64,000 nucleotides of DNA from Pyrobaculum islandicum DSM 4184 (lineage in GTDB: Archaea; Thermoproteota; Thermoprotei; Thermoproteales; Thermoproteaceae), in NCBI RefSeq assembly GCF_000015205.1, contig NC_008701.1, forward strand, positions 1,677,436 to 1,741,435. Reading direction: 5' to 3'. A program made the translations under genes and the position numbers. The number at the start of each line of letters is the position of its first letter. Within the stretch, counting starts at the first letter, position 1. Under the pieces are notes generated by a model. It was not told the DNA's origin. It did no database searches and was given only the letters and a program-made list of their open reading frames with translations. Of the stretch, positions 1 to 64,000 are shown one piece after another.

Positions 1-721
1 CGGCAGCCGTAGCTTTGTGAAGAAAGAGGAGTGGGGCGCCGAGAAAGAGAGCTTTTGTATATATAGTAGCCCGCCGCGCCTTCTCAATAGAGCTATAGAT
101 TCGCCCGTGTATAACCCCTGCCGTGGAGACTATCGCGTCCCCAACGCCAAGGGGGTCTCCGATGAGTTTTTCCAATGCCACCGCCTTCTCTAAGATTTTT
201 GCCATTTTTGCCCTCCGCGGGTCTACGGCTAGAGAAAGTGTAAGAGAGGCGGGGTCCCCCCTCCTCCCTCTGCCTAAGACCTCCCCTAGTTTTTTAAGAA
301 CTCTATATAGCTCTTCCACGTCTGAGGGGTCTCCAAAATGGCGTCTCAACTGTCTCCACGCCTCAGTCCACGCATCTCTACGTCCTAAGCCAAACCACGC
401 CCTTCCATATTGTTCAAGGGTCTGTAAATACTTTTCAAAGGCCTTTAGAAGCCTAACGGCCGCCTCTAGAGAAGCCCTGTGGTTTAGTCGACAAAGTGGC
501 GCAACTGCGCTGTAGTATTGCGAGTTTATATATATAGTTACAAATTTCCTCCACACGGCGCTGAAGGCTCTGCCGCCAAATATCGGCGTGCGGTAGTGGA
601 TATAATATGCGTCAACTGCCTCTTCTTCGCCGACGGATTTAACGCCGGCGATTTGCAAAACTTTCTTAGCTCTACTTCTAACTACGTAGTCGTTGTAGTC
701 AACATTAAGTAGAAGACCCAC
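1..721 (-). CDS. hypothetical protein, 3' end beyond the window
   Basis: An open frame of 240 codons runs leftward off the window with no stop. The GTG at 719-721 is chosen as start because a TATA-like TATAAATC lies about 25 bases ahead of it, as expected for a leaderless gene; a TTG three codons upstream is the alternative. The protein is soluble-looking, rich in Arg, Lys, Glu and Leu, with a tyrosine-rich N-terminal third (YYIHYRTPIFGG) and a helical middle. I see no catalytic motif, signal peptide or membrane segment and do not recognise the family. The gene diverges from the tRNA pair on its right. Confidence 0.6.
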   Translation of the reverse strand, partial: MGLLLNVDYNDYVVRSRAKKVLQIAGVKSVGEEEAVDAYYIHYRTPIFGGRAFSAVWRKFVTIYINSQYYSAVAPLCRLNHRASLEAAVRLLKAFEKYLQTLEQYGRAWFGLGRRDAWTEAWRQLRRHFGDPSDVEELYRVLKKLGEVLGRGRRGDPASLTLSLAVDPRRAKMAKILEKAVALEKLIGDPLGVGDAIVSTAGVIHGRIYSSIEKARRATIYTKALFLGAPLLFLHKATAA

Positions 722-883
722 ATTATTCAAACGCCTTAAAGATTTATACCACGGCGAGAAAGTATGTATAAGTGTAGAGTCCGTCTAGTCCTCTGTATAA
801 AGCTAGTTGTTACTAAGGGGAGTGAGATAGAACAGTTTTAATCTGCAGTAAACTTATTAAGGTTTTCAAATGTAGAAACAGAG

Positions 884-968
884 GCGGGGGTGCCCGAGCC
901 AGGTCAAAGGGGCAGGGTTCAGGTCCCTGTGGCGTAGGCCTGCGTGGGTTCAAATCCCACCCCCCGCA
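884..968 (+). tRNA. tRNA-Leu(CAG)
   Basis: Seven-base acceptor GCGGGGG pairs with CCCCCGC; the anticodon stem CAGGG/CCCTG carries the loop TTCAGGT, so the anticodon is CAG. The long variable arm is typical of type II leucine tRNAs. T-arm is GTGGG-TTCAAAT-CCCAC. No intron, and CCA is not encoded. It is identical to the tRNA-Leu(TAG) at 22207-22291 except for the wobble base. Confidence 0.93.
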
Positions 969-1012
969 TTGTTTTGGCGAAAGCTTTTTAACTCCGCCAG
1001 TATTATAAACCA

Positions 1013-1107
1013 GCGGCGGTAGCTCAGCCTGGTTAGAGCGCTCTGGGGCAGAGCCCCGCGTAAGGCTCATAACCGGGAAGTCCCGGGTTCAAATCCCGGC
1101 CGCCGCA
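1013..1107 (+). tRNA. tRNA-Met(CAT), elongator type, with 20-nt intron
   Basis: Acceptor GCGGCGG/CCGCCGC, D-arm GCTC..GAGC and T-arm CCGGG/CCCGG are clear. The anticodon stem closes only if 1044-1063 is removed as an intron (position 29/30): CTC joins GG to pair with CCGGG around the loop CTCATAA, giving anticodon CAT. The intron has the pattern TGGGG...CCCCGCGTAA also seen in the tRNA-Thr and tRNA-Ala genes. The acceptor end does not look like an initiator tRNA. A lysidine/agmatidine-type tRNA-Ile(CAT) cannot be excluded from sequence alone. Confidence 0.88.
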
Positions 1108-1112
1108 TGTCT

Positions 1113-1169
1113 TTATGATGAAGGCGTCGGGACACTATAGACTGATGATAGCCACCTGGAGGGCTGAGT
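1113..1169 (+). ncRNA. box C/D guide sRNA candidate
   Basis: A C box ATGATGA (1115-1121) is followed by a guide stretch, a D' box CTGA (1142-1145) that runs into a C'-like TGATGATA, a second guide (1151-1163) and a D box CTGA (1164-1167). Order and size fit archaeal C/D sRNAs that direct ribose methylation of rRNA or tRNA. It begins only about six bases after tRNA-Met, so both may come from one transcript. The overlap of D' and C' is unusual. Targets were not identified. Confidence 0.6.
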
Positions 1170-1225
1170 ACGGCCTTTTAAATAGCGCTGTCTATTAGAG
1201 AGATTTTGCAAAATGTTAAACGTTA

Positions 1226-1512
1226 ATGAGGATAAACCCCACCCTCTGGGGCAGGGCTTTCTTCTAGGCTATATTTTTCATGGCAGAGTGGTGAAGAAAG
1301 AGATGTGCTTAATACGGTTGGGCGGGTCGCTTGAGGACGGCTCTGGCGGGGGGGCGTCTGCCGCCCGCTAACCTCGGCAACAGCCGTGTTGTAAGGCTCT
1401 ACCCTGCGCTGGGGGAGAGCCGCCCGGCCCCTGGCACGTCATAGATGCCAATAAAGACACGGGCGAGAAGAAAGCCCCTAGGCGTAACAGCCTAGGGACA
1501 GGCGGAGGAGGT
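1226..1512 (+). mobile_element. decayed tnpB-type IS remnant
   Basis: The stretch 1400-1512 matches the 3' end of the intact tnpB at 45347-46648: it retains recognisable parts of the C-terminal codons and the terminal hairpin CCCTAGGC..GCCTAGGG followed by ACAGGCGG, but stops and indels break the frame. A GC hairpin at 1232-1255 (CCCCACCC..) lies on the left and resembles the left-end hairpins of IS200/IS605 elements. The piece looks like an internally deleted copy. It fills the gap between the guide RNA and the next gene. Confidence 0.6.
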
Positions 1513-1534
1513 CGGTCATAGTGTATGTTATCAA

Positions 1535-2140
1535 CTACATAGTTTGTTGTTTTGTCGATGTTATACACTCTGCGTCAAGTAGTGGGGTAAGTGGACTCTC
1601 GGCAACTCCTTCCCTAACTGCCCACGTGGCTGTGTGGAGAGCGGCTTTTGAAATTGGTCCTAGGGGGAGGGGGACTTCTACTATCTGCGGCGTATGTATA
1701 ACGTCTGCCTCTGGGCACGAGCCGCCGTATTGAGAGGCTATAAGTGTTAGATCGGGGGCGTATTCTCTAGCCCGTTTTATTAACGCCCTGGCCAGCGGCT
1801 GATCTACACAGGGTATAACTAACGCATCTGTAGAGATGGTATGTGCCAATATCCTATCGGCTAGGTTGTTATAATAGGCCTCCTCTAGTATTCTGTCTAT
1901 ATCTACGCCGTTTATGTCATATACACAACGGCCTCCACACGCCAGTTCAATTATCTTAGCTGCTCTGGCGTCTTTGATGGCGAATTTCTCTATTCCGCTG
2001 TCTATAAGCCTTTTTGCTACATACATGGCTACGTATTGAATATAGTGTAGAGCTGGTGTTGTATAAAGTGGTACAACGGGTATTTTCCTCCCTCTGTAAT
2101 AAACAGCTATGTTGTCTTGAGATATTTCAAGAGCTAACAT
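1535..2140 (-). CDS. hypothetical protein
   Basis: A 201-codon frame starting at ATG 2138-2140, only 26 bases from the divergent acyl-CoA dehydrogenase, so the two promoters must overlap. The sequence has an alternating beta-alpha feel (DALVIPCVDQPLARALIKRA, then a stretch ending QYGGSCPEAD) and four cysteines, but no motif I can assign and no membrane segment. I do not recognise the family. The 3' end reaches the edge of the IS remnant, so the C-terminus (STKQQTM) may have been changed by that insertion. Confidence 0.6.
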   Translation of the reverse strand: MLALEISQDNIAVYYRGRKIPVVPLYTTPALHYIQYVAMYVAKRLIDSGIEKFAIKDARAAKIIELACGGRCVYDINGVDIDRILEEAYYNNLADRILAHTISTDALVIPCVDQPLARALIKRAREYAPDLTLIASQYGGSCPEADVIHTPQIVEVPLPLGPISKAALHTATWAVREGVAESPLTPLLDAECITSTKQQTM

Positions 2141-2166
2141 TTAATAATGAGTTTATAGAGATATAT

Positions 2167-3384
2167 ATGGACTTCGGCTTATCTAGCGAGGATAAGCTTT
2201 TTGTAGAATCTGTTAAATCATTCGCTGAGAAAGTTATTGCGCCCAGATGGGTTGAAATAGACGAGAGGAAGTGGCCTATTGAGGAAGTGGCGGCGAAATT
2301 AGGCGAGGCCGGCCTCTTGGGTATGACTCTAAGTTCTAAATACGGCGGGCAAGAGGCGACGTTTCTACAAGCAGCGCTCGCAGTGGAGGAGTTAGCGTAT
2401 GCAGACCCATCGCTCGCCACTCCGGTGTACGTGTTGTTAGAGACCGCTTGGCCTTACATAGTCCAGCGCCACGGGCGGGATGAGGCGAAGGAGGAGGTTC
2501 TGCCGGAGGTTGTGGCTGGCCGCGCCTTCGTGGGCATAGGCTCTACAGAGCCGCAGGGGGGCAGCGACGTGGCGTCATTTCAAACGAAAGCAGTTAAAGA
2601 GGGCGGCTTGTGGAAGCTATATGGCGAGAAAAACATGGTGACTGGCGTATCTACAATCTTAAATTTGCCATATGGCGGCGGCGTAGTCGCAATTACAAGG
2701 ACAGGCAGACTTGAGGATAGACACAAAGGGATAACAGTCTTTCTAGCGCTTCTGAAGAGGAGGGGCAGAGTGACGCCGGGCTTTACCCATAGAGATTGGG
2801 ATGAGATAGGCCGCCATGGTCTCTCTACGGGCTATCTAACGCTAGACGGCCTTCCTGTAGAGGACGTTTTTATGCTTGGCGAATTAAACGGCGGGTTTAA
2901 AATCGCAATGGAGGGCTTTAACCTAGCCCGCACAATTATAGGAGCGGCGTCTATAGGCGCCACTAGGTGGTTGTTAGACAGAGGGCTTGAGTGGATTAAA
3001 CAGAGGGTGGTCTTTGGAAAGCCGATTGCAAGTTACCAATCGATAAGTTTCAAATTTGCCGAACTTTATGCAAGACTTGAAGCCGCGAGACTTGCAGTCT
3101 ATAGAGCGGCTTGGGTTGCAGATAGGTTTTACAGCGGCGATACTGCGTTTACAATACACGACGTCGCCACTGCCGGAGCTACAGCCAAATATCTATCTGT
3201 CAGTCTCGCAGTAGAGGCGGCGTTGGAAGTTATGAAGTGGTTTGGTGGCGCCTCTTACTTTAAGGAGACTAATATAGCTAGGGCGTTGTTGGGAATTTTG
3301 TCTTATTACGTCGGAGCAGAAGGCGCTGAGAATATACTTAAGTTGATAATTGCGAGAAATATCATTGGCAGAGAATTTGTTTAA
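2167..3384 (+). CDS. acyl-CoA dehydrogenase
   Basis: A 405-residue FAD enzyme of the acyl-CoA dehydrogenase family, which removes two hydrogens from acyl-CoA thioesters and passes electrons to an electron-transfer flavoprotein. The N-terminal helical domain, the middle beta domain with the flavin-contacting GIGSTEPQGGSD near residue 125, and the C-terminal helical bundle with the RVVFGKPI/YQSI signature near 280-290 are in the usual order. Length is normal. The open frame extends further upstream, but ATG 2167 is chosen because it begins the conserved FGLSSEDKLF segment and follows TATA-like sequence. Exact chain-length preference cannot be read from the sequence. It stands alone, divergent from a hypothetical gene. 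Confidence 0.9.
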   Translation: MDFGLSSEDKLFVESVKSFAEKVIAPRWVEIDERKWPIEEVAAKLGEAGLLGMTLSSKYGGQEATFLQAALAVEELAYADPSLATPVYVLLETAWPYIVQRHGRDEAKEEVLPEVVAGRAFVGIGSTEPQGGSDVASFQTKAVKEGGLWKLYGEKNMVTGVSTILNLPYGGGVVAITRTGRLEDRHKGITVFLALLKRRGRVTPGFTHRDWDEIGRHGLSTGYLTLDGLPVEDVFMLGELNGGFKIAMEGFNLARTIIGAASIGATRWLLDRGLEWIKQRVVFGKPIASYQSISFKFAELYARLEAARLAVYRAAWVADRFYSGDTAFTIHDVATAGATAKYLSVSLAVEAALEVMKWFGGASYFKETNIARALLGILSYYVGAEGAENILKLIIARNIIGREFV

Positions 3385-3406
3385 TTTTCCACAATAAAAT
3401 ATTTAC

Positions 3407-4099
3407 GTGAGGAGGATCGAGGGTCTTAGAATTCAGCTAGACGCAGTGAATTATCTTAAGTCAGTAAAAAAGCTGTTGGGCGTCACCTATAGAGACCTCT
3501 CGCCTCTGTTAGATCTTCCTGAGAGTGTGTTGTCAAGATATGTGACAGGCGATATGTTACCCTCTGTTGAGACGGCGCAGGAGATGTTGGCGAAACTTAT
3601 GTCGATGTATCCTATAGAGACTGTGGTTAAGGCTAAGCTTAAGCTTTATGACACATATGTCGACATGTCTTTTGTCAACCTTCCCGAATTTTGGCATCTT
3701 TACGAGATATACATAGCGCGTAAATTCGAGGGACTTGAGGTTGATGTTGTCTTAACAGCTGCAGTAGATGGAATACCGCTTGCCGTCGCCGCAGCCTCTA
3801 GATTTGAGGCTATGTTGGTAGTCGCCAAGCAATACAGAGAGCCAGGGGTAGAAAACTACGAATATACATATCTCAGAGAGGGGAGACCCGTTACACTATA
3901 TATCCCCGCTACGTATATAAAAAGGGGAGGCAGAGTTTTTATAGTCGACGACATTGCCAGGACTGGAAAAACTCTGAGGGCATTAATCGGATTATGCAAC
4001 AAGGCAGGCGCCCAAGTGCTAGGCGCGTCTATACTCGTGGCGCGTCAAGGCTTAAACATTGAGGCGAATTTTCCAATAGACATAGTCTATACATACTAA
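3407..4099 (+). CDS. HTH-phosphoribosyltransferase fusion, probable transcription regulator
   Basis: Two domains: residues about 1-80 look like a helix-turn-helix (GVTYRDLSPLLDLPESVLSRYVTGDMLPS), and residues 110-230 form a type I phosphoribosyltransferase fold with the PRPP-binding loop VFIVDDIARTGKT. Archaeal proteins of this build (GfcR/PyrR-like) act as regulators that use the PRPP site as a sensor, or as purine salvage enzymes. GTG at 3407 is used as start, 22 bases behind the acyl-CoA dehydrogenase stop. Regulation by PRPP or a nucleotide is inferred from the family, not seen. Confidence 0.8.
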   Translation: MRRIEGLRIQLDAVNYLKSVKKLLGVTYRDLSPLLDLPESVLSRYVTGDMLPSVETAQEMLAKLMSMYPIETVVKAKLKLYDTYVDMSFVNLPEFWHLYEIYIARKFEGLEVDVVLTAAVDGIPLAVAAASRFEAMLVVAKQYREPGVENYEYTYLREGRPVTLYIPATYIKRGGRVFIVDDIARTGKTLRALIGLCNKAGAQVLGASILVARQGLNIEANFPIDIVYTY

Positions 4100-4131
4100 A
4101 GGGCGGAAATATTAAAAATAAAATATACGAA

Positions 4132-4526
4132 GTGTTCAGAGCTTTTGAAAAAGCCGTCGATTCTGAGACCGCCGCTATACGAGACGTGGCGGTGGAGCTA
4201 GTAAAAACAAGGTGGGGCTTGTGGTACTTACAGCTAGAGCCTAAAAACTTGTCGCTGTTGTGTCCGAGAGAGATATAATAAGGGCAGTGGCACAGGAGTT
4301 AGACCTGGATAAACCTGCCATAGAATTAGGCAATAGGCCTATCACTATACTTGATTCAGACCCTATTTTAGCGGCTACGGAGACTATGCGCCGGCATAAC
4401 ATTCGTCATGTGGTAGTTGTAAATAAAGAGGGCGAGTTGGTAGGCGTGCTTTCGGTAAGAGATCTCTGCTACGAGAGGACTATACTTCAAGAGCTGGCTA
4501 GAGAGGAATATATTTTATGGGGGTGA
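4132..4526 (+). pseudogene. CBS-domain gene with frameshift and stop
   Basis: Compared with the intact CBS-pair protein at 26155-26583, this gene has the whole family pattern but in pieces. From GTG 4132 one frame gives a first CBS segment (DSETAAIRDVAVELVK). After an A-run near 4203-4207 the match continues in another frame (NKVGLVVLTARA), then meets TAA, then continues (KLVAVVSERDIIRAV) into the 88-codon frame that starts at 4260. One missing A and one base change would restore a normal gene. CBS pairs bind adenine nucleotides and regulate partner proteins. Sequencing error is the alternative explanation. Confidence 0.6.
4260..4526 (+). CDS. CBS-domain protein, 5'-truncated frame
   Basis: This is the longest undamaged frame of the disrupted CBS gene: 88 residues from GTG 4260, beginning inside the first CBS motif (SERDIIRAV) and containing one complete second CBS motif (ILAATETMRRHNIRHVVVV, then GVLSVRDL). 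If translated it would give a single CBS unit, which could still dimerise. No promoter of its own is evident. The next gene, queC, starts 10 bases after its stop and may share the transcript. Confidence 0.55.
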   Translation: MSERDIIRAVAQELDLDKPAIELGNRPITILDSDPILAATETMRRHNIRHVVVVNKEGELVGVLSVRDLCYERTILQELAREEYILWG

Positions 4527-4535
4527 AAAAATACC

Positions 4536-5366
4536 ATGGCTACTCTGGTGAAACCAGAAAGGCCTTGCCGCGCTGTCGCCGTCGTATCCGGGGGGCCTGA
4601 CAGCACGTGTTACGCCGTCCTCTGGCTTAAGAGGGGTTGCGATATACATGCGTTGTCTTTTCTCTACGGCCAGAAGGCGTCTGTAGAGGTAGAAAAGGCG
4701 CAACTCGTCCTTAGGAAGATAGATGAATTAGCCGCCGCCAGAGGCTGGGGGAGAGTTGTAGAACATAGAGTAGTCAATCTCTCTGCCTTGGGCGAGCTAT
4801 GGCGTGGAACACAACTGACAGATTCCTCTCTTTCTGTAGAGAGGGAATATACGCCGACGGTTGTCGTCCCAATTAGAAATGTCGTAATGGCGGCGGTTGC
4901 CACCGCATACGCCTATACAATTAGGAATTTTACCGGGGCGAAGACTTACGTTATTTACGGGGCGCATTACGACGACATAAAACCGCGTGAAGACACTTGG
5001 GAACCTCGATATCCGGACTGCTCCCCCGAATGTATAGAGGCTCTCCAGACGGCCTTTCGTATATGCCACTTCCGCGCTGAGAGAGACGTAGAGATCTGGA
5101 CTCCCTCTAGAGAGGGGCTTAAAAAGTCGCAACTCCTTAAGATATGTCATCAAGAGGTGGGCGATTTGATATACGAAACCTGGTCTTGTTATAAATCTGG
5201 CGAAGCCCACTGCGGAGAGTGTGAAAGCTGTAGAAATAGACATGCGGCATTTATAGAAGCCGGACTGCCCGACTGTACCACATATTTAGCCCCGCCCGGC
5301 CCAGGCTTTGAAAGAAGAGGTCGCTTCTATATACATATAAGTTGTGTCAGACGAGGACAGACCTAA
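4536..5366 (+). CDS. queC: 7-cyano-7-deazaguanine synthase QueC
   Basis: QueC converts 7-carboxy-7-deazaguanine to preQ0 with ATP and ammonia; in archaea preQ0 goes into archaeosine at tRNA position 15. The PP-loop ATP pyrophosphatase motif SGGPDS lies near residue 19, a conserved [12 protein letters not shown] helix near 115, and the zinc site is formed by cysteines near 217-230 ([16 protein letters not shown]). At 276 residues it is slightly longer than bacterial QueC. ATG 4536 sits just behind the CBS frame, suggesting one transcript. It converges with the nitrilase-family gene, leaving 22 bases between the stops. Confidence 0.92.
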
Positions 5367-5388
5367 TTTTTGCTGAGACTTCAGATAA

Positions 5389-6198
5389 TCAAGCCCTCTT
5401 CATAAATCCGTCGTTCCCATGTTCATCACATAGCCTTCTGTATAAATGTGGCCTTCTAAGATATATAGTTGGCACAGTTTTTCTAGCTTCTTCTACAAGA
5501 CGTAGATCTATTAAGACCTCGCGATATCTCTCCCCAGCGCCAAGCTCTGCCTCTACAACGCCGAAGGGGTTTACCACAACCGACCTCCCTGTGAAGCGCG
5601 GTCCCCAGAGAGCTGAGACTGCGATGTACATACCATTTTCTATAGCTCTAGCCCTTGCCAAGATGTGTAAAATCTCCTCTTTTAGAGGACCTGCATACCA
5701 CGCGGCGGGGACGGCCACGAGGTCGGCTCCTGCCAAAGCTAATTCTCTAAACACCTCTGGAAACCTTAGCTCAAAACATACTGCAAAGGCGACTCTGGCC
5801 CCCCTCACTGTATAGACTTGCGAAAGTTCGGCGCCTGGCTCTACAAACTCAGACTCTTTATAGCCGTAGGCGTCGAAGAGATGCGTCTTCCGATACAACC
5901 CCACTACCCTCCCCCCTGGATCTACTAAAACTGTAGTGTTATACACCTTCGGCCTAGGCCCCCGCTCTAGGAACCCCCCGACCACATAGGCGCCGAGCTC
6001 TCTTGCCAAACGTCCAATTAAGCTGGTGAAATCTTCGATAGCTACTGCCTTATTCCAAATCTCCTCCGGGGGGAGCCCGGTGGGGTCGAACATAGAGTAC
6101 TCTGGTAGAAGCAGTAGATCTGGCTCAGACCTTCCCACGAGACTTCTTAATTTATCTAAGTTACCAGGGGAAATCTGAGCTATGCCCAACCTAAACAT
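5389..6198 (-). CDS. carbon-nitrogen hydrolase (nitrilase/omega-amidase family)
   Basis: The 269-residue protein has the Glu-Lys-Cys triad of the nitrilase superfamily in order: Glu in LLLPEYSMFD, Lys in YRKTHLFD and the nucleophile Cys in AVCFELRFPE. These enzymes hydrolyse amides, carbamoyl groups or omega-amides such as those made by transamination of glutamine. Length fits a stand-alone single-domain member; it is soluble, with no signal peptide. ATG 6196-6198 lies 27 bases from the divergent LysE gene, so promoters are shared. The precise substrate cannot be predicted. Confidence 0.85.
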   Translation of the reverse strand: MFRLGIAQISPGNLDKLRSLVGRSEPDLLLLPEYSMFDPTGLPPEEIWNKAVAIEDFTSLIGRLARELGAYVVGGFLERGPRPKVYNTTVLVDPGGRVVGLYRKTHLFDAYGYKESEFVEPGAELSQVYTVRGARVAFAVCFELRFPEVFRELALAGADLVAVPAAWYAGPLKEEILHILARARAIENGMYIAVSALWGPRFTGRSVVVNPFGVVEAELGAGERYREVLIDLRLVEEARKTVPTIYLRRPHLYRRLCDEHGNDGFMKRA

Positions 6199-6225
6199 TA
6201 TAAAGGAGGATCTACGGGTTTAAAC

Positions 6226-6840
6226 ATGTTAAACTTAATCCTCTCCATAACACTGATAACTCCATCTGGCGCATTTTCTCCAGGCCCCCTCACTGCTTCT
6301 GCAGTGGCATTGGGGGCAACTCGCGGATGGAGAGCAGGTCTCTATGTCGCCGCCGGCCACATGGCCTTTGAGCTTCCCTACGTTACAGCCCTCGTCTATG
6401 CCTTCAGCAAGATCAACGTCGAGACCTATAAGCTCCCCTTGACCGTAGCCGCCCTCGCCTTCATACTATATTTCACGTACCTCCTCCTAAGAGACGCCTG
6501 GAGGATAGCCAGAGGTAGGCCGCCAGCCATCCCCACGTCTAAATTTACAAACCCTCTGGTGGCAGGCATAGCGTTAACGGCTCTAAACCCCTACTTTCTC
6601 CTCTGGTGGATAACGGTGGCCGGCCCCATAGTGGCGGAGCTCGCCGCCCAACCCCCCTATGTCTTTGCCGCGGTATATGCCGCACACGTCTGGATGGACT
6701 ACCTCTGGCTAGTACTCATGGCGTCTCTTGGAAATGCCGCGTCGCGTCTCCTCTCGGCGAAGGGCTACGCCGCCTTTCTCGCTGCTCTAGCCATCATGTT
6801 GTTATACTTCGGCGTTGAGCTACTGCGTAAGCTCTTTTAA
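6226..6840 (+). CDS. LysE/RhtB-family amino-acid exporter
   Basis: A 204-residue membrane protein with about six hydrophobic segments. The N-terminal motif SPGPLTASAVALGATRGW matches the PGP..A...G.R.G signature of LysE/RhtB translocators, which export basic or small neutral amino acids; a second family feature is NPYFLLWWITV near residue 120. ATG 6226 follows a TATA-like stretch and is divergent from the nitrilase-family gene. The last 21 bases overlap the end of the convergent DUF72 gene. Substrate is unknown. Confidence 0.82.
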   Translation: MLNLILSITLITPSGAFSPGPLTASAVALGATRGWRAGLYVAAGHMAFELPYVTALVYAFSKINVETYKLPLTVAALAFILYFTYLLLRDAWRIARGRPPAIPTSKFTNPLVAGIALTALNPYFLLWWITVAGPIVAELAAQPPYVFAAVYAAHVWMDYLWLVLMASLGNAASRLLSAKGYAAFLAALAIMLLYFGVELLRKLF

Positions 6841-7515
6841 AATTGTAAACATAGCCCTGGCGTTTTCTAACATGGCGTGGTTGTTGTTGAAAAAGACATA
6901 GGCCCTCTCCGGCTTAAGTTCTATAATTTTCTGTGCAACCTCTCTAAGCTCCTCTTCGTCATAGTAATGTGAATACCAAAGCGTTCGTCCGTGCATCCGT
7001 AGATACACGGTTCCCCCAGCTTCTACGATCCAAACCCAATCTGGCGAATCTATAGAAACGGGGGTAAAGCCCACATCCTCAGCCCATTCCACAATGTCTT
7101 TACTAAACCAGCTGGGGTGTCTAAATTCAAACGCCGCCCTCCTCCCGAGCAAGCCGGCAATTTTCTCCACTCGTGACATATTGACGCTAGATTTGACAAA
7201 GATAGGCGGCATTTGGAAAAGATAGAAATCTACATATGGGTCAAGCGGCTTGAACACTTCGAAAAACCTTTTCAACAGCTCTAGTGCTCTATCAGAAAGT
7301 CTGCCGAAGTGGGTAACCCCTCTATACACCTTCACAGCCCACCTAAGCCCACCGCCGACTTTTGCCCACTTCGCCGTTTGTCTCTTAGTGGGAAATCTGT
7401 AGAAACTGGCGTTGAGCTCAACGGCGTTAAGCCCGCTCTGTTCCACATACCATTCAAGCGACTTGCCTAAATTCCAAGAATAGAGCCACCCAGACGTCCC
7501 AACAAACACCTCCAT
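6820..7515 (-). CDS. DUF72 family protein
   Basis: A 231-residue TIM-barrel-like protein of the DUF72 (YecE) family. Recognisable features: the N-terminal VGTSGWLY strand, the ELNASFYRFP segment, FEFRHPSW, and the C-terminal AYVFFNNNH that lines the predicted active site. The biochemical function of the family is unknown. ATG 7515 is preferred; a GTG three codons upstream is also possible. The 3' end overlaps the end of the convergent LysE gene. Confidence 0.85.
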   Translation of the reverse strand: MEVFVGTSGWLYSWNLGKSLEWYVEQSGLNAVELNASFYRFPTKRQTAKWAKVGGGLRWAVKVYRGVTHFGRLSDRALELLKRFFEVFKPLDPYVDFYLFQMPPIFVKSSVNMSRVEKIAGLLGRRAAFEFRHPSWFSKDIVEWAEDVGFTPVSIDSPDWVWIVEAGGTVYLRMHGRTLWYSHYYDEEELREVAQKIIELKPERAYVFFNNNHAMLENARAMFTILKELTQ

Positions 7516-7692
7516 AGACAACACTAGACCTACACAAAAACTTGTTTACCGCTATTGCAACCGCCCATTTTTTCGGCAACTAGACTCATACTGCCGCAGT
7601 AGCGTTCTGAAAAGCAGCATGTATGCCAAGCCTCTTCTCCCGACCCCTGAGACCTTGATAGAGGCCGGCCTCTTATATGTTTATAACTAAAA

Positions 7693-7717
7693 GTCTCGCC
7701 CCTCAAGGCGGGGAGAC
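7693..7717. repeat. GC-rich hairpin resembling IS200/IS605 end hairpins
   Basis: GTCTC..CCCC at the left pairs with GGGG..GAGAC at the right around a short TCAA loop. Similar GC hairpins lie at 1232-1255, 12123-12142 and 20854-20868. Such hairpins sit at the ends of IS200/IS605 elements; here no transposase gene is left. Confidence 0.4.
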
Positions 7718-7722
7718 AAGTT

Positions 7723-7848
7723 ATGCAGTATATAGTGACCGCCCATAGATTTATAAAACAAATGTATAAAGTTGCGGCTAAAACATCAGCCGCCGTCTTA
7801 ACGGCTGTTGCTCATGAAAAATATCTAGATTCGCTAAGGGAGTTCTAA
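7723..7848 (+). CDS. possible small protein, 41 residues
   Basis: An open frame from ATG 7723 to TAA 7846-7848, beginning MQYIVTAHRFIKQM and ending EKYLDSLREF, with an Ala-rich centre. An internal ATG (7762) would give 28 residues and has a TATA-like TTTATAAAA just upstream. It starts six bases behind the GC hairpin, so it may be a fragment of a lost element rather than a live gene. Not recognised. Confidence 0.25.
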   Translation: MQYIVTAHRFIKQMYKVAAKTSAAVLTAVAHEKYLDSLREF

Positions 7849-7926
7849 AAACTCCTAGGGCGCTTTGCCAATCTAAAGCTATTGTTGTTGGCGAAAAACT
7901 TTTTAAAGTGAGCCGTAGTTAGAGCC

Positions 7927-8059
7927 GCCCCGGCTAGACGGGGGCCGTAGCCAGCCGGCTACCCCAACCGGTAGTATAGCCCGGACTAGTATATGGCCAT
8001 GTGCCAGCTAAAGCGGGCCTGTCGAGCCCGTGACCCGGGTTCAAATCCCGGCCGGGGCG
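7927..8059 (+). tRNA. tRNA-Asp(GTC) with two introns
   Basis: The 3' part is plain: anticodon arm CGGGC-CTGTCGA-GCCCG gives anticodon GTC, T-arm CCGGG/CCCGG, acceptor CCGGGGC, discriminator G. The matching 5' strand GCCCCGG is at 7927-7933 but is parted from TAGTATAG by 38 bases (about 7934-7971, boundaries movable by up to four bases), so an intron lies at the base of the acceptor stem. A second intron of 20 bases (7993-8012) lies between D-arm and anticodon stem, about position 25/26. CCA follows directly (8060-8062). Confidence 0.85.
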
Positions 8060-8136
8060 CCATTGTCTCAACTCTTTAACCTACGTGCCCAATTTTTCTA
8101 TTTATAACTTTCAGAAGTATTTTCGGGATAGAAACA

Positions 8137-8145
8137 TTTATAAAT
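8137..8145 (+). promoter_or_regulatory. TATA box of the peroxiredoxin gene
   Basis: TTTATAAAT with purine-rich GAAACA just upstream, centred about 24 bases before ATG 8165. This spacing puts the transcription start at or next to the start codon, so the message is probably leaderless. Confidence 0.65.
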
Positions 8146-8164
8146 TCAAATAGAATTTGTATCT

Positions 8165-8803
8165 ATGCCAGAAGTAAAAGGCCCGTACCTGGGGATGAAA
8201 ATTCCGGAAGATCTATGCTTCAGTACAGACGCCGGGAGGAGGTGCTTCCGTGACTACAGGGGCAAGTGGCTACTCTTGTTTAGCCACCCCGGCGACTTTA
8301 CGCCAGTCTGCACGACAGAGTTTATCGCCTTTGCAAAGAAATATGAGGAGTTTAAGAAGAGGGGGGTCGAGCTACTTGGCCTTAGTGTAGATACCGATAT
8401 AAGCCACATAGAGTGGAAGAGGCAGATAAAACAGCTGTGGGGTGTCGAGATTCCATTTCCAATAATCTCCGACGTGCCAGATTTCCAAGTAGCAAATTTG
8501 TTTAACGCAATTCCACCAGGCACAACAGCCACCGTAAGAATGGTGGCGTTAATAGACCCAGAGCTAAAGCTAGTTTGGTTCGCCCTATATCCGTTGACAA
8601 ATGGCAGAAATATCGACGAGATTCTGCGCATTATTGACGCGATACAGTTCACGTACAAATACGGCTATGCCACTCCAGCCGACTGGAGGCCAGGCGACCC
8701 AGTAATAGTCCCACCGCCACATACTTACGAAGAAGCCGAGAAGAGACTAAAGGAGGCCGGAATCGAGTGCAAGACCTGGTGGTTCTGTACAAAGAAACTG
8801 TAA
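8165..8803 (+). CDS. peroxiredoxin (Prx6-like)
   Basis: A 212-residue thiol peroxidase that reduces peroxides. The peroxidatic cysteine is in the motif DFTPVCTTEF near residue 49, and the Prx6-type C-terminal extension (about residues 165-212) carries two more cysteines (IECKTWWFC), as in archaeal Prx6-like enzymes that form rings of dimers. Length is normal for the group. It has a strong TATA box at 8137-8145 and a T-run right after the stop, so it is probably a single-gene transcript that is highly expressed. Confidence 0.92.
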   Translation: MPEVKGPYLGMKIPEDLCFSTDAGRRCFRDYRGKWLLLFSHPGDFTPVCTTEFIAFAKKYEEFKKRGVELLGLSVDTDISHIEWKRQIKQLWGVEIPFPIISDVPDFQVANLFNAIPPGTTATVRMVALIDPELKLVWFALYPLTNGRNIDEILRIIDAIQFTYKYGYATPADWRPGDPVIVPPPHTYEEAEKRLKEAGIECKTWWFCTKKL

Positions 8804-8804
8804 A

Positions 8805-8816
8805 TTTTTTTCTCTT
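8805..8816 (+). terminator. T-rich terminator after peroxiredoxin
   Basis: A run of seven T followed by CTCTT directly behind the TAA of the peroxiredoxin gene. Archaeal RNA polymerase terminates at such T-tracts without needing a hairpin. Confidence 0.5.
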
Positions 8817-8831
8817 CACCTTCTCTTTCTT

Positions 8832-9332
8832 GTGGTTGTTGCCGGAGTCGACCTTTCGGTGCGTAGACCTTCTGCCGTTGCTGTATTTGAGGAATGTGAC
8901 CTCCTCTACCTAGGGCTTGGGCTAGGCGACGGAGATGTCGTCAAGCTCGTCGGCTTGTTTAAGCCTGCTGTTGTGGCTATAGACGCCCCCCTCTCTATGC
9001 CGCCGGGGGGGCGCGGCTTGAGAGATGTGGAGAGGGAGTTGAGGAGACTCGGCTTTAGGCTTCTGCCGCCCATGATGGGGGGTATGGCTAAACTTACCGA
9101 GAGGGGGGTTAGGCTTGCGGGCGCGTTAGAGGGCGTGGTGATAGAGGTGCACCCAACGACGAGCTTAAAGGCGATGGGGCTGTCTAGGAGGGCTGTAGAG
9201 AGGTGGCTGGGCCTGCGCCAGAGGGATCTCGTCGATGCGGCGGCTGCGGCACTGACGGCTGTGGCGTATACAAGGGGGGCCTACAGGAGGTTCGGCCCCT
9301 TTGTCCTCCCCACGGCCAGGGTCTGTCTCTAG
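8832..9332 (+). CDS. DUF429 family protein (predicted RNase H-fold nuclease)
   Basis: A 166-residue protein with the DUF429 pattern: GVDLSVRRPSAVAV at the N-terminus (first acidic residue of an RNase H-like fold), AIDAPLSMP near residue 56, EVHPTTSLKAMG near 98 and RDLVDAAAAALTA near 135 (last acidic residue). The family is predicted to be a nuclease; no activity is assigned here. GTG 8832 is the first start in frame. The gene is GC-rich, unlike the genes to its left, and its last bases overlap the convergent flavoprotein gene. Confidence 0.72.
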   Translation: MVVAGVDLSVRRPSAVAVFEECDLLYLGLGLGDGDVVKLVGLFKPAVVAIDAPLSMPPGGRGLRDVERELRRLGFRLLPPMMGGMAKLTERGVRLAGALEGVVIEVHPTTSLKAMGLSRRAVERWLGLRQRDLVDAAAAALTAVAYTRGAYRRFGPFVLPTARVCL

Positions 9333-10420
9333 CGGCGGAAGCGGCGCGCGGTAAGGGCCTCTACCCCGGGCTTCCCGAGGGCTAGGTCTGCGGCCAGCTT
9401 TCCCAGGGCTGGGCCGTATGTCCAGCCGAGTCTACAAGCCCCTGTTACAATCACGACCTCGCCTACCTTGTCCACTATGGGGAACCCGTCTGGGGTACAA
9501 GGCCTGTAGCCCACTGACATGTCTAACACCTCGAAGTTGCCCAAGACCTCCCGGGCTCTTTGCAACACCCTGGCAGAGGGACTGTGATCTTCCGTGCCAT
9601 CTAGGTCGAACCTACCCGTTACCTTTGTCCACTTGGGGAGGGGCACCACCGCGACCCCCTTGGTCATTTCTATAAACATGCTTTGGGCTTTGGCTGTGGT
9701 TCTGAAGCCGTACCCCTTAAACGGGGCGACTGGGATTCCGAATTTCCTCGCCCAGTAGCCGGCAGCCACCACGACTGCGTCTGCCTTCACCACGTCGCCG
9801 CCCTCTAGCCAGACCTCCCGGCCGGCCACCTCCTGCGCCCTCCTCCTCACCATCTGGACCCCCTGTAGCTCTCTAAGCATTCTAGCCACGAAGTCTTCTG
9901 TAGATAACTTCGCGGCGTCTAAATACACCAGCGCCTCTCTGCCACAACATCTGCCCGTCTCCACCTTCGGCGATAGGGGATCGCGTTTGGCCTCTTCCAG
10001 CGCCGCCGCCACGTCTATCCCCACCTCATAGAGAGGCTCTTCTGAGTAAGCGAAGTCATTCTCTGCCTCAGCCAGCGCCCTGTACTGACGCCAGGAGTAT
10101 TCGCCGAGAGTTTTTATAGCTTCCCACATGTCTTGTGTAGGCTCCCTACCCCACGCCCTGAGGTATGCCGAAATCCAACGCCAGTCCCAAGTCTTTATCC
10201 TCGCGTCGCCACGGAGAGCCATAGAGAGGTACCTCTTGGGGTAGGACCTCACGTTTATCCGGTTTATCACAAAGCGTGTGAACTCCAGAATGCCCGCCGC
10301 CGCCTTAGACCAGCCGCCTGGCTCTCCCTGCTCGATTATCACCACGTCTGCGCCTTGTTGTCTCAGATGGTATGCTGTAAAAAGGCCGATAATTCCACCT
10401 CCAACGATGGCAACCTTCAT
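9329..10420 (-). CDS. FAD-dependent amine dehydrogenase (D-amino-acid/D-proline type)
   Basis: A 363-residue flavoprotein of the D-amino-acid oxidase superfamily. The Rossmann motif VGGGIIGLFTAYHL is at the N-terminus, with the acidic end of strand 2 in VVIIEQGEPGG, and a C-terminal FAD loop in GACRLGWTYGPALG. Dye-linked D-proline dehydrogenases of this fold are known from Pyrobaculum, so a dehydrogenase that feeds a quinone or other acceptor is more likely than an oxidase (inference). ATG 10420 is chosen because it starts the Rossmann strand. It is divergent from an amino-acid binding protein, which fits a role in amino-acid use. Confidence 0.82.
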   Translation of the reverse strand: MKVAIVGGGIIGLFTAYHLRQQGADVVIIEQGEPGGWSKAAAGILEFTRFVINRINVRSYPKRYLSMALRGDARIKTWDWRWISAYLRAWGREPTQDMWEAIKTLGEYSWRQYRALAEAENDFAYSEEPLYEVGIDVAAALEEAKRDPLSPKVETGRCCGREALVYLDAAKLSTEDFVARMLRELQGVQMVRRRAQEVAGREVWLEGGDVVKADAVVVAAGYWARKFGIPVAPFKGYGFRTTAKAQSMFIEMTKGVAVVPLPKWTKVTGRFDLDGTEDHSPSARVLQRAREVLGNFEVLDMSVGYRPCTPDGFPIVDKVGEVVIVTGACRLGWTYGPALGKLAADLALGKPGVEALTARRFRR

Positions 10421-10455
10421 GGCAAATGTTTTATACAGGATATTTATCAATTACC
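10421..10455. promoter_or_regulatory. 35-bp divergent promoter
   Basis: Only 35 bases part the two start codons. TTTTATAC (10429-10436) lies about 24 bases before ATG 10456 for the rightward gene, and on the other strand GATAAATATC lies about 24 bases before ATG 10420. The two TATA boxes therefore nearly interlock, so binding of one complex should hinder the other. Confidence 0.55.
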
Positions 10456-11334
10456 ATGAAGTCTGTGGCTGTCTCAATAGCGGCGTTGCTCATAGGTCTC
10501 GTCTTGGGCTACCTCGTTGGCTTCTCCACGGCGCCGAAGGCTTCCATAGCGGCTACAACCACTACGCCGAGCGCTACTGCGACAACTGCCACGCCCTCCT
10601 CTCCCCAAGCGGCTTGTCCAGTTTCTGTCGACGTTATTAAGAAGAGGGGGAAGTTAATAGTTGGCACAGACGCCACGTGGCCTCCCTGGGAATGGGTTAT
10701 GGGCGACAAGATAGTGGGCTGGGATATAGACATCGCCCGCGAGATCGCGAAGGCCCTGGGGGTTCAGCTGGAGATTAGAGATATGAGATTCGCCGGCCTT
10801 TTAGAGGCCGTTAGGAAGGGGGACGTGGATCTGGCCATCAGCGCCATCACCTGGACTTCTGAGAGGGAGAAAGTCCTCGAGTTCTCCATGCCGTATTATC
10901 TGGAGTCTATAGTAGTTGTGACTAAGGCTTCGCGCACAGATATAAACAAAGTGGAAGATCTCTATGGCAAGACCGTGGGTGTACAAATCGGCACAACCCA
11001 CGAAGAGTGGGCGGCTACAAACTTGGAGAAGCCCGGGAAGGCGACTGTGAGAAGGTACGACAAGGTGTACCCCTATATGGTCGAGGTGTTGAAGAGAGGC
11101 GACGTAGACGCGATAATCCTAGACCGCTCCATCGCCACAGCTCTTGTTAGAAAATTCCCCGATCTCAAGATCGCGTTTGAGCTTCCTGGTTCTGCAGGTT
11201 ACATCTCGGTGGCTATGCCTAAATGTGCCCAAGATCTTAAGCTAGTTGTAGATCAAGTAATTGAGAATCTTATGCAAACTGGTAAATTAGACGAGATTTT
11301 CCAGCGGAATTTCGAGCTATTTCTACAGTCGTAA
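10456..11334 (+). CDS. amino-acid ABC transporter substrate-binding protein (family 3)
   Basis: A 292-residue extracellular solute-binding protein. An N-terminal hydrophobic anchor (about residues 3-25) is followed by a Ser/Thr/Ala-rich linker (residues 30-50), as in crenarchaeal binding proteins held to the membrane. The domain proper has the family-3 pattern: LIVGTDATWPPWEW, GWDIDIAREIAKALG, DLAISAITWTSERE. These bind polar or basic amino acids. ATG 10456 is chosen from the TATA spacing. No permease or ATPase gene adjoins; the next gene encodes uS14. Confidence 0.85.
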   Translation: MKSVAVSIAALLIGLVLGYLVGFSTAPKASIAATTTTPSATATTATPSSPQAACPVSVDVIKKRGKLIVGTDATWPPWEWVMGDKIVGWDIDIAREIAKALGVQLEIRDMRFAGLLEAVRKGDVDLAISAITWTSEREKVLEFSMPYYLESIVVVTKASRTDINKVEDLYGKTVGVQIGTTHEEWAATNLEKPGKATVRRYDKVYPYMVEVLKRGDVDAIILDRSIATALVRKFPDLKIAFELPGSAGYISVAMPKCAQDLKLVVDQVIENLMQTGKLDEIFQRNFELFLQS

Positions 11335-11364
11335 AATTTTAAATACACCCCCCTTTTTCCGGCT

Positions 11365-11529
11365 GTGCCGTCTACAAAACCTCCAAAGGAGAGGCCCTAC
11401 GGCAAGAGCAAGATAAGGTGTATTAGATGTGGCACTAGAGAGGCTGTGATACGTAAATACGGGCTGTATTTATGTAGGAGGTGTTTCCGAGAGGTAGCTC
11501 CACAACTTGGCTTTAGAAAATACTATTAA
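11365..11529 (+). CDS. rps14: 30S ribosomal protein uS14 (zinc type)
   Basis: A 54-residue protein from GTG 11365 with the four zinc cysteines of the S14 Z-type (CIRC near residue 19 and CRRC near 37) and the conserved tail QLGFRKYY. It binds 16S rRNA in the head of the small subunit. It is followed at 108 bases by uS8, the usual order of the archaeal spc-like cluster. Confidence 0.93.
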
Positions 11530-11637
11530 CAAAACTCTCCGTCACTAGCTTATATTCGAGAGCAGTGGTATTTTTGTCGCCTTTCTAGATCTGGAGTTAG
11601 GCGAAATGTTTTTAAAGGTAGGGGGTTCGCGGAGACG

Positions 11638-12030
11638 ATGGTGATGCTTGACCTGCTCTCTAACGCCTTGATCCAGATTAAAAATGCAGAGATAATGGGC
11701 AAGAAACAGGTAGTAATATGGCCTGTGAATAAACTAATCTACCATACATTAAGAGTACTTCAGCGTTATGGCTACGTTGGCGAAATAGAATATATCGACG
11801 ACGGGAGAGGTGGGAAATACGTAGTCCAGCTGCTTGGGAAGATCAACGACATCGGCCCAATAAGGCCTAGATACCCGGTGAAATATAGAGAGATTGTTCA
11901 ATGGGAGCAGAAGTTCCTCCCCGCTAGACAGATAGGAATTTTAGTCATCTCCACAAGCCAGGGCGTTATGTCTCATATCGAGGCTAAAGAGAGGAAAATC
12001 GGCGGCGTTCTATTAGCTTACGTTTACTAA
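11638..12030 (+). CDS. rps8: 30S ribosomal protein uS8
   Basis: A 130-residue protein with the archaeal S8 pattern: [15 protein letters not shown] at the start, [16 protein letters not shown], and the C-terminal [11 protein letters not shown]...GGVLLAYVY that contacts the central domain of 16S rRNA. The start could be ATG 11638 or ATG 11644 (MLDLLSNAL). Elsewhere in archaea uL6 usually follows; here it does not. Confidence 0.93.
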
Positions 12031-12122
12031 AGACGCTCCCCACCGCCCTCTCACTTCCTGGGATTTTCAAGCGCGTCAAGACTAGAGAACGTCTCTGAAG
12101 CCTCTCTATTTACAATTGAAAG

Positions 12123-12142
12123 CCCCGCCCTTTAGGGCAGGG
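12123..12142. repeat. IS200/IS605-like end hairpin, solo
   Basis: CCCCGCCC-TTTA-GGGCAGGG, preceded by TTTACAATTGAAAG, is the type of hairpin found at ends of IS200/IS605 elements. No transposase is left. It lies in the 225-bp gap between uS8 and eL32. Confidence 0.45.
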
Positions 12143-12255
12143 AGCGCGGTCGTAGCCCTCGTAGGGGGTCTTACAACGCGGTAAGTTTCGCCTTTCAAGA
12201 GATCGTGCTAAGAAATAGCGATGAAATTTAAATACTCTTTTACTCCCCGTTTTTC

Positions 12256-12717
12256 GTGTCTGCGAGACCTAGGAGAGAGCTCCCACAGCCCCTTAGGAGA
12301 TTGCTTAGGCTAAGGCTTTTACTTAAGAGGAAGAAGCCTGACTTCGTGCGTATAGACCAGTGGAGGTATAAGAGGATTGAGGATAGTGGATGGAGGAACC
12401 AGAGGTCGCTTGACAATAAGATTAGGAGAAAGTGGAAGGGCTGGCCTAAGCCTGTGGAGGTAGGCTACCGCAAGCCTGCCGCCGTACGCGGCCTACACCC
12501 CAGCGGCTTTGTAGAAGCTATTGTACATAGCCCAGAGGAGCTGAGTAAACTAGACCCCAAGATACACGCCGTTAGAATAGGGAGGACAGTGGGGCTAAAG
12601 AAAAGACTTGAGATTGTGAAAAAGGCGCGAGAGCTGGGATTCTACGTGCTTAATCCTGGGAAAAGGGTGGAGGAGCTGTTGAAGAAAGAGTTAAATAAGG
12701 CCCAGTCTAGCCAATAG
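12256..12717 (+). CDS. rpl32e: 50S ribosomal protein eL32
   Basis: A 153-residue basic protein. The eL32 core is clear: FVRIDQWRYKRIEDSGWRNQ, then RKWKGWPKPVEVGYRKP and RGLHPSGFVEAIVHS, and a lysine-rich C-terminal helix. GTG 12256 follows a TATA-like TTTAAATAC. Two bases part its stop from the start of eL19, so the eL32-eL19-uL18 genes are one transcript. Confidence 0.93.
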   Translation: MSARPRRELPQPLRRLLRLRLLLKRKKPDFVRIDQWRYKRIEDSGWRNQRSLDNKIRRKWKGWPKPVEVGYRKPAAVRGLHPSGFVEAIVHSPEELSKLDPKIHAVRIGRTVGLKKRLEIVKKARELGFYVLNPGKRVEELLKKELNKAQSSQ

Positions 12718-12719
12718 GT

Positions 12720-13163
12720 ATGGTCGATGTGAAAAGACTTGCGGCAGAAATCTTGGGAGTTGGGGTAAGTAGGGTAAAGATATCGCCTGAAGCCGCCGAG
12801 AGGTTAGAAGAGGTGGTTACTAAAGACGATGTAAGAGCGCTCATAGACCAAGGGCTTATTTGGGCTGAGCAGAAAAAAGGCGTATCTAGAGGACGTTGGC
12901 GTATTAGACATGAGAAAAAGAAGGAGGGGAGGAGGAGGGGACACGGTAGCCGCAAGGGGAGGAGGACAGACGAAGAAGAGGTGTGGAAAAACAAAGTGAG
13001 GGCCATGAGGAGATTTCTAAATACTTTGAAGAAAAAGGGCTTGATAGAACCTAGAGTCTGGAGACAGCTATATAGGATGGTGAAGGGCAACTACTTCCGT
13101 GACTTAAGTCACTTGAAGATGTATATAAACGAACATAAGCTAGCGAAAGAGCCTGTACGGTAA
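12720..13163 (+). CDS. rpl19e: 50S ribosomal protein eL19
   Basis: A 147-residue, extremely basic protein with the eL19 pattern: [33 protein letters not shown], then the Arg/Lys/Gly-rich stretch that threads into 23S rRNA, and a C-terminal helix ([19 protein letters not shown]). Start ATG 12720. One base parts its stop from the start of uL18. Confidence 0.94.
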
Positions 13164-13164
13164 C

Positions 13165-13782
13165 ATGGCAAGAGGCCCTAGATATAAGGTTCCGTTTAGA
13201 AGGAGGAGGGAGGGCCTCACTAACTATAGGAAGAGGAGGAAGTTACTACTCTCTAAAAAGCCTAGGCTTGTGGTTAGGAAGACAAACAAACACATAATTG
13301 CTCAGGTCGTTGTGGCAAAGCCACAAGGCGACGTGACTATTGTAGGCATAGACACAAGGGCGCTTGCTAAATTCGGCTGGAAGGGAGATGAGAACAACAC
13401 CCCGGCCGCATACCTACTGGGGCTTATCGTTGGATACAAGGCGAGAATACGTGGTGTGAAAGAAGCTGTGCTTGACATAGGTCTTCACAGACCTGTGGCT
13501 GGGTCGAGAGTGTTTGCAGTGCTTAAGGGCGCTCTAGACGCCGGTTTAGAGATTCCCCATGGCGAAGAGATCATCCCCAGCGACGATAGAATATCTGGTA
13601 AACACATCGCGGAATATGCAGAAAAACTCAAGAAGGAAAACCCAGAGCTCTACAAGACGAGATTCTCTCGATACCTCCAGCGGGGATTAGCTCCAGAAGA
13701 GTTGCCTACTCACTTTGAGGAAGTGAAAAAGAAAATTATAGAGTATTACGAGGGAAAACTCGCCAAAGCTATAGCTCAGTAA
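13165..13782 (+). CDS. rpl18: 50S ribosomal protein uL18
   Basis: A 205-residue archaeal/eukaryal-type L18 that binds 5S rRNA: the basic N-terminus [18 protein letters not shown], the strand [16 protein letters not shown] and [23 protein letters not shown] 13165. In most archaea uS5, uL30 and uL15 follow; here a tRNA-Thr follows instead, so the cluster ends at this gene. Confidence 0.94.
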
Positions 13783-13902
13783 TATATATATTCTTCCGAG
13801 GTTCTATCTTATAGAGTGCCGCTGGAGTGCCGCCCTAGGCGGCTCTATGATAGTCGGCCCCCCGGCCTTAAATTTTAAAAATAGCTATTTACATAAAGGC
13901 AA

Positions 13903-14011
13903 GCCCCGGTAGCTCAGCCCGGTCGGAGCGCCCTGGGGTAACGCCCCGCGTATGCCTTGTAGCTGTTGGCAAGACAGCGGGAGGTCCCGGGTTCGAATCC
14001 CGGCCGGGGCT
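13903..14011 (+). tRNA. tRNA-Thr(TGT) with two introns
   Basis: Acceptor GCCCCGG/CCGGGGC and T-arm CCGGG/CCCGG are clear, discriminator T. The anticodon stem CCC..GC/GCGGG closes if 13934-13953 is removed (20-nt intron at 29/30, pattern TGGGG..CCCCGCGTAT). A second, 14-nt intron (13962-13975) follows the anticodon at 37/38: CTTG pairs with CAAG to make the splicing helix. The mature loop is CTTGTAA, anticodon TGT. A T-run follows the gene. Confidence 0.88.
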
Positions 14012-14136
14012 TTTTATATCAAGTTGTCGTAGTCCAGTGTGTAGAGATCTATATTACGAGCGGGGGTAATGAACACTGGCGGGAAGAGGCGATAACGCCT
14101 AGGGTCATGGTTTTAATATCGTTTTTCTTCTGGCTT

Positions 14137-15132
14137 GTGGAGGTATTTGTATCTAGGACTTTAGTAGAATCCACCCGGTTGGTGTCGCAAAGACATGTAA
14201 ATCCACTTGGTATGTTATATGGCGGCTATATGTTACAGTGGGTTGTAGACGTCGGCAGTGTAGCGGCTATGAATTTCGCCGAGGGAGATGTGGTACTTGG
14301 GTTTTTAGACAGGATGCATTTTGTCACCCCGGTGAGGGCCGGCGATTTATTAACTTTCAGAGGCTGGGTTGTAAACGTCAGACGGAGTAGTATCTCTGTG
14401 TTAGTGGAGTCTTATGTAAAGAGAGGGGGCGAGACTAACTTGGCTACAGTAGGTAGAATGATATTTGTAAAACTTGGGCCTGGAGGAGAGCCTGCGCCTG
14501 TGGGGAAGAGGGTGATTTGCGACGTGGGATGGGAGGAGTTGTGTAGTTACTTCCAGAGGTGGAGGTCTGATATAGATGCGATAGTTGAAGGGGAAGAGCC
14601 CGGCGTAGAGGGAGATTGGCATTTAACAAGTAGCTTCTTAGCAATGCCTGAAGACTCTATCGATGGAGTCTTAATGTACGGCGGGAGACTTCTCTATAGA
14701 CTAGACGAGTTGGCGTTTATAGAGGCTTTTCAGTTTTACCCAGCTATATATGTGACAGCTAGCGTCAACAGAATTGTCTTTAGAAGGCCTATCTATGTTG
14801 GAGATATTGTCTCTGTTAAAACAGGGGTTACTCACGTTGGCTCTACAAGTCTAGAAATTGGCTTTGTAGTAGAGGCGTTTGGCCAGAGGGGCCGACGGAG
14901 AGTTGCCGACGGCTACTTTACTTTTGTCAATATGTCCGAGGGGAAGCCAAGCGAAATTAGGGTCCCGCCTAGAGGCGACGAAGCCGCTAGAAGAAGGAAA
15001 GAGGAGAGTGTGCAGGAGGCCAGGATGTTGAAGGGGCTTAGACCGCCCGCCGGGGCGGAGCCGTGGCTTCTTCAGCTGGCTAGGAGGTGGTTGAGGAGCT
15101 CCTCAAGCTCGTCTTTAAGGGCTGAGGTGTAG
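14137..15132 (+). CDS. acyl-CoA thioesterase, double hotdog
   Basis: A 331-residue protein with two 4HBT-type hotdog domains. The first (residues about 15-115) has HVNPLGMLYGGYMLQWVVD and the helix that follows; the second (about 170-270) begins SIDGVLMYGGRLLYRLDE, with PAIYVTASVNRIVFRRPI. Such enzymes hydrolyse acyl-CoA thioesters. The frame is open further upstream through the tRNA-Thr gene, but GTG 14137 is chosen because TTTTAATATC lies about 25 bases ahead. The C-terminus is Arg/Ser-rich and ends close to an IS remnant. Confidence 0.85.
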   Translation: MEVFVSRTLVESTRLVSQRHVNPLGMLYGGYMLQWVVDVGSVAAMNFAEGDVVLGFLDRMHFVTPVRAGDLLTFRGWVVNVRRSSISVLVESYVKRGGETNLATVGRMIFVKLGPGGEPAPVGKRVICDVGWEELCSYFQRWRSDIDAIVEGEEPGVEGDWHLTSSFLAMPEDSIDGVLMYGGRLLYRLDELAFIEAFQFYPAIYVTASVNRIVFRRPIYVGDIVSVKTGVTHVGSTSLEIGFVVEAFGQRGRRRVADGYFTFVNMSEGKPSEIRVPPRGDEAARRRKEESVQEARMLKGLRPPAGAEPWLLQLARRWLRSSSSSSLRAEV

Positions 15133-15225
15133 TAGAGACGGACAGCCCCTATGGCTGTCGCAACGTCACCACCTTCAGACATAAATCTAACACAAGAGCT
15201 TAATGATATATTTTACTTACGACAG

Positions 15226-15290
15226 CCGTCTGTCCCTAGGCGTCGCCTAGGGACTTTCTCCTCGCCCACGCCTTCGTCAGCAACCAAACT
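15226..15290 (-). mobile_element. tnpB right-end remnant
   Basis: Reading leftward, this copy keeps codons for the last residues of TnpB (GGCGTGGGCGAGGAGAAAG) and a perfect hairpin GTCCCTAGGCG/CGCCTAGGGAC at 15232-15254, followed by ACAGACGG. Further to the right similarity to the intact tnpB fades out. No transposase frame remains. It lies in the 334-bp gap between the thioesterase and the next gene; the rest of that gap shows nothing clear. Confidence 0.65.
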
Positions 15291-15466
15291 ATCTCTAGTG
15301 CAGGCTTGTCGAACGCGAAAGCCGCGTGGCGGGATGCCGAGGTCATCCAAGCGCCGCATAGAACATAAAAGATGGTTTGCCGACGTAGTCTCTTGTCGTA
15401 GATCTGCCGACGTTACACGCGTTATAGACATTGTTGAAAAAGTTGTATATTAATAGCTACGCGTTA

Positions 15467-16270
15467 GTGATAAACGTGTCTACAGCTCTTGACGCAGGAG
15501 TCGCCGGAAGCCGTTACCTACGTCTCCTATTGAAACAAAACGAGGTAAAGGTAGACGATGCCCTGGGAAGGATATATCAGCTATTAGCTGAGCTAGGCTA
15601 TTTTGTAAAACGTGGCGATAAATACAAGCGTACAAACAAAGTGTTGCCTACTGTATCTAGCCGTCTACTCGGCGCAGTTTTTGACGACATAATCATCCCC
15701 CATCTCCTTGGCGAAGCCTTTAGACTAAATCACGAGGCGCTTTTTGCCGCAACAGCACTTTTCCAATCGCTAAGAGTAAGAGCGTCGACGAAAATAGGTA
15801 GAGGAGAGCTGGCGCTGGTGGCGGGCTGGCTTCCCTGTGGCTTCTCTACAGAGATATCTGCAGCAACGGGGGCAGACCTTGTGGTATTAGACGAACACTG
15901 GGAAGTCTTAGCGCTTGAGGAAGAGCGCGTCTCAATACGGTTACCTCTAGAGCTGGAAAAAATCGGCGAATCTATGTCCGTCTCTCTCTACGTCAGCTTT
16001 GAGGTAGGGCGTATAGACGATCTACCCGCGGACAAATATGGGCTGTTCTCCTTCGCAATTATATGCCACAGGGGAGTAGATTTAAAAAGAGTCCGGGAGC
16101 TGGCGAAGAGAGTATATAGGGTAAATTTCATGGGAGCCCTCGGGATATTTGCAGACCTTATCTCAGAGACGTTAGGCCTAGGCAGAGGCGAAGAATGCGG
16201 CCGGGGTGGGAAGATTATATATAGAGACTCAGACCTCTGTATAACAGATGTATCGAAAGAAGGAGAGTAA
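15467..16270 (+). CDS. hypothetical protein with winged-helix-like N-terminus
   Basis: A 267-residue protein. Residues about 10-60 (YLRLLLKQNEVKVDDALGRIYQ, wing-like YFVKRGDKYKRTNKV) resemble a winged helix; the rest is mixed alpha/beta and unknown. GTG 15467 is chosen because TATATTAAT lies about 20-25 bases ahead; the frame is open further. Its last 23 bases overlap the GTPase frame, so the two are translated from one message. I do not recognise the family; it may be the partner or regulator of the GTPase. Confidence 0.5.
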   Translation: MINVSTALDAGVAGSRYLRLLLKQNEVKVDDALGRIYQLLAELGYFVKRGDKYKRTNKVLPTVSSRLLGAVFDDIIIPHLLGEAFRLNHEALFAATALFQSLRVRASTKIGRGELALVAGWLPCGFSTEISAATGADLVVLDEHWEVLALEEERVSIRLPLELEKIGESMSVSLYVSFEVGRIDDLPADKYGLFSFAIICHRGVDLKRVRELAKRVYRVNFMGALGIFADLISETLGLGRGEECGRGGKIIYRDSDLCITDVSKEGE

Positions 16271-16490
16271 CCCAGTTGTTTTTATGGGCGTCGGCGAAGT
16301 TGGAAAAACCACATATATCTATAGGATACTCGGGATTGCAAAAACGCCGAGAGTTACCCGGAGGCCCGGCGTCTATCAGATAGTAGTTGGAAACAAGGAG
16401 TTGTATCTCGTAGATACGCCAGGTCAATACGCCGTAGAAGTAGCACAAAAATATTACAAGGCTATGAGGGTCTTTGGTATTTCGACCTAA
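16248..16490 (+). CDS. Ras-like small GTPase, N-terminal fragment
   Basis: This 80-residue frame has the G1 P-loop MGVGEVGKTTY and the G3 motif LVDTPGQ of small GTPases such as the archaeal Ras/Arf-like group. It stops at TAA right after switch II (VFGIST). In other frames the expected continuation is visible: DLIVY and then YVVDQSFLDMKK, and after that the frame at 16491-17048 goes on in the original phase. The gene is therefore probably one GTPase gene broken by small indels; a sequencing error is the alternative. Confidence 0.55.
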   Translation: MYRKKESNPVVFMGVGEVGKTTYIYRILGIAKTPRVTRRPGVYQIVVGNKELYLVDTPGQYAVEVAQKYYKAMRVFGIST

Positions 16491-17048
16491 TTGTGTATAT
16501 GTTGTAGATCAGAGCTTTCTAGATATGAAAAAGTGGTGGTTAAGCCAAGTCTAGAGGTTGCTAGAGAGATATTTCTTCAAAATAGCGAGGTTTACTGTGG
16601 CGACGATTATGCGAATGTCGTAGTGGAGAAGATCTCAGAGTGGGGCGAGGGGTTGGGTTTTATGGCTCTCTATGGGGCGAAGTCTCTTCAATATTGCGAC
16701 GAGGATCCCGCCGCCGTTGTGAAAGAAGCCAGGCGTGTATATGTGGAGAGACTTATGTCTTTTATAAAATCGGTGTATGCCTCTACGTGTTCAAAAGGTA
16801 GAGTTTTTATAAACGTATTGGCAAATAAATATCTTCCGCCTTCCATGGTTGCACAGTCTATACACTACGACGTAGTGGAGTCTAAAGTTAGGACGTTAGA
16901 AAAGCTCCTGGCGCTTATAGACAGAGTCACAAGGCCTCACAAAGAGTATGTAAAAATATTGGCGCTACAATCGGCGGGGGAGTTGAGACGGTTAATGAGA
17001 CCCACTTGGTATATAAAGGCGCTAGGCGCAAAACTGGGGGTTATATAA
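16491..17048 (+). CDS. GTPase gene, C-terminal part
   Basis: A frame of 185 codons in the same phase as the GTPase fragment upstream, beginning right after its stop. The first dozen codons (MCICCRSELSRYE) look like out-of-frame GTPase sequence; real coding seems to begin near EKVVVKPS. Further on, GRVFINVLANKYLPPS may hold the G4 (NK) motif. The remainder is helical and not recognised. Most likely this is the second half of the broken GTPase rather than a separate gene. Confidence 0.45.
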   Translation: MCICCRSELSRYEKVVVKPSLEVAREIFLQNSEVYCGDDYANVVVEKISEWGEGLGFMALYGAKSLQYCDEDPAAVVKEARRVYVERLMSFIKSVYASTCSKGRVFINVLANKYLPPSMVAQSIHYDVVESKVRTLEKLLALIDRVTRPHKEYVKILALQSAGELRRLMRPTWYIKALGAKLGVI

Positions 17049-17064
17049 AGAGGCTCTTCTAAAG

Positions 17065-17603
17065 GTGGCTGAGGAAGTGCGACGTCTCTGCGGCATAGCT
17101 TTACGGGAGATAGATATACGTATGTTAGTAAAGGCTTATGTAATTGCTTACGAGGCCTACGACGACTTAGCCAAGTCAATAGTTGCGCTTGCCTTGGGCA
17201 GAAGCCCGTGCCTAGGGAAGATGCAGCGGCTTTGCCAACGTGGTGTATTAAACGAAGCTGTGGTAGAGGCAATTCTAAACCCCTACAGACTGTCGATCGA
17301 CGTTCCGCCCACAGTAGTGGGGGGCTTGAGTATTACGCAGGGAGGGGAGCTGAGGAGGTGGAGGAGAGGAGTTGGATCGAGGTGTTAAATACTCTATACG
17401 AGGCGGCTGAGAGAGTGAGGGTGGATTTAAGACCGTTTAGAGACTATGTGAAATTGGCGCTAGCCCGCGGGAATTTAATTACGAAAAAACTTGCGCTTGC
17501 GTTAATTCAATCTGTCGCCGTGGTGCCAGCTGAGGTTTTAGCAGCGGCTGTTGGAAAATGCGGTGGCGGGGACTGGCTATGGGGAAGTTATAAGACGGTA
17601 TAA
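17065..17603 (+). pseudogene. hypothetical gene split by a frameshift at a G-run
   Basis: A frame from GTG 17065 gives about 90 good residues (MAEEVRRLCGIALREIDIR ... NPYRLSIDVPPTVVGG) and then turns to noise and stops at 17388. In the next frame, convincing coding starts exactly at the GGGGGG run near 17320-17325 (LEYYAGRGAEEVEERSW ... GSYKTV) and ends at 17603. One extra G would fuse both into a protein of about 179 residues, all helical. Family not recognised. It follows the GTPase gene by 16 bases, in the same direction. Confidence 0.55.
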
Positions 17604-17878
17604 ACCACCTGAGCGCTGTATTCAACCTATGTAAACTGTCTACAGCTTATTGCTACTGTTTTAAATAAACATGAAAGAGGGATTAAATATCAAGGCGCCG
17701 TTCTTAAAATACCATTTTCAGCAACTTTAGACTACTACAACAGACGTGGCCAACTATATACAAAGCTTGTGTTTATACTTGCCGGGTTTCTATTCCAAGA
17801 GCTTAAAAGAGTAAACAGGTCGCAGTGGTTTGAACAAATATCAACGTAGAATATTTATCAAAATATGTAAATAGATAA
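17604..17878 (+). other. possible decayed reading frame
   Basis: From about 17614 a frame stays open to TAG near 17847 and reads like protein (HERGIKYQGAVLKIPFSAT, YYNRRGQLYTKLVFILAGF), but it has no usable start codon and begins after two stops of the previous gene's frame. It may be the broken 5' part of a gene or the tail of the split gene upstream. Confidence 0.3.
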
Positions 17879-18217
17879 GTGAATCTAAAAACATTAGTGG
17901 CGTCAGTATTGGCATCTGTAGTTTCTGCCGACGTCCATACGGTATATGCCCTCGTCTCAGTTGCAAGAGACGAGCTTAGGGAGAGGTTTGAAGTCTCTCT
18001 TCCAGCTGTGGAAGAGGCGCTTAGGCAGTTAGTGGATGAGGGATACGCCGCGGAGTATGAAGAGCTGACGCTAGATCTCAAAAAGAGAGTAAAGAAATAC
18101 GTCATTAGAGATAAGATTAGAGAGCTGGCGCAGCCGCTCCCACCTAAGACACAGCAAATTGCCAAGTTGAAATATGTCACGCCAACTTTCTATTATTTGC
18201 TTAATCAACAGAAATAG
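17879..18217 (+). CDS. hypothetical protein, winged-helix-like
   Basis: A 112-residue protein from GTG 17879, with TATTTATC about 27 bases ahead. Residues 25-70 (VARDELRERFEVSLPAVEEA, LRQLVDEGYAAEYEEL) have the helix-turn-helix-plus-wing rhythm of archaeal DNA-binding proteins. The basic C-terminus (LKKRVKKYVIRDKIREL) could also bind nucleic acid. Function unknown. It is followed by tRNA-Cys on the other strand. Confidence 0.55.
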   Translation: MNLKTLVASVLASVVSADVHTVYALVSVARDELRERFEVSLPAVEEALRQLVDEGYAAEYEELTLDLKKRVKKYVIRDKIRELAQPLPPKTQQIAKLKYVTPTFYYLLNQQK

Positions 18218-18241
18218 AGAGCGCGATAAGACGGACATTGG

Positions 18242-18347
18242 AGCCCCGGCCGGGATTTGAACCCGGGACCTACGGGTGGCTGCCGTAGCCTGCAGCGTCG
18301 GCGGACTGGCGGTCCTCCGCCGCTCTGCCGGACTGAGCTACCGGGGC
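18242..18347 (-). tRNA. tRNA-Cys(GCA) with two introns
   Basis: Acceptor GCCCCGG/CCGGGGC with T as discriminator base, the identity base of cysteine tRNAs. The anticodon stem GCGG..G/CCCGT closes only if a 20-nt intron (AGGACCGCC...) at position 30/31 is removed. A second intron of 12 bases (GCTACGGCAGCC) follows the anticodon at 37/38, with CTGC pairing to GCAG. The mature loop is CTGCAGA, anticodon GCA. The gene overlaps the 3' end of the dph6 frame. Confidence 0.85.
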
Positions 18348-19046
18348 TAGTCTCTTTACTCCGCCTTTATTTAAATTTTTAATTCTGGCCTCTTTAATAA
18401 CAAAGTAGCCCCACCCGCTGGGGTGCCAGTATTTTTCGCCCGCAACTATTTCGACAGATAGCAGGGGGCTTTCAAAAACATATGTTTCATATTCTCCTCC
18501 CTCGCCGACGGGGGAGAACCCATATCTCCTACTCGCGGCGATTATTTCTTCTGCTACCTCTGGTGTTACGACAAGGCCCAAGTGTCTGGGCTCTAGCCCC
18601 ATCGCCATTGCGGCGGTAATTATAAAACGTAATCTCCGCGCCTCTTCCCTCAAGACCTCTTCCTGGTCGCGGCCCCAGAGAGGCGTTATGTGGACAAGGC
18701 CGAGTCTTTCGGCTAGGGAGTCTATACGCGATTTTTGATATCTAGACGCCACAGCCCCTGTCACAATACCCTCTATCTTGTGCCGCTCTACTATTACCTT
18801 TAGCGATTGGTAAAGTTCTTCTACTTCCCTCTCCTTCTCGCCGCTTACTTCAACTAAATATTGGGACACACCCATGGCCTCTCCATGTAATAGACTCCAC
18901 TTGATATTTACAGTGTGGAACATATAGGAGTCTGCTCTTTGCGATACGACAGTTATTAAACACGCCACCTCATGTCCATCCTCAAGTGCCTTTAAGAGAG
19001 AGTAGTGGCTGTCTTTCCCCCCTGTGTAGAGAACTGCCACCCTCAT
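18270..19046 (-). CDS. dph6: diphthine--ammonia ligase (Dph6)
   Basis: A protein of the Dph6/ATP_bind_4 family, which amidates diphthine on elongation factor 2 using ATP and ammonia. The PP-loop VLYTGGKDSHYSLLKAL is at the N-terminus, and EGIVTGAVASRYQKSR and EGGEYETYVFESPLL are family signatures. Normal homologues end near the segment IKEARIKNL; here there is no stop at that point and the frame runs about 78 bases into tRNA-Cys before a TGA. The last 25 or so residues are therefore translated tRNA sequence. It overlaps the small upstream gene by four bases. Confidence 0.88.
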   Translation of the reverse strand: MRVAVLYTGGKDSHYSLLKALEDGHEVACLITVVSQRADSYMFHTVNIKWSLLHGEAMGVSQYLVEVSGEKEREVEELYQSLKVIVERHKIEGIVTGAVASRYQKSRIDSLAERLGLVHITPLWGRDQEEVLREEARRLRFIITAAMAMGLEPRHLGLVVTPEVAEEIIAASRRYGFSPVGEGGEYETYVFESPLLSVEIVAGEKYWHPSGWGYFVIKEARIKNLNKGGVKRLAPVAQSGRAAEDRQSADAAGYGSHP

Positions 19047-19315
19047 TTTTTCAACTGGCTAATCACTCTCTCTACATACGCCACAGCCTCGAAAACGCTC
19101 CCCAGATTTACTACCTCTTCTTTCCTAAGCCCCGGCCCTCTTACGGCATATGCCAGCCGCTTGGTCTTGGGAAACCATAGGAAGTAGACTTCGTAGTTTC
19201 CAACTCTCCCATTTACCCACTCCATTAATCCATTTGTCTCACCACGGCTTTCAACTACATCAAGTCTTTTTGCAATTTCGGCGTTGAAAGTTTCTATAAA
19301 TTTTAGTAGATCCAC
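19043..19315 (-). CDS. hypothetical small protein
   Basis: A 90-residue acidic/basic protein from GTG 19315, whose stop overlaps the dph6 start (ATGA), so both are on one message. An N-terminal helix (LLKFIETFNAEIAKRLDVV), a central strand pair (NYEVYFLWFPKTKRLAYAV) and a C-terminal helix are visible. No motif or membrane segment. The shared transcript suggests a link to EF-2 modification, but that is a guess. Confidence 0.6.
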   Translation of the reverse strand: MDLLKFIETFNAEIAKRLDVVESRGETNGLMEWVNGRVGNYEVYFLWFPKTKRLAYAVRGPGLRKEEVVNLGSVFEAVAYVERVISQLKK

Positions 19316-19866
19316 GTCGGGAGTTGTAGAGGGGTAAAAATTTTTACTAAAAAGCCCCGTTTTTGAGACATAGGGCAGTTATCTAAGCTTACTACACCTA
19401 TCTTCTCTTTTCTCAGCCACATTACTCTTCTGCGGCGGACCTCCGAATTTACATATGTTGATGTACGGCGCAAGTATTAGACACATGCTATTTATGAAGT
19501 TTTTGAGCTTTGTCCACATAAAAATAACATGTACCGTTTTTTAAAAAGGCTTTTAATTGTGCTTATTTTGCCTAGCTATTATCGCCAATATATGGTAATA
19601 TAGATCCCACAAGTTTTCCTACCTCTTCGACACCCAGCTTGAAATGACGTAAGATTTAGGTAGTGTCGCTAGTTGTGACTCTGGCGAGACCAAGCATTTG
19701 TGTAAGGCTTGGCCTTTCCAAAGAATTTTTATTTTTCTGCCTTTATAAAGCTATGTCAATACATCTTCCATACGCCGTCTTTATCTAGGTAAACACTCCT
19801 CTCTCGCGATAGTTTTGAAAGCACAGCTCTTACTGTAGTCATTTAAACAGAGACGACCCAAGAGAT
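19316..19866. other. 551-bp A/T-rich intergenic region
   Basis: No full gene is seen. A 28-codon frame on the minus strand (19756-19842, listed on its own) looks like the tail of a winged-helix protein. A/T-rich stretches near 19530 and 19720-19750 may be promoters. Nothing else is recognised. Confidence 0.5.
19756..19842 (-). CDS. winged-helix fragment or tiny protein
   Basis: MTTVRAVLSKLSRERSVYLD followed by KDGVWKMY, 28 residues. The rhythm (helix, basic turn, then a beta wing ending in a D-G-W strand) is that of the recognition helix and wing of small archaeal HTH regulators, but the N-terminal helices are missing. Either a relic or a very small gene. Confidence 0.25.
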   Translation of the reverse strand: MTTVRAVLSKLSRERSVYLDKDGVWKMY

Positions 19867-20079
19867 GTGATAAACAAAAGAGATGTGGCGGCGGAGGTTC
19901 AAGAGATCTTGAAAAAGCTGTGTTTCTACAGGGGGGAGGTGACAGGCGTGTGGGATGATAGTACAGAAAGGGCGTTTAGAGAGTGGGCCGGGTATGAAAA
20001 TTTTGAAAACAAGATTAGAGATGACGATAAGATCTGGGGCTCCGTATATCGCTTTCTCAAAGAGCTAGCAAATCGATAG
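19867..20079 (+). CDS. small protein with peptidoglycan-binding-like fold
   Basis: A 70-residue protein from GTG 19867. The pattern [20 protein letters not shown] followed by a D-S-T-x-x-AFREW segment follows the three-helix PGB1-like repeat (VQ..L..LG.Y.G...G.....T..A...F). In archaea without peptidoglycan such units serve as binding modules, for example attached to DUF1028 enzymes. The 3' end overlaps the convergent sfsA gene by 23 bases. Partner unknown. Confidence 0.55.
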
Positions 20080-20752
20080 GCAACTCCTCTATATATCTCA
20101 GACCCCATTTAAACATCTCTAATTTTACCGCGTGTATATAGACGCCGCTTCTGTAAGCCCTGACCAGAGCTTCTGCAAACTTTCTGTCCATCTCCCAGTT
20201 CGGCGAAAATACCTTAGCCCTCTTCCTAAACACTAGAAATATAACATGGGCCTCAAAGCCCTCCGTCACTGCTTTTGCAAGCTCTTCCATATGCCGCGCA
20301 CCTCTTGAAGTTGGGGCGTCTGGAAAAAGCGCTCTACCGCCAGCTTCAAGCGTGACGCCCTTGACTTCTACAAGAGCCCTCTGGCCATTGGGCCCTCTGA
20401 GTAAGAGATCAAACCGCCCCTTTCCAAAGGCTGGCTCATATCTCTCAATTGCATATCCGCGTAGTAAGAATCCGGCCTCTATTAGCCAAGACGTTACTTT
20501 GTTATGTGCTGCCGGATCTATAAGTACAAGTTCGTCGTCTAGTTCTACGGCAGTTAGATAATATTGTGTCTTGCCCCTCTGTTTACGCCTAGCCCATATC
20601 ATTGCGCCGGGAAATAACAACTCTTGAAGCCTACCTGGGTCATGGATATGTACAAGAGTTTCAACTCCATCTATTTCAGCCAATCCAACAAATCTATTAA
20701 GTCTCTTTTTAAAAATCCCCCAGACGTCAGGTTTCTCAATAGGGAAGTACAT
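20057..20752 (-). CDS. sfsA: SfsA family DNA-binding/nuclease-like protein
   Basis: A 231-residue SfsA protein: N-terminal OB-like part with [17 protein letters not shown], and a C-terminal PD-(D/E)XK nuclease-like core with [12 protein letters not shown] (Asp) and [11 protein letters not shown] (Glu, Lys), then [16 protein letters not shown]. Bacterial SfsA was described as a sugar-fermentation regulator; the nuclease-like core suggests a DNA role. ATG 20752 with TATA-like sequence upstream. Confidence 0.88.
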
Positions 20753-21193
20753 ACGACGGATTCAACTATAATACTTTTTATCAAAACTGTGTTAATTCCC
20801 ATGTCGAGTAAGGCGATATGTAGCTGTTGTTAAACGACGGCCTCTTCTCGCCCCAAGGGGCGGGGCCTATAATGTCACAGAGCCTTTCTTAAAGACTGCG
20901 CTAGAGAGACAACCTCACGCTTACAAATACGTCATGTATAATGGCGATTTCTCTTCCTACTACTAGCTTTCCTCCAGGACTCGGGTACCTATAGCTTTTC
21001 CCATCCCTAGTTGGCATCGGTTTGGGTTCCCTCCGGCGTTTCCCTTTAGCAATCGTCTGACGTACCTGTTGTAGTTATCAAGTTGAAAACGCCTTGAGCT
21101 GGAGGCTTCCTATGAAGATGTCTATAAGTGCAAAATTTGTCGGCTTATAGAGCTGTGCGGCTTCTTTTATATGAGTCTCGGAGGAATACATAT
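20753..21193. other. 441-bp gap with GC hairpin
   Basis: A GC hairpin GCCCC-AAG-GGGC (20856-20866), flanked by GGCCTC.. and ..GGGGCC, resembles the solo IS end hairpins elsewhere in the window. On the minus strand a 37-codon frame (MPTRDGKSYRYPSPGGKL) is open between about 20910 and 21025 but has no recognisable homology. The rest is non-coding as far as I can see. Confidence 0.4.
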
Positions 21194-22162
21194 ATGGAGA
21201 TATTCCATAGACACAGTATGTCATTTGAAAGGCTAAAGGTGCCGTTGCCAGGTATGGAGCTTGGCCACATCAATGTCTATGTTTTCAGGTGTTCAGATGG
21301 GTATGTGTTAATAGACGCAGGTCTCGCCACGTATGACGCAGCTCTTGCGCTTATAAGAGGGCTTAAGTCGCTAGGCGTAAAACTTTCAGAGATTTCGAAG
21401 GTGTTTATTACACATCTACATGCAGACCATATAACTCTTGTCCAATTTCTATCTGAAGTAGCATCTCCAGATTTTTATATTGGGAAGGAAGAACTAAGGG
21501 ATACAATAACTTCTTTTGATGAATTTATAAATAAGTACATAGATGAATACAAGAGACACGGAGTTCCAGCCGACATACTTGAGGCTTTTCTTAAGTTACA
21601 TCCAATGTCTAGGTTTAGAAAGGCGTATGAAGATATATGGAAATTAAATTGGAAGGGTGTTGGCGATGGCGAAAAAGTTGGTTGTGGGCTTGAAGCAGTA
21701 TGGACGCCCGGCCACACGCCGGGACACACAGTATATGTGACAAAATTTGGAATTTTTACCGGCGACCACGTCTTGCCAAAAATAACGCCAAATATCTCCT
21801 GGTATCCACGTCCAGGGTTTAATCCGTTGAAGGAGTATTTGTCTAGTCTAAAAAAAGTCGATTTAAAGACAAGGGGATTTCCGGCGCATGGGGATGAAAT
21901 CCCTAATTTATCTGCCAGAGTTTCGGAGTTGTTAAAACATCACGAAAGGAGATTAAACGAAATACTAAAGGTATTACAAGAGCCTTTAACTACATATCAA
22001 GTTGCTAAAAGGATTAGTTGGGACGCCGGCGCCTTCGACCAATTTAATGCATATAACAAAATCTTTGCCATAGGAGAGGCCCTCAGTCACTTAATCTACC
22101 TAGAAGAAGCTGGTGTAATACGGCGCGTGGAGAAAGAGGTAGTATACTGGGTTCGGCTTTAA
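21194..22162 (+). CDS. metallo-beta-lactamase-fold hydrolase
   Basis: A 322-residue protein. The metal ligands are in order: THLHADH near residue 75, the second histidine in TPGHTPGHTVY near 175, the bridging Asp in GIFTGDHVLP near 190 and the last His in RGFPAHGDE near 232. The C-terminal 80 residues form a winged-helix-like tail (TTYQVAKRISWDAG), as in the LACTB2-like subgroup that includes nucleases and thioesterases. ATG 21194 follows TATA-like sequence; the frame is open upstream. Confidence 0.87.
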   Translation: MEIFHRHSMSFERLKVPLPGMELGHINVYVFRCSDGYVLIDAGLATYDAALALIRGLKSLGVKLSEISKVFITHLHADHITLVQFLSEVASPDFYIGKEELRDTITSFDEFINKYIDEYKRHGVPADILEAFLKLHPMSRFRKAYEDIWKLNWKGVGDGEKVGCGLEAVWTPGHTPGHTVYVTKFGIFTGDHVLPKITPNISWYPRPGFNPLKEYLSSLKKVDLKTRGFPAHGDEIPNLSARVSELLKHHERRLNEILKVLQEPLTTYQVAKRISWDAGAFDQFNAYNKIFAIGEALSHLIYLEEAGVIRRVEKEVVYWVRL

Positions 22163-22206
22163 TATTCTGCGGCTTTCTGGGTTTTACCAAGACTATAAAG
22201 AGGTGG

Positions 22207-22291
22207 TGCGGGGGGTGGGATTTGAACCCACGCAGGCCTACGCCACAGGGACCTAAACCCTGCCCCTTTGACCTGGCTCGGGCACCCCCGC
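22207..22291 (-). tRNA. tRNA-Leu(TAG)
   Basis: Type II tRNA with acceptor GCGGGGG/CCCCCGC, anticodon arm CAGGG-TTTAGGT-CCCTG (anticodon TAG) and a long variable arm. The only difference from tRNA-Leu(CAG) at 884-968 is the first anticodon base. No intron; no encoded CCA; discriminator A. Confidence 0.93.
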
Positions 22292-22332
22292 CTACTTACT
22301 TAATAGGCTGGGAATTAAAATTTTTCCGTGTG

Positions 22333-22506
22333 TTAAAGGGGGTGTAGGATGTTTAAGACTAAAATTGCTATAATTACCGTAATTGAGACTAAGATAGCAG
22401 TTCTTGGGTTTAGTTTAATACGCTCCAACTCTCCCTCTTCACTAAATTTAATAAGACCCGCTGCGACAAAGGGGTTTAGACCTTCGTATTTCCTCCTACG
22501 TGCCAT
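22333..22506 (-). CDS. secG: Sec61-beta (SecG) subunit of the protein translocase
   Basis: A 57-residue tail-anchored protein: a basic cytosolic part (ARRRKYEGLNPFVAAGLIKF), then EEGELERIKLNPRTA, and one C-terminal membrane helix (ILVSITVIIAILVLNIL). This is the archaeal Sec-beta pattern; it supports the SecY/SecE channel. ATG 22506 is chosen because the family starts right before ARRRK; an upstream in-frame ATG would add three residues. Confidence 0.9.
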   Translation of the reverse strand: MARRRKYEGLNPFVAAGLIKFSEEGELERIKLNPRTAILVSITVIIAILVLNILHPL

Positions 22507-22674
22507 AAAGTTCACAACTTTTGCGTTTAAAAATTTGATAACACAAGCCCAACTCTTTAAACCTCGTGCAAGCGGGAAGCGCGGGTGAAAGCTAAAAATA
22601 TCTCTAGGCAGAGGTCTAGGCTTTCAATTTCTCTGTTTTCATAGCCTTTACGAGGTTAGAGAATTTGACCCGTT

Positions 22675-22727
22675 ACTCAGCCCATGCGAGTGTCTTCATG
22701 TTCTGACCATTGGGGTGTCATCACATT
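22675..22727 (-). ncRNA. box C/D guide sRNA candidate
   Basis: On the minus strand: C box GTGATGA (22718-22724), 12-nt guide CACCCCAATGGT, D'-like CAGA, C' box ATGAAGA (22693-22699), 12-nt guide CACTCGCATGGG, and D box CTGA (22677-22680). The two equal 12-nt spacers are typical for archaeal C/D sRNAs. D' is a variant of CTGA. The RNA lies in a 421-bp gap between sec61-beta and the TauE gene; the rest of the gap shows nothing clear. Confidence 0.72.
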
Positions 22728-22927
22728 AAATTGTGAAGTAGAGATTTTAATATTGTGAGCCCCCTGGTTGTAAGCGTAGGTTTCATACGCCGATTTATTT
22801 CCAAAATAACGTGTTTTATGAAATTAAAAACGTTGATTCTTACAATATGAGTCCCCTAAACTGAAGGTATATGGGTTTCTGAAAATAGGCATGCTGTTAT
22901 TTTAATAGGTGTGGTTGATTTGGTCAT

Positions 22928-23659
22928 ATGTATTGGATTGCCATTTTAGCGGGTCTTTTGGGCGGCCTTCTTGGCCCTCTTATCGGCGTAGGAGGGGGCG
23001 TGATAATTGTCCCTATGTTAAATCTATCAGGTGTGGTCTTTCAAACTGCAGCGGCGGCAAGTATGTTTTCTATAGTTGTCACATCTGCAGTCGCTGTGTA
23101 TAATTACAGAAAAATGATCAACTTTAGAGTATTAGCCGGATATATGGCTATATCTCTTTTGGCCGCAGCCATAAGCGCCGTTGTTTCTGTTAAATACTCA
23201 GGGCCGTGGATTAAATTAGCATATGGTATTTACCTAATAGCAGTTGGCATGGTGCTTTTAAAAAACGCGAGGCCGCGCAGAAATATACCTTGGCTAGGCC
23301 TACTCCTTATATTTATCGGCGGCTTTGCCTCTTCTCTTTTTGGAGTCGGAGGAGGCACGATTTTTGTCCCAGCTCTTATATTAATCTCAGGCTTTGACCC
23401 CAAGTCAGCCGCCGCTATGAGCATGGGTATTATTTTCCCAACTGCAGTATCTTCAACTACTATATATGCAGCATTAGGCGTGCTTAACCTCCCGCTGGCA
23501 GTAGCCATAGCAGTTGGCAGCTTTATAGGCTCCTATACCTCGAGCAGATATATTATGCCGAAGCTAAAGTCTGGAACGGTGAGGAGGCTTTTTGTTATCT
23601 ACGTGTTTGTAATAGGTATTTACTACCTATGGAGTTATTTTTCCCTGTCCCTGTCTTAA
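22928..23659 (+). CDS. TauE/SafE-family membrane exporter
   Basis: A 243-residue membrane protein with about eight hydrophobic segments and the duplicated family motif: GPLIGVGGGVIIVPML near residue 15 and SSLFGVGGGTIFVPAL near 135. The family (DUF81) is linked to export of sulfite, sulfoacetate or other anions. ATG 22928. Its end overlaps the convergent hypothetical gene by 33 bases. A second family member is at 47995-48846. Confidence 0.87.
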   Translation: MYWIAILAGLLGGLLGPLIGVGGGVIIVPMLNLSGVVFQTAAAASMFSIVVTSAVAVYNYRKMINFRVLAGYMAISLLAAAISAVVSVKYSGPWIKLAYGIYLIAVGMVLLKNARPRRNIPWLGLLLIFIGGFASSLFGVGGGTIFVPALILISGFDPKSAAAMSMGIIFPTAVSSTTIYAALGVLNLPLAVAIAVGSFIGSYTSSRYIMPKLKSGTVRRLFVIYVFVIGIYYLWSYFSLSLS

Positions 23660-24286
23660 GTTTTCAAATGCCGTCTTTATCCACCTGAGCCAGTCTGTGT
23701 ACGTCCTATCTCTGCCAATTGTAAAAGGCTCATATACAACATACGAGGTGTCGTTACGAAATATTACAACATATATAGGAGGCGTTTGTGCCACCGGCGC
23801 ACCCCCCAGCGGCCTATATTGGCCATATGAGTGCGCCACAAGTTTTGCAAGTTCAAACGCCTGGTCTACTCTCTGTGTAAAAACCGTGGCGTTTTTAATC
23901 TCCCCCTGTAGATAGTCTTGTAGCGTTATTTTGCCATCATAGAGAAGAGAGAGGTATCCTCTTGTCGCGTTGTCTATAGCCCATGGGGCTAAATACACTG
24001 TATACCCCTCTGCTGTTTTTAACAACTCGCGTAATACAGCCAATAACTCAGGTCGATTTGCCGTGTTGATTTGATCGCGGTACCCCACTATTACCACCCC
24101 CTGCGGGCCGCGTTGAGCTAAAATACCTATTTGTGAGACGTAGTTTAATACGGCTTGTCTCTTGGCTTGGTCTTCCCAATACGGCTTGTACATGGGCTCT
24201 TTGCCATAGGCGCCGGTGGCTAGAGTTGCAAAGAGTATGCCCATAGTGACGACAAATGCGATTGTGAAGACAAGCCAGTTATTCAT
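23627..24286 (-). CDS. membrane-anchored exported hypothetical protein
   Basis: A 219-residue protein with one N-terminal hydrophobic segment (LVFTIAFVVTMGILFATLA) and an outside domain of about 190 residues that is rich in Tyr, Gln and Asn (YWEDQAKRQAVLNYVSQIG, TPPIYVVIFRNDTSYVVYEP). No cofactor motif is visible. It looks like a surface protein of unknown role. ATG 24286, with A/T-rich TATA-like sequence between it and the divergent MFS gene. Confidence 0.6.
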   Translation of the reverse strand: MNNWLVFTIAFVVTMGILFATLATGAYGKEPMYKPYWEDQAKRQAVLNYVSQIGILAQRGPQGVVIVGYRDQINTANRPELLAVLRELLKTAEGYTVYLAPWAIDNATRGYLSLLYDGKITLQDYLQGEIKNATVFTQRVDQAFELAKLVAHSYGQYRPLGGAPVAQTPPIYVVIFRNDTSYVVYEPFTIGRDRTYTDWLRWIKTAFENLRQGQGKITP

Positions 24287-24345
24287 AGGCCCCTATTTGA
24301 CCCACCTATATAAATTTATAAAGTGGTAGATAGCCGGCAACAATC

Positions 24346-25542
24346 GTGGGGCTCTCATTTTGGCTTAGGGGGAACGTGGGCGCTATGATAATCTCGTGGT
24401 TTCTATTCGCGATATCAGGTTCGTTAACTCAGCCCTATATGTCTAAATACCTACATATGTTGGGGGCGTCAGACATCGAGATAGGCCTTGTGAGATCTCT
24501 TGGCTCTCTTGCCGTATTGCTTACTATCCTCCCGGGGGGAGTTTTAACAGATGTAGTCGGGAGGAAGAGGTCTATTGTGGTGGGTACGTGGGGGATAGCG
24601 ATAGTCCAGTTTTTCTACGCCGCGGTTCAAGACTGGAGACAATTTGCCGTTGTATATGTGATAGATTGGGCACTCCATTTTTATCAACCAGCTCTAACAG
24701 CAATATTACTTGACTCTCTCCCACCTGATAAAAGGGGCGGGGGCATGATGCTGACTGCAGTCCTCCCACAAGTGCCCTGGCTTTTTCTACCGCCAGTAGG
24801 CGGATACCTCTTAGACCACATGGGACTTTTCGGTATGCGTCTATCATTCATAATCTCTGGTCTGATTTCAGTTACAGTAGCTGTATTGCGTATGAGAGCC
24901 CTCCAAGAGACTATAGAAATTAAGCCGATAGACGGCAGGAAATTAATCTCAGAAATTCTACAATCTTACCACTTCTGGAGAGGGATGTCTACAATGCCCT
25001 CTTTTATCATATATATCACACTTCTAGGGTTTTTAGTCTCGTTTGCCGGAATCTCTCTACAGACTTTTGGCGTGTTATATGCGACAAACGTGATCGGCAT
25101 AGATAATACGTCTTGGGGAGTTATACAGAGCGCCACAACTGCCGTTGGAATCTTCTTCGGCCTTATCTTAATGCCAGTTATAGACAAGGCGCCTCGTGTA
25201 ACAGCTCTCTTCTCCGGGCTACTTCTAATGGCTGTGGGCTACTTTATGATTGGAGTTTGGAAAAACGTAGTTTCGTTAGTCACAGCAACTATAATTATAG
25301 GGATTGGCGGCGAGATCGCCATGTCTATAAGAAGGGCTTTAGTCGGCGATTATATAACGCCGGAGAATAGGGGGAGGGTTATGGGCGCGACGCTGGCGTT
25401 AGAATATTCTGGAGCCATCGCCGGAGGCGTGACTGTGGCTTATATATATTCTATATCTCCTCATCTGGCGTTTATACTCTCAGGCGCGATTTTATCTATT
25501 TCTGCACTGCCGTTGATACGTGGAGTTCTACAAGCTCGTTAG
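24346..25542 (+). CDS. major facilitator superfamily transporter
   Basis: A 398-residue protein with 11-12 predicted membrane helices. The MFS signature between helices 2 and 3 is present (GGVLTDVVGRKRSIVVG near residue 64), and a second, weaker copy appears near the C-terminal half (TPENRGRVMGATLALE). Drug or metabolite export is likely but substrate is unknown. GTG 24346 is the start. A GC-rich palindrome follows the gene at 25580-25643. Confidence 0.85.
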   Translation: MGLSFWLRGNVGAMIISWFLFAISGSLTQPYMSKYLHMLGASDIEIGLVRSLGSLAVLLTILPGGVLTDVVGRKRSIVVGTWGIAIVQFFYAAVQDWRQFAVVYVIDWALHFYQPALTAILLDSLPPDKRGGGMMLTAVLPQVPWLFLPPVGGYLLDHMGLFGMRLSFIISGLISVTVAVLRMRALQETIEIKPIDGRKLISEILQSYHFWRGMSTMPSFIIYITLLGFLVSFAGISLQTFGVLYATNVIGIDNTSWGVIQSATTAVGIFFGLILMPVIDKAPRVTALFSGLLLMAVGYFMIGVWKNVVSLVTATIIIGIGGEIAMSIRRALVGDYITPENRGRVMGATLALEYSGAIAGGVTVAYIYSISPHLAFILSGAILSISALPLIRGVLQAR

Positions 25543-25579
25543 TCTTTGGAGTTAACAGAGACAGAATGACTATCGGGCG

Positions 25580-25643
25580 CCCTTGTGACGTCTCTGCAGG
25601 TAGCACACGGCCCTCCCGGAGAGGCTGGGCGTCACAAAAGGGG
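25580..25643 (-). repeat. GC-rich 3'-UTR palindrome (shared element, copy 1)
   Basis: TTGTGACG (25583-25590) pairs with CGTCACAA (25630-25637), flanked by CCC/GGG. Read on the minus strand it lies directly behind the stop of the universal stress protein and reads AACCCCC..GTGACGC..CTCTCCGGGAGGGCC. The same core follows the stop of kae1 at 33288-33341. Confidence 0.5.
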
Positions 25644-25648
25644 GTTTG

Positions 25649-26062
25649 CTAGCCTTTGACTATTAAGACGTCTATCGGCGACTCTTGTACAACTCTTGAA
25701 GATACGCTACCCATTAAAATACGCCTAATTGTTGAAAGCCCTCTAGCCCCCAGTATTATAAGAGACGCGTTTATCTCTCTTGCGAGTTTCACAATTTCGT
25801 GAGCTGGATCGCCTTCAAGTATTTTGCCCTCCGCATTACCACCTAAGGCCTCTAAGGCCTCTTTTATTAATTGTTCGGCTTTCTCTCTCAAACTTGTTAA
25901 TACTGTAGGCGAGGAAAACATGTCGGAGAGAGATAATATCGCCGTGTCTATTACATGTACAACATAGATCTTAGATCCAAATTTCTCTGCGAGGACTTTC
26001 GCCTTTTGAAGGGCCTTTTTGGCTTGAGGAGAGCCGTCATATCCTACCACGATTTTTTCCAT
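25649..26062 (-). CDS. universal stress protein (UspA family)
   Basis: A 137-residue UspA-fold protein: KIVVGYDGSPQAKKALQKA at the start and the ATP-binding signature IILGARGLSTIRRILMGSVS near the C-terminus (G-x2-G-x9-G-S pattern). It probably binds ATP and acts in stress response. ATG 26062 is chosen as it begins the first strand; a GTG five codons upstream is possible. Next upstream is a CBS-pair protein on the same strand. Confidence 0.88.
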   Translation of the reverse strand: MEKIVVGYDGSPQAKKALQKAKVLAEKFGSKIYVVHVIDTAILSLSDMFSSPTVLTSLREKAEQLIKEALEALGGNAEGKILEGDPAHEIVKLAREINASLIILGARGLSTIRRILMGSVSSRVVQESPIDVLIVKG

Positions 26063-26154
26063 GTTAATAAATGACACCAGGTTAATATATGTTCTCTCTG
26101 GAATTTGTCTTTTCTTAAAAATTTAAGTTGTTATAGGGATTAAACTTGTTAAAA

Positions 26155-26583
26155 CTAATCTGCACTTGGTCTATGCTCTTCTGGGGTACCGTATTCTATA
26201 AGACTTCTTAATACAGACTGCTCAGACACCAAGTCTCTAATTGAGATCACTCCGAAGAGTTTCCCACCTTTTGTAACAACAACGTGGCGTATGTTATGTT
26301 CATGCATTATTTTTGCCACATTCCAGATAGGCTCGTCGCCCTCTATTGTAATTACTGGAGAAGTCATTATCTCTTTGGCCGGTAAATTCACATCAATGTT
26401 ATTAGCTACCGCTCTTACGATATCACGCTCAGATACAACGCCGACTACTACATCTGGCTGTGATTTATCCACTATAACCACCAGACCTATTTTTTTCTCC
26501 GCCATAATTCTGGCAATATCTTTAATCTTTGTGTCTGGAGTTGCCGTTATAGGCGGCTTCCTAGCTAAGATTTCTGCTTTCAT
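26155..26583 (-). CDS. CBS-pair domain protein
   Basis: A 142-residue protein made of two CBS motifs: KIKDIARIMAEKKIGLVVIV ... GVVSERDIVRAV and EPIWNVAKIMHEHNIRHVVV ... GVISIRDL. Stand-alone CBS pairs bind AMP/ATP or S-adenosyl ligands and tune partner proteins. ATG 26583. It is the intact relative of the broken gene at 4132-4526, with the same linker motif SERDI(V/I)RAV. Confidence 0.9.
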   Translation of the reverse strand: MKAEILARKPPITATPDTKIKDIARIMAEKKIGLVVIVDKSQPDVVVGVVSERDIVRAVANNIDVNLPAKEIMTSPVITIEGDEPIWNVAKIMHEHNIRHVVVTKGGKLFGVISIRDLVSEQSVLRSLIEYGTPEEHRPSAD

Positions 26584-26702
26584 AACCAACACGCGGTTTT
26601 GTTAAATAAATCTATCGGAAATTATATATCATTATACTAGCTCATACAGAGAGCAAGGCCTAAGGCGTCTCTAAACACGTCTGGATGGTTTTAAGATAAT
26701 GG

Positions 26703-26811
26703 TAGCCCGGCCGGGATTCGAACCCGGGCCACGGGTTGTGGGTGCCTCCGGCACTGTCCAGAGCCCCGCATCCCAAGCCGGGTTATCCTTTGGCCGCTAG
26801 ACGACCGGGCT
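26703..26811 (-). tRNA. tRNA-Gln(CTG) with two introns
   Basis: Acceptor AGCCCGG/CCGGGCT, as usual for archaeal tRNA-Gln, discriminator A, T-arm CCGGG/CCCGG. The anticodon loop CTCTGGA gives anticodon CTG. The stem CGGGG/CCCCG closes if a 20-nt intron (AGTGCCGGAGGCACCCACAA, itself a hairpin) is removed between positions 39 and 40. A further insert of about 15 bases lies between D-arm and anticodon stem (position about 25/26). Exact boundaries of the first intron are uncertain by a base or two. Confidence 0.82.
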
Positions 26812-26919
26812 CGGGTTATACACTATTTTCCACTTTTAAAATTTTTCTAATGATAAGACCAATAATTGGCGGATCTTGAGGTGCAGGAAAATTTATATTT
26901 ACAACCATTCTAGATATAT

Positions 26920-27138
26920 ATGGAACGACGTATCTCTATAACTGTTTCAACTCCGTATCTTGTAGAGTATGTATATAGACGAATATCCGGAGAGCTAAGG
27001 GCAAGAGGGGTGTCCAGTAGTATATATACAGAAGGCATTACTATAAAGATATCATCTGTAGAAGGTGTAGAACGTATAGTGTGGGATATAGTAAAGACGT
27101 CCCCAATGGCGGTTTTTACAAGTATAGATTTTAAATAG
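26920..27138 (+). CDS. Pcc1-like small protein
   Basis: A 72-residue protein with the beta-alpha-beta-beta-alpha order of KEOPS subunit Pcc1: a first strand (RISITVSTPYLVEYVYRRI leading into a helix), a middle strand pair (SSIYTEGITIKISSV) and a C-terminal helix (VERIVWDIVKTSPMAVF). Pcc1 dimerises the KEOPS complex for t6A synthesis; Kae1 of this complex is encoded at 33332-34333. The match is by pattern only. ATG 26920, 16 bases before the next gene. Confidence 0.4.
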   Translation: MERRISITVSTPYLVEYVYRRISGELRARGVSSSIYTEGITIKISSVEGVERIVWDIVKTSPMAVFTSIDFK

Positions 27139-27154
27139 GGGCTTAGTATCTTTT

Positions 27155-27727
27155 GTGCCTGTTTTATCTAAGCCTTGCATATTTGCAGGGTCTTGTCCAG
27201 GCGATTTAGGCGATACAGAAGTTCTATGGTTCGGGAGTCAACTCTGTGTTTCAAAAGCGTCAAGTATAGTCAAGGTTTTCGGTGCTTTAGAAACTGCGTT
27301 GAGTTATATAAATGCAGCTGCCGTCATTTGCAGAAGACAGAGGAAGTGTCTCCTGAGGGCTTATTGGTCTTTGTTTAACCTCGGGTTCTATCTCTCAACT
27401 GGTGCGGAGAGGTACTATACGAAAAGTCTTTACATGTTGAGAAAAGCTCTTAGATGTCTCTACCCACTTCTGCCGGACACGCCAGTGGGTTGGCTTGTGT
27501 GTATAGATGAATGTTGTACAGTCATCAATAATGCGAGGGTTTGGGTCCGGTGGGCGGAGAGGCGGCTTGCCGCAGTTGAGGAGGGAAGAGAAGCTATCTT
27601 TATTCTAAACCACTTGGGAAACCTCTTGTTTGAACTAATGAGAACTTGCAAACACGGCGTTTGGACAAAAGGGAGGTATTATGTCATAGAGCCAGAAAAC
27701 GAAATACATACACCCCCGTTGGCGTAA
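27155..27727 (+). CDS. PduO-type cobalamin adenosyltransferase-like protein
   Basis: A 190-residue helical protein. The N-terminal stretch GDLGDTEVLWFGSQLCVSKA followed by VFGALETALSYINAA resembles the ATP-binding start of PduO-type ATP:cob(I)alamin adenosyltransferases (TGD.G.T....G.RV.K.....YG..DE..S.IG). The key Asp-Glu after the Gly is replaced by Leu-Glu, and the protein has an unusual number of cysteines. It may be a diverged, repurposed member. GTG 27155, close behind the Pcc1-like gene; tRNA-Ala follows. Confidence 0.45.
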   Translation: MPVLSKPCIFAGSCPGDLGDTEVLWFGSQLCVSKASSIVKVFGALETALSYINAAAVICRRQRKCLLRAYWSLFNLGFYLSTGAERYYTKSLYMLRKALRCLYPLLPDTPVGWLVCIDECCTVINNARVWVRWAERRLAAVEEGREAIFILNHLGNLLFELMRTCKHGVWTKGRYYVIEPENEIHTPPLA

Positions 27728-27758
27728 AGTATAAAAAGTGAATGCTTGAAATAGGCGA

Positions 27759-27850
27759 GGGCCGGTAGTCTAGCGGAAGGATGCCCAGGGGCTAGGCCCC
27801 GCATAGGCCTTGCACGCGGGTGATCCCGGGTTCGAATCCCGGCCGGTCCA
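27759..27850 (+). tRNA. tRNA-Ala(TGC) with 20-nt intron
   Basis: Acceptor GGGCCGG/CCGGTCC contains the G3-U70 pair that identifies alanine tRNAs. The anticodon arm CCC..GC-CTTGCAC-GCGGG gives anticodon TGC once the intron 27787-27806 (AGGGG..CCCCGCATAG) at position 29/30 is removed. T-arm CCGGG/CCCGG. CCA follows directly (27851-27853). Confidence 0.92.
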
Positions 27851-27855
27851 CCATC

Positions 27856-30285
27856 TTAATACCTCACTCCTCCAAATACTTTCTTCAAAATTTCGTAGAA
27901 CTCTTCTGTTTCGTCGAGCTTATATAGCTTGGCATAGACGACATCTAGTCTCTCGCGGAGAATTTTAAGCTCAACTGAAGCCACCAGAACTCTGGTCTGT
28001 AACACGGCGTCTGGATTGACTGAAATACTGTCTATGCCTGCTCTCACAAGGAATTCCACAAGTTGTGGATATACAGAGGGTCCCTGTCCGCATATAGACA
28101 CTGTGCGGCCCATTTTATGCGCCCTCTTTATAATATCATAAATCGCCCTTAACACTGGTGCCTCTCTCTCATCAAAGTACTTGGGGTTGATACGTACTAA
28201 GAAGTCGTTGTCTCTATCAACGCCAAGTACTAATTGTGTAAGATCGTTAGAGCCTATGGAGAAGCCGTCGAAATATTGAGAGAACTCCTCTACCATAAAG
28301 GCGATCGAGGGCACCTCTGCCATGGCCCACACTTTGAAATCGCGGTCGCGGTAGAGCCCCTCTTCTTCGAGAAGCCTAGCAAATTTCTCTGCCTCCCATA
28401 CTGTTCTAACAAAAGGCGCCATTACCCATATGTTATTGAGGCCCATCTCCTCTCTGGCTTTTTTCACCGCCTTAAGCTCTAGTCTAAACGCCTTTTCATA
28501 TTGTGGAGAGACGTAGCGCGATACGCCACGCCATCCAAGCATCGGGTTGCGCTCTTCGGGCTCGAACTTCTCGCCGCCTTCAAGACCCCTATATTCATTG
28601 GTCTTAAAGTCGCTGAATCTCACAACGACGGGCCTTGGATATATTGCCGAGGCTACTTTAGCTATGCCATCGGCCATCTTGTTGATAAACTTATCCTCCT
28701 TCCCTATTGACAGCAGATAAAGCGGGTGTTGGCCTATCCAACTAGAGATTACAAACTCAATTCTCATAAGGCCAATCCCGTCAAATGGCAGATCTTTATA
28801 TTCATCTATTTTATCAGGCTCTCCCAAGTTCATATACACCTTGGTACCTGTAGGTATTGCGCGGTAGATGTGGAAAATTATCTCCCGTGGTGGAGCGGCC
28901 GTAGTTACAGCCGGTTTTTCCTCAGCTTTTTCAACTACTGCCCCGGCTAGTACAACGCCTCTACTGCCATCTACGGTATATATTTCACCATCTTTTAAAA
29001 CAGATGTCGCATTGCCTGTGCCCACAACGGCAGGGATGCCGAGTTCTCTACTTACAATTGCAGCGTGTGAAGTCCTCCCGCCTTCGTCGGTAACAATTGC
29101 GGCCGCGAGACGCATGTAGGGCACCCAGTCTGGATCGGTCATTTTTGTAACTAAGATGTCGCCCTTCTTTAGCTTCTTCTTTGCGTCCTCGAGGGTGAGA
29201 CATATTTTAGCGGCACCTACGGCCACGCCTGGGCTAGCTGCAATACCTCTCACAACTACAGCTCCGGCCGGCGTTACCTCCTCCTTTTTTGCTTCAGTCT
29301 GTTTTCTAGACCAGACGGTCTCCGGCCTTACCTGGAGTATAAAGAGGTTCTGCGGAAAGACCATATCGGCGTCTACGGCGAATTCTATATCTACAGGATA
29401 GCCATAGTGTTGTTCCAACACTATAGCCATCTTTGCCAATTCTATAACCTCTTCGTCTGTAAGCGCAGGCGCCTGTGCCTTCTCAAGCGGGAGCTCTACC
29501 TCTTTTGTAAGGCCCCCCTCATCTCTTACTACGGCAATTTTCTTTGTAGAAATCCTTTTCTCAACTATCTTCATAGTAGACTTATCAACTATGTACTCAT
29601 CTGGCGTTACAACGCCTCTTACTACTCCCTCGCCGAGACCCCAACTTGCCTCAATAACTACCTTAGACCTATCGCCATTTGTTGGATCAAGTGTAAATAT
29701 AACGCCAGCGGATCTCGCGTTGACAAGCTTCTGAATTACTACAGCCATTAGGCTCTTTTCATGAGGTATCCCCATTTTCTCACGGTAGTATAACGCACGA
29801 GCTGTGTAAAGAGAACTCCACACTTTTTTCACATGTGTTATGACGTTTTCTACCCCCCGCACGTTAAGATAGGTGTCTTGTTGGCCTGCGAAAGAGGCTT
29901 CAGGGATGTCTTCAGCAGTGGCCGAGCTTCTTACAGCTACAGCTACGTTCTTTACGCCAGTAATTTCACAAAGCTTTAAATAAGCGCTGGCGATTTCTCT
30001 CTCTAAATCGGTGGGCAACGGAGCGCTTTCAACTAACTTACGTATTTCAACACTTGCCCGCTCATATTCCTCGGGATTTCCGCTGGTAATAAATTCGGAG
30101 AGAACGCTCTTAATTTTCTCCTTGAGATTTGTTACTTCAAGAAAGTAGCGGAATGCCTCTGAAGTCACTATAAACCCCGGCGGCACTTGTACAAGACGTG
30201 CCACCTCGCCGAGATTTGCGCCCTTTCCGCCTACTAGTAAGATATCATTTTTACTAACCTCATTTATCCATTTAATAAACTGCAT
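27856..30285 (-). CDS. ppsA: phosphoenolpyruvate synthase
   Basis: An 809-residue enzyme that makes PEP from pyruvate with ATP (AMP and phosphate formed), the entry to gluconeogenesis. Three domains are in order: the ATP-binding domain ([13 protein letters not shown] at the start; [20 protein letters not shown] near residue 120), the swivelling domain with the phosphorylated histidine in [18 protein letters not shown] near 406, and the C-terminal PEP barrel with [11 protein letters not shown] and the catalytic cysteine in SICGQGPS near 731. Length is normal. It converges with tRNA-Ala, five bases apart. Confidence 0.95.
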
Positions 30286-30399
30286 AGTGGCGAGTATACC
30301 CAGTTATATAAGTATAACTCAGTATATATATCTAAATACTATAATTATATATCATAATATTTATATGTGAAATGAGAAAATAGACTAAGATAAACAGAG

Positions 30400-31092
30400 T
30401 TATACAATTTTGAACCGGAGTTTATTTAATGAAACATACTTTCTATAAATCGAGCGAAAAACTGCACGAGACCTAGGCGGCTTTGCAGAAGTAATAACCT
30501 TAGTTAGCTTCCTCCCGCAGTATATACACCTACGTAAAACGCCGCTGTACATTAGGTAGTCTACTCCGCAGTAGAGACATCTGCCGATTTCTGGCACATA
30601 GCCAACTTCACCAACTTCTATTGTAACCCACCCGCCTTTTAAAACTACGCCATCTACATACGGCGCAAATACGCCAACTTTATCTAAGTCAGTCGCCACA
30701 AGGACGTCAAAAGATTTTCGAGCTTTCTCCGCAATTGTACGGACGGCGTTAAGTAAATCGCTTACATCTCTAGGCTCAAGAAGCACAAATTTCACGCCGT
30801 TCCGGTAGTCCCCAACCGCATAGTCGAGCTCCTCCAATACGCCGTCTGCCCCACCTGCAAAAGCTGCATCTACGCCATCTTCTCCCAACTCCCTACTTAT
30901 GAATACCTTTGTGCCAGTCTGCTTTACAATCCTCACAGAAGTTGCAATAGACATAAGCCGCGCCACTACTGGGTCACAGTCGCCGAATGGCTCTCCGAGG
31001 GCCACTGGTGTCCCATCGATAGGCGACTTAGAACACAGCCAAGACCCTGCGAACACAGCTACGGGAGGCCCCCTCACATACGCTAAGAGCAT
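30400..31092 (-). CDS. hypothetical protein with C-terminal zinc ribbon
   Basis: A 230-residue protein. The first 160 residues are alternating strands and helices (VAVFAGSWLCSKSPIDGTP; DAAFAGGADGVLEELDY; VLVATDLDKVGVFAPYVD), suggesting a small alpha/beta domain. A four-cysteine ribbon (CLYCG...CIYCG) lies near residues 175-200, followed by a basic tail. Not recognised. ATG 31092 is chosen; the longer frame would overlap the divergent radical-SAM gene. 28 bases part the two starts. Confidence 0.55.
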   Translation of the reverse strand: MLLAYVRGPPVAVFAGSWLCSKSPIDGTPVALGEPFGDCDPVVARLMSIATSVRIVKQTGTKVFISRELGEDGVDAAFAGGADGVLEELDYAVGDYRNGVKFVLLEPRDVSDLLNAVRTIAEKARKSFDVLVATDLDKVGVFAPYVDGVVLKGGWVTIEVGEVGYVPEIGRCLYCGVDYLMYSGVLRRCIYCGRKLTKVITSAKPPRSRAVFRSIYRKYVSLNKLRFKIV

Positions 31093-31120
31093 AGCTTTAA
31101 AAACATGGAATAAATAAAAC

Positions 31121-32359
31121 GTGATTCTGTTAGCAAGACTATTTGAGGGTTCAAACAACGGCATGGCATATGCCGTAGCCCCTGTGGAGGATAAATATCG
31201 GATAGTGCCAACGCGAAACCCGCTGGCAGACGCGGCGGCGTTGGCAGAAAAGGGCAAACAGTTTTTAGTACTCTACAGCCTCTCGACACCTACCTTTGTA
31301 GAACATTGGCGCGAAATTTTAGAGGTAGCCTCTAGGTATCCAGTAGTAGTCGGTGGCCCACATGCGGTAGGTGACCCGCTTACGTTATTAAAACTCGGCG
31401 TTAAATATGTGGTAGTTGGCGATGGAGAAGTTGCCCTCCCGGCTATTATAGAGAGAGAGGTTAACGCTGGGAGGGATATACCGCCGAATACAGTAATGTT
31501 TATAGACGGGAGGCCTAGAGCGGGTCGCCGCCTCTATGCGGAACTCATCTATAAGACATATAGCAAATCGTTGGGGATATACCCGCCGATTGAAATAATG
31601 AGGTCTTGCGCATATAGATGCGCCTTTTGCCAAACCTGGGCGCAAGGCCCCCTCCGCTTCAGGCCACTGGAAAATGTCGTAGAGCTAGCTAAGGCTTATG
31701 TATCTACCGGCCATAGAGAGATCAGGTTTATAGCACCGGTGGGCTTTCTCTACGGGTCGTCGGACGGCAGAACTCCTAACCCAGACGCGTTAGCGAGCTT
31801 GCTCAAGTCGATTAGAGAGACTGGCGGAGTACCATATCTCGGAACCTTTCCCTCGGAGACTAGGCCAGAGACTGTGACACGAGACATTCTCAAGGCGATT
31901 AAGCCATATGTTGCAAACCGCCGTATTTCTTTCGGCCTACAGACCGCTTCTGAGAAACTGTTAAAGTTAACAAAAAGGGGTCACGACATCGCCACAGTTG
32001 AGGAGGCGGTTAAAACTGCGGTTTCAATGGGCTTTAAGCCAGTGGTAGATGTAATAGGGGGGCTGCCAGGCGAGGATGAAGATGATGTCGTAGAGACAGT
32101 GAGAGAGATGGAGAAGCTGATCGCCATGGGGGCAAACATCCGCATGCATTATTACATACCCCTTCCTGGCACACCGCTGTGGGGCCGCCGCCCCGCACCG
32201 CCACACCCACTTTATGAACAATTCATAAAGAGACATAGGAGGAAGGTGGAGGGCTACTGGAGGGAGCAGATAGAGCTCAGCAAGAGGATAGTGGAGACGT
32301 ATAGAGAGCTCGACGCTTACCTACGCGTGCGCACGACGCCGAGCTCCACGGCCAGCTGA
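31121..32359 (+). CDS. B12-binding radical-SAM protein
   Basis: A 412-residue protein. An N-terminal Rossmann-like region of the cobalamin-binding type (PVVVGGPHAVGDPLTLLKLG; VVVGDGEVALPAIIE) is followed by a radical-SAM barrel with the CxxxCxxC cluster motif MRSCAYRCAFCQTWAQG near residue 165. The subfamily is found in archaea and its reaction is unknown. GTG 31121 follows a TATA-like stretch (TTTAAAAAC). The end overlaps the convergent hypothetical gene by 43 bases. Confidence 0.82.
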   Translation: MILLARLFEGSNNGMAYAVAPVEDKYRIVPTRNPLADAAALAEKGKQFLVLYSLSTPTFVEHWREILEVASRYPVVVGGPHAVGDPLTLLKLGVKYVVVGDGEVALPAIIEREVNAGRDIPPNTVMFIDGRPRAGRRLYAELIYKTYSKSLGIYPPIEIMRSCAYRCAFCQTWAQGPLRFRPLENVVELAKAYVSTGHREIRFIAPVGFLYGSSDGRTPNPDALASLLKSIRETGGVPYLGTFPSETRPETVTRDILKAIKPYVANRRISFGLQTASEKLLKLTKRGHDIATVEEAVKTAVSMGFKPVVDVIGGLPGEDEDDVVETVREMEKLIAMGANIRMHYYIPLPGTPLWGRRPAPPHPLYEQFIKRHRRKVEGYWREQIELSKRIVETYRELDAYLRVRTTPSSTAS

Positions 32360-32646
32360 AGATACCAGAGGGCGATCCTCCGCGCCAGAAGCCATGTAGC
32401 GGTTTCAGCCGGCGCTCTTACGACCTCGGCGGCTACATCAACGGCGATTTTGTTGACTATTTCGTTGGCAAGTCTCTCCACTGCCTCCTCTGCCGAGAGC
32501 CCTGCAAGCTCTCTGACGCGTTCCAGTGTAGAAGAGGTGGGGAACACTTTGTCTATCCACTCGCTCAGCCCCCTCTCATCTAGTCGTCTAAAATACTCTA
32601 GGACAAGTTCGTCAATACTGTTGGTACTGATATCCATATTGTTCAT
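32317..32646 (-). CDS. hypothetical helical protein
   Basis: A 109-residue, all-helical protein (SIDELVLEYFRRLDERGLSE, AEEAVERLANEIVNKIAVDV). No motif. An ATG three codons inside (32637) is an alternative start. The gene overlaps the small membrane protein upstream by 35 bases and the convergent radical-SAM gene at its end, so this locus is tightly packed. Function unknown; co-transcription with the membrane protein suggests a shared role. Confidence 0.55.
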   Translation of the reverse strand: MNNMDISTNSIDELVLEYFRRLDERGLSEWIDKVFPTSSTLERVRELAGLSAEEAVERLANEIVNKIAVDVAAEVVRAPAETATWLLARRIALWYLQLAVELGVVRTRR

Positions 32647-32938
32647 AATATCTTCTAAGAGCTTCTTCCCGTCTCTTCTCTCTAAGCTCTGTAAGTCCAG
32701 TATCTATAAGTTTCCCTCCGATAAGGCCTATGGCCAGTAGAAGAACGCCTCTCAATACTCCTACGCCCACTTGATACGGGTCGGGCATCCCCGAGATTTT
32801 CACTTGGCCTATTAGAGGCGCTGTTACGTTTAATGTCGTCTTAGGCACACTTGTGAAATAAAGCAGAAACGCGTTGGCTATTGCAAAAGCTACTAACGCA
32901 ACACCCACTCCAATAAATACAAAAGCCCACTTCACCAT
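32612..32938 (-). CDS. small membrane protein, two segments
   Basis: A 108-residue protein with two membrane helices (FVFIGVGVALVAFAIANAFL near residue 6 and VGVLRGVLLLAIGLIGGKL near 60), joined by an outside loop, and a charged C-terminal tail rich in Arg, Glu, Tyr and Gln. ATG 32938 is chosen because a TATATATAGG box lies about 20 bases ahead. Family not recognised. Confidence 0.6.
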   Translation of the reverse strand: MVKWAFVFIGVGVALVAFAIANAFLLYFTSVPKTTLNVTAPLIGQVKISGMPDPYQVGVGVLRGVLLLAIGLIGGKLIDTGLTELREKRREEALRRYYEQYGYQYQQY

Positions 32939-33331
32939 TTCTATGTACAGACACCTATATATACATTGATATCTACTCGGCGAAAACCTTTTAAACAAGC
33001 CAACAGAGCGATAACTATCTGGAGGACGACCTCGGAGTGACTAGAGACAGAGCCAGATATCACACCACGGTGACATTTACAATCATCGCTGCCAGAATCC
33101 TAACCAATACGTGTATTTTCCCCTATTCTTGCAAATCCCAGAAAAGAAAAACGCAGAACACTCCTAATAGCGACAGAAGAAAGCGCAATTTAACATTCGG
33201 GGACGCTTGATGACAAGTTACGACAAAGTAATAGAACTTGGATAAAGCGAGTTAAGACGGGGGAAATGGGGTTATTTTGTTGTGTAGCCCCCCTTGCGAC
33301 TCCTGGCCCTCCCGGGGAGAGCCAGCGTCAC
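32939..33331. other. 393-bp intergenic region with palindromes
   Basis: No gene is seen. TATCTGG and CCAGATA (about 33018-33054) form a perfect 7-bp stem around a region with GGACGACCTCGGAGTGAC, so a structured RNA is possible. The GC-rich 3'-UTR element of kae1 (33288-33341) closes the region. The rest is plain A-rich sequence. Confidence 0.4.
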
Positions 33332-33341
33332 TTAATGGGGG
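33288..33341 (-). repeat. GC-rich 3'-UTR palindrome (shared element, copy 2)
   Basis: CTGGC (33303-33307) pairs with GCCAG (33321-33325) around CTCC..GGAG, enclosed by CCCCCC/GGGGG. On the minus strand it starts right at the kae1 stop and reads GTGACGCTGGCTCTCCCCGG. The core GGCCCTCCCGG on the plus strand is identical in copy 1 (25580-25643). Confidence 0.5.
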
Positions 33342-34333
33342 TTGCAGAGGTCGTAGAACCAAGGCACATCTACGTTATCTAACCTCCACCTTTGTTTTAC
33401 AAAGCTTTGCTCTGGAGTTGTATATATACCGTGTTTATATGCGTAGTATCCGGTGAGAGCTATCATAGCTCCGTTATCGCCCGCGTATTCATCTGGCACA
33501 ATTTTCACAACGGCGTCGTGTTCCCCACTGGCGGCACTAAGGATTTCTCTCAGTCGTTTACTTCTCGCAACTCCGCCAGCCACCACCACCTCCTTCTTCT
33601 TTGTATAAGCTAGAGCTCTTTCTACGACCTCGGCTAACATATAATATGCTGTTTCTATGAGCGATTTACATACAACCGGTAGGGGCGTCCCGCTTTTTAC
33701 AAGCTGTAGCGCATGGGTGACAAGTCCAGCATACGACAGGTCTTGTCCAATAATCGGCATGGGGAAGGCCACTACAGTGTCGGCAGCCTCAGCGCATTTC
33801 TCTACGGCGGGCACGCCGGGGAAGCCCAGTCCAACCTCTCTTGCAAATACATCTATAGCATTTCCAATAGCTACATCAAGGGTTTCGCCAAAGACTCTAT
33901 AACGTCCGTCTGAGTAGCCTGTAATGACAGTGTGGCCGCCTGAGACAAGGACGACAAGGGGGTCACAGGCGTTTGTAGTATATCTAGCCACCTCTATGTG
34001 TGCCACGCCGTGGTGGACGGGCACCAGAGGGATGCCAAGCTTTATGGCCAGTGCCCTAGCTAAGACAGCCCCGATCCTAAGAGCGGGGCCGAGACCCGGC
34101 CCCGCTGCGTAGGCGACCACATCTACATCAGACAAGGCGAGTCCCAACATATCTAGTAACTGGCGCAATATGGCTGGGGCGTGACGGGCGTGGTGTTCTG
34201 CCGCCTCGCGGGGGTGTATCCCCGCGCCGCTTGGTGGGATATAGGTTTTGCCCAACTGGCTGAGTATCTTTCCGTCTTTTACAATGCCGATGCTAAAGGT
34301 ATGGGCTGTTGATTCAATTCCTAAGACCAGCAC
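33332..34333 (-). CDS. kae1: Kae1/TsaD, tRNA t6A threonylcarbamoyltransferase subunit
   Basis: A 333-residue catalytic subunit of the KEOPS complex, which puts threonylcarbamoyl on A37 of ANN-reading tRNAs. The ASKHA ATPase fold shows LGIESTAHTFSIGIV at the start, the metal site HHGVAHIE near residue 105, LVSGGHTVI near 125, VAGGVARSKRLRE near 250 and DNGAMIALTG near 285. GTG 34331-34333 lies in TAGTG, overlapping the eS31 stop. No Bud32 gene follows, unlike in many archaea. Confidence 0.95.
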   Translation of the reverse strand: MLVLGIESTAHTFSIGIVKDGKILSQLGKTYIPPSGAGIHPREAAEHHARHAPAILRQLLDMLGLALSDVDVVAYAAGPGLGPALRIGAVLARALAIKLGIPLVPVHHGVAHIEVARYTTNACDPLVVLVSGGHTVITGYSDGRYRVFGETLDVAIGNAIDVFAREVGLGFPGVPAVEKCAEAADTVVAFPMPIIGQDLSYAGLVTHALQLVKSGTPLPVVCKSLIETAYYMLAEVVERALAYTKKKEVVVAGGVARSKRLREILSAASGEHDAVVKIVPDEYAGDNGAMIALTGYYAYKHGIYTTPEQSFVKQRWRLDNVDVPWFYDLCNPH

Positions 34334-34536
34334 TACCTCTGGAACTGTGTAAAACCGCACTTACCGCAGTGCCACCTCGGCACCGGCTCTCTGTGGAAGG
34401 CCATGACAGAGCCGCACTTGGGGCAGAATTTGTTTTTAAACCTAAACACTCCCTTTTGTAAATCAAGTTCATACCAAGTGGCGGCGCGGGGGAGCCTCTT
34501 TTTCTCCTCCTTCTGGACAGGGGCTTTCTTAGACAT
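34333..34536 (-). CDS. rps27ae: 30S ribosomal protein eS31 (S27ae)
   Basis: A 67-residue protein: basic N-terminal tail, then the zinc ribbon FCPKCGSVMAFHREPVPRWH with CGKCGFTQ. This is archaeal S27ae without ubiquitin. Two bases separate it from eS24, and its stop overlaps the Kae1 start, so eS24-eS31-kae1 is one operon, an arrangement conserved in archaea. Confidence 0.95.
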   Translation of the reverse strand: MSKKAPVQKEEKKRLPRAATWYELDLQKGVFRFKNKFCPKCGSVMAFHREPVPRWHCGKCGFTQFQR

Positions 34537-34538
34537 AG

Positions 34539-34910
34539 CTACTTCTTCTTTTTCTTCTTCCTCTTCTTCTCCCTGCGTTCACTCCTCCTTTTCTTAATCT
34601 CCTCTATCAATTTCTTGCCCTCTTCGCCTAGATTTCTCGCAATTATATAAAGCGGTTCTATAACCCGGGCCAGTTTTTGATCGTTGTATACGTGCACCTC
34701 TGCGACAGACTTCCCAATTCCATATTCGGTCTTTATCTTTCTCACAAAGACATTTGCCACATCTACGCCTAGTTGTTGCGCCACCCACTCTCTTACACTC
34801 TGTCGAGTAGGCGTTGAGGCCTTTTGGTGCATTGCTTCTACTACGAGCTCCCTCCTATTCAACAATTTGTTTTCTCTTATCGAAACGATATTAAAACTCG
34901 CCGAAGACAC
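34539..34910 (-). CDS. rps24e: 30S ribosomal protein eS24
   Basis: A 123-residue protein with the eS24 pattern: IVSIRENKLLNRRELVVEAM, STPTRQSVREWVAQQLGVD and VFVRKIKTEYGIGKSVAEVH, ending in a long lysine tail. GTG 34910 is used because TTTATTAA lies about 26-30 bases ahead; an in-frame TTG three codons upstream is possible. Confidence 0.93.
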   Translation of the reverse strand: MSSASFNIVSIRENKLLNRRELVVEAMHQKASTPTRQSVREWVAQQLGVDVANVFVRKIKTEYGIGKSVAEVHVYNDQKLARVIEPLYIIARNLGEEGKKLIEEIKKRRSERREKKRKKKKKK

Positions 34911-35363
34911 AGACAGCAAAAGAGGCGTGTTAATAAACTTTACCTCCTAGCTCGGAGTCTGTCCCCCAGGGTCGGAGACAGATGTCTGTGCTTTCTGTAG
35001 CGCCCCTTGTGTTGAACCCTTAGCTTATGGCTATATGTGGAGAAATCTCTGTGGCATATTTAAGGATATAGTTAAAACCAGCCTTAGATAACAGAAGCAA
35101 ATCTCTCGTCCCATATCTTTCTCCTGGTCTCCAGATCTTAAGGACCCGCCCTGGGTATGTCGGGGCGAGAGGACAGCTCATACGGGGGACGGACGCCAGC
35201 CGTTTAGAGCCCCCATCTGCCGCCTTGGGGCTTACCATAAGTTTGACTCATGTATGTGAAAATTTTTACAAAGTTAAAACTAGAAGGTTTTGAAGGAGAG
35301 CAGTAGGGGCGATCTCTTCCTTCTCAACATGCCTATGGCCTACTAGTGTTTACAAAACGCTTT
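34911..35363. other. 453-bp gap, GC hairpins, no clear gene
   Basis: A 72-codon frame on the minus strand (35020-35238) is open but its composition follows several GC palindromes (GCCCC..GGGGGC at 35198-35222, CTGGTCTCCAG at 35127-35137), so a structured RNA is as likely as a protein. I could match it neither to RNase P RNA nor to SRP RNA. The remainder holds promoter-like A/T tracts. Confidence 0.35.
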
Positions 35364-35804
35364 TTATCTCCTACGCCTCTCTGTTCTCATACCTTTTCTC
35401 TGGAGGTAGTCCACCACGCCTACTACTAACGTGGCGGCTATTATGGCCACCGCCTTGTCAAATTGAAACTCCTTATTTACAGGCGCTAGATATACAAAAA
35501 GCTCTCTTGCAAGCGCCACAAGAGCTACATCTACTATCTTGTATACAATTATACGTCTCTGCTCTATATACGTAATAAATGTATCAATCAATTCTACAAA
35601 TACTATGACGAGAAATAGGTCAGATAACGCATTGTAAATAGCCTGCGCTATTTTGTCAGTTTGTTCAACAGTAGCGGTTTTTATAAGCTCGTAGACTCTA
35701 TAGAAAGTCATATATAGCGACATTAGAAGTAGCAACGCGGTTACAAATAGCACTATGACGTAGACCGCGTACTCCCCATTGCGGAGGCTTTTTACAAAAT
35801 CCAC
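35364..35804 (-). CDS. PsiE-family membrane protein
   Basis: A 146-residue protein with four membrane segments. The core NALSDLFLVIVFVELIDTFI, followed by DVALVALARELFVY, matches the PsiE family (phosphate-starvation-inducible E), whose function is unknown. The C-terminus is strongly basic (RKGMRTERRRR). ATG 35804 with an A/T-rich stretch upstream. Confidence 0.75.
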   Translation of the reverse strand: MDFVKSLRNGEYAVYVIVLFVTALLLLMSLYMTFYRVYELIKTATVEQTDKIAQAIYNALSDLFLVIVFVELIDTFITYIEQRRIIVYKIVDVALVALARELFVYLAPVNKEFQFDKAVAIIAATLVVGVVDYLQRKGMRTERRRR

Positions 35805-36085
35805 GCATTTTTTAAAACGATGATTTATATCTTCTATCGTCCCCTACCTCTCTTGGCCCCTCCCTGGGGACCTGACCGACGCCGTGAAGAGGGTAAAACA
35901 AACCATTTTTAACCCACCTGACCCTCTTCTAAGGGTTGTTGCAGGAAGCGCCATCACAATCTCACGTTCCCCACGTTGACCAACGCCTCACCCGCCTCAC
36001 GGCGCCGCCGTAAGGCAAGTGTGTGAGGGAGTAGAAAGAAAGTATGTATAACTAAATTTTTCTCTCCATCCGCGGTATTTAAGCT

Positions 36086-37537
36086 GTGAGACGCGTCGCG
36101 TATAGGAAAAACGCGGTCAAGGTCGCCCTCCTCTACCCCTCCGCCTACGCGGTGGCCATGTCTTCCGTGGTTTTCCACATGCTTTACTTCAAGCTCCAGG
36201 ACGAGGGGTTCTACGTCGAGCGGTTCACGGCGGATCGGGGGCCCCATGGGATTGAAGACGGCACACCTCTTGCCCATTTCGACTACATTGTGGCTGCAAT
36301 ACATTACGAACTCGACTATGTAAATCTGGTCAAGATGCTTATAGAAGCAAAGATACCTCCCAGGGCTAGAGAGAGGGAGAGGCCTAAGTTGGTGATCGGG
36401 GGGCCTCCCGTCACGGCGAATCCAGAGCCCCTCGCCGAGTTTGTAGACGCTGTGGCTATAGGCGAGTTAGAGCCGTTGTGGAAACCGCTTGTACAATACT
36501 TGTCGACTGGAGAAGAGACGGAGGAGCTGTACTACCCTGCATACGGCCCGCGGCCTATTAAAATTGCATACGCGACTGACGCCGTCTCTGACTATAGACG
36601 TATACCCGAGCCAGAGGCGGCCTTTAGTCTCTCTGTAGAGTTGGCAAGAGGCTGTCCCTACGCTTGCCTCTTCTGTATGGAGAGCTATATCTCAAAGCCC
36701 TACCGGCCTAGAGATTGGCGTGTTGTTTTGCAAGAGACTGAAGAGCTGTATAAAAAATATGGAATTAGGCCTTCTATTGTTGCTCTAACAGCAAACGCAC
36801 ACCCACACTTTAAAACTATGCTTAGAGAGGCCGTTAACAAGGGCGTGCCTATTTCTCTCCCATCGCTAAGAGCCGAGTTGCTTGATGATGAAATGTTGGA
36901 GCTTATAGCGGCAGGGGGGCAAAAGACTTTAACTATCGCCCCCGAGTCTAGCGAGAGACTGAGAAAAGCCTTGGGGAAAGACATCTCAAATAAAGACATC
37001 TTGAGAGTAGTTGATAAAGCGGCTGAACTAGGCCTGAAGATAAAGATGTACCTAATGGCCGGCCTCCCCTGTGAAGAGGAGGGGGATATAGAAGAGCTTA
37101 TAAATTTAATTAAGGAAGTAGGCAGGATGGGAGTTCGTCTATCTCTTAGCGTAAACCCCTTTATCCCTAAGCCTCAGACGCCGTTTCAATACAGCGCTAT
37201 GGAAAATATTAAACGTCTAAGAGACAAGATTAAACGTCTACAGAGGGCCTCCCGTGGCGAATTTACATATTATGAGCCTACGCTCGGCGCTATACAAGCA
37301 GGTATAGCGCTAGGCGGCAGAGAAATTGCAAAATATATAGAAGAGGCCGCCATGGCGGCGTCGCCACAAGGCTACCTAAGGCGGCTGTTAAAAAGAGGCG
37401 TGTTTAACTACGTCTTTAGCCCAAGAGACGACCCCCTCCCTTGGGGTCACATAGAGGGCTTCTACTCTCACAGTGAGTTAAAGAGACGTTATCTAGAGTA
37501 CTTAGAGACGGCTTGCGGCAAGAGTCAGCCAGATTAA
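36086..37537 (+). CDS. radical-SAM protein with B12-type N-terminal domain
   Basis: A 483-residue protein: an N-terminal Rossmann-like domain (VKVALLYPSAYAVAMSS; KLVIGGPPVTANPEPLAEFV), then a radical-SAM barrel with the CxxxCxxC motif ARGCPYACLFCMES near residue 190 and a C-terminal region with FIPKPQTPFQ, typical of the MiaB-like B12-radical-SAM subgroup. Target unknown. GTG 36086 is chosen by TATA spacing (GTATTTAAG). The first 200 bases are clearly GC-richer than the rest of the gene. Confidence 0.82.
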   Translation: MRRVAYRKNAVKVALLYPSAYAVAMSSVVFHMLYFKLQDEGFYVERFTADRGPHGIEDGTPLAHFDYIVAAIHYELDYVNLVKMLIEAKIPPRARERERPKLVIGGPPVTANPEPLAEFVDAVAIGELEPLWKPLVQYLSTGEETEELYYPAYGPRPIKIAYATDAVSDYRRIPEPEAAFSLSVELARGCPYACLFCMESYISKPYRPRDWRVVLQETEELYKKYGIRPSIVALTANAHPHFKTMLREAVNKGVPISLPSLRAELLDDEMLELIAAGGQKTLTIAPESSERLRKALGKDISNKDILRVVDKAAELGLKIKMYLMAGLPCEEEGDIEELINLIKEVGRMGVRLSLSVNPFIPKPQTPFQYSAMENIKRLRDKIKRLQRASRGEFTYYEPTLGAIQAGIALGGREIAKYIEEAAMAASPQGYLRRLLKRGVFNYVFSPRDDPLPWGHIEGFYSHSELKRRYLEYLETACGKSQPD

Positions 37538-38008
37538 GTTGTTGAAGGCGTGTAGCGCAACAGAAGCCACATATCCCCCGCCGCGGTACATAAGGGCGAG
37601 GGCGAGCCCGTAGAGAGAGGCTAGAAGGGGGTTGGCTGGATGCAACGCCCCGAAGACCACGACGGCAAAAATCCAAGAGGCGGGAGGCGGGAGGAGGGCG
37701 AAGGGCGCGGCTCTAAAAACGAGCTCCTCGGCCAGCGGCGTTAAAACTACAACATCCCACCACGCCGGGATATAAGAGGGGGGGCCCATGGCGAGATAGT
37801 CTAGGACAAACGCCGTGGTGAAAACCGCGAGAGACAGGGCTATGTAAGTTGGTGAAAACTTTGTCCACGCAATACGTTTTTTAAAAAGCGGTATAGTAGT
37901 TATCACGGCAACCTCTCCCAGAGGCTTTGGAAAAAACGCCAACGCGACCAATAACACAAGCAGCATACTTACGTCAACGATATCAACTGTCACATTCTTA
38001 TATCTCAT
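37502..38008 (-). CDS. CPBP-family intramembrane metalloprotease
   Basis: A 168-residue membrane protein with five or so hydrophobic segments and the CPBP motifs: LTPLAEELVFRAAPFALL (EExxxR), a His in AVVVFGALHPAN (FxxxH-like) and a last His in SVALHAFNNLIW. Members cleave or bind membrane proteins. ATG 38008 is used; the frame is open upstream over the divergent CorA-like start. The end overlaps the radical-SAM gene by 36 bases. Confidence 0.8.
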   Translation of the reverse strand: MRYKNVTVDIVDVSMLLVLLVALAFFPKPLGEVAVITTIPLFKKRIAWTKFSPTYIALSLAVFTTAFVLDYLAMGPPSYIPAWWDVVVLTPLAEELVFRAAPFALLPPPASWIFAVVVFGALHPANPLLASLYGLALALMYRGGGYVASVALHAFNNLIWLTLAASRL

Positions 38009-38024
38009 AGAGTTTAAACAAATC

Positions 38025-38666
38025 ATGGTGTATATATTTGACGAAGGTGGAATCACAATAGTTCAACTTCCTCTAGTTAAAATAGAAGAGGGCGAGGTTA
38101 AAGAAGAGGGGGTAGAGCTCGCAGTTGACCAAGCTGGTAAAGTTATCAAAGGCCCCTACCGCACTGTACAAGAGGCTTTTCAAAAGGCGTTAGACAGTTT
38201 ATCAACTGCTCTGCAATATACCGAGGGTTTTCTAGACCAGCTTGAGTATAGACTAGAGATGGAAGAGGCCGTACGTCCCAGCGACGTTTATACAGCATCT
38301 TATCTAGCACATCACCTCTATTACACGGCATCTCAACTCCATTACCTAGGCAGGGAGTTGCTTAGAAGAGGTTTTATTAGCCATAGATTACAGAATTACT
38401 CAAGAGCGTTGTATAGAAAAGCTCTTATCATTAGGAGATATGCTAGAGATATACGTCTCCTCTATGCTACTACAGTACAGCTGTCTCTAGACGCGTCGAT
38501 GAAAAAACTAACTTGGCTAGGCACAGTCGCCATGCCTGCGCTGATAATATCCAGCATTTACGGCATGAATCTCCACTGGCTTCCGCTTGCCGATAACCCG
38601 CCTGTAGTTTTTGCAATTCTTGCCACCGCAACTCTAGCCTTTGCCTATATTCTAAATAAAATTTAA
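38025..38666 (+). CDS. CorA-like divalent cation channel, short form
   Basis: A 213-residue protein. Residues 60-160 form long helices (FQKALDSLSTALQYTEGFLD; LYRKALIIRRYARDIRLLYA), followed by the CorA signature IYGMNL between two C-terminal membrane helices. The large N-terminal cytosolic domain of standard CorA (about 320 residues) is reduced to about 50 residues. Whether it carries Mg, Co or Zn is unknown. ATG 38025. Confidence 0.75.
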   Translation: MVYIFDEGGITIVQLPLVKIEEGEVKEEGVELAVDQAGKVIKGPYRTVQEAFQKALDSLSTALQYTEGFLDQLEYRLEMEEAVRPSDVYTASYLAHHLYYTASQLHYLGRELLRRGFISHRLQNYSRALYRKALIIRRYARDIRLLYATTVQLSLDASMKKLTWLGTVAMPALIISSIYGMNLHWLPLADNPPVVFAILATATLAFAYILNKI

Positions 38667-38689
38667 AAGATGGCAATGGGTTGTTAATC

Positions 38690-39559
38690 ATGTTAATCCT
38701 GCCAAATATAGACTTTCTTATAGACGCCGTAGAGGCTGTCGAGACTATAAGAAGGGCCTATTTCTCAGATGCTAAGTTCTTGCCGAGACAGGCTATAACA
38801 GTCGGCGAGACTTGGTTTGCTCCAATGGTCGGGTATATCGCCGGCCAGGGAATTACGGTTAAACTAGTGGGGATATATCCCAAGGCCAAGCCCGCAGTTA
38901 AGGCAGTTGTCCTCGTCTTTGATGTAGAGACAGGAGCCCCCCAGGCGTTGATAAATGGGACACAACTAACCGCCTGGCGTACAGCGGCGGCTAGTGGAGT
39001 CGCGGCGCAAGTACTAGGCGTAAAGCCGGCTGAGGTGGGGATAATTGGAGCTGGCGTCCAAGGGGAGTACCACCTCAGGGTATTTAAAGCGTTATTCCCC
39101 CAAGCGCAGTTTAAGATATATGACATATATGAAGACAAAGCTAGAGAAGTGGCGCAACGATGGGGTGCGAAACTAACCTCTCTAACTGATGTATTAAAAA
39201 GCGACTTGATAATAGCCGCAACAACTTCTAGAACTCCAGTGGTATTTGGCAGAGAGCTTAAAGAAGGCGCTACAGTAATATCAATAGGCGCTCCGCGACC
39301 TGTTAGAGAACTTGACGACGAAGTTAAGAGAAGGGCCGGCTGTTTCTTAGTAGATAATCCGCATGCCGCCGAGGAGACAGACGATATAGGTGGGAGTTGG
39401 GTTTACATCGGCGATTTTCTAAAAGGAAGGGAGTGTAAATTTGGAGAAATAAAGGTCTATAAGTCTGTTGGGAACCCCCTATTTGATGCCGCAATGGCCA
39501 GTTACGTATTAGAAAAGGCGAGAAAAATAGGGGCGGGAGCTGAGGTGCGGTGGGATTAA
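38690..39559 (+). CDS. ornithine cyclodeaminase / mu-crystallin family protein
   Basis: A 289-residue NAD(P)-binding protein. The family features are LINGTQLTAWRTAAASGVAA near residue 87, the Rossmann motif VGIIGAGVQGEYHLRVF near 118, and TVISIGAPRPVRELDDEV. Members include ornithine cyclodeaminase, archaeal alanine dehydrogenase and imine reductases; the exact substrate is not predictable. ATG 38690 (a TTG nine bases upstream is possible). Its end overlaps the XPB gene by 10 bases. Confidence 0.82.
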   Translation: MLILPNIDFLIDAVEAVETIRRAYFSDAKFLPRQAITVGETWFAPMVGYIAGQGITVKLVGIYPKAKPAVKAVVLVFDVETGAPQALINGTQLTAWRTAAASGVAAQVLGVKPAEVGIIGAGVQGEYHLRVFKALFPQAQFKIYDIYEDKAREVAQRWGAKLTSLTDVLKSDLIIAATTSRTPVVFGRELKEGATVISIGAPRPVRELDDEVKRRAGCFLVDNPHAAEETDDIGGSWVYIGDFLKGRECKFGEIKVYKSVGNPLFDAAMASYVLEKARKIGAGAEVRWD

Positions 39560-40905
39560 CGCTGGTTTGGGACAGGGGGACAATACTTCTAGAGGGCGAC
39601 GTACCGAGGGAGCTCAAGAGCCTCCCCTTTATAAAATTCGACAGTAGAGTTAATAAATATAGATCTCTCGCCATATACTACCCAAGGATTCTGGCTGTTG
39701 CAAAGGCGGTGGGCATAGAGATTGAAGACAGAGTCTGGGCTCCACAGTGTAAAGAAGTTAGGCCTGCCACAGAGGTCAAGCTGAGGAGTTACCAGAGGGA
39801 GGCCCTTGAGGCTTGGATGAAGACCAAGCGTGGCGTCGTGGTCATGCCCACCGGCGCCGGCAAAACACACGTGGCGATAGCCGCCATTGCTAAAATAGGC
39901 GAGCCAGCCCTCGTGGTCGTTCCCACAGTGGAACTGGTGCAACAGTGGAGGACCCGCTTATCCCACTACTTCCCGGGGAGGGTGGGGGTGTGGTACGGCG
40001 AAGAGAAGAGGGAGAGCTGCGTCACGGTGATCACTTACGACTCAGCCTACGCGGCGGTGGAGACCCTAGGCAACAAGTTTAGACTTCTCGTATTTGACGA
40101 GGTGCACCACCTCCCCTCCCAGTCCTACCGGCAGATAGCGGAGCTGAGCCCAGCCCCATACCGCATGGGGCTGACGGCGACGCCAGAGCGGTCAGACGGG
40201 CTACACGTAGATTTGGACTGGCTAGTGGGCCCCGTGGTGTATAGGCTATCCGCTGCCGAGGTGAGGGGCTTGTGGACGGCGGACTACGAGGTAGAAGTTA
40301 TAAGAGTGCAGCTGAGGGAGGAGGAGAGAGCGCTATACAAGGAGCTGGAGAGACAGTACCTCGCCTACCTCAGGAAGAGGGGGTTGAGGTTCAGATCGCC
40401 GTCGGACTTCCAAAAGCTCGTTGTTCTAGCCGGCCGCGACCCCGAGGCGAGGAAGGCCCTCGCCGCTTGGCATGGCATGAGACGGCTAATCTTTGAGACA
40501 GAGGCCAAGGTAGACGCTGTGGGGGACATACTGGCGAGACACAGAGACTCTAAGATAATCATATTCACTGAATACACCTCCCTGGCCAGGGCCGTGTCAG
40601 AGCGCTACCTCATACCTCTGGTGACGCATGACACCTCTCCCTACGAGAGGGAGCTGGTGATGTCTGCCTTTAGGAGGGGGGAGTTCAAGGCCATAGTCAC
40701 GGGGAAGGTGCTAGACGAGGGAGTTGACGTGCCCGACGTAGACGTGGTCGTAATTCTGGGCGGAACCTCCAGTACAAGACAATTCATACAGAGGATGGGC
40801 CGCGCCCTTAGGCTAAAGCCCCACAAGGCCAAGATATACGAGGTGGTGACCTCCAGCACTAGGGAGGTCGGGGCGGCGAGGAGAAGAAAGAAGGGCTTAA
40901 CGTGA
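39550..40905 (+). CDS. xpb: XPB-type DNA helicase
   Basis: A 451-residue superfamily-2 helicase. Walker A MPTGAGKTHVAI near residue 99, DEVH box LLVFDEVHHLPSQSYRQI near 182, motif III GLTATPERSDG, and motif VI IQRMGRALRLKPHKAK near 415 are in order; the N-terminal damage-recognition-like part is about 80 residues. Archaeal XPB works with the nuclease Bax1 in DNA repair and opens DNA. GTG 39550. The gene is GC-rich and overlaps bax1 by four bases. Confidence 0.93.
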   Translation: MGLTLVWDRGTILLEGDVPRELKSLPFIKFDSRVNKYRSLAIYYPRILAVAKAVGIEIEDRVWAPQCKEVRPATEVKLRSYQREALEAWMKTKRGVVVMPTGAGKTHVAIAAIAKIGEPALVVVPTVELVQQWRTRLSHYFPGRVGVWYGEEKRESCVTVITYDSAYAAVETLGNKFRLLVFDEVHHLPSQSYRQIAELSPAPYRMGLTATPERSDGLHVDLDWLVGPVVYRLSAAEVRGLWTADYEVEVIRVQLREEERALYKELERQYLAYLRKRGLRFRSPSDFQKLVVLAGRDPEARKALAAWHGMRRLIFETEAKVDAVGDILARHRDSKIIIFTEYTSLARAVSERYLIPLVTHDTSPYERELVMSAFRRGEFKAIVTGKVLDEGVDVPDVDVVVILGGTSSTRQFIQRMGRALRLKPHKAKIYEVVTSSTREVGAARRRKKGLT

Positions 40906-42035
40906 TCCCCCTGGAGTACCTAAGAATTACGAAGAAGAGAGGCGAGGTAAAGCCGCTATACCTTATCGACGAGTCTCCAGCCGCTGCGGTGCTTGAGGCT
41001 GTAAGAAAGTCGGCGACTATAGGCGAGTTTAGGAAGAAAGTTGAGGCATTAGGTTGGGATAAGAGATTGACAGGAGGCTTGGCCCATCTTGTAGAACAGT
41101 TGGCCAAGGTGGAGGAGGTAGACACCCGCTTAGTGGCCAAGGTGAGGCTGGAGGTGTTCAAGGCCTCCGCCGCCGCGGGCTACGCCCTAACGCCCGAGGA
41201 CCGGGAGAGGGTGTTCCAGGCGGCGGCCACCAAGCTGAGAATGGACGTGGCCGAGGTGAAGCGGCTCTTCTCCAAGGCCTACGAGGAAAACAGGGCCATC
41301 CTCCAGCCGCCCGACCTAACCCCCGGGGACCTCCTCCGCCTCTACAATCTCTCCCTTATCCAGACCCTCCTCTTCAAATCGCTATGGGTGAAGGCGAAGT
41401 TGCCCAATGACCCCCCGCTTGTGAAAACCCTCGTGAGAGCTGTAAAGGGTCTGAGACTGATGTATACGGCGGAGGAAGCCGGAGACCAGCTGGCGTTTCA
41501 CTTCGACGGGCCCGCCTCTGCACTGAGGCAGACAGAGCGCTATGGCACGAGACTCGCTAAGCTCGTGCCCTACATAGTGGCAGCGTCCAACTGGAGTCTG
41601 GAGGCTGAGGTGAAGCTGGGCGACCGTACCTACCACTTCAGAGAGAGTTCGCAAACAGCGCCACCACTGGCTAGTAGACCGCCGGCTGCCGACGAGTTCG
41701 ACAGCTACGTGGAGCAGGAGTTCTACCGCCAAGTGTCCAGGGTATGTCCAGTGGAGAGGGAGCCGGAGGTACTGGTGGTGGAGGGCAGGGTCTACATACC
41801 GGATTTTAAAATCGGCGACTTATATATAGAGGTTGTGGGGTTCTGGACGCCTGACTACCTGAGGCGGAAGTACGAAAAGGTTGTAAAAGTCGGCAAGCCC
41901 CTCCTGGTTCTGGTAGACGAGGAGCTCGCCATGTCCACCTGGAAGCAGCTCCTTCCCAACGTCGTGCTCTACAAGGGGAGGCCGCGGCTAGAAGACGTGT
42001 ACAAGTACATAAAGCCATACTGCAGGCGTCAGTAG
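40902..42035 (+). CDS. bax1: Bax1 nuclease (DUF790), XPB partner
   Basis: A 377-residue protein of the DUF790 family. The N-terminal part is helical; the C-terminal 150 residues hold the restriction-like nuclease core with the Asp of YIPDFKIGDLYIEVVGFW and the Glu eight residues on, near residue 300. Bax1 binds XPB and cuts DNA at junctions in archaea (established for the family). The GTG start overlaps the xpb stop (GTGA). The first 200 bases are less GC-rich than the rest. Confidence 0.92.
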   Translation: MIPLEYLRITKKRGEVKPLYLIDESPAAAVLEAVRKSATIGEFRKKVEALGWDKRLTGGLAHLVEQLAKVEEVDTRLVAKVRLEVFKASAAAGYALTPEDRERVFQAAATKLRMDVAEVKRLFSKAYEENRAILQPPDLTPGDLLRLYNLSLIQTLLFKSLWVKAKLPNDPPLVKTLVRAVKGLRLMYTAEEAGDQLAFHFDGPASALRQTERYGTRLAKLVPYIVAASNWSLEAEVKLGDRTYHFRESSQTAPPLASRPPAADEFDSYVEQEFYRQVSRVCPVEREPEVLVVEGRVYIPDFKIGDLYIEVVGFWTPDYLRRKYEKVVKVGKPLLVLVDEELAMSTWKQLLPNVVLYKGRPRLEDVYKYIKPYCRRQ

Positions 42036-43123
42036 TAGTCGCCCAAAAGCCACTCGTTCCCTAAAGATACCTCCACAAGCCCGTTTTCCCTAGCTATCTT
42101 CAAGGCTGTTTCAGCATGTCTTCTAGAAGTGGGCGGTAGGTCGTCGAGCATATAGTCGGGGTGGAAGGCGAGGAACCTCGTGGGTACCTCTGGTTCTACG
42201 CGGGCGATGAACTTAGTAAGCAGATCTACCTCAACCTCGTCGACGTAGCCAGGGACTAGAAGAATCGAGGCTACCACAAGCGGCACTTCACGTCGTTCTC
42301 TAAAACGCCGAGCCGCCGCCTTGAAGTTACGTAACACCACGTCCACCTCTCCGTCTGTAAGCGCCTTGTATACACTGGGCGTAAACGCCTTTAGGTCAAA
42401 CTTCACGATGCCCCCCGTCTTGAGCGATATGTCAACTACTTTGTCCAAGAGATGTGGCGCGATTTGGCCGCTTGTCTCCCAACACACCCTTATCCCTTTC
42501 TCCGCCGCCCTTTTTGCCACAAGTAGTGCGTGGACAGTCTGAGGCGCTGGATCTCCGCCAAAGAAACAAACACAAGTTACCCTCCGCCCCATCGCCCTCT
42601 CAAGCTCATCAACGGAGACCAGGCGGGGGTTTGAGGGGTACGTCCTATACTGCCAGTTCTGACAGTATAGACAGTCAAGACTACATGCGCCATAAAACAC
42701 CGCCAGGTTGTAGTATCCAACCTCGCCCAGGGGAGATCTGGCGTAACGCGGATAGCCCCTACCAGTTGACGCTGGGCATATCCAATCGGCAACACAATTA
42801 GTAGGTATGGGGTCGTAATAATACGTGAGGACGCCGACGTTGATATCTCCACCAGGTCTAACAAGTCTCCCGCTGAAGTTTTTCACAAGGCCGCAGTAGC
42901 CCACGCTGCCCTCTGGGATGGCGCATCCCCTGCCGCAAATTCCACACGGCGTGCCAGAGGTCGGCGGAGACAACGGTAGTTTAAAACGCATACGGCTCAC
43001 GGCGTGGGCTCTAGCGGCTATTTCTAAAGCGTCGCGGGGCCTCCTCCTTAGACAGTCTATACAAACGCCTAATTTACTAGATATTAAGATACTTCTATTT
43101 CCACAGAGTTTGCAAATGCCCAC
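42029..43123 (-). CDS. AmrS-like radical-SAM protein (AMMECR1-Memo system type)
   Basis: A 364-residue protein. Two N-terminal zinc-like motifs (CKLCG...CIDC and CGICGRGCAIPEGSVGYCGL) are followed by the radical-SAM motif FYGACSLDCLYCQNW near residue 145, and then FFGGDPAPQ. This build belongs to the radical-SAM arm of the AmmeMemoRadiSam system, related to pyruvate-formate-lyase activases. GTG 43123 is chosen; the longer frame would overlap the ferredoxin gene. It stands 25 bases behind the ferredoxin, a likely electron donor. Confidence 0.8.
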   Translation of the reverse strand: MGICKLCGNRSILISSKLGVCIDCLRRRPRDALEIAARAHAVSRMRFKLPLSPPTSGTPCGICGRGCAIPEGSVGYCGLVKNFSGRLVRPGGDINVGVLTYYYDPIPTNCVADWICPASTGRGYPRYARSPLGEVGYYNLAVFYGACSLDCLYCQNWQYRTYPSNPRLVSVDELERAMGRRVTCVCFFGGDPAPQTVHALLVAKRAAEKGIRVCWETSGQIAPHLLDKVVDISLKTGGIVKFDLKAFTPSVYKALTDGEVDVVLRNFKAAARRFRERREVPLVVASILLVPGYVDEVEVDLLTKFIARVEPEVPTRFLAFHPDYMLDDLPPTSRRHAETALKIARENGLVEVSLGNEWLLGDYY

Positions 43124-43148
43124 AGAAAAAGTACATGAAAAATTATTT

Positions 43149-43472
43149 TTAAACTGGCGGCGCCGTAATCCCGTATTTTGTCTTCCACTCTTCAAAAGCC
43201 TTCTGCTCCTCTGGTGTAAGTGATTTGCCAAATCTATACCAACCCTTCTTAGCCTTAGCCTCAGGGGTGGCTTCGCTGGCTTTAGATATAGCTTTTACAG
43301 GACAGACAGCTACACAAGAGAAGTCGTCTTTACACTTCTCCCAAATGAGTCTCGACTTGCCATTTTCATCTAACTCAAGAGCTTGATATGGACACGCCGC
43401 AACACACGCGCCGCAACTTATACATATGTCTTGGTCTATTACTACTCGTTCATATTTTGCCAGTTCAGCCAT
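43149..43472 (-). CDS. ferredoxin, two 4Fe-4S motifs
   Basis: A 107-residue protein with CISCGACVAACPYQ near residue 17 and a second, altered motif CKDDFSCVAVCPVKA near residue 47, so one 4Fe-4S cluster is standard and the other has a longer Cys spacing. The C-terminal 45 residues are a charged extension (KGWYRFGKSLTPEEQKAFEE) of unknown role. It passes electrons at low potential, perhaps to the radical-SAM protein encoded next. ATG 43472. Confidence 0.88.
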   Translation of the reverse strand: MAELAKYERVVIDQDICISCGACVAACPYQALELDENGKSRLIWEKCKDDFSCVAVCPVKAISKASEATPEAKAKKGWYRFGKSLTPEEQKAFEEWKTKYGITAPPV

Positions 43473-43749
43473 AACGCCAGAGATATATTTACTATAAAAA
43501 CATTCATACGCAAAAAAGCGAAAAAGAGCTCATTCCAGTCTAACAATATGTCGTCGGTTATAAGAGTTGTCGTCTCTAGCTAAGGCGTTTAGACCGTCCC
43601 TCGGCGTTAGTTACAAGCAACTACGTTTATGTGGCTATCATATATTTGTATATGGCAGATAGTGTCAAAATTCTGCGTTTTTTAAGTAGCTTAAACGAAT
43701 TCTATATGTCTCTACAAACGTGAAGTTATTGTTTGATAAACACGTAGGC

Positions 43750-44898
43750 CTACCTATAGTAAAAGACTAGCATGTAATATGCAATAGAGAGGACTACGAC
43801 TAAGACGGCGGCTTTCAAAAGTAGTTTATATACTCTCGCCGATTCGCAACCGTAGTATTCACATGTTAAGACCAGGCAGGAATGGGCTGGGCTTAACATA
43901 ACGCCGAGGAAGCCGCCAGTAAACGCTAATGCAAGAGCAGGTCCGTGTATCAGAGGAGATATAGGCGGGAAGGCTAATCCGGCGAAGGTAAACTCTATCC
44001 CAGTGGCTAAACCTACGGCAAAGGGTATGAAGAAAATTGCAAAAGCTGAGTATCCACTTAGAAGCTCGGCTAATTGGGTACTGAGCCCACTCTCTTTTAT
44101 ATACTGGGCGAAGACAAGAGAGAAGACTATGACAGATAGAATACGGGGGTTAAGCGCATATTTAAACGAGGCAATTATTTGCACCCTCGGCACTTTGTAT
44201 ACAACGACGTATGTCAAATAGACAGAGGCTACCGCCAGCGGAAGCGGTATTGTGAAAGATAGGGCGGCTACTGTGACAAGCGGCCATAGAGCTAGTAAAT
44301 CTCTAGGTCTCCCGACTATTGCGACGTTTGTCACTAGCGGTGTGCCCATAGCCACGCCTGCAACTACTGCAAATAAGGCGGCTGGCCACGCCCACTCCAC
44401 TACTTGCCACACAGACACCCCCAACACTGCAGATGTAATTAACACGCCTTGGAATAGCGGCCATATGGATATCCAAATGTGGCGCATCCAGTAGTTTAAA
44501 AAAGTCTTCTCATTTCTATCAAGCCCCATTTTTTCATAGAGAGGATCTACAACTACGGCACTTACATAGGCGCCGCCTGGCATAGGGAGGAGTCCAATTG
44601 CGGCAGGTATTAAAAACGCGGCGGCTCTTGGGCCGAGGGCGCTTAAGCCGCTTGCGATCTTATACCCCTTTTCTTTTAATAAAAAGCCGAGGGCCATGGC
44701 GAAGATTAGAGACGCCAAGATATAGGCCATAGATTCATTAAAGGCAGAGATAGAAACTTTCCACAAACTGGCGCCAAAAGCAACGGCGCCGTATATTAAC
44801 GCGCCTACAGCGAGGGATATAGAGACATCTAATTTACGAGATAAAGTGCCAAATACTATAAACAGGACGATAAGTAAAAAAGTTGCTAATATGATCAA
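43750..44898 (-). CDS. DUF401 membrane protein (permease-like)
   Basis: A 382-residue protein with about ten membrane segments. The pattern [20 protein letters not shown] near residue 105 and [19 protein letters not shown] near 340 are marks of the DUF401 family, which resembles anion permeases (GntP/citrate-like fold). Substrate unknown. The ATG overlaps the stop of eS30 by four bases, an unexpected pairing with a ribosomal gene. Confidence 0.82.
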
Positions 44899-45065
44899 GC
44901 CTCAGTTGTGGCAGATGCGGATTGAGAAGAGGCGTAGAGAATCCTTCTCTTGTAATTCCTTATATTTCTCCTCCTCGGCGTTAGATTCTTTCTCGGCTTA
45001 GCCGGTATCTTAGGAGTTTGATTTCTCACCTTACCAGCCTTCGTCAGCGATCCGTGAGACGGCAT
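44895..45065 (-). CDS. rps30e: 30S ribosomal protein eS30
   Basis: A 56-residue basic protein: [20 protein letters not shown], then [19 protein letters not shown]. This is the eS30 pattern (HGSL.RAGKVR.QTP). ATG 45065 is the start; the open frame extends upstream in A/T-rich sequence. It lies at the head of a transcript with the DUF401 permease. Confidence 0.92.
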
Positions 45066-45346
45066 AAGATAAGAAACGCTCCCATTTAAAAATTTTATGC
45101 TTATCAATGATCAAACTTTTAACCTCGTAAGTGCGTTCACCAGCCGGATTCCCAAGGCCGGTTGGCTCATAGGTTGTTGTGTTTGACGCGCCCGTCCGCC
45201 TGGGCACGGCCGGGCCCCGCGCGCCTGGGTTGCCCCTGTGCGGCTCGGGCGCGCGCCCCGAGCTCCCCCGGGGAAGGCCGGTTGTGTAAAGGGGAGCTAC
45301 AGTTCTCTTTTCTAGAAATACGCAATATCTAGTCGGCCGCCTGTCC
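45066..45346. other. GC-rich island between eS30 and the IS element
   Basis: Positions 45120-45285 are far more GC-rich than the surroundings and are full of strong palindromes: CCAGCCGG/CCGGTTGG at 45139-45164, GCGCGCC/GGGCGCGC at 45217-45255, and CCCCGAGCTC.. near 45257. On the minus strand a Gly/Pro/Arg-rich frame passes through it (TTTYEPTGLGNPAGERTYEV). It may be the tail of another lost transposase or a structured RNA. Confidence 0.4.
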
Positions 45347-45368
45347 CTAGGCTGTTATGCCTAGGGAC
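45343..45368 (-). repeat. right-end hairpin of the tnpB element
   Basis: GTCCCTAGGC-(6 nt)-GCCTAGGGAC is a perfect 10-bp stem. It includes the last codons and the TAG stop of tnpB. The same hairpin stays paired in the three remnant copies though the loop and the coding phase differ, which suggests selection on the structure (transposon end or RNA scaffold). Confidence 0.7.
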
Positions 45369-46648
45369 TTTCTCCTCGCCCACGCCTTCATGGGTATCCA
45401 AGATACCTCGGGCGTGGGGTCATCGGGCATGGGGCCGGGCGGCACGCGGCCCTCCTCGAGTGCCCTCCTTTCGGTGTTTATGACGGCGGCGACGTCCCTC
45501 CCCCACTCCCGCCCGCAGTGGGGGCACCGGAGGAGCCTCGGGGCAGAGCCCCTCGCAAGCCCCCCGCCACACCGCGGGCAGGTGGAGGAGGTTCTCCTCG
45601 GATTGACCTTCACCACGGGGATCCCCCTCTCCCTTGCCTTACGTATAATTTCCCTCAACATACTTCTAAAGCCAGCTTTGTAGATTCTATCTCTTAATAC
45701 AGGATCATCAACTCTCGATATCATGTTTTTTGGCACTTCCTTTGGCAAATTTTCGACGGCTATTGCGGCACCTAACCTCTCCGCCTCTCTGACTACGAAA
45801 TTGGCCGCCTTCCTCCGGATGTCGCTCTTCTTGTTCAGTTCGTTTTTCTTCAGCGCACGGCTTGTGTAGCGGTTGCCCTTGAGAGACTGCATAACCTCTC
45901 TCCGGCTGTGGTAGCCGAGTGTGATATCTCTAATCCCAGTCTCAAGGATGTACACCCTGCCGCCGGCCTTCACAGCCACGTTGTTCTCGTTGAGGTCAAC
46001 GGCGATGATGCCCTTCGCCGGCCTCTCCTCTACAACCTTCTCGAAGACGAAGTAGACGTAGACCGCCCTCCTCTTTTCGTCCAGCTTTAGCCTCGGCTGC
46101 GACTTCAGCCTCCAGCCGCCGTTGAGGTGCTTCCAGAACTGCTTGGTCGGCCAAAGCGGTATCGTTATCCGACCTCTGTGCGTTGACACCCTTATGGCGG
46201 TATAGCCCTCTGGCTTCCAGAGGCGGTCGTCAAGCCAGATGCTGATCCTTCGTATTTCTGGCTTTTCCGTCTTCGCCTTGCCCTCGCGCTTCAGCGCCAT
46301 AAAGCTCTTTACGCGTGTGGCTGCGTCCTGCGCAGCCGTGTAGACGTAGTGGGATGGGAGGTCGGGGTACCTCCCCCTCAGCTCGCTGTACAGAGCCTTG
46401 CGGAGTGAGACCTGCCCCGTCACGCCGCGCTTAAAGCCGTATTCAACGAACTCGACGACGAACTCCTTATACCTCTCCTCCAGCTCCTTCAACGCGTTGA
46501 ACTTCCTCCAGCTCAGCCGCGGGCTGGGGACGGCGACGGCGTGCGTCAAGACGTCTTTCTTCTCGTCTTTCTTCTCAGCGTTGCTCTTGTTGCGCCTCCG
46601 GCTCCGCCTCCTCTGTCCGCTCCCCTTTTCTATATCCCCTGCTTCCAT
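45347..46648 (-). CDS. tnpB: TnpB RNA-guided nuclease/transposon protein
   Basis: A 433-residue TnpB. The split RuvC nuclease is complete: GIIAVDLNENNVAV (first Asp, near residue 218), AIAVENLPKE (Glu, near 295) and REWGRDVAAVINT (last Asp, near 385). The zinc finger is CPRCGGG...LLRCPHCGREW. The N-terminus is very basic (RRRSRRRNKSN), fitting RNA binding. TnpB proteins are guided by an RNA from the transposon right end. ATG 46648 with TATATC just upstream. Codon use is GC-rich. Confidence 0.9.
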   Translation of the reverse strand: MEAGDIEKGSGQRRRSRRRNKSNAEKKDEKKDVLTHAVAVPSPRLSWRKFNALKELEERYKEFVVEFVEYGFKRGVTGQVSLRKALYSELRGRYPDLPSHYVYTAAQDAATRVKSFMALKREGKAKTEKPEIRRISIWLDDRLWKPEGYTAIRVSTHRGRITIPLWPTKQFWKHLNGGWRLKSQPRLKLDEKRRAVYVYFVFEKVVEERPAKGIIAVDLNENNVAVKAGGRVYILETGIRDITLGYHSRREVMQSLKGNRYTSRALKKNELNKKSDIRRKAANFVVREAERLGAAIAVENLPKEVPKNMISRVDDPVLRDRIYKAGFRSMLREIIRKARERGIPVVKVNPRRTSSTCPRCGGGLARGSAPRLLRCPHCGREWGRDVAAVINTERRALEEGRVPPGPMPDDPTPEVSWIPMKAWARRKSLGITA

Positions 46649-46723
46649 AATAAGATATAGTCCGCCGCACTGCGCTTTTCAGGATAGCTCTTGATTTTTG
46701 AGTAGAACTTTACCACGTCGCTG

Positions 46724-46873
46724 TCAACTTCGTCTGTCTGCCCCCCTTAAGAGGACAACAACGCGGCGGCGTAACTCTGGGCGGCGCCACCTCACAACCG
46801 TGCCGCACTCTCTACACACATACTCGCCGCTCTGCAACACTATTTTGCCAGAGCTACAGTACGGACAAATCAT
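46724..46873 (-). CDS. tiny zinc-ribbon protein, TFB-like
   Basis: A 49-residue protein from ATG 46873: MICPYCSSGKIVLQSGEYVC, then RECGTVVRWRRPELRRR. The C-x2-C-x13-C-x2-C spacing with the following Gly-Thr-Val-Val is like the N-terminal ribbon of transcription factor B, here without any cyclin folds. The C-terminal half is strongly basic. It may bind RNA polymerase or nucleic acid. A TATA-like TTTTTAAAC lies about 25-30 bases ahead. It sits 75 bases upstream of tnpB, same strand. Confidence 0.6.
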   Translation of the reverse strand: MICPYCSSGKIVLQSGEYVCRECGTVVRWRRPELRRRVVVLLRGADRRS

Positions 46874-47214
46874 GAGTCGTTGCAATCCTCTACCTTTTTA
46901 AACAACACCTTATAACAAGATATATGGAGAGGGAGTTTTCCAAAAGTTCAAACTCCAGCCTTAGGAGTTCAGCTACATAATCCCACAGCCTTACCCCATA
47001 AATCCGCGTCTCACAGGCCGGGCAAGTGAAACACACATAGACGCCGTGTAAAGCGTACAAACGAGGGACATAGACCTCGTTGAAAAATATACGACATATA
47101 AAGCGTAGTCAATGAAAAATATACGAAACACTAACGTGTTGAACATACAACTGTCTAACTAGCTGGAAGACCTCCCCCGTCTCCAGCGCCCTCTTGGCCT
47201 CCGAGACCCTCCGC
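46874..47214. other. 341-bp gap with a gene fragment
   Basis: On the minus strand a frame without a start codon reads RNLFERRVSEAKRALETGEV and on to a stop near 47115, overlapping the trmO end. It looks like the helical tail of a lost gene. The repeat-like GAAAAATATACGA occurs twice (47090-47102 and 47114-47126). Nothing else is recognised. Confidence 0.35.
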
Positions 47215-47643
47215 TCAAAGAGGTTCCTCGGCCCACCAGGGCGCTTTGACTCTCTCTGGACATCTCTTAGGTGAAAAGCCTTTTATATCGAGTACTGGGG
47301 TTCCGTTGAATAGATCTACTCCGTCTACGTAGAGCACGCGGCCATCACGCTTAAGTAGTCGGGCAATTGTCACAGCTATTGGGTTCGGCCTATCGGGGCT
47401 GTCTGTTGCAAAAACTCCAACCTCTGGGGCCCCCTCGACTCTTTTTGGTCTTACAACAAGCGGCCTCCCCCGGAATTTGTGGAGGTAAGCTATGATAATT
47501 ATGTGGCTATACTCCTCAATCCCCGCGAGACCAGCCTCATACTCAGGTAAAATTTCTACGACGGCCTCAACTACCCGCCTCTTTTTTACTTCCTCGTCGG
47601 AGTAATTATGTCGTATATATCCAATGGGGGTAAGGCTATACAT
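47215..47643 (-). CDS. trmO: TrmO, tRNA m6t6A37 methyltransferase
   Basis: A 142-residue protein of the TsaA/TrmO family, which methylates t6A37 in tRNA using S-adenosylmethionine. Family features: TPIGYIRHNYSDEE at the start, PEYEAGLAGIEEYSHIIII, GVFATDSPDRPNPIAVTIAR near residue 78 and VDLFNGTPVLDIKGF. ATG 47643 is chosen; it overlaps the DUF1634 gene by eight bases. It acts after Kae1, also encoded here. Confidence 0.9.
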   Translation of the reverse strand: MYSLTPIGYIRHNYSDEEVKKRRVVEAVVEILPEYEAGLAGIEEYSHIIIIAYLHKFRGRPLVVRPKRVEGAPEVGVFATDSPDRPNPIAVTIARLLKRDGRVLYVDGVDLFNGTPVLDIKGFSPKRCPERVKAPWWAEEPL

Positions 47644-48004
47644 ATACACGGGGTAAAATAAGCGAGATGAATAGGACAAATAATACAAATAGAGTTAGTG
47701 CAGTATATATGGCGTCTTTCTCCCTTATGAATTCGGCTACTGCCAGTGCCACGCGTACCAGGGGGGTAGCCATCAACACCGCCAGACCTATAAACAACAA
47801 CGCTACGGCTGGGTGGGAGGGGAGGTTTATCACTAGACTAGCCGGAGGATACAGTGAGGAGTTTATAGGCGAACGGAGGTTGGCCAGTTCCGAAATCGAC
47901 TTGTCCGGCCCTAGGGCGAGGAGGAGAAGGCCTGAGAGGATGAGGGCTACGCTGGCGGCAAGCCCCGCTCTCATCACCAACACGATTACGTCTTCTAGCT
48001 CCAT
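47636..48004 (-). CDS. DUF1634 membrane protein
   Basis: A 122-residue protein with three membrane helices (ASVALILSGLLLLALG; AVALLFIGLAVLMATPLVRV; LTLFVLFVLFISLIL). The arrangement and the TPLVRV motif fit DUF1634, a family often encoded next to TauE/SafE exporters, as here (10-base overlap). It is probably an accessory subunit of that exporter (inference). Confidence 0.75.
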   Translation of the reverse strand: MELEDVIVLVMRAGLAASVALILSGLLLLALGPDKSISELANLRSPINSSLYPPASLVINLPSHPAVALLFIGLAVLMATPLVRVALAVAEFIREKDAIYTALTLFVLFVLFISLILPRVYV

Positions 48005-48846
48005 ACCCCCTTCAACAACATCTGTACCCCCAGCAGGAGCACCACCGTGGCAAAAAAGAACCGGACCGATCTACTCCTGAGGTGTGGCAATAGTCTGCTA
48101 CCAACGTAGGCGCCGGCAAGTACGCCGAGGGCAGTCGCGGCAGCTAAGAAGGGCTGTATATAGCCGTGGACCCAGTACACCGCCGTCCCCGTGGCGGCGG
48201 TCACGCCTATCATGAAGTTGCTAGTGGCGGTAGACACCTTGATGGGGAGGGCCATCGCCCAGTCCATAGCCAACACCTTAAGCGCCCCTCCGCCTATGCC
48301 CAAGAAGCCGGACACGAGACCCGCGGCAAACATGATCAGCGCGCCAAGCCACCACCTAACTCCGTAATACTCCACCGTCTCTCCCCTTGCGGCGTCGTAA
48401 TACCTACCTCTAAGCTTTAAAAAAGAAGTCCAGCGGTCTGGCGGAGGTCTAGGCCGCTCGCCTAGCTTAGCCACGGCCCACTGCATATAGGAGGAAAAGA
48501 TGAGCACAGCGCCGAATACCAAATACACCACTCTTTGTAGCCCCGAGGCGTAGATCCAGGCGGCTGTGAGGGAGCCCGCCAGAGCGCCGAGGGTGGTGGA
48601 GATCTCTAGAGACATGCCTATTCTGACGTTGGTAAGCCTATCTCTCACATATGTTGCACTAGTCGCCAAAGAGGTGGCTATGGTAGAGACGAGGCTTGCG
48701 CCTGCGGCGTATTCCACAGGCACCCCAAGGGCGAGGACATAAATCGGCACCAACACCACCCCGCCGCCCAACCCCGTGAGAGACCCCACGAAGCCTGCGA
48801 AGACGCTTATTGTAAAGAGGGCGGCAAATAACAATGTGACATTCAT
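47995..48846 (-). CDS. TauE/SafE-family membrane exporter
   Basis: A 283-residue membrane protein with eight segments and the duplicated motif: VGSLTGLGGGVVLVPIYVLA near residue 20 and VSGFLGIGGGALKVLAMDWA near 175. A cytosolic insert of about 40 residues (PRPPPDRWTSFLKLRGRYYD) separates the halves. Likely an anion or sulfur-oxyanion exporter. ATG 48846, divergent from the antiporter-like gene. It forms an operon with DUF1634 and trmO. Confidence 0.87.
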   Translation of the reverse strand: MNVTLLFAALFTISVFAGFVGSLTGLGGGVVLVPIYVLALGVPVEYAAGASLVSTIATSLATSATYVRDRLTNVRIGMSLEISTTLGALAGSLTAAWIYASGLQRVVYLVFGAVLIFSSYMQWAVAKLGERPRPPPDRWTSFLKLRGRYYDAARGETVEYYGVRWWLGALIMFAAGLVSGFLGIGGGALKVLAMDWAMALPIKVSTATSNFMIGVTAATGTAVYWVHGYIQPFLAAATALGVLAGAYVGSRLLPHLRSRSVRFFFATVVLLLGVQMLLKGVWS

Positions 48847-48887
48847 ATATGGGGCAACAGCTTAAAATATTAAAGTTTGTAGAGCTG

Positions 48888-50150
48888 ATGTACCTCGGCG
48901 AGATCTATTCCATAGTCATAATAGCGGTGGTTATAATCGGCATGCTCCTCCGCCCGTTATACCCCAAGCTACCGGTTTGGTCTCTCATGTCGCTCGCCGC
49001 CTTTATAGCCATTGTGCCAGGCCCTCTGTCCATCGACCAAATACCGTCTGTGGTAAACTTCGAGGTTCTCTTCTTCCTCGTGGGGATGTTCTCTATCGTC
49101 GCCTTAGCTGAGTCCAGCGGGCTGTTAGACGCAGTAGCCTACTGGTTCCTCGGCCTCTTCAAGTCTAGATACGGGCTGGCGGTGGGGGCCTCTCTCCTCT
49201 TTGGCTTTTTGGCGGCTGTGGCTGTAAACGACACGGTGGCGCTGATGGGGCCCCCCATAGCGGCTGTACTCGCCCGCGCCGCGGGACTGCCGCCTAAGTT
49301 CGCCTTCCTTCTCCTGGCCTACTCGTTGACCATCGGGTCGGTTATGACGCCGGTGGGTAACCCCCAGAACATGTTAATAGCCGTCACCTCTGGCATACAA
49401 GCGCCGTTTATTGCCTTTTTCAAAACGCTGGCGTTGCCCACCCTCATAAACCTTGTCGTCACGCCGCTGATCCTGGCCAAGATGATGGGGGTGGAAAACG
49501 GCAGGGTGGCGATAGCCACAAGCCCATGGGAGGCCATTAGAAATAGGAGAGATGCGGCGGTGGCCGCCGCTGGGCTGACGGCGGCTGTGGCGGCCATGGT
49601 GGCAAATGACGTAGCCGCCGTAAGCGGAGCCCCCCATATACACAACATAGGGTTGATACCCTTCGTCGTGGCGACCTTCGTCTACTTCCTGGCGAGCGAC
49701 CCCCGCGACCTCCTCTCCAGGGTGGACTGGGGCACGATACTCTTCTTCACCACTATGTTCATCGCCATGAAGGCAGTGTGGGACGGCGGCGTCCTCCAGC
49801 CGATTATCTCCGCCGCCCTCCCCACCTACCAAGGCACGGTCCACGACATGTTGGCCATAACCGCCCTCTCCCTCGGCCTCAGCCAAATCTTGAGCAACGT
49901 GCCCTTCGTCAATCTCTTTTCGGCCTACTTGATGCAAGTCGGCGCAGACGAGAGGGCGTGGCTCACTCTCGCCATGGCCAGCACCATCGCCGGCAACCTC
50001 ACTCTACTCGGCGCCGCGTCGAACATAATAATCCTGGAGGTCCTCGAAAAGAAGTACCACACGTCGGTCTCCTTCACGGAGTTTCTTAAATATGGCGCGG
50101 TGGTCACTGCCGTAAATATAGCGATCTACCTCCCCTTCCTACTGCTGTGA
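48888..50150 (+). CDS. ion transporter of the ArsB/NhaD/citrate superfamily
   Basis: A 420-residue protein with about eleven membrane segments. Motifs typical for this superfamily are FLAAVAVNDTVALMGPPI near residue 115, IGSVMTPVGNPQNMLIAV near 150 and the C-terminal repeat of the same kind SNVPFVNLFSAYL ... GNLTLLGAASNIIILEVLEK. Sodium/proton exchange or oxyanion export are both possible. ATG 48888 is chosen because TTAAAG lies about 25 bases ahead; the frame is open back to 48849. Confidence 0.8.
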   Translation: MYLGEIYSIVIIAVVIIGMLLRPLYPKLPVWSLMSLAAFIAIVPGPLSIDQIPSVVNFEVLFFLVGMFSIVALAESSGLLDAVAYWFLGLFKSRYGLAVGASLLFGFLAAVAVNDTVALMGPPIAAVLARAAGLPPKFAFLLLAYSLTIGSVMTPVGNPQNMLIAVTSGIQAPFIAFFKTLALPTLINLVVTPLILAKMMGVENGRVAIATSPWEAIRNRRDAAVAAAGLTAAVAAMVANDVAAVSGAPHIHNIGLIPFVVATFVYFLASDPRDLLSRVDWGTILFFTTMFIAMKAVWDGGVLQPIISAALPTYQGTVHDMLAITALSLGLSQILSNVPFVNLFSAYLMQVGADERAWLTLAMASTIAGNLTLLGAASNIIILEVLEKKYHTSVSFTEFLKYGAVVTAVNIAIYLPFLLL

Positions 50151-50846
50151 GTCCAACGCCCCCCTTATCTCCTTGAGGAAGGCGATGGCCTCCTCTACCG
50201 AGTTTCTAAGCCTTCTTAAGAAGGCTGTTCCCACCACCACGGCGTCTGCCCCCGCCTTCACCACAGCGGCGGCCTTCCTAGGGCTGTCTATGGCGAAGCC
50301 CGCCACCAGATAGACTTCAGGCGCCACCTCCCTAACTGTCTTTATGTTTCTCTCGACGTATACCGGCAGCTCTATGCCAGTTGCGGCGTACAGCCCGAGG
50401 TATATGAAGGCGGGCTTTAGAGAGGCGAGGCGCCTAAGCAACGCGTAGGGGAACTTGCTGGGTATGAAGAAAGCCGGCTCCAGCCCGTACCTCCTGGTCA
50501 GCTCAACATAACGGTCTAGATCGCCTGGGAAGTCAATGAGGAGATCCGGGGCGAGGACCCCCCTCGCCCCCGCTGCACGCGCCGTCTCAAACAGTCTCTG
50601 GGGCTCCCCGGCGAAGTCCTCCCAATAGGCCATGATGTACGTCTCGCCGGGCGCCGCTTCCACAGCAGACGGCTCCGCCTCCCTATGCGCCTGCCTGATG
50701 TAGGGCCCGTCGTACTTCGGGTTTCTACTCGGCAGACCTAGCTCCACGAAGTCGGCCACCTCTCCCACGGCGGTAAGCGCCCTCTTGAAAACCTCAGCGT
50801 TGGGCCAGCCAGCCAGGACGTACACGCCGAGGCCGGGCCTCCTCAT
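50139..50846 (-). CDS. trpA: tryptophan synthase alpha subunit
   Basis: A 235-residue TIM barrel that splits indoleglycerol phosphate into indole and glyceraldehyde-3-phosphate. The catalytic Glu and Asp are in FVELGLPSRNPKYDGP near residues 35-47, and the phosphate site is in DAVVVGTAFLRRL near 205. It is slightly shorter than bacterial TrpA. Last gene of the operon; its start overlaps the trpG stop by four bases. The end overlaps the convergent transporter gene. Confidence 0.93.
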   Translation of the reverse strand: MRRPGLGVYVLAGWPNAEVFKRALTAVGEVADFVELGLPSRNPKYDGPYIRQAHREAEPSAVEAAPGETYIMAYWEDFAGEPQRLFETARAAGARGVLAPDLLIDFPGDLDRYVELTRRYGLEPAFFIPSKFPYALLRRLASLKPAFIYLGLYAATGIELPVYVERNIKTVREVAPEVYLVAGFAIDSPRKAAAVVKAGADAVVVGTAFLRRLRNSVEEAIAFLKEIRGALDSQQ

Positions 50847-51424
50847 ATGGTCAGATCTAGGAAGTTCTTTAAAATCCTCTTCCCAAGCGGCGTCGCCACG
50901 GACTCTGGGTGGAACTGAACCCCGTAGACGGGATGTTCCACATGCCGAAGCCCCATGATCTCCCCGTCGTCTAGGGAGTAGGCCTCCGCGACCAGAACCG
51001 GGGGAAGCTCGTCTACCACAAGGCTGTGGTATCGGGCGGCTTGAAAAACCTCTGGCACGCCCCTGTACAACGGCCCGCCGAGGTGGCGCACTTGGCTGGT
51101 CTTGCCGTGTTTTATTGTCTTCGCCCTCCTGATCTTTGCGCCAAAGACGTGTCCTATGATCTGGTGGCCTAGGCAGACGCCTAGTATGGGTATCCTCCCG
51201 CTGAACTCCCTCACGATGTCGGGCGAGTTCCCCACGTCGCGGGGGTTAGCCGGGTGTCCAGGGCCTGGCGAGATTATTATCCTGTCTGGCCTAATTCTCT
51301 CAACGATTTTGACAGTCACCTCGTCGTTTCTCAACACAAGCGGCCGGCTGCCCAGCTCGCCAATGTAGTGGGCAATGTTGTAGACAAAGCTGTCGTAGTT
51401 GTCTACGATCAGAGTCAAGTCCAT
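50843..51424 (-). CDS. trpG: anthranilate synthase glutamine amidotransferase subunit
   Basis: A 193-residue class I glutaminase that supplies ammonia to TrpE. The triad is visible: Cys in ILGVCLGHQIIG near residue 80, His and Glu in YGVQFHPESV near 172. The first strand VDNYDSFVYNIAHYIGELG is typical. Its start overlaps the trpE stop by 10 bases. Confidence 0.94.
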   Translation of the reverse strand: MDLTLIVDNYDSFVYNIAHYIGELGSRPLVLRNDEVTVKIVERIRPDRIIISPGPGHPANPRDVGNSPDIVREFSGRIPILGVCLGHQIIGHVFGAKIRRAKTIKHGKTSQVRHLGGPLYRGVPEVFQAARYHSLVVDELPPVLVAEAYSLDDGEIMGLRHVEHPVYGVQFHPESVATPLGKRILKNFLDLTI

Positions 51425-52683
51425 GGCCCACCCTCCACGACGGCTCTGAGCGCTGCAAGCTTAGACTCGGTCTCTCTAAACTCACGCTCGGGCGTGGAGT
51501 CATACACAACCCCCGCCCCGGCTTGTATACGGAGGGAGTCGCCCATGGCCACTATAGTCCTTATGACTATGGCAAACTCGAGGAGAGACGGCGAGATGAA
51601 GCCCACGGCCCCTGCGTAGAACCTCCGAGGCTCGTCCTCAAGCTCGGCGATTATCTCCATAGCCCTTACCTTGGGGGCGCCGGACACGGTGCCCGCCGGG
51701 TGGGTGGCCAAGAGGGCGTCGACAGGGGTGAACCTTCTATCCATGACGCCCATGACCCTAGACACTATGTGTTGCACTCTGCTGTATTTCTCCACGGCGA
51801 ACAGCTCTTCCACCTTGACAGACCCCAGCTGGCACACCCTCCCGATGTCGTTCCTAGCCAGATCCACGAGCATGATGTGTTCAGCTAGCTCCTTCTCGTC
51901 GCTGAGCATATCTTCCTCCAGCGCTAGATCCTCCTCCTCGGTGGCGCCCCTTGGCCTAGTCCCGGCGATTGGGTGGGTCTCCACGCGGCCGCTCTGCACC
52001 TTTACCAACAGCTCAGGCGACGTCCCAATCAAGTGGATATCGCCGTATTTAACGAAGTACATATACGGCGAGGGGTTCTCCTCTGCCAGCGCCTTGTACA
52101 GAGGGAAGAGGTCCCCCTCCGCTCTGTAGTCTACCCACCTGGAGAGCACCACTTGGAGGATCTCCCCAGCTGCGATCCTCTCCCTCCCCTCTGCCACCCA
52201 GCTCTTGAAGCGGTTCGGGTCGGTCATGGCCACCGGCCCCCTCACCTTGGTCTCTCTCCGTTCCACAGAAACCTTCGGCATTTCCCCCCTCAGGTAGCCC
52301 CTCCCCAGCATCTTGTCGTAGAGGATGTAGCCCCTGGGCTTAACCAGAAACGCCGCCGGGATAGACCGGTCTACCTTGTTATACCTAAGCAACAGAGGCT
52401 CCATGTAGTACGATGCCTCGTAGGTCAGAGCCCCGATTAACACATCGCCGCCGAAGGGCCCTCCATCCGCTTTCAACTCCCTTTGTGCTAAGTAGAGCAC
52501 TTGTTGTAGATCGGGCCCAGAGGATACGTACGCCCTCTCCACCCCCCACGCCACGAGGGTGAACCTCGCCCTCTCTGCGAAGCCCTGGCCCGACTCTAGA
52601 AGAGCCACGAACTCCTCCCCCGACTGATACAGCCCGTGGGCTAGCTCTCTCGGCGGTGGGAGCTTAGACAGCGGGATCTTCAT
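51415..52683 (-). CDS. trpE: anthranilate synthase component I
   Basis: A 422-residue chorismate-using enzyme. Conserved parts include LIGTSPELLVKVQSGRVETH, PIAGTRPRGATEEED near residue 240, HIMLVDLARNDIGRVC near 270, THPAGTVSGAPKVRAMEII near 330 and the C-terminal IQAGAGVVYDSTPEREF. A tryptophan-binding Ser-like LES motif appears early (LLESGQGF). ATG 52683 overlaps the trpD stop by four bases. Confidence 0.95.
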   Translation of the reverse strand: MKIPLSKLPPPRELAHGLYQSGEEFVALLESGQGFAERARFTLVAWGVERAYVSSGPDLQQVLYLAQRELKADGGPFGGDVLIGALTYEASYYMEPLLLRYNKVDRSIPAAFLVKPRGYILYDKMLGRGYLRGEMPKVSVERRETKVRGPVAMTDPNRFKSWVAEGRERIAAGEILQVVLSRWVDYRAEGDLFPLYKALAEENPSPYMYFVKYGDIHLIGTSPELLVKVQSGRVETHPIAGTRPRGATEEEDLALEEDMLSDEKELAEHIMLVDLARNDIGRVCQLGSVKVEELFAVEKYSRVQHIVSRVMGVMDRRFTPVDALLATHPAGTVSGAPKVRAMEIIAELEDEPRRFYAGAVGFISPSLLEFAIVIRTIVAMGDSLRIQAGAGVVYDSTPEREFRETESKLAALRAVVEGGPWT

Positions 52684-53669
52684 CTCGACGCCTCCACGGC
52701 CTCTCTCAGCTTCCTATACGCGGCCCCCTCTCTAATTGTCTTGACGGCGAGCTCGAAGCCGTCTCTGAAGTCCCTCACCACCTCGGCCACATACAGCGCC
52801 GCGGCGGCGTTGACAGCTATGGCGATCTCAGCCTCCCTATGCTCTCCCCTAAGCCCAGCCAAGGCGAGGCCCACCGCCTCCTCCCTTGTCGAGGCCCGGG
52901 GGAGCGGCGTTTTTCCAATGCCGAAGTCCTCCGGCTCTAAGACGTAGCGCTCGGCCCTCCCGCCCCTCACCTCCACCACCTCGGTGGGGCCCTCTGTGCT
53001 TACCTCATCCACGCCGGAGCCGTATACCACAAGGGCGCGGTCTAGCAAGACGGAGGCGACGCCGCCCACCACGTCCAACAGCCTCCTCTCCGACACGCCG
53101 ATCAGTTGTCTCTTGACCAAGCCTGGGTTCGCGAGCGGCCCCACGATGTTGAAGACGGTGCGGAAGGGCAACTGTCTTCTCACTGGCGCGACTTTTGCAA
53201 AAGCCGGGTGGTACCGCGGGGCGAAGACGAAGGCGAAACCGATCTTCTCCACCATCTCAGCTGCCTTCTCAGGGCCCACCTCGAGGTTGTAGCCCACCGC
53301 CTCCATAAAGTCCGCGCTCCCGAAGAACCCCGACGCCGACCTGTTCCCGTGTTTTAACACCCTGGCCCCCGCCGCCGCGGCGACCACAGCGGCGAGCGTG
53401 GACAAGTTTATAGTCCCCGCCCCGTCGCCCCCCGTCCCCGCCGTATCTATAGCCTCAACCCTAAGCGGCACCTTAACCGCCACCTCTCTAGCCGATTTTA
53501 CAAAACCCGTCACCTCCTCCGCCGTCTCCCCCCTACACCTCATCGCGGTGAGAGCCGCCGCGACAGCCACATCGTTTAGCCCCCCGGAGAGGATCTCACG
53601 CGAGAGGAGGTAGGCCTCGTCAATATTAAGCGAAACGCCGTTTGCAAGTTTTTTTAGTATATTTACCAC
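52680..53669 (-). CDS. trpD: anthranilate phosphoribosyltransferase
   Basis: A 329-residue enzyme that joins anthranilate and PRPP. Signature motifs: the PRPP loop DTAGTGGDGAGTINLSTLAA near residue 77, RVLKHGNRSASGFFGSADF near 100 and RTVFNIVGPLANPG near 163. GTG 53669 is the start, 15 bases behind the trpB stop, so both are in the same operon. Confidence 0.95.
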   Translation of the reverse strand: MVNILKKLANGVSLNIDEAYLLSREILSGGLNDVAVAAALTAMRCRGETAEEVTGFVKSAREVAVKVPLRVEAIDTAGTGGDGAGTINLSTLAAVVAAAAGARVLKHGNRSASGFFGSADFMEAVGYNLEVGPEKAAEMVEKIGFAFVFAPRYHPAFAKVAPVRRQLPFRTVFNIVGPLANPGLVKRQLIGVSERRLLDVVGGVASVLLDRALVVYGSGVDEVSTEGPTEVVEVRGGRAERYVLEPEDFGIGKTPLPRASTREEAVGLALAGLRGEHREAEIAIAVNAAAALYVAEVVRDFRDGFELAVKTIREGAAYRKLREAVEASR

Positions 53670-53684
53670 CCCGAAGCCATATTG

Positions 53685-54947
53685 TTAATCTTCGGGGTGT
53701 TTATATATTTTCTCCCACTCAAGAGCCTTTTCATACGCGTCAACATCAAGAAGTCCATGACCAGACATGTTAAACACAACTACAGAGCCTGGCGGGAGTT
53801 TTTTTGCCAAATATATCACAGCCCTTACCGCATGTGCCGATTCGGGAGCTGGCAAAACGCCTTCTGATCTTGCAAAAAGCAACGCCGCCTCCATAACCTC
53901 CTCTTGGCCGTAGGCCACTGCCTCCACGTGGCCCAGCCGCTTAAGCAAAGAGAGGCTGGGAGCGGCGCCGTGGTAGCGCAGGCCCGCCGCGTGGACAGGC
54001 GGGGGGACGTAGTCGTGGCCTAGGGTGTACATCTTAATCAACGGCAGTATCCCCGTGGCGTCTGGGAAATCGTACCTATACTCCCCCCGCGTCAGCTTAG
54101 GGGCGGCGGCGGACTCCACGGCGAGAAACTTGGTTTTTCCAAACCCCTCCCCCCTGAGCTTAGCCCCAAGCATCGGGTATGTGAAACCGCCGAAGTTAGA
54201 CCCCCCGCCGACGCAAGCCACCGCGTAGTCCGGCTCCTCGGGCAACTGTCTCATGGCCTCAAGGCCTATGACTGTCTGGTGGAGGAGGACGAACTCCATA
54301 ACGCTACCCGGCAGATATTTTCTCCTCTCCCCCGAGAGGACGTACTCCACGGCCTCAGATATGGCTATGCCGAGGGACCCCGGGTGGTCGGGCCGGAAGT
54401 GCCTCCTGCCCGTCTCGGTCACCTCGCTGGGGCTTGGGTAGACGGTGGCGCCGTACGCCCTCATGAAGACCAGTCTCTGCCTCTTGCTGTTGTAGGAGGA
54501 GCGGGTCATGAAGACCGTCGCCTTGAGGCCGAAGAGCGCCGCGGCGAGAGACACAGCCATCCCCCACTGCCCCGCCCCCGTCTCAGTAGCCACCTCCACA
54601 GCCCCATCCGCCTTTGCGTAGTAGGCCTGAGCCACCGCGGTGTTGAGCTTGTGGCTACCCACCGGCAGAACCCCCTCGTACTTGTAGTATATGTGCACCT
54701 TAGTCCCAAGCGCCCGCTCAAACCCCTCCGCCCTCAGAAGGGGGGTAGGCCTCCCCACCCGCCTATAGACCTCTCTCACCTCCTCAGGTATGGGCACCCA
54801 CCTCTCTGCGGTGAACTCCTGGTCAATCAGCGCAGAGGGCAGGATCCTGGTGAGAAGAGCGATTCTACTCTCCCCCTCATCTGGGTCCTTAGGAGGAGCG
54901 AGGACCCCGGGCAGATCAGCGGCGATGTTGTACCAGCGGTCTACCAC
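53685..54947 (-). CDS. trpB2: tryptophan synthase beta subunit, TrpB2 type
   Basis: A PLP enzyme that makes tryptophan from indole and serine. The length (about 420) and the features of the TrpB2 class are seen: N-terminal DRWYNIAADLPGVL, the PLP lysine in GVLPVGSHKLNTAVAQAYY, ETGAGQWGMAVSLAAALFG, and the glycine loop ACVGGGSNFGGFTYP. TrpB2 occurs in archaea, often without a separate TrpB1. GTG 54947 is chosen because ATTTATATAT lies about 25-35 bases ahead; the frame is open upstream. It heads the trp operon. Confidence 0.93.
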   Translation of the reverse strand: MVDRWYNIAADLPGVLAPPKDPDEGESRIALLTRILPSALIDQEFTAERWVPIPEEVREVYRRVGRPTPLLRAEGFERALGTKVHIYYKYEGVLPVGSHKLNTAVAQAYYAKADGAVEVATETGAGQWGMAVSLAAALFGLKATVFMTRSSYNSKRQRLVFMRAYGATVYPSPSEVTETGRRHFRPDHPGSLGIAISEAVEYVLSGERRKYLPGSVMEFVLLHQTVIGLEAMRQLPEEPDYAVACVGGGSNFGGFTYPMLGAKLRGEGFGKTKFLAVESAAAPKLTRGEYRYDFPDATGILPLIKMYTLGHDYVPPPVHAAGLRYHGAAPSLSLLKRLGHVEAVAYGQEEVMEAALLFARSEGVLPAPESAHAVRAVIYLAKKLPPGSVVVFNMSGHGLLDVDAYEKALEWEKIYKHPED

Positions 54948-55104
54948 CCCGACATGGCGTAGAGAAAGCCACGGATATATAAATTTATATGTAACGTGTG
55001 GCAGACCGCCGCCGACACGTGGATACAGGAGGAACCACTGCGAAAGCCTGTTCCGCACGTGGTTCCGGCCGTATTCTATATACTATGAGTTGTTCAAAAC
55101 GTCT

Positions 55105-55317
55105 ATGGAGTCCAAAACTAGGAAAATACCGCTGGCGTTGATAATAGCAGCGGCGGTGGTAGCGGCCTACGTTGGGCTTCTAGTGGCCGTCTCGTACTAC
55201 ATGTCACAAGGCGAAGAAAGCCACGTGGACCACGGCGTGGGAAACGTCGGCTGGCCCCAGGGGATCCACACGACGGAGGTGGGCAACCAAACCGCTAAGA
55301 GACAGAGAAAGGGCTGA
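55105..55317 (+). CDS. small membrane protein
   Basis: A 70-residue protein with one N-terminal membrane helix (IPLALIIAAAVVAAYVGLLV) and an outside tail rich in His, Gly and Asn (HVDHGVGNVGWPQGIHTTEV). ATG 55105. Its stop lies five bases before the DUF4405 gene, so the two are co-transcribed and may form a small membrane complex. Function unknown. Confidence 0.6.
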   Translation: MESKTRKIPLALIIAAAVVAAYVGLLVAVSYYMSQGEESHVDHGVGNVGWPQGIHTTEVGNQTAKRQRKG

Positions 55318-55322
55318 GGCCC

Positions 55323-55589
55323 ATGATGATGCCGAGCCTATTCATAAGAGCAATAGTCATAATGTTGCTCATAGCGAGCGGTGTGATTATGGCCATCTCC
55401 GGCATAGTGCTGTACTTCGCGCCCTCTGGCCCGGGGTCGGGCAACGCCGTGATACTAGGCGCCACAAAACACTTCTGGAATAACCTACATACCTACACGG
55501 GCTTCTCGATAATAGGCCTAGCAACGGCGCATGTGATACTAAACCGCAGATCGCTCCTATTCTACACAAAAAAACTACTTTTTTCCTAA
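55323..55589 (+). CDS. DUF4405 membrane protein
   Basis: An 88-residue protein with two membrane helices (FIRAIVIMLLIASGVIMAIS; YTGFSIIGLATAHVILN) and the histidines KHFWNNLHTYTG ... AHVILNRR typical of DUF4405, a cytochrome-b-like two-helix family that may bind heme. Three ATG codons at the start (55323-55331) make the exact start uncertain by two codons. Confidence 0.7.
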   Translation: MMMPSLFIRAIVIMLLIASGVIMAISGIVLYFAPSGPGSGNAVILGATKHFWNNLHTYTGFSIIGLATAHVILNRRSLLFYTKKLLFS

Positions 55590-55609
55590 ACACAGCCTTG
55601 TAGAAGGCG

Positions 55610-55790
55610 TAAATCGCGGTCTGTCCCTAGGCGTCGCCTAGGGACTGCCCATGTCTTCACAGAGGGCTCTGCACTCTCAAGTGTGGCGTCATGGGGCATG
55701 GGGGACGATGGCACAGTCCCCTCTTTCAACGCAGTGCTCGGAGCAGAGCTCCAGCGGCTGGAGACTTATGTGTATACGTAAGCCCCTACG
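55610..55790 (-). mobile_element. tnpB right-end remnant
   Basis: On the minus strand the stretch matches the last 130 or so bases of the intact tnpB (GGGGTCATC..GGGCATGGGG region, GGCAC and CCCTC blocks) with many changes, and ends in a perfect hairpin GTCCCTAGGC/GCCTAGGGAC at 55623-55645 followed by ACAGACCG. No frame survives. It fills much of the 411-bp gap between DUF4405 and trpF. Confidence 0.65.
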
Positions 55791-56000
55791 GATTAACGGT
55801 CATGAAACCGAAATTGGCCTAAGACAGACGATGCCGCGCGGCCTACGGCCGCGTTGTTTGTAATTTAGCGCCTCTCGCCAGCGGTAGCGCCCAGTATTAA
55901 ACGTCGCTGCGTTTAATGTCTAAAAACCTTTCGGAGGGCCTTGGAAATCTTGCCGAGACAATTCTTAGTATGTTTATAGTCCTAGTTTTTTCACTCTCTT

Positions 56001-56630
56001 GTGTTAGTTAAGATCTGCGGCGTGGCAAGGCCAGAGGATGTGGCGCTTCTAGACGGCCTTGTGGACTACATCGGCTTCATAGTGGAGCCCTCCAGCCCCC
56101 GGTCGGTGGAGCCTAGGCGGCTCGGGGAACTGGTGCGGCTGGTTAGAGAGAGCAGGCCCGTGCTGGTGACGGCTTCTCTCCCGCCGGCCGAAGCCGTAGA
56201 TCTGGCGGCGTCGCTGGGGATCCCGGTGGTCCAGCACCACGGGTCTCTGGGCGACGGCCACTTCAGCTACGCGGAGGAGAGGGGCGTGGCCCTCGCCCCG
56301 GTGGCGGTGTACAGACGGGGGGCCGATCTGAGAGCCGCCGTGTCACAGCTCCTCTCCAAGCCCCACGAGTACGTCCTAGTAGACGCAGAGAAGGGGAGCC
56401 GGGAGAGGTACGAGGGCGGCCTCAAGATCCCGCTCCAGGCGCTGGCCGAGGTGGCACACATGGGGAAGGTGGCGCTCGCCGGAGGCATCACGCCGGAGAA
56501 CGCCCACCTCGTCGCGGCGCTGAGGCCCTACATGGTGGACGTAGCAAGCGGCGTGGAGTCGTCGCCGGGGGTGAAGGACCCAGGAAAGGTCAAAGCCCTC
56601 CTGAGGGCTCTCGGCCGCCTCTCCGGCTGA
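56001..56630 (+). CDS. trpF: phosphoribosylanthranilate isomerase
   Basis: A 209-residue TIM barrel for the third step of tryptophan synthesis. The catalytic Cys is in [16 protein letters not shown] at the start, the catalytic Asp in [17 protein letters not shown] near residue 128, and the phosphate sites in [13 protein letters not shown] and [19 protein letters not shown] 56001. It is away from the trp operon, on the other strand, one kilobase to the right. The end overlaps the convergent DUF504 gene by 41 bases. Confidence 0.93.
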
Positions 56631-56844
56631 GGAGAACTTCGCCGCTCTCCAGCCTAATCTCGACAATACGGTGGTAGGGGATGTACCTCTCCCTCCCGCC
56701 CACCGAAACGACAACGCCGTTGGCCCCCACCTCCACCACGTCGTCGGTGGAGAGCACCTCCTCGCCGCCCGGCGACCCCCTGCTTATGAACCAGAAGTAG
56801 GCCCGCCGGCCGCTCCACTTAACCCGGTTAAAGATTTGCCTCAT
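56590..56844 (-). CDS. DUF504 (MJ1316) protein, RNA-end recognition domain
   Basis: An 84-residue protein with the MJ1316/DUF504 pattern: [20 protein letters not shown], then [20 protein letters not shown], and [18 protein letters not shown]. In eukaryotes the related domain is fused to RNA-processing nucleases and is predicted to recognise cyclic RNA ends. ATG 56844 is chosen; one further start lies 12 bases upstream. Start region is 30 bases from the DUF3782 gene. Confidence 0.82.
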
Positions 56845-56874
56845 TGGGTTACCCACGTAGAGCCTGGGGAAGAC

Positions 56875-57528
56875 CTATAAATAGGTGTACACCTGGATGC
56901 CCAGCGCCTCGGCGGCTTTTCTACCACGCTCGTCTATGTGGGGCGTGACCAAGGCCAGCTTCGGCTCTACGCCGGTGGCGCGGCGGTAGAGCTGGCCTAT
57001 CCGCCACAGCTTAGCCACGTCGCTGTCCGTAGCGGAGGCCTTAACCTCCACGAGTATATGCACACCGTCTTTAACCAACACGTCCACCTCCACGGGCGAG
57101 GGGAAGCCGAACACCAGCCCCTCCCCGTCGAAGTAAGACCACCGCACCACCTCCCCAACCCCCAAAACATCCTCCACAATCCCCCGCACCGCCTCCCTAA
57201 AAGCCTCCTCCGTCTCCACCCCCCAGCGGGCGCCCAGAAGGACAAGCCGCCTATCCAACCTCTGGAGACCCCGCTCAAGCGCCTCAAACCTCTTAAAAGC
57301 CTCACGCCACCTCCTTTCGTTGGCCCTCCACCGCCTCTCGTTCATCCTCCACCTCCGTTCGTTTTCTCTCCACCTCTTCTCTTGTTCTTTTATGTAGGTT
57401 TGGAAGTCCTCCCTCAGCCTCCTCAGCTCCTGTAGCACCTCCCCCAGCCCTATGAGGCCGGCTACAGCCAGCCTGAACTCCTCATCCTCCCGAAGAAGCC
57501 TTAGGAACTCCCTCTTCAAGTTGTCCAC
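56875..57528 (-). CDS. DUF3782 protein with coiled coil and PD-(D/E)XK nuclease domain
   Basis: A 217-residue protein. Residues 45-75 are a coiled coil built of four 7-residue repeats (ERRWRMN ERRWRAN type). The C-terminal domain has the nuclease-like core: SPVEVDVLVKDG (Asp) and HILVEVKASATDSD (Glu-x-Lys), followed by VAKLWRIGQLYRRATG. DUF3782 proteins are frequent in crenarchaea and are thought to be DNA-acting. ATG 57528 lies 67 bases from the divergent short ORF. Confidence 0.78.
   Translation of the reverse strand: MDNLKREFLRLLREDEEFRLAVAGLIGLGEVLQELRRLREDFQTYIKEQEKRWRENERRWRMNERRWRANERRWREAFKRFEALERGLQRLDRRLVLLGARWGVETEEAFREAVRGIVEDVLGVGEVVRWSYFDGEGLVFGFPSPVEVDVLVKDGVHILVEVKASATDSDVAKLWRIGQLYRRATGVEPKLALVTPHIDERGRKAAEALGIQVYTYL
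57307..57390 (-). repeat. four 21-bp tandem repeats inside the DUF3782 gene
   Basis: Units at 57307-57327, 57328-57348, 57349-57369 and 57370-57390 share the start CCACC and most other bases. Each encodes seven residues of the coiled coil. Such in-frame repeats can expand or shrink without breaking the gene. Confidence 0.7.
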
Positions 57529-57595
57529 GAAATATGCCAGAGGTATAAAAATAACTTTATCCGCTGGTTATATATTTCCAGTTGCCGCCACAAGT

Positions 57596-57673
57596 ATGGA
57601 TCCCAGGGGGAACGTCTGGGTTAAGCTCCTTAGGGAGAAGGCGCAGAAGATATACGTGGTGGAGTACCACTGA
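57596..57673 (+). CDS. 25-codon ORF ahead of udgB
   Basis: MDPRGNVWVKLLREKAQKIY then VVEYH and TGA. A TATA box TTATATATTT lies 20-25 bases before ATG 57596, so the message would start right at this codon. The stop is two bases before the GTG of udgB. It is either a short leader peptide or a small protein translated with udgB; the basic helical sequence looks protein-like. Not recognised. Confidence 0.45.
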   Translation: MDPRGNVWVKLLREKAQKIYVVEYH

Positions 57674-57675
57674 GT

Positions 57676-58308
57676 GTGGATTTCGAGGACTTCCTGAGGA
57701 AACTGACCGCGTGTAGGGCCTGCCCCCGTCTCGTTGAGTACAGAAGCTCGTTTCCGCCCGGCTACTGGGCCAAGCCGGTGCCCCCGTGGGGGAGCGGCCC
57801 CATAATGGTGGTTGGTCTCGCCCCCGCCGCCCACGGGGGGAACCGCACTGGCCGGATGTTCACCGGCGACCGGAGCTCCCAGAACCTCTTCAAGGCGCTC
57901 TACGAGGCGGGCCTCGCCTCTAGGCCGTACAGCATCTCGCGGGACGACGGGGTGGAGCTCTACGGCGTATACATAACCTCCGCCGTCAAATGCGCTCCCC
58001 CCGGCAACAAGCCCACCGCCGAGGAGGTGAAGAACTGCAGCCGGTGGCTGAGGGAGGAGGTGGAGATAGTCAAGCCCAGGGTGGTGGTGGCCCTGGGCAG
58101 AGTGGCCTGGCGAGCTGTGTCCGAGATCCTCGGCGTCCGGGGGGAATTTAGACACGGGGCGGTGGTCGAGAAAGACGGCGTGTACCTAGTGGGGGCCTAC
58201 CACCCCAGCCCCCGCAATATAAACACCGGGAGGATCGCTGTGGAGGAGCTCGCCGAGGTGTTCAAGCTGGCGAAGAAACTGGCTAAGGAAGAGATACAAC
58301 ACTCCTAG
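57676..58308 (+). CDS. udgB: uracil-DNA glycosylase family 5 (UdgB)
   Basis: A 210-residue Fe-S enzyme that removes uracil and other deaminated bases from DNA. Motif A is GLAPAAHGGNRTGRMFTGDR near residue 47, with Ala where other families have Asp/Asn, typical for family 5; motif B is YHPSPRNINTG near 175. Four cysteines for the 4Fe-4S cluster: CRACPR near residue 13, KCAPPG near 115 and NCSRW near 131. The GTG follows the 25-codon ORF by two bases. Confidence 0.93.
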   Translation: MDFEDFLRKLTACRACPRLVEYRSSFPPGYWAKPVPPWGSGPIMVVGLAPAAHGGNRTGRMFTGDRSSQNLFKALYEAGLASRPYSISRDDGVELYGVYITSAVKCAPPGNKPTAEEVKNCSRWLREEVEIVKPRVVVALGRVAWRAVSEILGVRGEFRHGAVVEKDGVYLVGAYHPSPRNINTGRIAVEELAEVFKLAKKLAKEEIQHS

Positions 58309-58384
58309 GTTATGTCTTTTATAAGGCGCGTATACGTCTCTCTCTTATGACTACTGGAAGTTTATTTTGTCCACGTTTTACAAC

Positions 58385-58696
58385 ATGGAGCGGGTGTATG
58401 TAGTCGAGGTATTCCACCCGGCGAGGTTGGTGTTGAGGGGGCCTGTGGTTCTAGAGAGGGAGGGGGTCTACGGCAGGGAGCACTTCGCCTGGCTAGGCCC
58501 GGCGGCTATGTACATATCTAGGAGACACTTCGCCTTGAAGAGGGCTGGGGGCGCCCTCTACATTCTCGACTTGGGTAGTACCAACGGCACCTACGTAAAC
58601 GGCGTAGACATAAGGGGGGAGGGGCTCGTGGAGCTGTACAGGGGAGACGTGGTGAACGTGGCGGGGGTCGTGGAGTTTATCGTTGAGGAGGAATAG
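58385..58696 (+). CDS. FHA-domain protein
   Basis: A 103-residue protein that is one forkhead-associated domain: YISRRHFALKRAGGALYILD near residue 50 (Ser, Arg, His of the phosphothreonine site), then LGSTNGTYVNGVDI (Asn). FHA domains bind phosphothreonine, so a Ser/Thr kinase should exist elsewhere in the genome. ATG 58385; in-frame start upstream possible. It lies 26 bases before the aminotransferase gene. Confidence 0.9.
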   Translation: MERVYVVEVFHPARLVLRGPVVLEREGVYGREHFAWLGPAAMYISRRHFALKRAGGALYILDLGSTNGTYVNGVDIRGEGLVELYRGDVVNVAGVVEFIVEEE

Positions 58697-58722
58697 TTAT
58701 TAACTGGCTTTTATCGTGGCTT

Positions 58723-59868
58723 GTGGCTAGAATCGCCAGATACTACAGGGAGTACGGCCTGAGGATCGTCAAGGGGCTCCTCCAGTACGTCTGGGACGAC
58801 GGGGGCAGGCGCTATCTAGACTGTAACACCAACCACGGCGTTGCCTTCCTAGGCCACGCCAACCCCAAGATAGTGGAGGCCGTGAGGAGGCAGCTGGAGG
58901 AGGTGTGGGCCGTGCCCCTCAACTTCTCCACCCCCGCCAGGGAGCGGTTTATAGAGGAGTTCTCCAGACTCCTCCCCGCCAAATTCGGCGTTGTGTTTCT
59001 ACAGAACACGGGAACAGAGGCCGTGGAGACCGCCGTCAAAATCGCCAAGAAGATAACCAGGAGGCATACCATCGTCGCCTTTACCAACAGCTTCCACGGG
59101 AGGACTATGGGCTCCCTCTCCATAACCTGGAACGAGAGGTACAGAAAGGCCTTCGAGCCCCTCTACCCCCACGTGAGATTCGGCAAGTTCAATGTCCCCA
59201 CAGAGGTGGACAAGCTGGTGCAGGAGGACACCTGCTGCGTGGTGGTGGAGCCGATACAGGGAGAAGGCGGCGTCAACCCCGCCACCCCCGAATTCCTAAA
59301 GGCCCTCAGAGAGGAGACCCAGAGGAAGGGCGCCCTCTTCATAATAGACGAGGTGCAGACGGGCTTCGGCAGAACAGGCGCCGTCTGGGCCTTCCAGAAA
59401 TACGGCGTGGAGCCAGACATCTTCACGGCAGGAAAGGCTGTGGCGGGAGGCCTACCCATCGGCCTGGCGGTGGCCCGGGAGGACTTCGGCGACGTGTTTG
59501 AGCCCGGGGAGCACGGATCTACCTTCGCCGGAAACGCCGTGGTCATGGCGGCCGCCGCGGCCGCCTCCCGTCTCCTCAGGGAGGAGGACGTCCCGGCCAA
59601 GGCCGAGAGGGCCGGCGCCGAGTTGGCCAAGGCGCTGGGGGAGGTGGAGAGCAGACTCGCCGTTAGGGTGAAGGGGATGGGCCTCATGCTAGGCCTAGAG
59701 CTGAGGGTCAAAGCCGACCAGTTCCTCCAGCCCCTCCTGGAGCGGGGGGTCCTCGGGCTGACCGCCGGCGTCAACACCCTGAGGTTCCTCCCGCCGTATA
59801 TGATAACTAGGGAGGATATAGAGCTGGTACACGCCGCGGTCTCCGAAGCCCTCAAGAGGGCCCAGTGA
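58723..59868 (+). CDS. lysJ: class III aminotransferase, LysJ/ArgD type
   Basis: A 381-residue PLP enzyme. Features: QNTGTEAVETAVKIAKKITR near residue 92, SFHGRTMGSLSITW, VVEPIQGEGGVNPATPEFL, the Asp in LFIIDEVQTGFGRTG near 205, and the PLP lysine in TAGKAVAGGLPIGLA near 232. In crenarchaea this enzyme works in the LysW-dependent lysine and arginine pathways. GTG 58723. It overlaps the phosphoesterase gene by four bases. Confidence 0.87.
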   Translation: MARIARYYREYGLRIVKGLLQYVWDDGGRRYLDCNTNHGVAFLGHANPKIVEAVRRQLEEVWAVPLNFSTPARERFIEEFSRLLPAKFGVVFLQNTGTEAVETAVKIAKKITRRHTIVAFTNSFHGRTMGSLSITWNERYRKAFEPLYPHVRFGKFNVPTEVDKLVQEDTCCVVVEPIQGEGGVNPATPEFLKALREETQRKGALFIIDEVQTGFGRTGAVWAFQKYGVEPDIFTAGKAVAGGLPIGLAVAREDFGDVFEPGEHGSTFAGNAVVMAAAAAASRLLREEDVPAKAERAGAELAKALGEVESRLAVRVKGMGLMLGLELRVKADQFLQPLLERGVLGLTAGVNTLRFLPPYMITREDIELVHAAVSEALKRAQ

Positions 59869-60557
59869 GGAGACGCCAGCTGTTCACAGCCGCCGGCGCC
59901 CTACTTCTGGCCGGCGGGCTCGCCGGTGGCTTCTACACTGAGGTCACCACACTGGAGCTGGGCCTAGGGAGACGGGCGGCCTTCCTCTCCGACCTCCACA
60001 TCCACACTCCGAGGAGACTTGAGCTCCCGCCCTACGACATCCTGTTGATAGGTGGAGACACCTACGACGAACTCACCGCCGATCTCGCGGCAGTGACGGA
60101 GACGCTACGCCACCTGCCCAAGCCCAAAATCGCCGTGTTGGGAAACCACGAGCACTGGGCCTCCCGCTGGATCCCCCTCCGCCGCGGCGTTGCGGCGCTA
60201 GAGGAGGCAGGAGTCTACGTCCTCGCCGACGACTGGGTTCAGATAGGGGGCCTCCGGATATATGGACTGGACTGGAGAGACGACCCCAGAGACTACCCCC
60301 CGGTCAAGGACGCAGACGTTGTGCTGGTCCACTCGCCAGACGCCTTCCATTTGGCTGTCGGTGGCCTCTATCTCGCGGGCCACACCCACGGCGGCCACTT
60401 CTGCTTGCCCGGCAACGTCCCCTTGTACACCAACAGTCGCTTTGGATACACCTGGGGTCTCTACAGGAGGGGCGAGGCACTCATGTATGTCACGAGAGGC
60501 GCCGGGGAGATGACGCCAAGGGTTTTCTGCAGTAGAGAAATTGTCCTACTTACCTAA
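59865..60557 (+). CDS. calcineurin-like phosphoesterase, probably exported
   Basis: A 230-residue protein with metal motifs in order: FLSDLHIHTP near residue 40, LLIGGDTYDE near 62, VLGNHEHW near 92, VLVHSPDAF near 152 and LAGHTHGGHFCLP near 172. The N-terminus RRRQLFTAAGALLLAGGLAG is Tat-like (twin Arg, hydrophobic core), so the enzyme may act outside. Reminiscent of UDP-diacylglucosamine-type or general phosphoesterases; substrate unknown. GTG overlaps the aminotransferase stop. Confidence 0.85.
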   Translation: MRRRQLFTAAGALLLAGGLAGGFYTEVTTLELGLGRRAAFLSDLHIHTPRRLELPPYDILLIGGDTYDELTADLAAVTETLRHLPKPKIAVLGNHEHWASRWIPLRRGVAALEEAGVYVLADDWVQIGGLRIYGLDWRDDPRDYPPVKDADVVLVHSPDAFHLAVGGLYLAGHTHGGHFCLPGNVPLYTNSRFGYTWGLYRRGEALMYVTRGAGEMTPRVFCSREIVLLT

Positions 60558-60599
60558 GCCACATACAACACACCACAGCGCCGGCGCTTGGAGAAATGC

Positions 60600-61076
60600 T
60601 CATCTTATCAATGGGGCCACCCGCCGTAGGTAGAGAGTGATTACTACAAAGTCGGCGAGGATAAAGGCGTGCATTATAGTACAATAAATACAGACGGCCT
60701 TCAACACGGCGAACTCCAGATAGACGAGATAGGGCAGTATGGCGAGGCCGAGGAGACGCCACCAAAAGACAAAGCGGGCGGCCCGCCTAGACAGAGTTCT
60801 GTACAGCCACAGAGCCGCCCCGATGTTTACTACAAACCAGACGGCAGCCGCCGCGTCCAGCGGGACGGGGCCTATGTAGGCGTAGCGGCTAGTCAACACT
60901 TTGATACAATCTAGTGTGACCCCCGGCAGAAGCTCTACATTGGCGTAGCAGCCGGGCGGGAGGGTGCCGAGGAGGTAGAAGAGGTATATCACCAGTAGAG
61001 ACGCCACAAGTCCGCCGATGGAAAAAGCCACAAGAAACACAAGCCACATATCCACCACTTGGCTAATAACATGCAT
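60600..61076 (-). CDS. VKOR-family membrane oxidoreductase
   Basis: A 158-residue protein with four to five membrane helices and the VKOR cysteines: two loop cysteines (PPGCYANVELLPGVTLDC, near residues 43 and 56) and the active-site CxxC in KAVCIYCTIMHAF near 128. It makes disulfide bonds and passes electrons to quinone. Crenarchaea use many disulfides in cytosolic proteins, and VKOR is part of that. ATG 61076 is the longest frame; GTG 61058 or ATG 61049 fit the TATA spacing better. Confidence 0.87.
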   Translation of the reverse strand: MHVISQVVDMWLVFLVAFSIGGLVASLLVIYLFYLLGTLPPGCYANVELLPGVTLDCIKVLTSRYAYIGPVPLDAAAAVWFVVNIGAALWLYRTLSRRAARFVFWWRLLGLAILPYLVYLEFAVLKAVCIYCTIMHAFILADFVVITLYLRRVAPLIR

Positions 61077-61132
61077 TTTAAAACTGTACTTATGTGCAGA
61101 ATTGGCATATATTTAGGAGACGAGATAGACAT

Positions 61133-61960
61133 GTGAAAATATACGAGATAAGAGTACGCCGCGCCCTAACCCCCTCCGGGCTACCGGAGTACGACTACGC
61201 CCTCAACCCCTACGTCGGCTGTCTCCACGGCTGTCTCTACTGCTACGCCCAAGACTACACCAAGGGGCCGCCCGGCGCCGCCTGGGGCCACATCGTCTAC
61301 GTAAAGGCCAACCTCCTGGAGGTCCTCAGGCGGGAGGCCGCCCAGCTCAAGCCCGGCGTCGTGGGGCTCTCCACTGTGACAGACCCCTATCAGCCCCCCG
61401 AGGCCAAGTACAGACTGGCCAGAGGCGCCATCGAGATATTGGCGGAGGCGGGCTTCCACATCTCGGTACAGACCAAATCCCCCCTCGTGCTGAGGGACCT
61501 AGACCTCTTCAAGAGATACAGGGAGTCGGTAGACGTGGGCATCACCATCACCGCAATGGGAGACAAAGCCCTGGAGCTGGAGCCGGCCGCCCCACACCCC
61601 ACAGCCAGGGCAAGAGCCGCCGCGAGGCTAGCCGAGGAGGGGGTAAAGGTGTGGATCTTCCTAGGCCCAGTGGTGCCGGGCTACAACGACAGCCGGGAGG
61701 ACCTCGCCGAGGTTATAAAACTCGCAGCCTCCATAGGCGCCGAGCTTATATACGACAGATACAGGCCCAAGCCCAAGGCACACGCGAGACTACCCCCCGC
61801 CTACAGACAAGAGGCCGGCACGCAGTGGTGGACACAGGTAAAGAAAACCATAGAAGAGCTCTGTAGAGAGGCCGGGGCGAGGTGTCTAGACGTGGAAGAG
61901 GAGTGGAGAGCTAGACGCGGGCGACCTCCCTTAGAAGCCGGGCTAGATGGGGCGCCCTAG
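61133..61960 (+). CDS. radical-SAM protein, spore photoproduct lyase-like (SplB)
   Basis: A 275-residue radical-SAM enzyme with CLHGCLYCYAQDYTKGPP near residue 30 (CxxxCxxC) and LSTVTDPYQPPEAKYRLARG near 80, features of the Rv2578c/SplB-like subgroup. The function in archaea is unknown; DNA photoproduct repair is one possibility. GTG 61133 is chosen because CATATATTTAGG lies about 25 bases ahead. The end overlaps the convergent small gene by 50 bases. Confidence 0.82.
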   Translation: MKIYEIRVRRALTPSGLPEYDYALNPYVGCLHGCLYCYAQDYTKGPPGAAWGHIVYVKANLLEVLRREAAQLKPGVVGLSTVTDPYQPPEAKYRLARGAIEILAEAGFHISVQTKSPLVLRDLDLFKRYRESVDVGITITAMGDKALELEPAAPHPTARARAAARLAEEGVKVWIFLGPVVPGYNDSREDLAEVIKLAASIGAELIYDRYRPKPKAHARLPPAYRQEAGTQWWTQVKKTIEELCREAGARCLDVEEEWRARRGRPPLEAGLDGAP

Positions 61961-62108
61961 CCTCCAGCTTTTTCACGGCCGTTTCTACGTCGTCATAGGG
62001 GTCTACGCCGTATCTCACGAGCGTATACGCATGAGCCCCCAACACGTCGACCACCACCATGTGTACGACATACATCCAGTTTAAAAAATCCTCCGTAGCG
62101 GCTTTCAA
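61911..62108 (-). CDS. small helical protein
   Basis: A 65-residue helical protein (EDFLNWMYVVHMVVVDVLGA, then DVETAVKKLEARAPHLARLL). The start is TTG 62108 or an internal ATG (MYVVHM). The pattern of two amphipathic helices could belong to HEPN-like toxin-type proteins, but no R-x4-H motif is seen. The gene is GC-rich and overlaps the convergent radical-SAM gene. Confidence 0.45.
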   Translation of the reverse strand: MKAATEDFLNWMYVVHMVVVDVLGAHAYTLVRYGVDPYDDVETAVKKLEARAPHLARLLREVARV

Positions 62109-62178
62109 TTATGCTTCGGCGGCTATTGTGCGGCTAGTTTTACCTGATGGATATATAACTGGGCACTTCTCTTGACCT

Positions 62179-62358
62179 GTGTTCTATGTATACGTTAACA
62201 AGAGAAAGCAGAGAGTATTGATAACTAGAGAAAAGATTAGAGATCCCCACTGGAGACTAGCTGGGACACACTCGACAGTCACAGCGGCGAAAAGACATGC
62301 AAGATTTATCGCCGACGCCCGCGACTACATACTGGAGTGGGACCTGCTGACCTTCTAG
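62179..62358 (+). CDS. small basic protein
   Basis: A 59-residue protein from GTG 62179, with ATATATAAC about 25 bases ahead, so expressed from its own promoter. Sequence: MFYVYVNKRKQRVLITREKI, then DPHWRLAGTHSTVTAAKRHA, and RDYILEWDLLTF. It is basic and mixed alpha/beta. I do not recognise the family. Confidence 0.6.
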   Translation: MFYVYVNKRKQRVLITREKIRDPHWRLAGTHSTVTAAKRHARFIADARDYILEWDLLTF

Positions 62359-62881
62359 CCTTTCAGCTTCTTCTAAGTAATGTAGGGGCGGGTAGTTCTC
62401 ACCTCTTCGCATATCGAAGACAAAACCGGAGACAATATTGACAATTTGTCATCGAAGTGTTTGGACGCTATTTTTAAGAGCTGGAGGGACACGTAATGCT
62501 TGCGAGGGTCTCGAAATTCTTACAAAGACTATATCAGTCCATTTAGTCTATAATTTCAATAGCAGTGTAACATAACTTTTGAAGAGACAAATCGTATGTT
62601 TGGTGAGGATATGTTCCAATGTTAACAGCATACGCTTTTACAACATAAAAGAGTCTAAATTTCCACTACGTCGCTTTGGCAGCCTTGGCGCTTATTTCAG
62701 TACATTAATACCGTAGTTATTGTAGCGAGAGTTCCTCATTTGTGTTATATCAAGGGGTATCTATGTCTTACTTACCTACGGCGGCGGTTTACTACCGCAA
62801 TCTCGGGAATTTAGGAATAATAAATGTTTTGTAGGTATAAATGCATTAAAAATTACATATGACGTAACTAAATGCTTTGTC
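62359..62881. other. 523-bp A/T-rich intergenic region
   Basis: No ORF with coding character on either strand, no CRISPR-like spaced repeats and no RNA gene that I can fold. A/T-rich stretches near 62530-62600 and 62800-62870 are likely promoters or terminators. Confidence 0.5.
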
Positions 62882-64000
62882 TTAAGACATAACAGAGCCG
62901 TCTTGAATTAATCTATCATGGATTCTCCTGGCTAGATCGGCTAATTTGATAAGTCCTCTACCCTCTAGGTCCAAAGTGAACAATTCAGCCCACCTCCCGT
63001 ACCTTTCTATACTCCAACGCCTGAATTTGAGAAGGAGCGGCAGGTAGAGCACAGCCTGAGGGTTTGGAATTACAATCCATAGCATATTCACGCGGCCATA
63101 CCTACTCTCTACCACTTCTCTAAGTTTATGAATCACAGCGCCTGTTCCGTACAAAGTCTCCACCTCGACGGCTAAATCTCTGTACGGCCCTTCGCACTCC
63201 ACATACACATCAACTCTAATACTGCCCAGTCCGCGCTCGGTATCGACACAACTCAGCGCTCTTTCCCACGCAGTCTTGTCGTCATGTTCTGTCTGTTTTA
63301 ACTCTTCTGATATTTTCCCCGCTAGATAGCTTACGACAAACGCTTTAACGAGGTAATGCATTTTAGATTCACTGCCGCTATCATCACTAGGTTTAGTCCT
63401 TAGTAATATGTCAAACACCCCTGTAGCTCTTTCTAACTCCTTCCAGAACCAATCCTCTAGGTAAACTATACGTTCATCAAGATCGCCATATGGCTTGCCA
63501 GAAAGAGACGACATTCCCCACATGGCGTCCGCCAATACATTGAGAATCTGAATGTCCTCTCTTGCTAGGGCTATTTCTATAGGTCTTGGCGTGTCGGACA
63601 TCCCCTTTTTCCAGAAGTTTTTGACCTCTCTTAACCTCTCCCCGCTCCCGTAGAACACGAAAAAGCCCAGACGTTGTGAATAAAGCTCTCTCAACCTATC
63701 AAGAATGCCGTCTCTTATCAACTCTATTCGAAATCTTCCACCCCGCAGATCAAATACAAAGATCCTACCCCCGGCGCTTACGTCTACCGGCATGATCTTT
63801 TCAAGATCGTCCGAGTTGCTAATGTGTTTGGAATTTGTAGGGAGACTCCCAGCTCTGACCAAATATATCTCTCTTAACACTCTCTTAAGAAATTCGATAT
63901 AGTCTTGCGACTCCCTCTCGGCTAATATCACAAGGGGTCTATCGGCTAAGATTGAGCTCAGTCTCAAGACGGGGTTCCGCGCGTAAAGGTCCTCAAAGAA
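62882..64000 (-). CDS. nuclease-like protein, N-terminus outside the window
   Basis: The frame is open to the window edge; an in-frame TTG near 63967 is the first start inside, but upstream codons (FFEDLYARNPVLRL) read as protein, so the gene very likely begins beyond 64000. The C-terminal 150 residues contain a PD-(D/E)XK-like core: SIRVDVYVECEGPYRDLAVE (Asp, Glu) with VETLYGTGAVIHKLREVVES. The upstream part may be an NTPase. Family not recognised; a role in DNA processing or defence is possible but unproven. Confidence 0.6.
   Translation of the reverse strand, partial: FFEDLYARNPVLRLSSILADRPLVILAERESQDYIEFLKRVLREIYLVRAGSLPTNSKHISNSDDLEKIMPVDVSAGGRIFVFDLRGGRFRIELIRDGILDRLRELYSQRLGFFVFYGSGERLREVKNFWKKGMSDTPRPIEIALAREDIQILNVLADAMWGMSSLSGKPYGDLDERIVYLEDWFWKELERATGVFDILLRTKPSDDSGSESKMHYLVKAFVVSYLAGKISEELKQTEHDDKTAWERALSCVDTERGLGSIRVDVYVECEGPYRDLAVEVETLYGTGAVIHKLREVVESRYGRVNMLWIVIPNPQAVLYLPLLLKFRRWSIERYGRWAELFTLDLEGRGLIKLADLARRIHDRLIQDGSVMS

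Follow-up and report, generated by a model that had tools for sequence, protein, structure and literature searches.

The splicing endonuclease cleaves the three-base bulges on either side of a four-base-pair helix, an arrangement termed the bulge-helix-bulge (BHB) motif. Introns at position 3/4 have been described in certain tRNAs of the Thermoproteales by Sugahara et al. 2008, as cited in PMC4090602, and multiple noncanonical introns, those at position 25/26 included, are typical of Pyrobaculum (PMC4090602). Very similar introns across the tRNA genes of one species have been explained by intron transposition, according to Fujishima et al. 2010 as cited in PMC4090602 and PMC4033280. The class of intron treated here is already known, and the part worth following is a conserved copy of the 5' acceptor strand that lies in the leader of the gene. 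No mention of this leader copy was found in the literature covered, in which Sugahara 2008 and Fujishima 2010 figure through citations, and it is likely unreported.

The tRNA-Asp gene and its surroundings

The window is a stretch of 64,000 nucleotides (G000:C1:1677436-1741435) from the single-contig genome, 1,826,402 bases in length, of Pyrobaculum islandicum. An intron-bearing tRNA-Asp had been proposed for it in the initial annotation. ARAGORN reports the unspliced gene as 'tRNA-???', and Rfam misses it. Removal of the two introns listed below restores a sequence that ARAGORN recognizes as tRNA-Asp(gtc), 78 nt long, with a complete 7-bp acceptor stem and an encoded CCA that ends at 8062, which bears the proposal out. 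The features of the gene, in coordinates of the window, are as follows.

7900 to 7907, plus strand: TATA-like box TTTTTAAA from a PWM scan, 27 nt upstream of the leader copy and 44 nt upstream of the true tRNA 5' end
7927 to 7933, plus strand: leader copy of the 5' acceptor strand, GCCCCGG, a probable provisional acceptor strand; found in all 31 acceptor-intron genes and part of no BHB
7934 to 7943, plus strand: remainder of the leader, CTAGACGGGG, whose GGG at 7941-7943 and G1 together make up the 5' strand of the central helix in the BHB
7944 to 7946, plus strand: tRNA-Asp exon 1, GCC, positions 1-3; all 29 intact genes share the register CC^G, with C2 and C3 in the first bulge
7947 to 7967, plus strand: intron 1, 21 nt, position 3/4, a hairpin segment; all 29 genes have a 4/4 central helix and an inner helix of 3 bp or more, with covariation
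7968 to 7992, plus strand: tRNA-Asp exon 2, positions 4-25, beginning CCGGTAG, placed by the BHB register test
7993 to 8012, plus strand: intron 2, 20 nt, position 25/26, with a BHB of its own; near-identical in the G004 gene L014
8013 to 8062, plus strand: tRNA-Asp exon 3, from position 26 to the encoded CCA; anticodon GTC at 8021-8023 and 3' acceptor strand CCGGGGC at 8052-8058

A genome-wide match search with the tRNA-Asp found no second full-length match, the next best being two tRNA-Glu genes, so this single gene should be the working gene for tRNA-Asp(GUC). An uninterrupted tRNA-Asp(GTC) gene elsewhere in the genome, which the initial annotation had named as grounds for doubt, was sought and none was found. 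A tRNA pseudogene was rejected on the same search, together with the intact body of the spliced tRNA-Asp. The exons lie on one strand, adjacent to one another, within 119 nt and with a single TATA box upstream. A trans-spliced split tRNA was rejected because the exons stand behind that one box and not on separate transcripts. The junctions had also been described as close to split-tRNA junctions known in related archaea. This agrees with 25/26, which coincides with a junction of the Caldivirga tri-split tRNA (PMC4090602), but is overstated for the acceptor stem, as the literature covered yielded no split tRNA with a junction at 3/4 or 7/8. Comparison of the gene with phages gave matches only to Sulfolobus spindle-shaped virus, all of them to the tRNA 3' half.

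Several other small RNAs were observed along the way. At 27544-27853 of the window, ARAGORN calls a tmRNA and a tRNA-Pro(agg) at a place that reads as a tRNA-Ala(TGC) gene with an intron; both calls are probably intron artefacts. An Rfam match at 13814-13870 is to the H/ACA-like small RNA PyrR204 (77.8 bits). In another genus of the Thermoproteaceae, the tRNA-Asp genes L053 (G017:C24) and L054 (G018:C55) are interrupted at 37/38 by about 95 nt, a segment with complementary ends (CATCGCCCCGCC / GGCGGGGCGATG in L053) and with a TATA-like box 28-29 nt upstream of the second arm. Each looks like a split tRNA-Asp whose halves are adjacent and whose 3' half has a promoter of its own, as in Aeropyrum pernix (PMC3218864), or else like a gene with a long intron.

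Promoter spacing and the start of the transcript

For 40 other tRNA genes of the same genome, the PWM scan places the start of the TATA-like box at a median of 29 nt upstream of the mature 5' end. Among the acceptor-intron genes of the family, the box lies at a median of 28 nt upstream of the copy and 46 nt upstream of the true 5' end, the few outliers being genes in which a second AT-rich stretch was picked instead. A TATA box of T. tenax is reported to stand 26 nt upstream of a mapped start site (eLife; PMC4731332), and small-RNA reads from that species are deposited as GSE72127 (PMC4731332). Because the spacing matches the copy rather than the true 5' end, transcripts should begin at or near the copy, which for the gene in the window means at or close to 7927. 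By the same measure most tRNA transcripts of P. islandicum would have nearly no leader, with tRNA-Asp, both tRNA-Glu and one tRNA-Met as clear exceptions. That tRNA-Met gene (L072, G000:C1:1259109-1259182) has its TATA-like box 47 nt upstream of the 5' end, and it is the only other tRNA gene of this genome with a clearly longer predicted leader.

Distribution and conservation of the leader copy

A covariance model recovers 31 genes at E below 1e-9, from 14 of the 19 Thermoproteaceae genomes searched and from two genera. The leader copy accompanies the acceptor intron in 31 of 31 of these Asp and Glu genes. Weak matches to the model outside the Thermoproteaceae (E about 1e-4) were set aside; nearly all are ordinary Asp or Glu genes, or 5' halves of them, that have neither the acceptor intron nor the copy.

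The copy reads GCCCCGG in 22 of 30 genes, GCCCTGG in 5, GCCCCGC in 2 and GCTCCGG in 1. Beyond the 22 exact copies, then, six carry a single C-to-T change that retains G-U pairing, and two carry C at position 7, the last pair. L118, the 31st gene, has a longer linker and an exact GCCCCGG copy. Each copy was located as the best match to GCCCCGG in a 30-base stretch, a placement that favours a match, yet exact seven-base matches in 22 of 30 genes exceed by far what best-match placement would yield. Conservation was measured on parsed records instead of on a MAFFT alignment, which divided the copy between columns. Mean pairwise identity among 28 nonredundant genes is 93% within the copy, against 29-33% in upstream 7-mers and in the downstream linker. 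The linker itself varies in length from 4 to 23 nt, and its sequence is at background (33% identity). Gene conversion between Asp and Glu genes may inflate the conservation of the copy, yet the linker diverges freely.

All seven positions of the copy are pairable with the 3' acceptor strand in 26 of the 28 nonredundant genes, and six are pairable in the other two; of shuffled leaders, 3.3% pair at all seven. The acceptor sequence read is the same in all genes, so covariation between copy and acceptor could not show. Predicted folds of the 28 unspliced precursors pair the copy with the 3' acceptor strand at a mean probability of 0.90 at 37 C and 0.93 at 70 C.

In the Asp and Glu genes read from another genus of the Thermoproteaceae and from a further family of the Thermoproteales, GCCCCGG stands once downstream of the promoter, with no intron at that place and no copy, and the inserted segment is therefore derived. 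Within P. islandicum, the introns of tRNA-Asp and of both tRNA-Glu genes are near-identical, and the shared unit reaches upstream into the leader copy and linker. A truncated tRNA-Glu pseudogene of the same genome (L099, G000:C1:1202223-1202290) retains the leader copy and the 3/4 intron, and resembles the intact G004 gene L056, upstream sequence included.

A history of insertion might by itself account for the copy. With the same intron borders, the copy would then have no role: it would be the original tRNA 5' end, left stranded by the promoter when a cassette of fresh GCC, intron and CCGG was inserted behind it, and its similarity among genes would come from recent ancestry or from recombination between Asp and Glu genes. 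The location of the copy, at the promoter distance where intronless tRNA genes begin, is consistent with this account, as are the single intronless GCCCCGG of the outgroup genes, the nearly identical Asp and Glu introns within one genome and the short direct repeats (CCGG) that flank the inserted segment. We nevertheless regard it as unlikely, though a serious contender. A stranded end does not lead one to expect that the linker should diverge in both length and sequence while the adjoining seven bases are still 93% identical, nor that most changes in the copy should preserve pairing with the 3' acceptor strand. A single gene offers a natural experiment on a decayed copy. L014 (G004:C1, about 1131.7-1131.8 kb, minus strand), from a near relative, is a tRNA-Asp gene without intron 1, possibly through precise intron loss. 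Its long leader is kept, but decay of the copy to GCCGCGG has broken the pairing. That the match to the acceptor is gone in a gene with a long leader and no intron argues against a copy that never had a role.

The same gene gives some encouragement to another explanation, in which CCCC of the copy pairs with GGG(A/G) of the leader, and the resulting 5' hairpin displays the cleavage site to RNase P or shields the end of the transcript, with the match to the acceptor a by-product. The leader of L014, a gene without intron 1, keeps a perfect hairpin although its match to the acceptor is lost, GCCGCG:CGCGGC, and by inspection a short hairpin between the copy and GGGR before G1 is possible in most leaders. 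A hairpin of this kind leaves the conservation of G1 and G7 of the copy unexplained, however, and in L009 and L011 the best hairpin uses the linker while the copy is nonetheless intact. In predicted folds, moreover, the copy prefers to pair with the acceptor (0.90), and the hairpin reaches only 0.12 even in the spliced form. We consider this explanation improbable.

Borders of the introns

The inserted segment is flanked by CCGG on either side, and to the eye any junction between 3/4 and 7/8 of the leader copy would fit. Possible registers were compared in 30 family records that contain the segment, 29 of them intact. The records had been selected for GCC with at least three central and at least three inner pairs, and comparison of register against register is the fairer measure. 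In the 3/4 register (7946/7947), every one of the 29 intact Asp and Glu genes has 4/4 central pairs and three or more inner pairs. Across the 21 distinct sequences, the eight BHB pairs are kept in 99.4% of cells, and pairing falls to 27-59% when the partner is slid by one to three columns. Two-sided changes in the intron 1 BHB number 25, compared with 7.8 in shuffles (sd 3.8), and none of 500 shuffles scored as high. Since only this register gives a BHB, and with compensatory changes, intron 1 is on the register comparison the 21 nt at 7947-7967, position 3/4.

That GCCCCGG at 7927-7933, or its first three bases, is instead the true 5' exon, with about 38 nt removed, hardly any leader and no need of RNase P, is very improbable: promoter spacing suits a transcript start at 7927, and the 38-nt removal likewise gives an ARAGORN tRNA-Asp(gtc), but each of the five possible junctions that use the copy as exon (3/4 to 7/8) yields a BHB central helix in 0 of 29 genes, the copy is variable in 8 of 30 genes, and the published position for such introns, as reported in PMC4090602, is 3/4. 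The initial annotation had taken GCCCCGG for the 5' exon and set an intron of about 38 bases at the base of the acceptor stem. It was right that GCCCCGG lies about 38 nt from the rest and that the acceptor stem is interrupted; the 5' exon is GCC at 7944-7946, 17 bases away from where it had been put, and the BHB motifs, which it had proposed to look for by folding the precursor, are placed by the register comparison at 3/4 and 25/26.

In the intron 1 BHB of P. islandicum, GGG of the leader and G1 of the exon pair with intron CCCC, the bulges are CC^G and AA^C, and the inner helix is TAGC:GCTA. The G of exon 1 is the final base of a GGGGG run. A second intron of 20 nt near 25/26 had been proposed correctly, and its placement at 7993-8012 gives a central helix TAGT:GCTA (4/4), an inner helix TGGC:GCCA (4 pairs) and bulges AT^A and AA^G. 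Both predicted introns have the 4-bp central helix and, on each strand, a 3-nt bulge with an XY^Z cleavage site, and their removal restores a normal tRNA, the features by which an archaeal noncanonical BHB tRNA intron is recognized. RNAfold applied to whole precursors rarely predicts the whole BHB, with a mean central-helix probability of 0.13, and GC-rich alternatives dominate.

A proposed maturation pathway

Our main reading, to which we assign a probability of roughly 0.6, is that the window holds a working tRNA-Asp gene with an intron at 3/4, in which the leader copy serves as a provisional acceptor strand that tethers the three-base 5' exon during splicing and is then displaced. From the intron borders, the BHB covariation, the conservation and complementarity of the copy, the promoter offset and the enzyme genes, all of them observed in sequence, we infer an order of steps, a tethering and a strand exchange.

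The primary transcript would begin near 7927, and its first seven bases would be the copy of the 5' acceptor strand. GGG at the end of the leader, with G1, would pair with the intron to form the four-base-pair centre of the BHB. The heterotetrameric splicing endonuclease would cut after C3 (7946) and before C4 (7968), the 25/26 intron would be freed through the second BHB, and the exons would be ligated by RtcB. Meanwhile the copy (7927-7933) would be paired with the 3' acceptor strand (8052-8058) as a provisional acceptor stem, which may keep the tRNA body folded and the short 5' exon tethered to it between cleavage and ligation. RNase P would be excluded from the real 5' site, inside the BHB helix, and would be offered only an end at or near the natural transcript start. 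After ligation, the restored strand GCC+CCGG would displace the copy from the 3' acceptor strand, and as the last step the 17-nt leader would be removed by RNase P.

The central helix of the predicted BHB encloses the site at which RNase P would cut. Splicing should therefore come ahead of 5' end trimming, in agreement with the earlier suggestion that the acceptor intron has to be removed before RNase P can act normally. The leader supplies three of the four nucleotides in the 5' strand of this helix, so that a transcript lacking a leader could not be spliced at all. The genome encodes a homologue of the EndA catalytic subunit, closest to PDB 2zyz_B, and an RtcB ligase. It also encodes a truncated T-type RNase P RNA at 1,063,576-1,063,783 on the minus strand, for which the published coordinates in P. 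islandicum DSM 4184 are 1063572-1063783 minus (PMC7191817).

That the copy forms a temporary acceptor stem which keeps the three-base 5' exon in place during splicing, blocks early RNase P cleavage and is swapped after ligation, so that tRNA maturation would include a programmed exchange of strands, is put forward tentatively, with the odds somewhat against it. Even after splicing, predicted folds still favour the copy over the true strand (0.80 vs 0.18), and in these models that preference is a real weakness of the exchange step. As the copy outcompetes the true strand in folding, strand exchange would need tertiary structure or proteins, or else does not happen as proposed.

This organism grows at close to 100 C, where a tRNA interrupted behind its third base has almost nothing to retain the first exon once it has been cut. 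Most tRNA transcripts of this organism seem leaderless and hence have nothing from which to build the splice motif; a leader copy would explain how such an extreme intron is tolerated. The predicted leaders further suggest that the precursors of tRNA-Asp, two tRNA-Glu and one tRNA-Met clearly need trimming by RNase P, which bears on why a stripped-down RNase P is kept.

Comparison with known systems

Among the closest described systems are the noncanonical BHB introns of the Thermoproteales (Sugahara 2008, as cited in PMC4090602). The gene in the window shares with them the order, the 3/4 position, the BHB borders, the presence of another noncanonical intron within the gene and a heterotetrameric endonuclease. 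It differs in its leader copy, in a BHB that relies on bases of the leader and in its promoter offset, none of which was found described in the literature covered. The translocatable tRNA introns of the Thermoproteales (Fujishima 2010, as cited in PMC4090602 and PMC4033280) resemble the near-identical introns of the Asp and Glu genes, whereas the unit seen here extends into the leader copy and linker. In the split tRNAs with pairing leaders of Nanoarchaeum, Caldivirga and Aeropyrum (PMC3218864), as in the pathway proposed for this gene, sequence outside the mature tRNA keeps the exons together for BHB cleavage. Unlike those, the gene in the window is a single transcript that acts in cis, and its outside sequence mimics its own acceptor strand instead of extending an intron stem.
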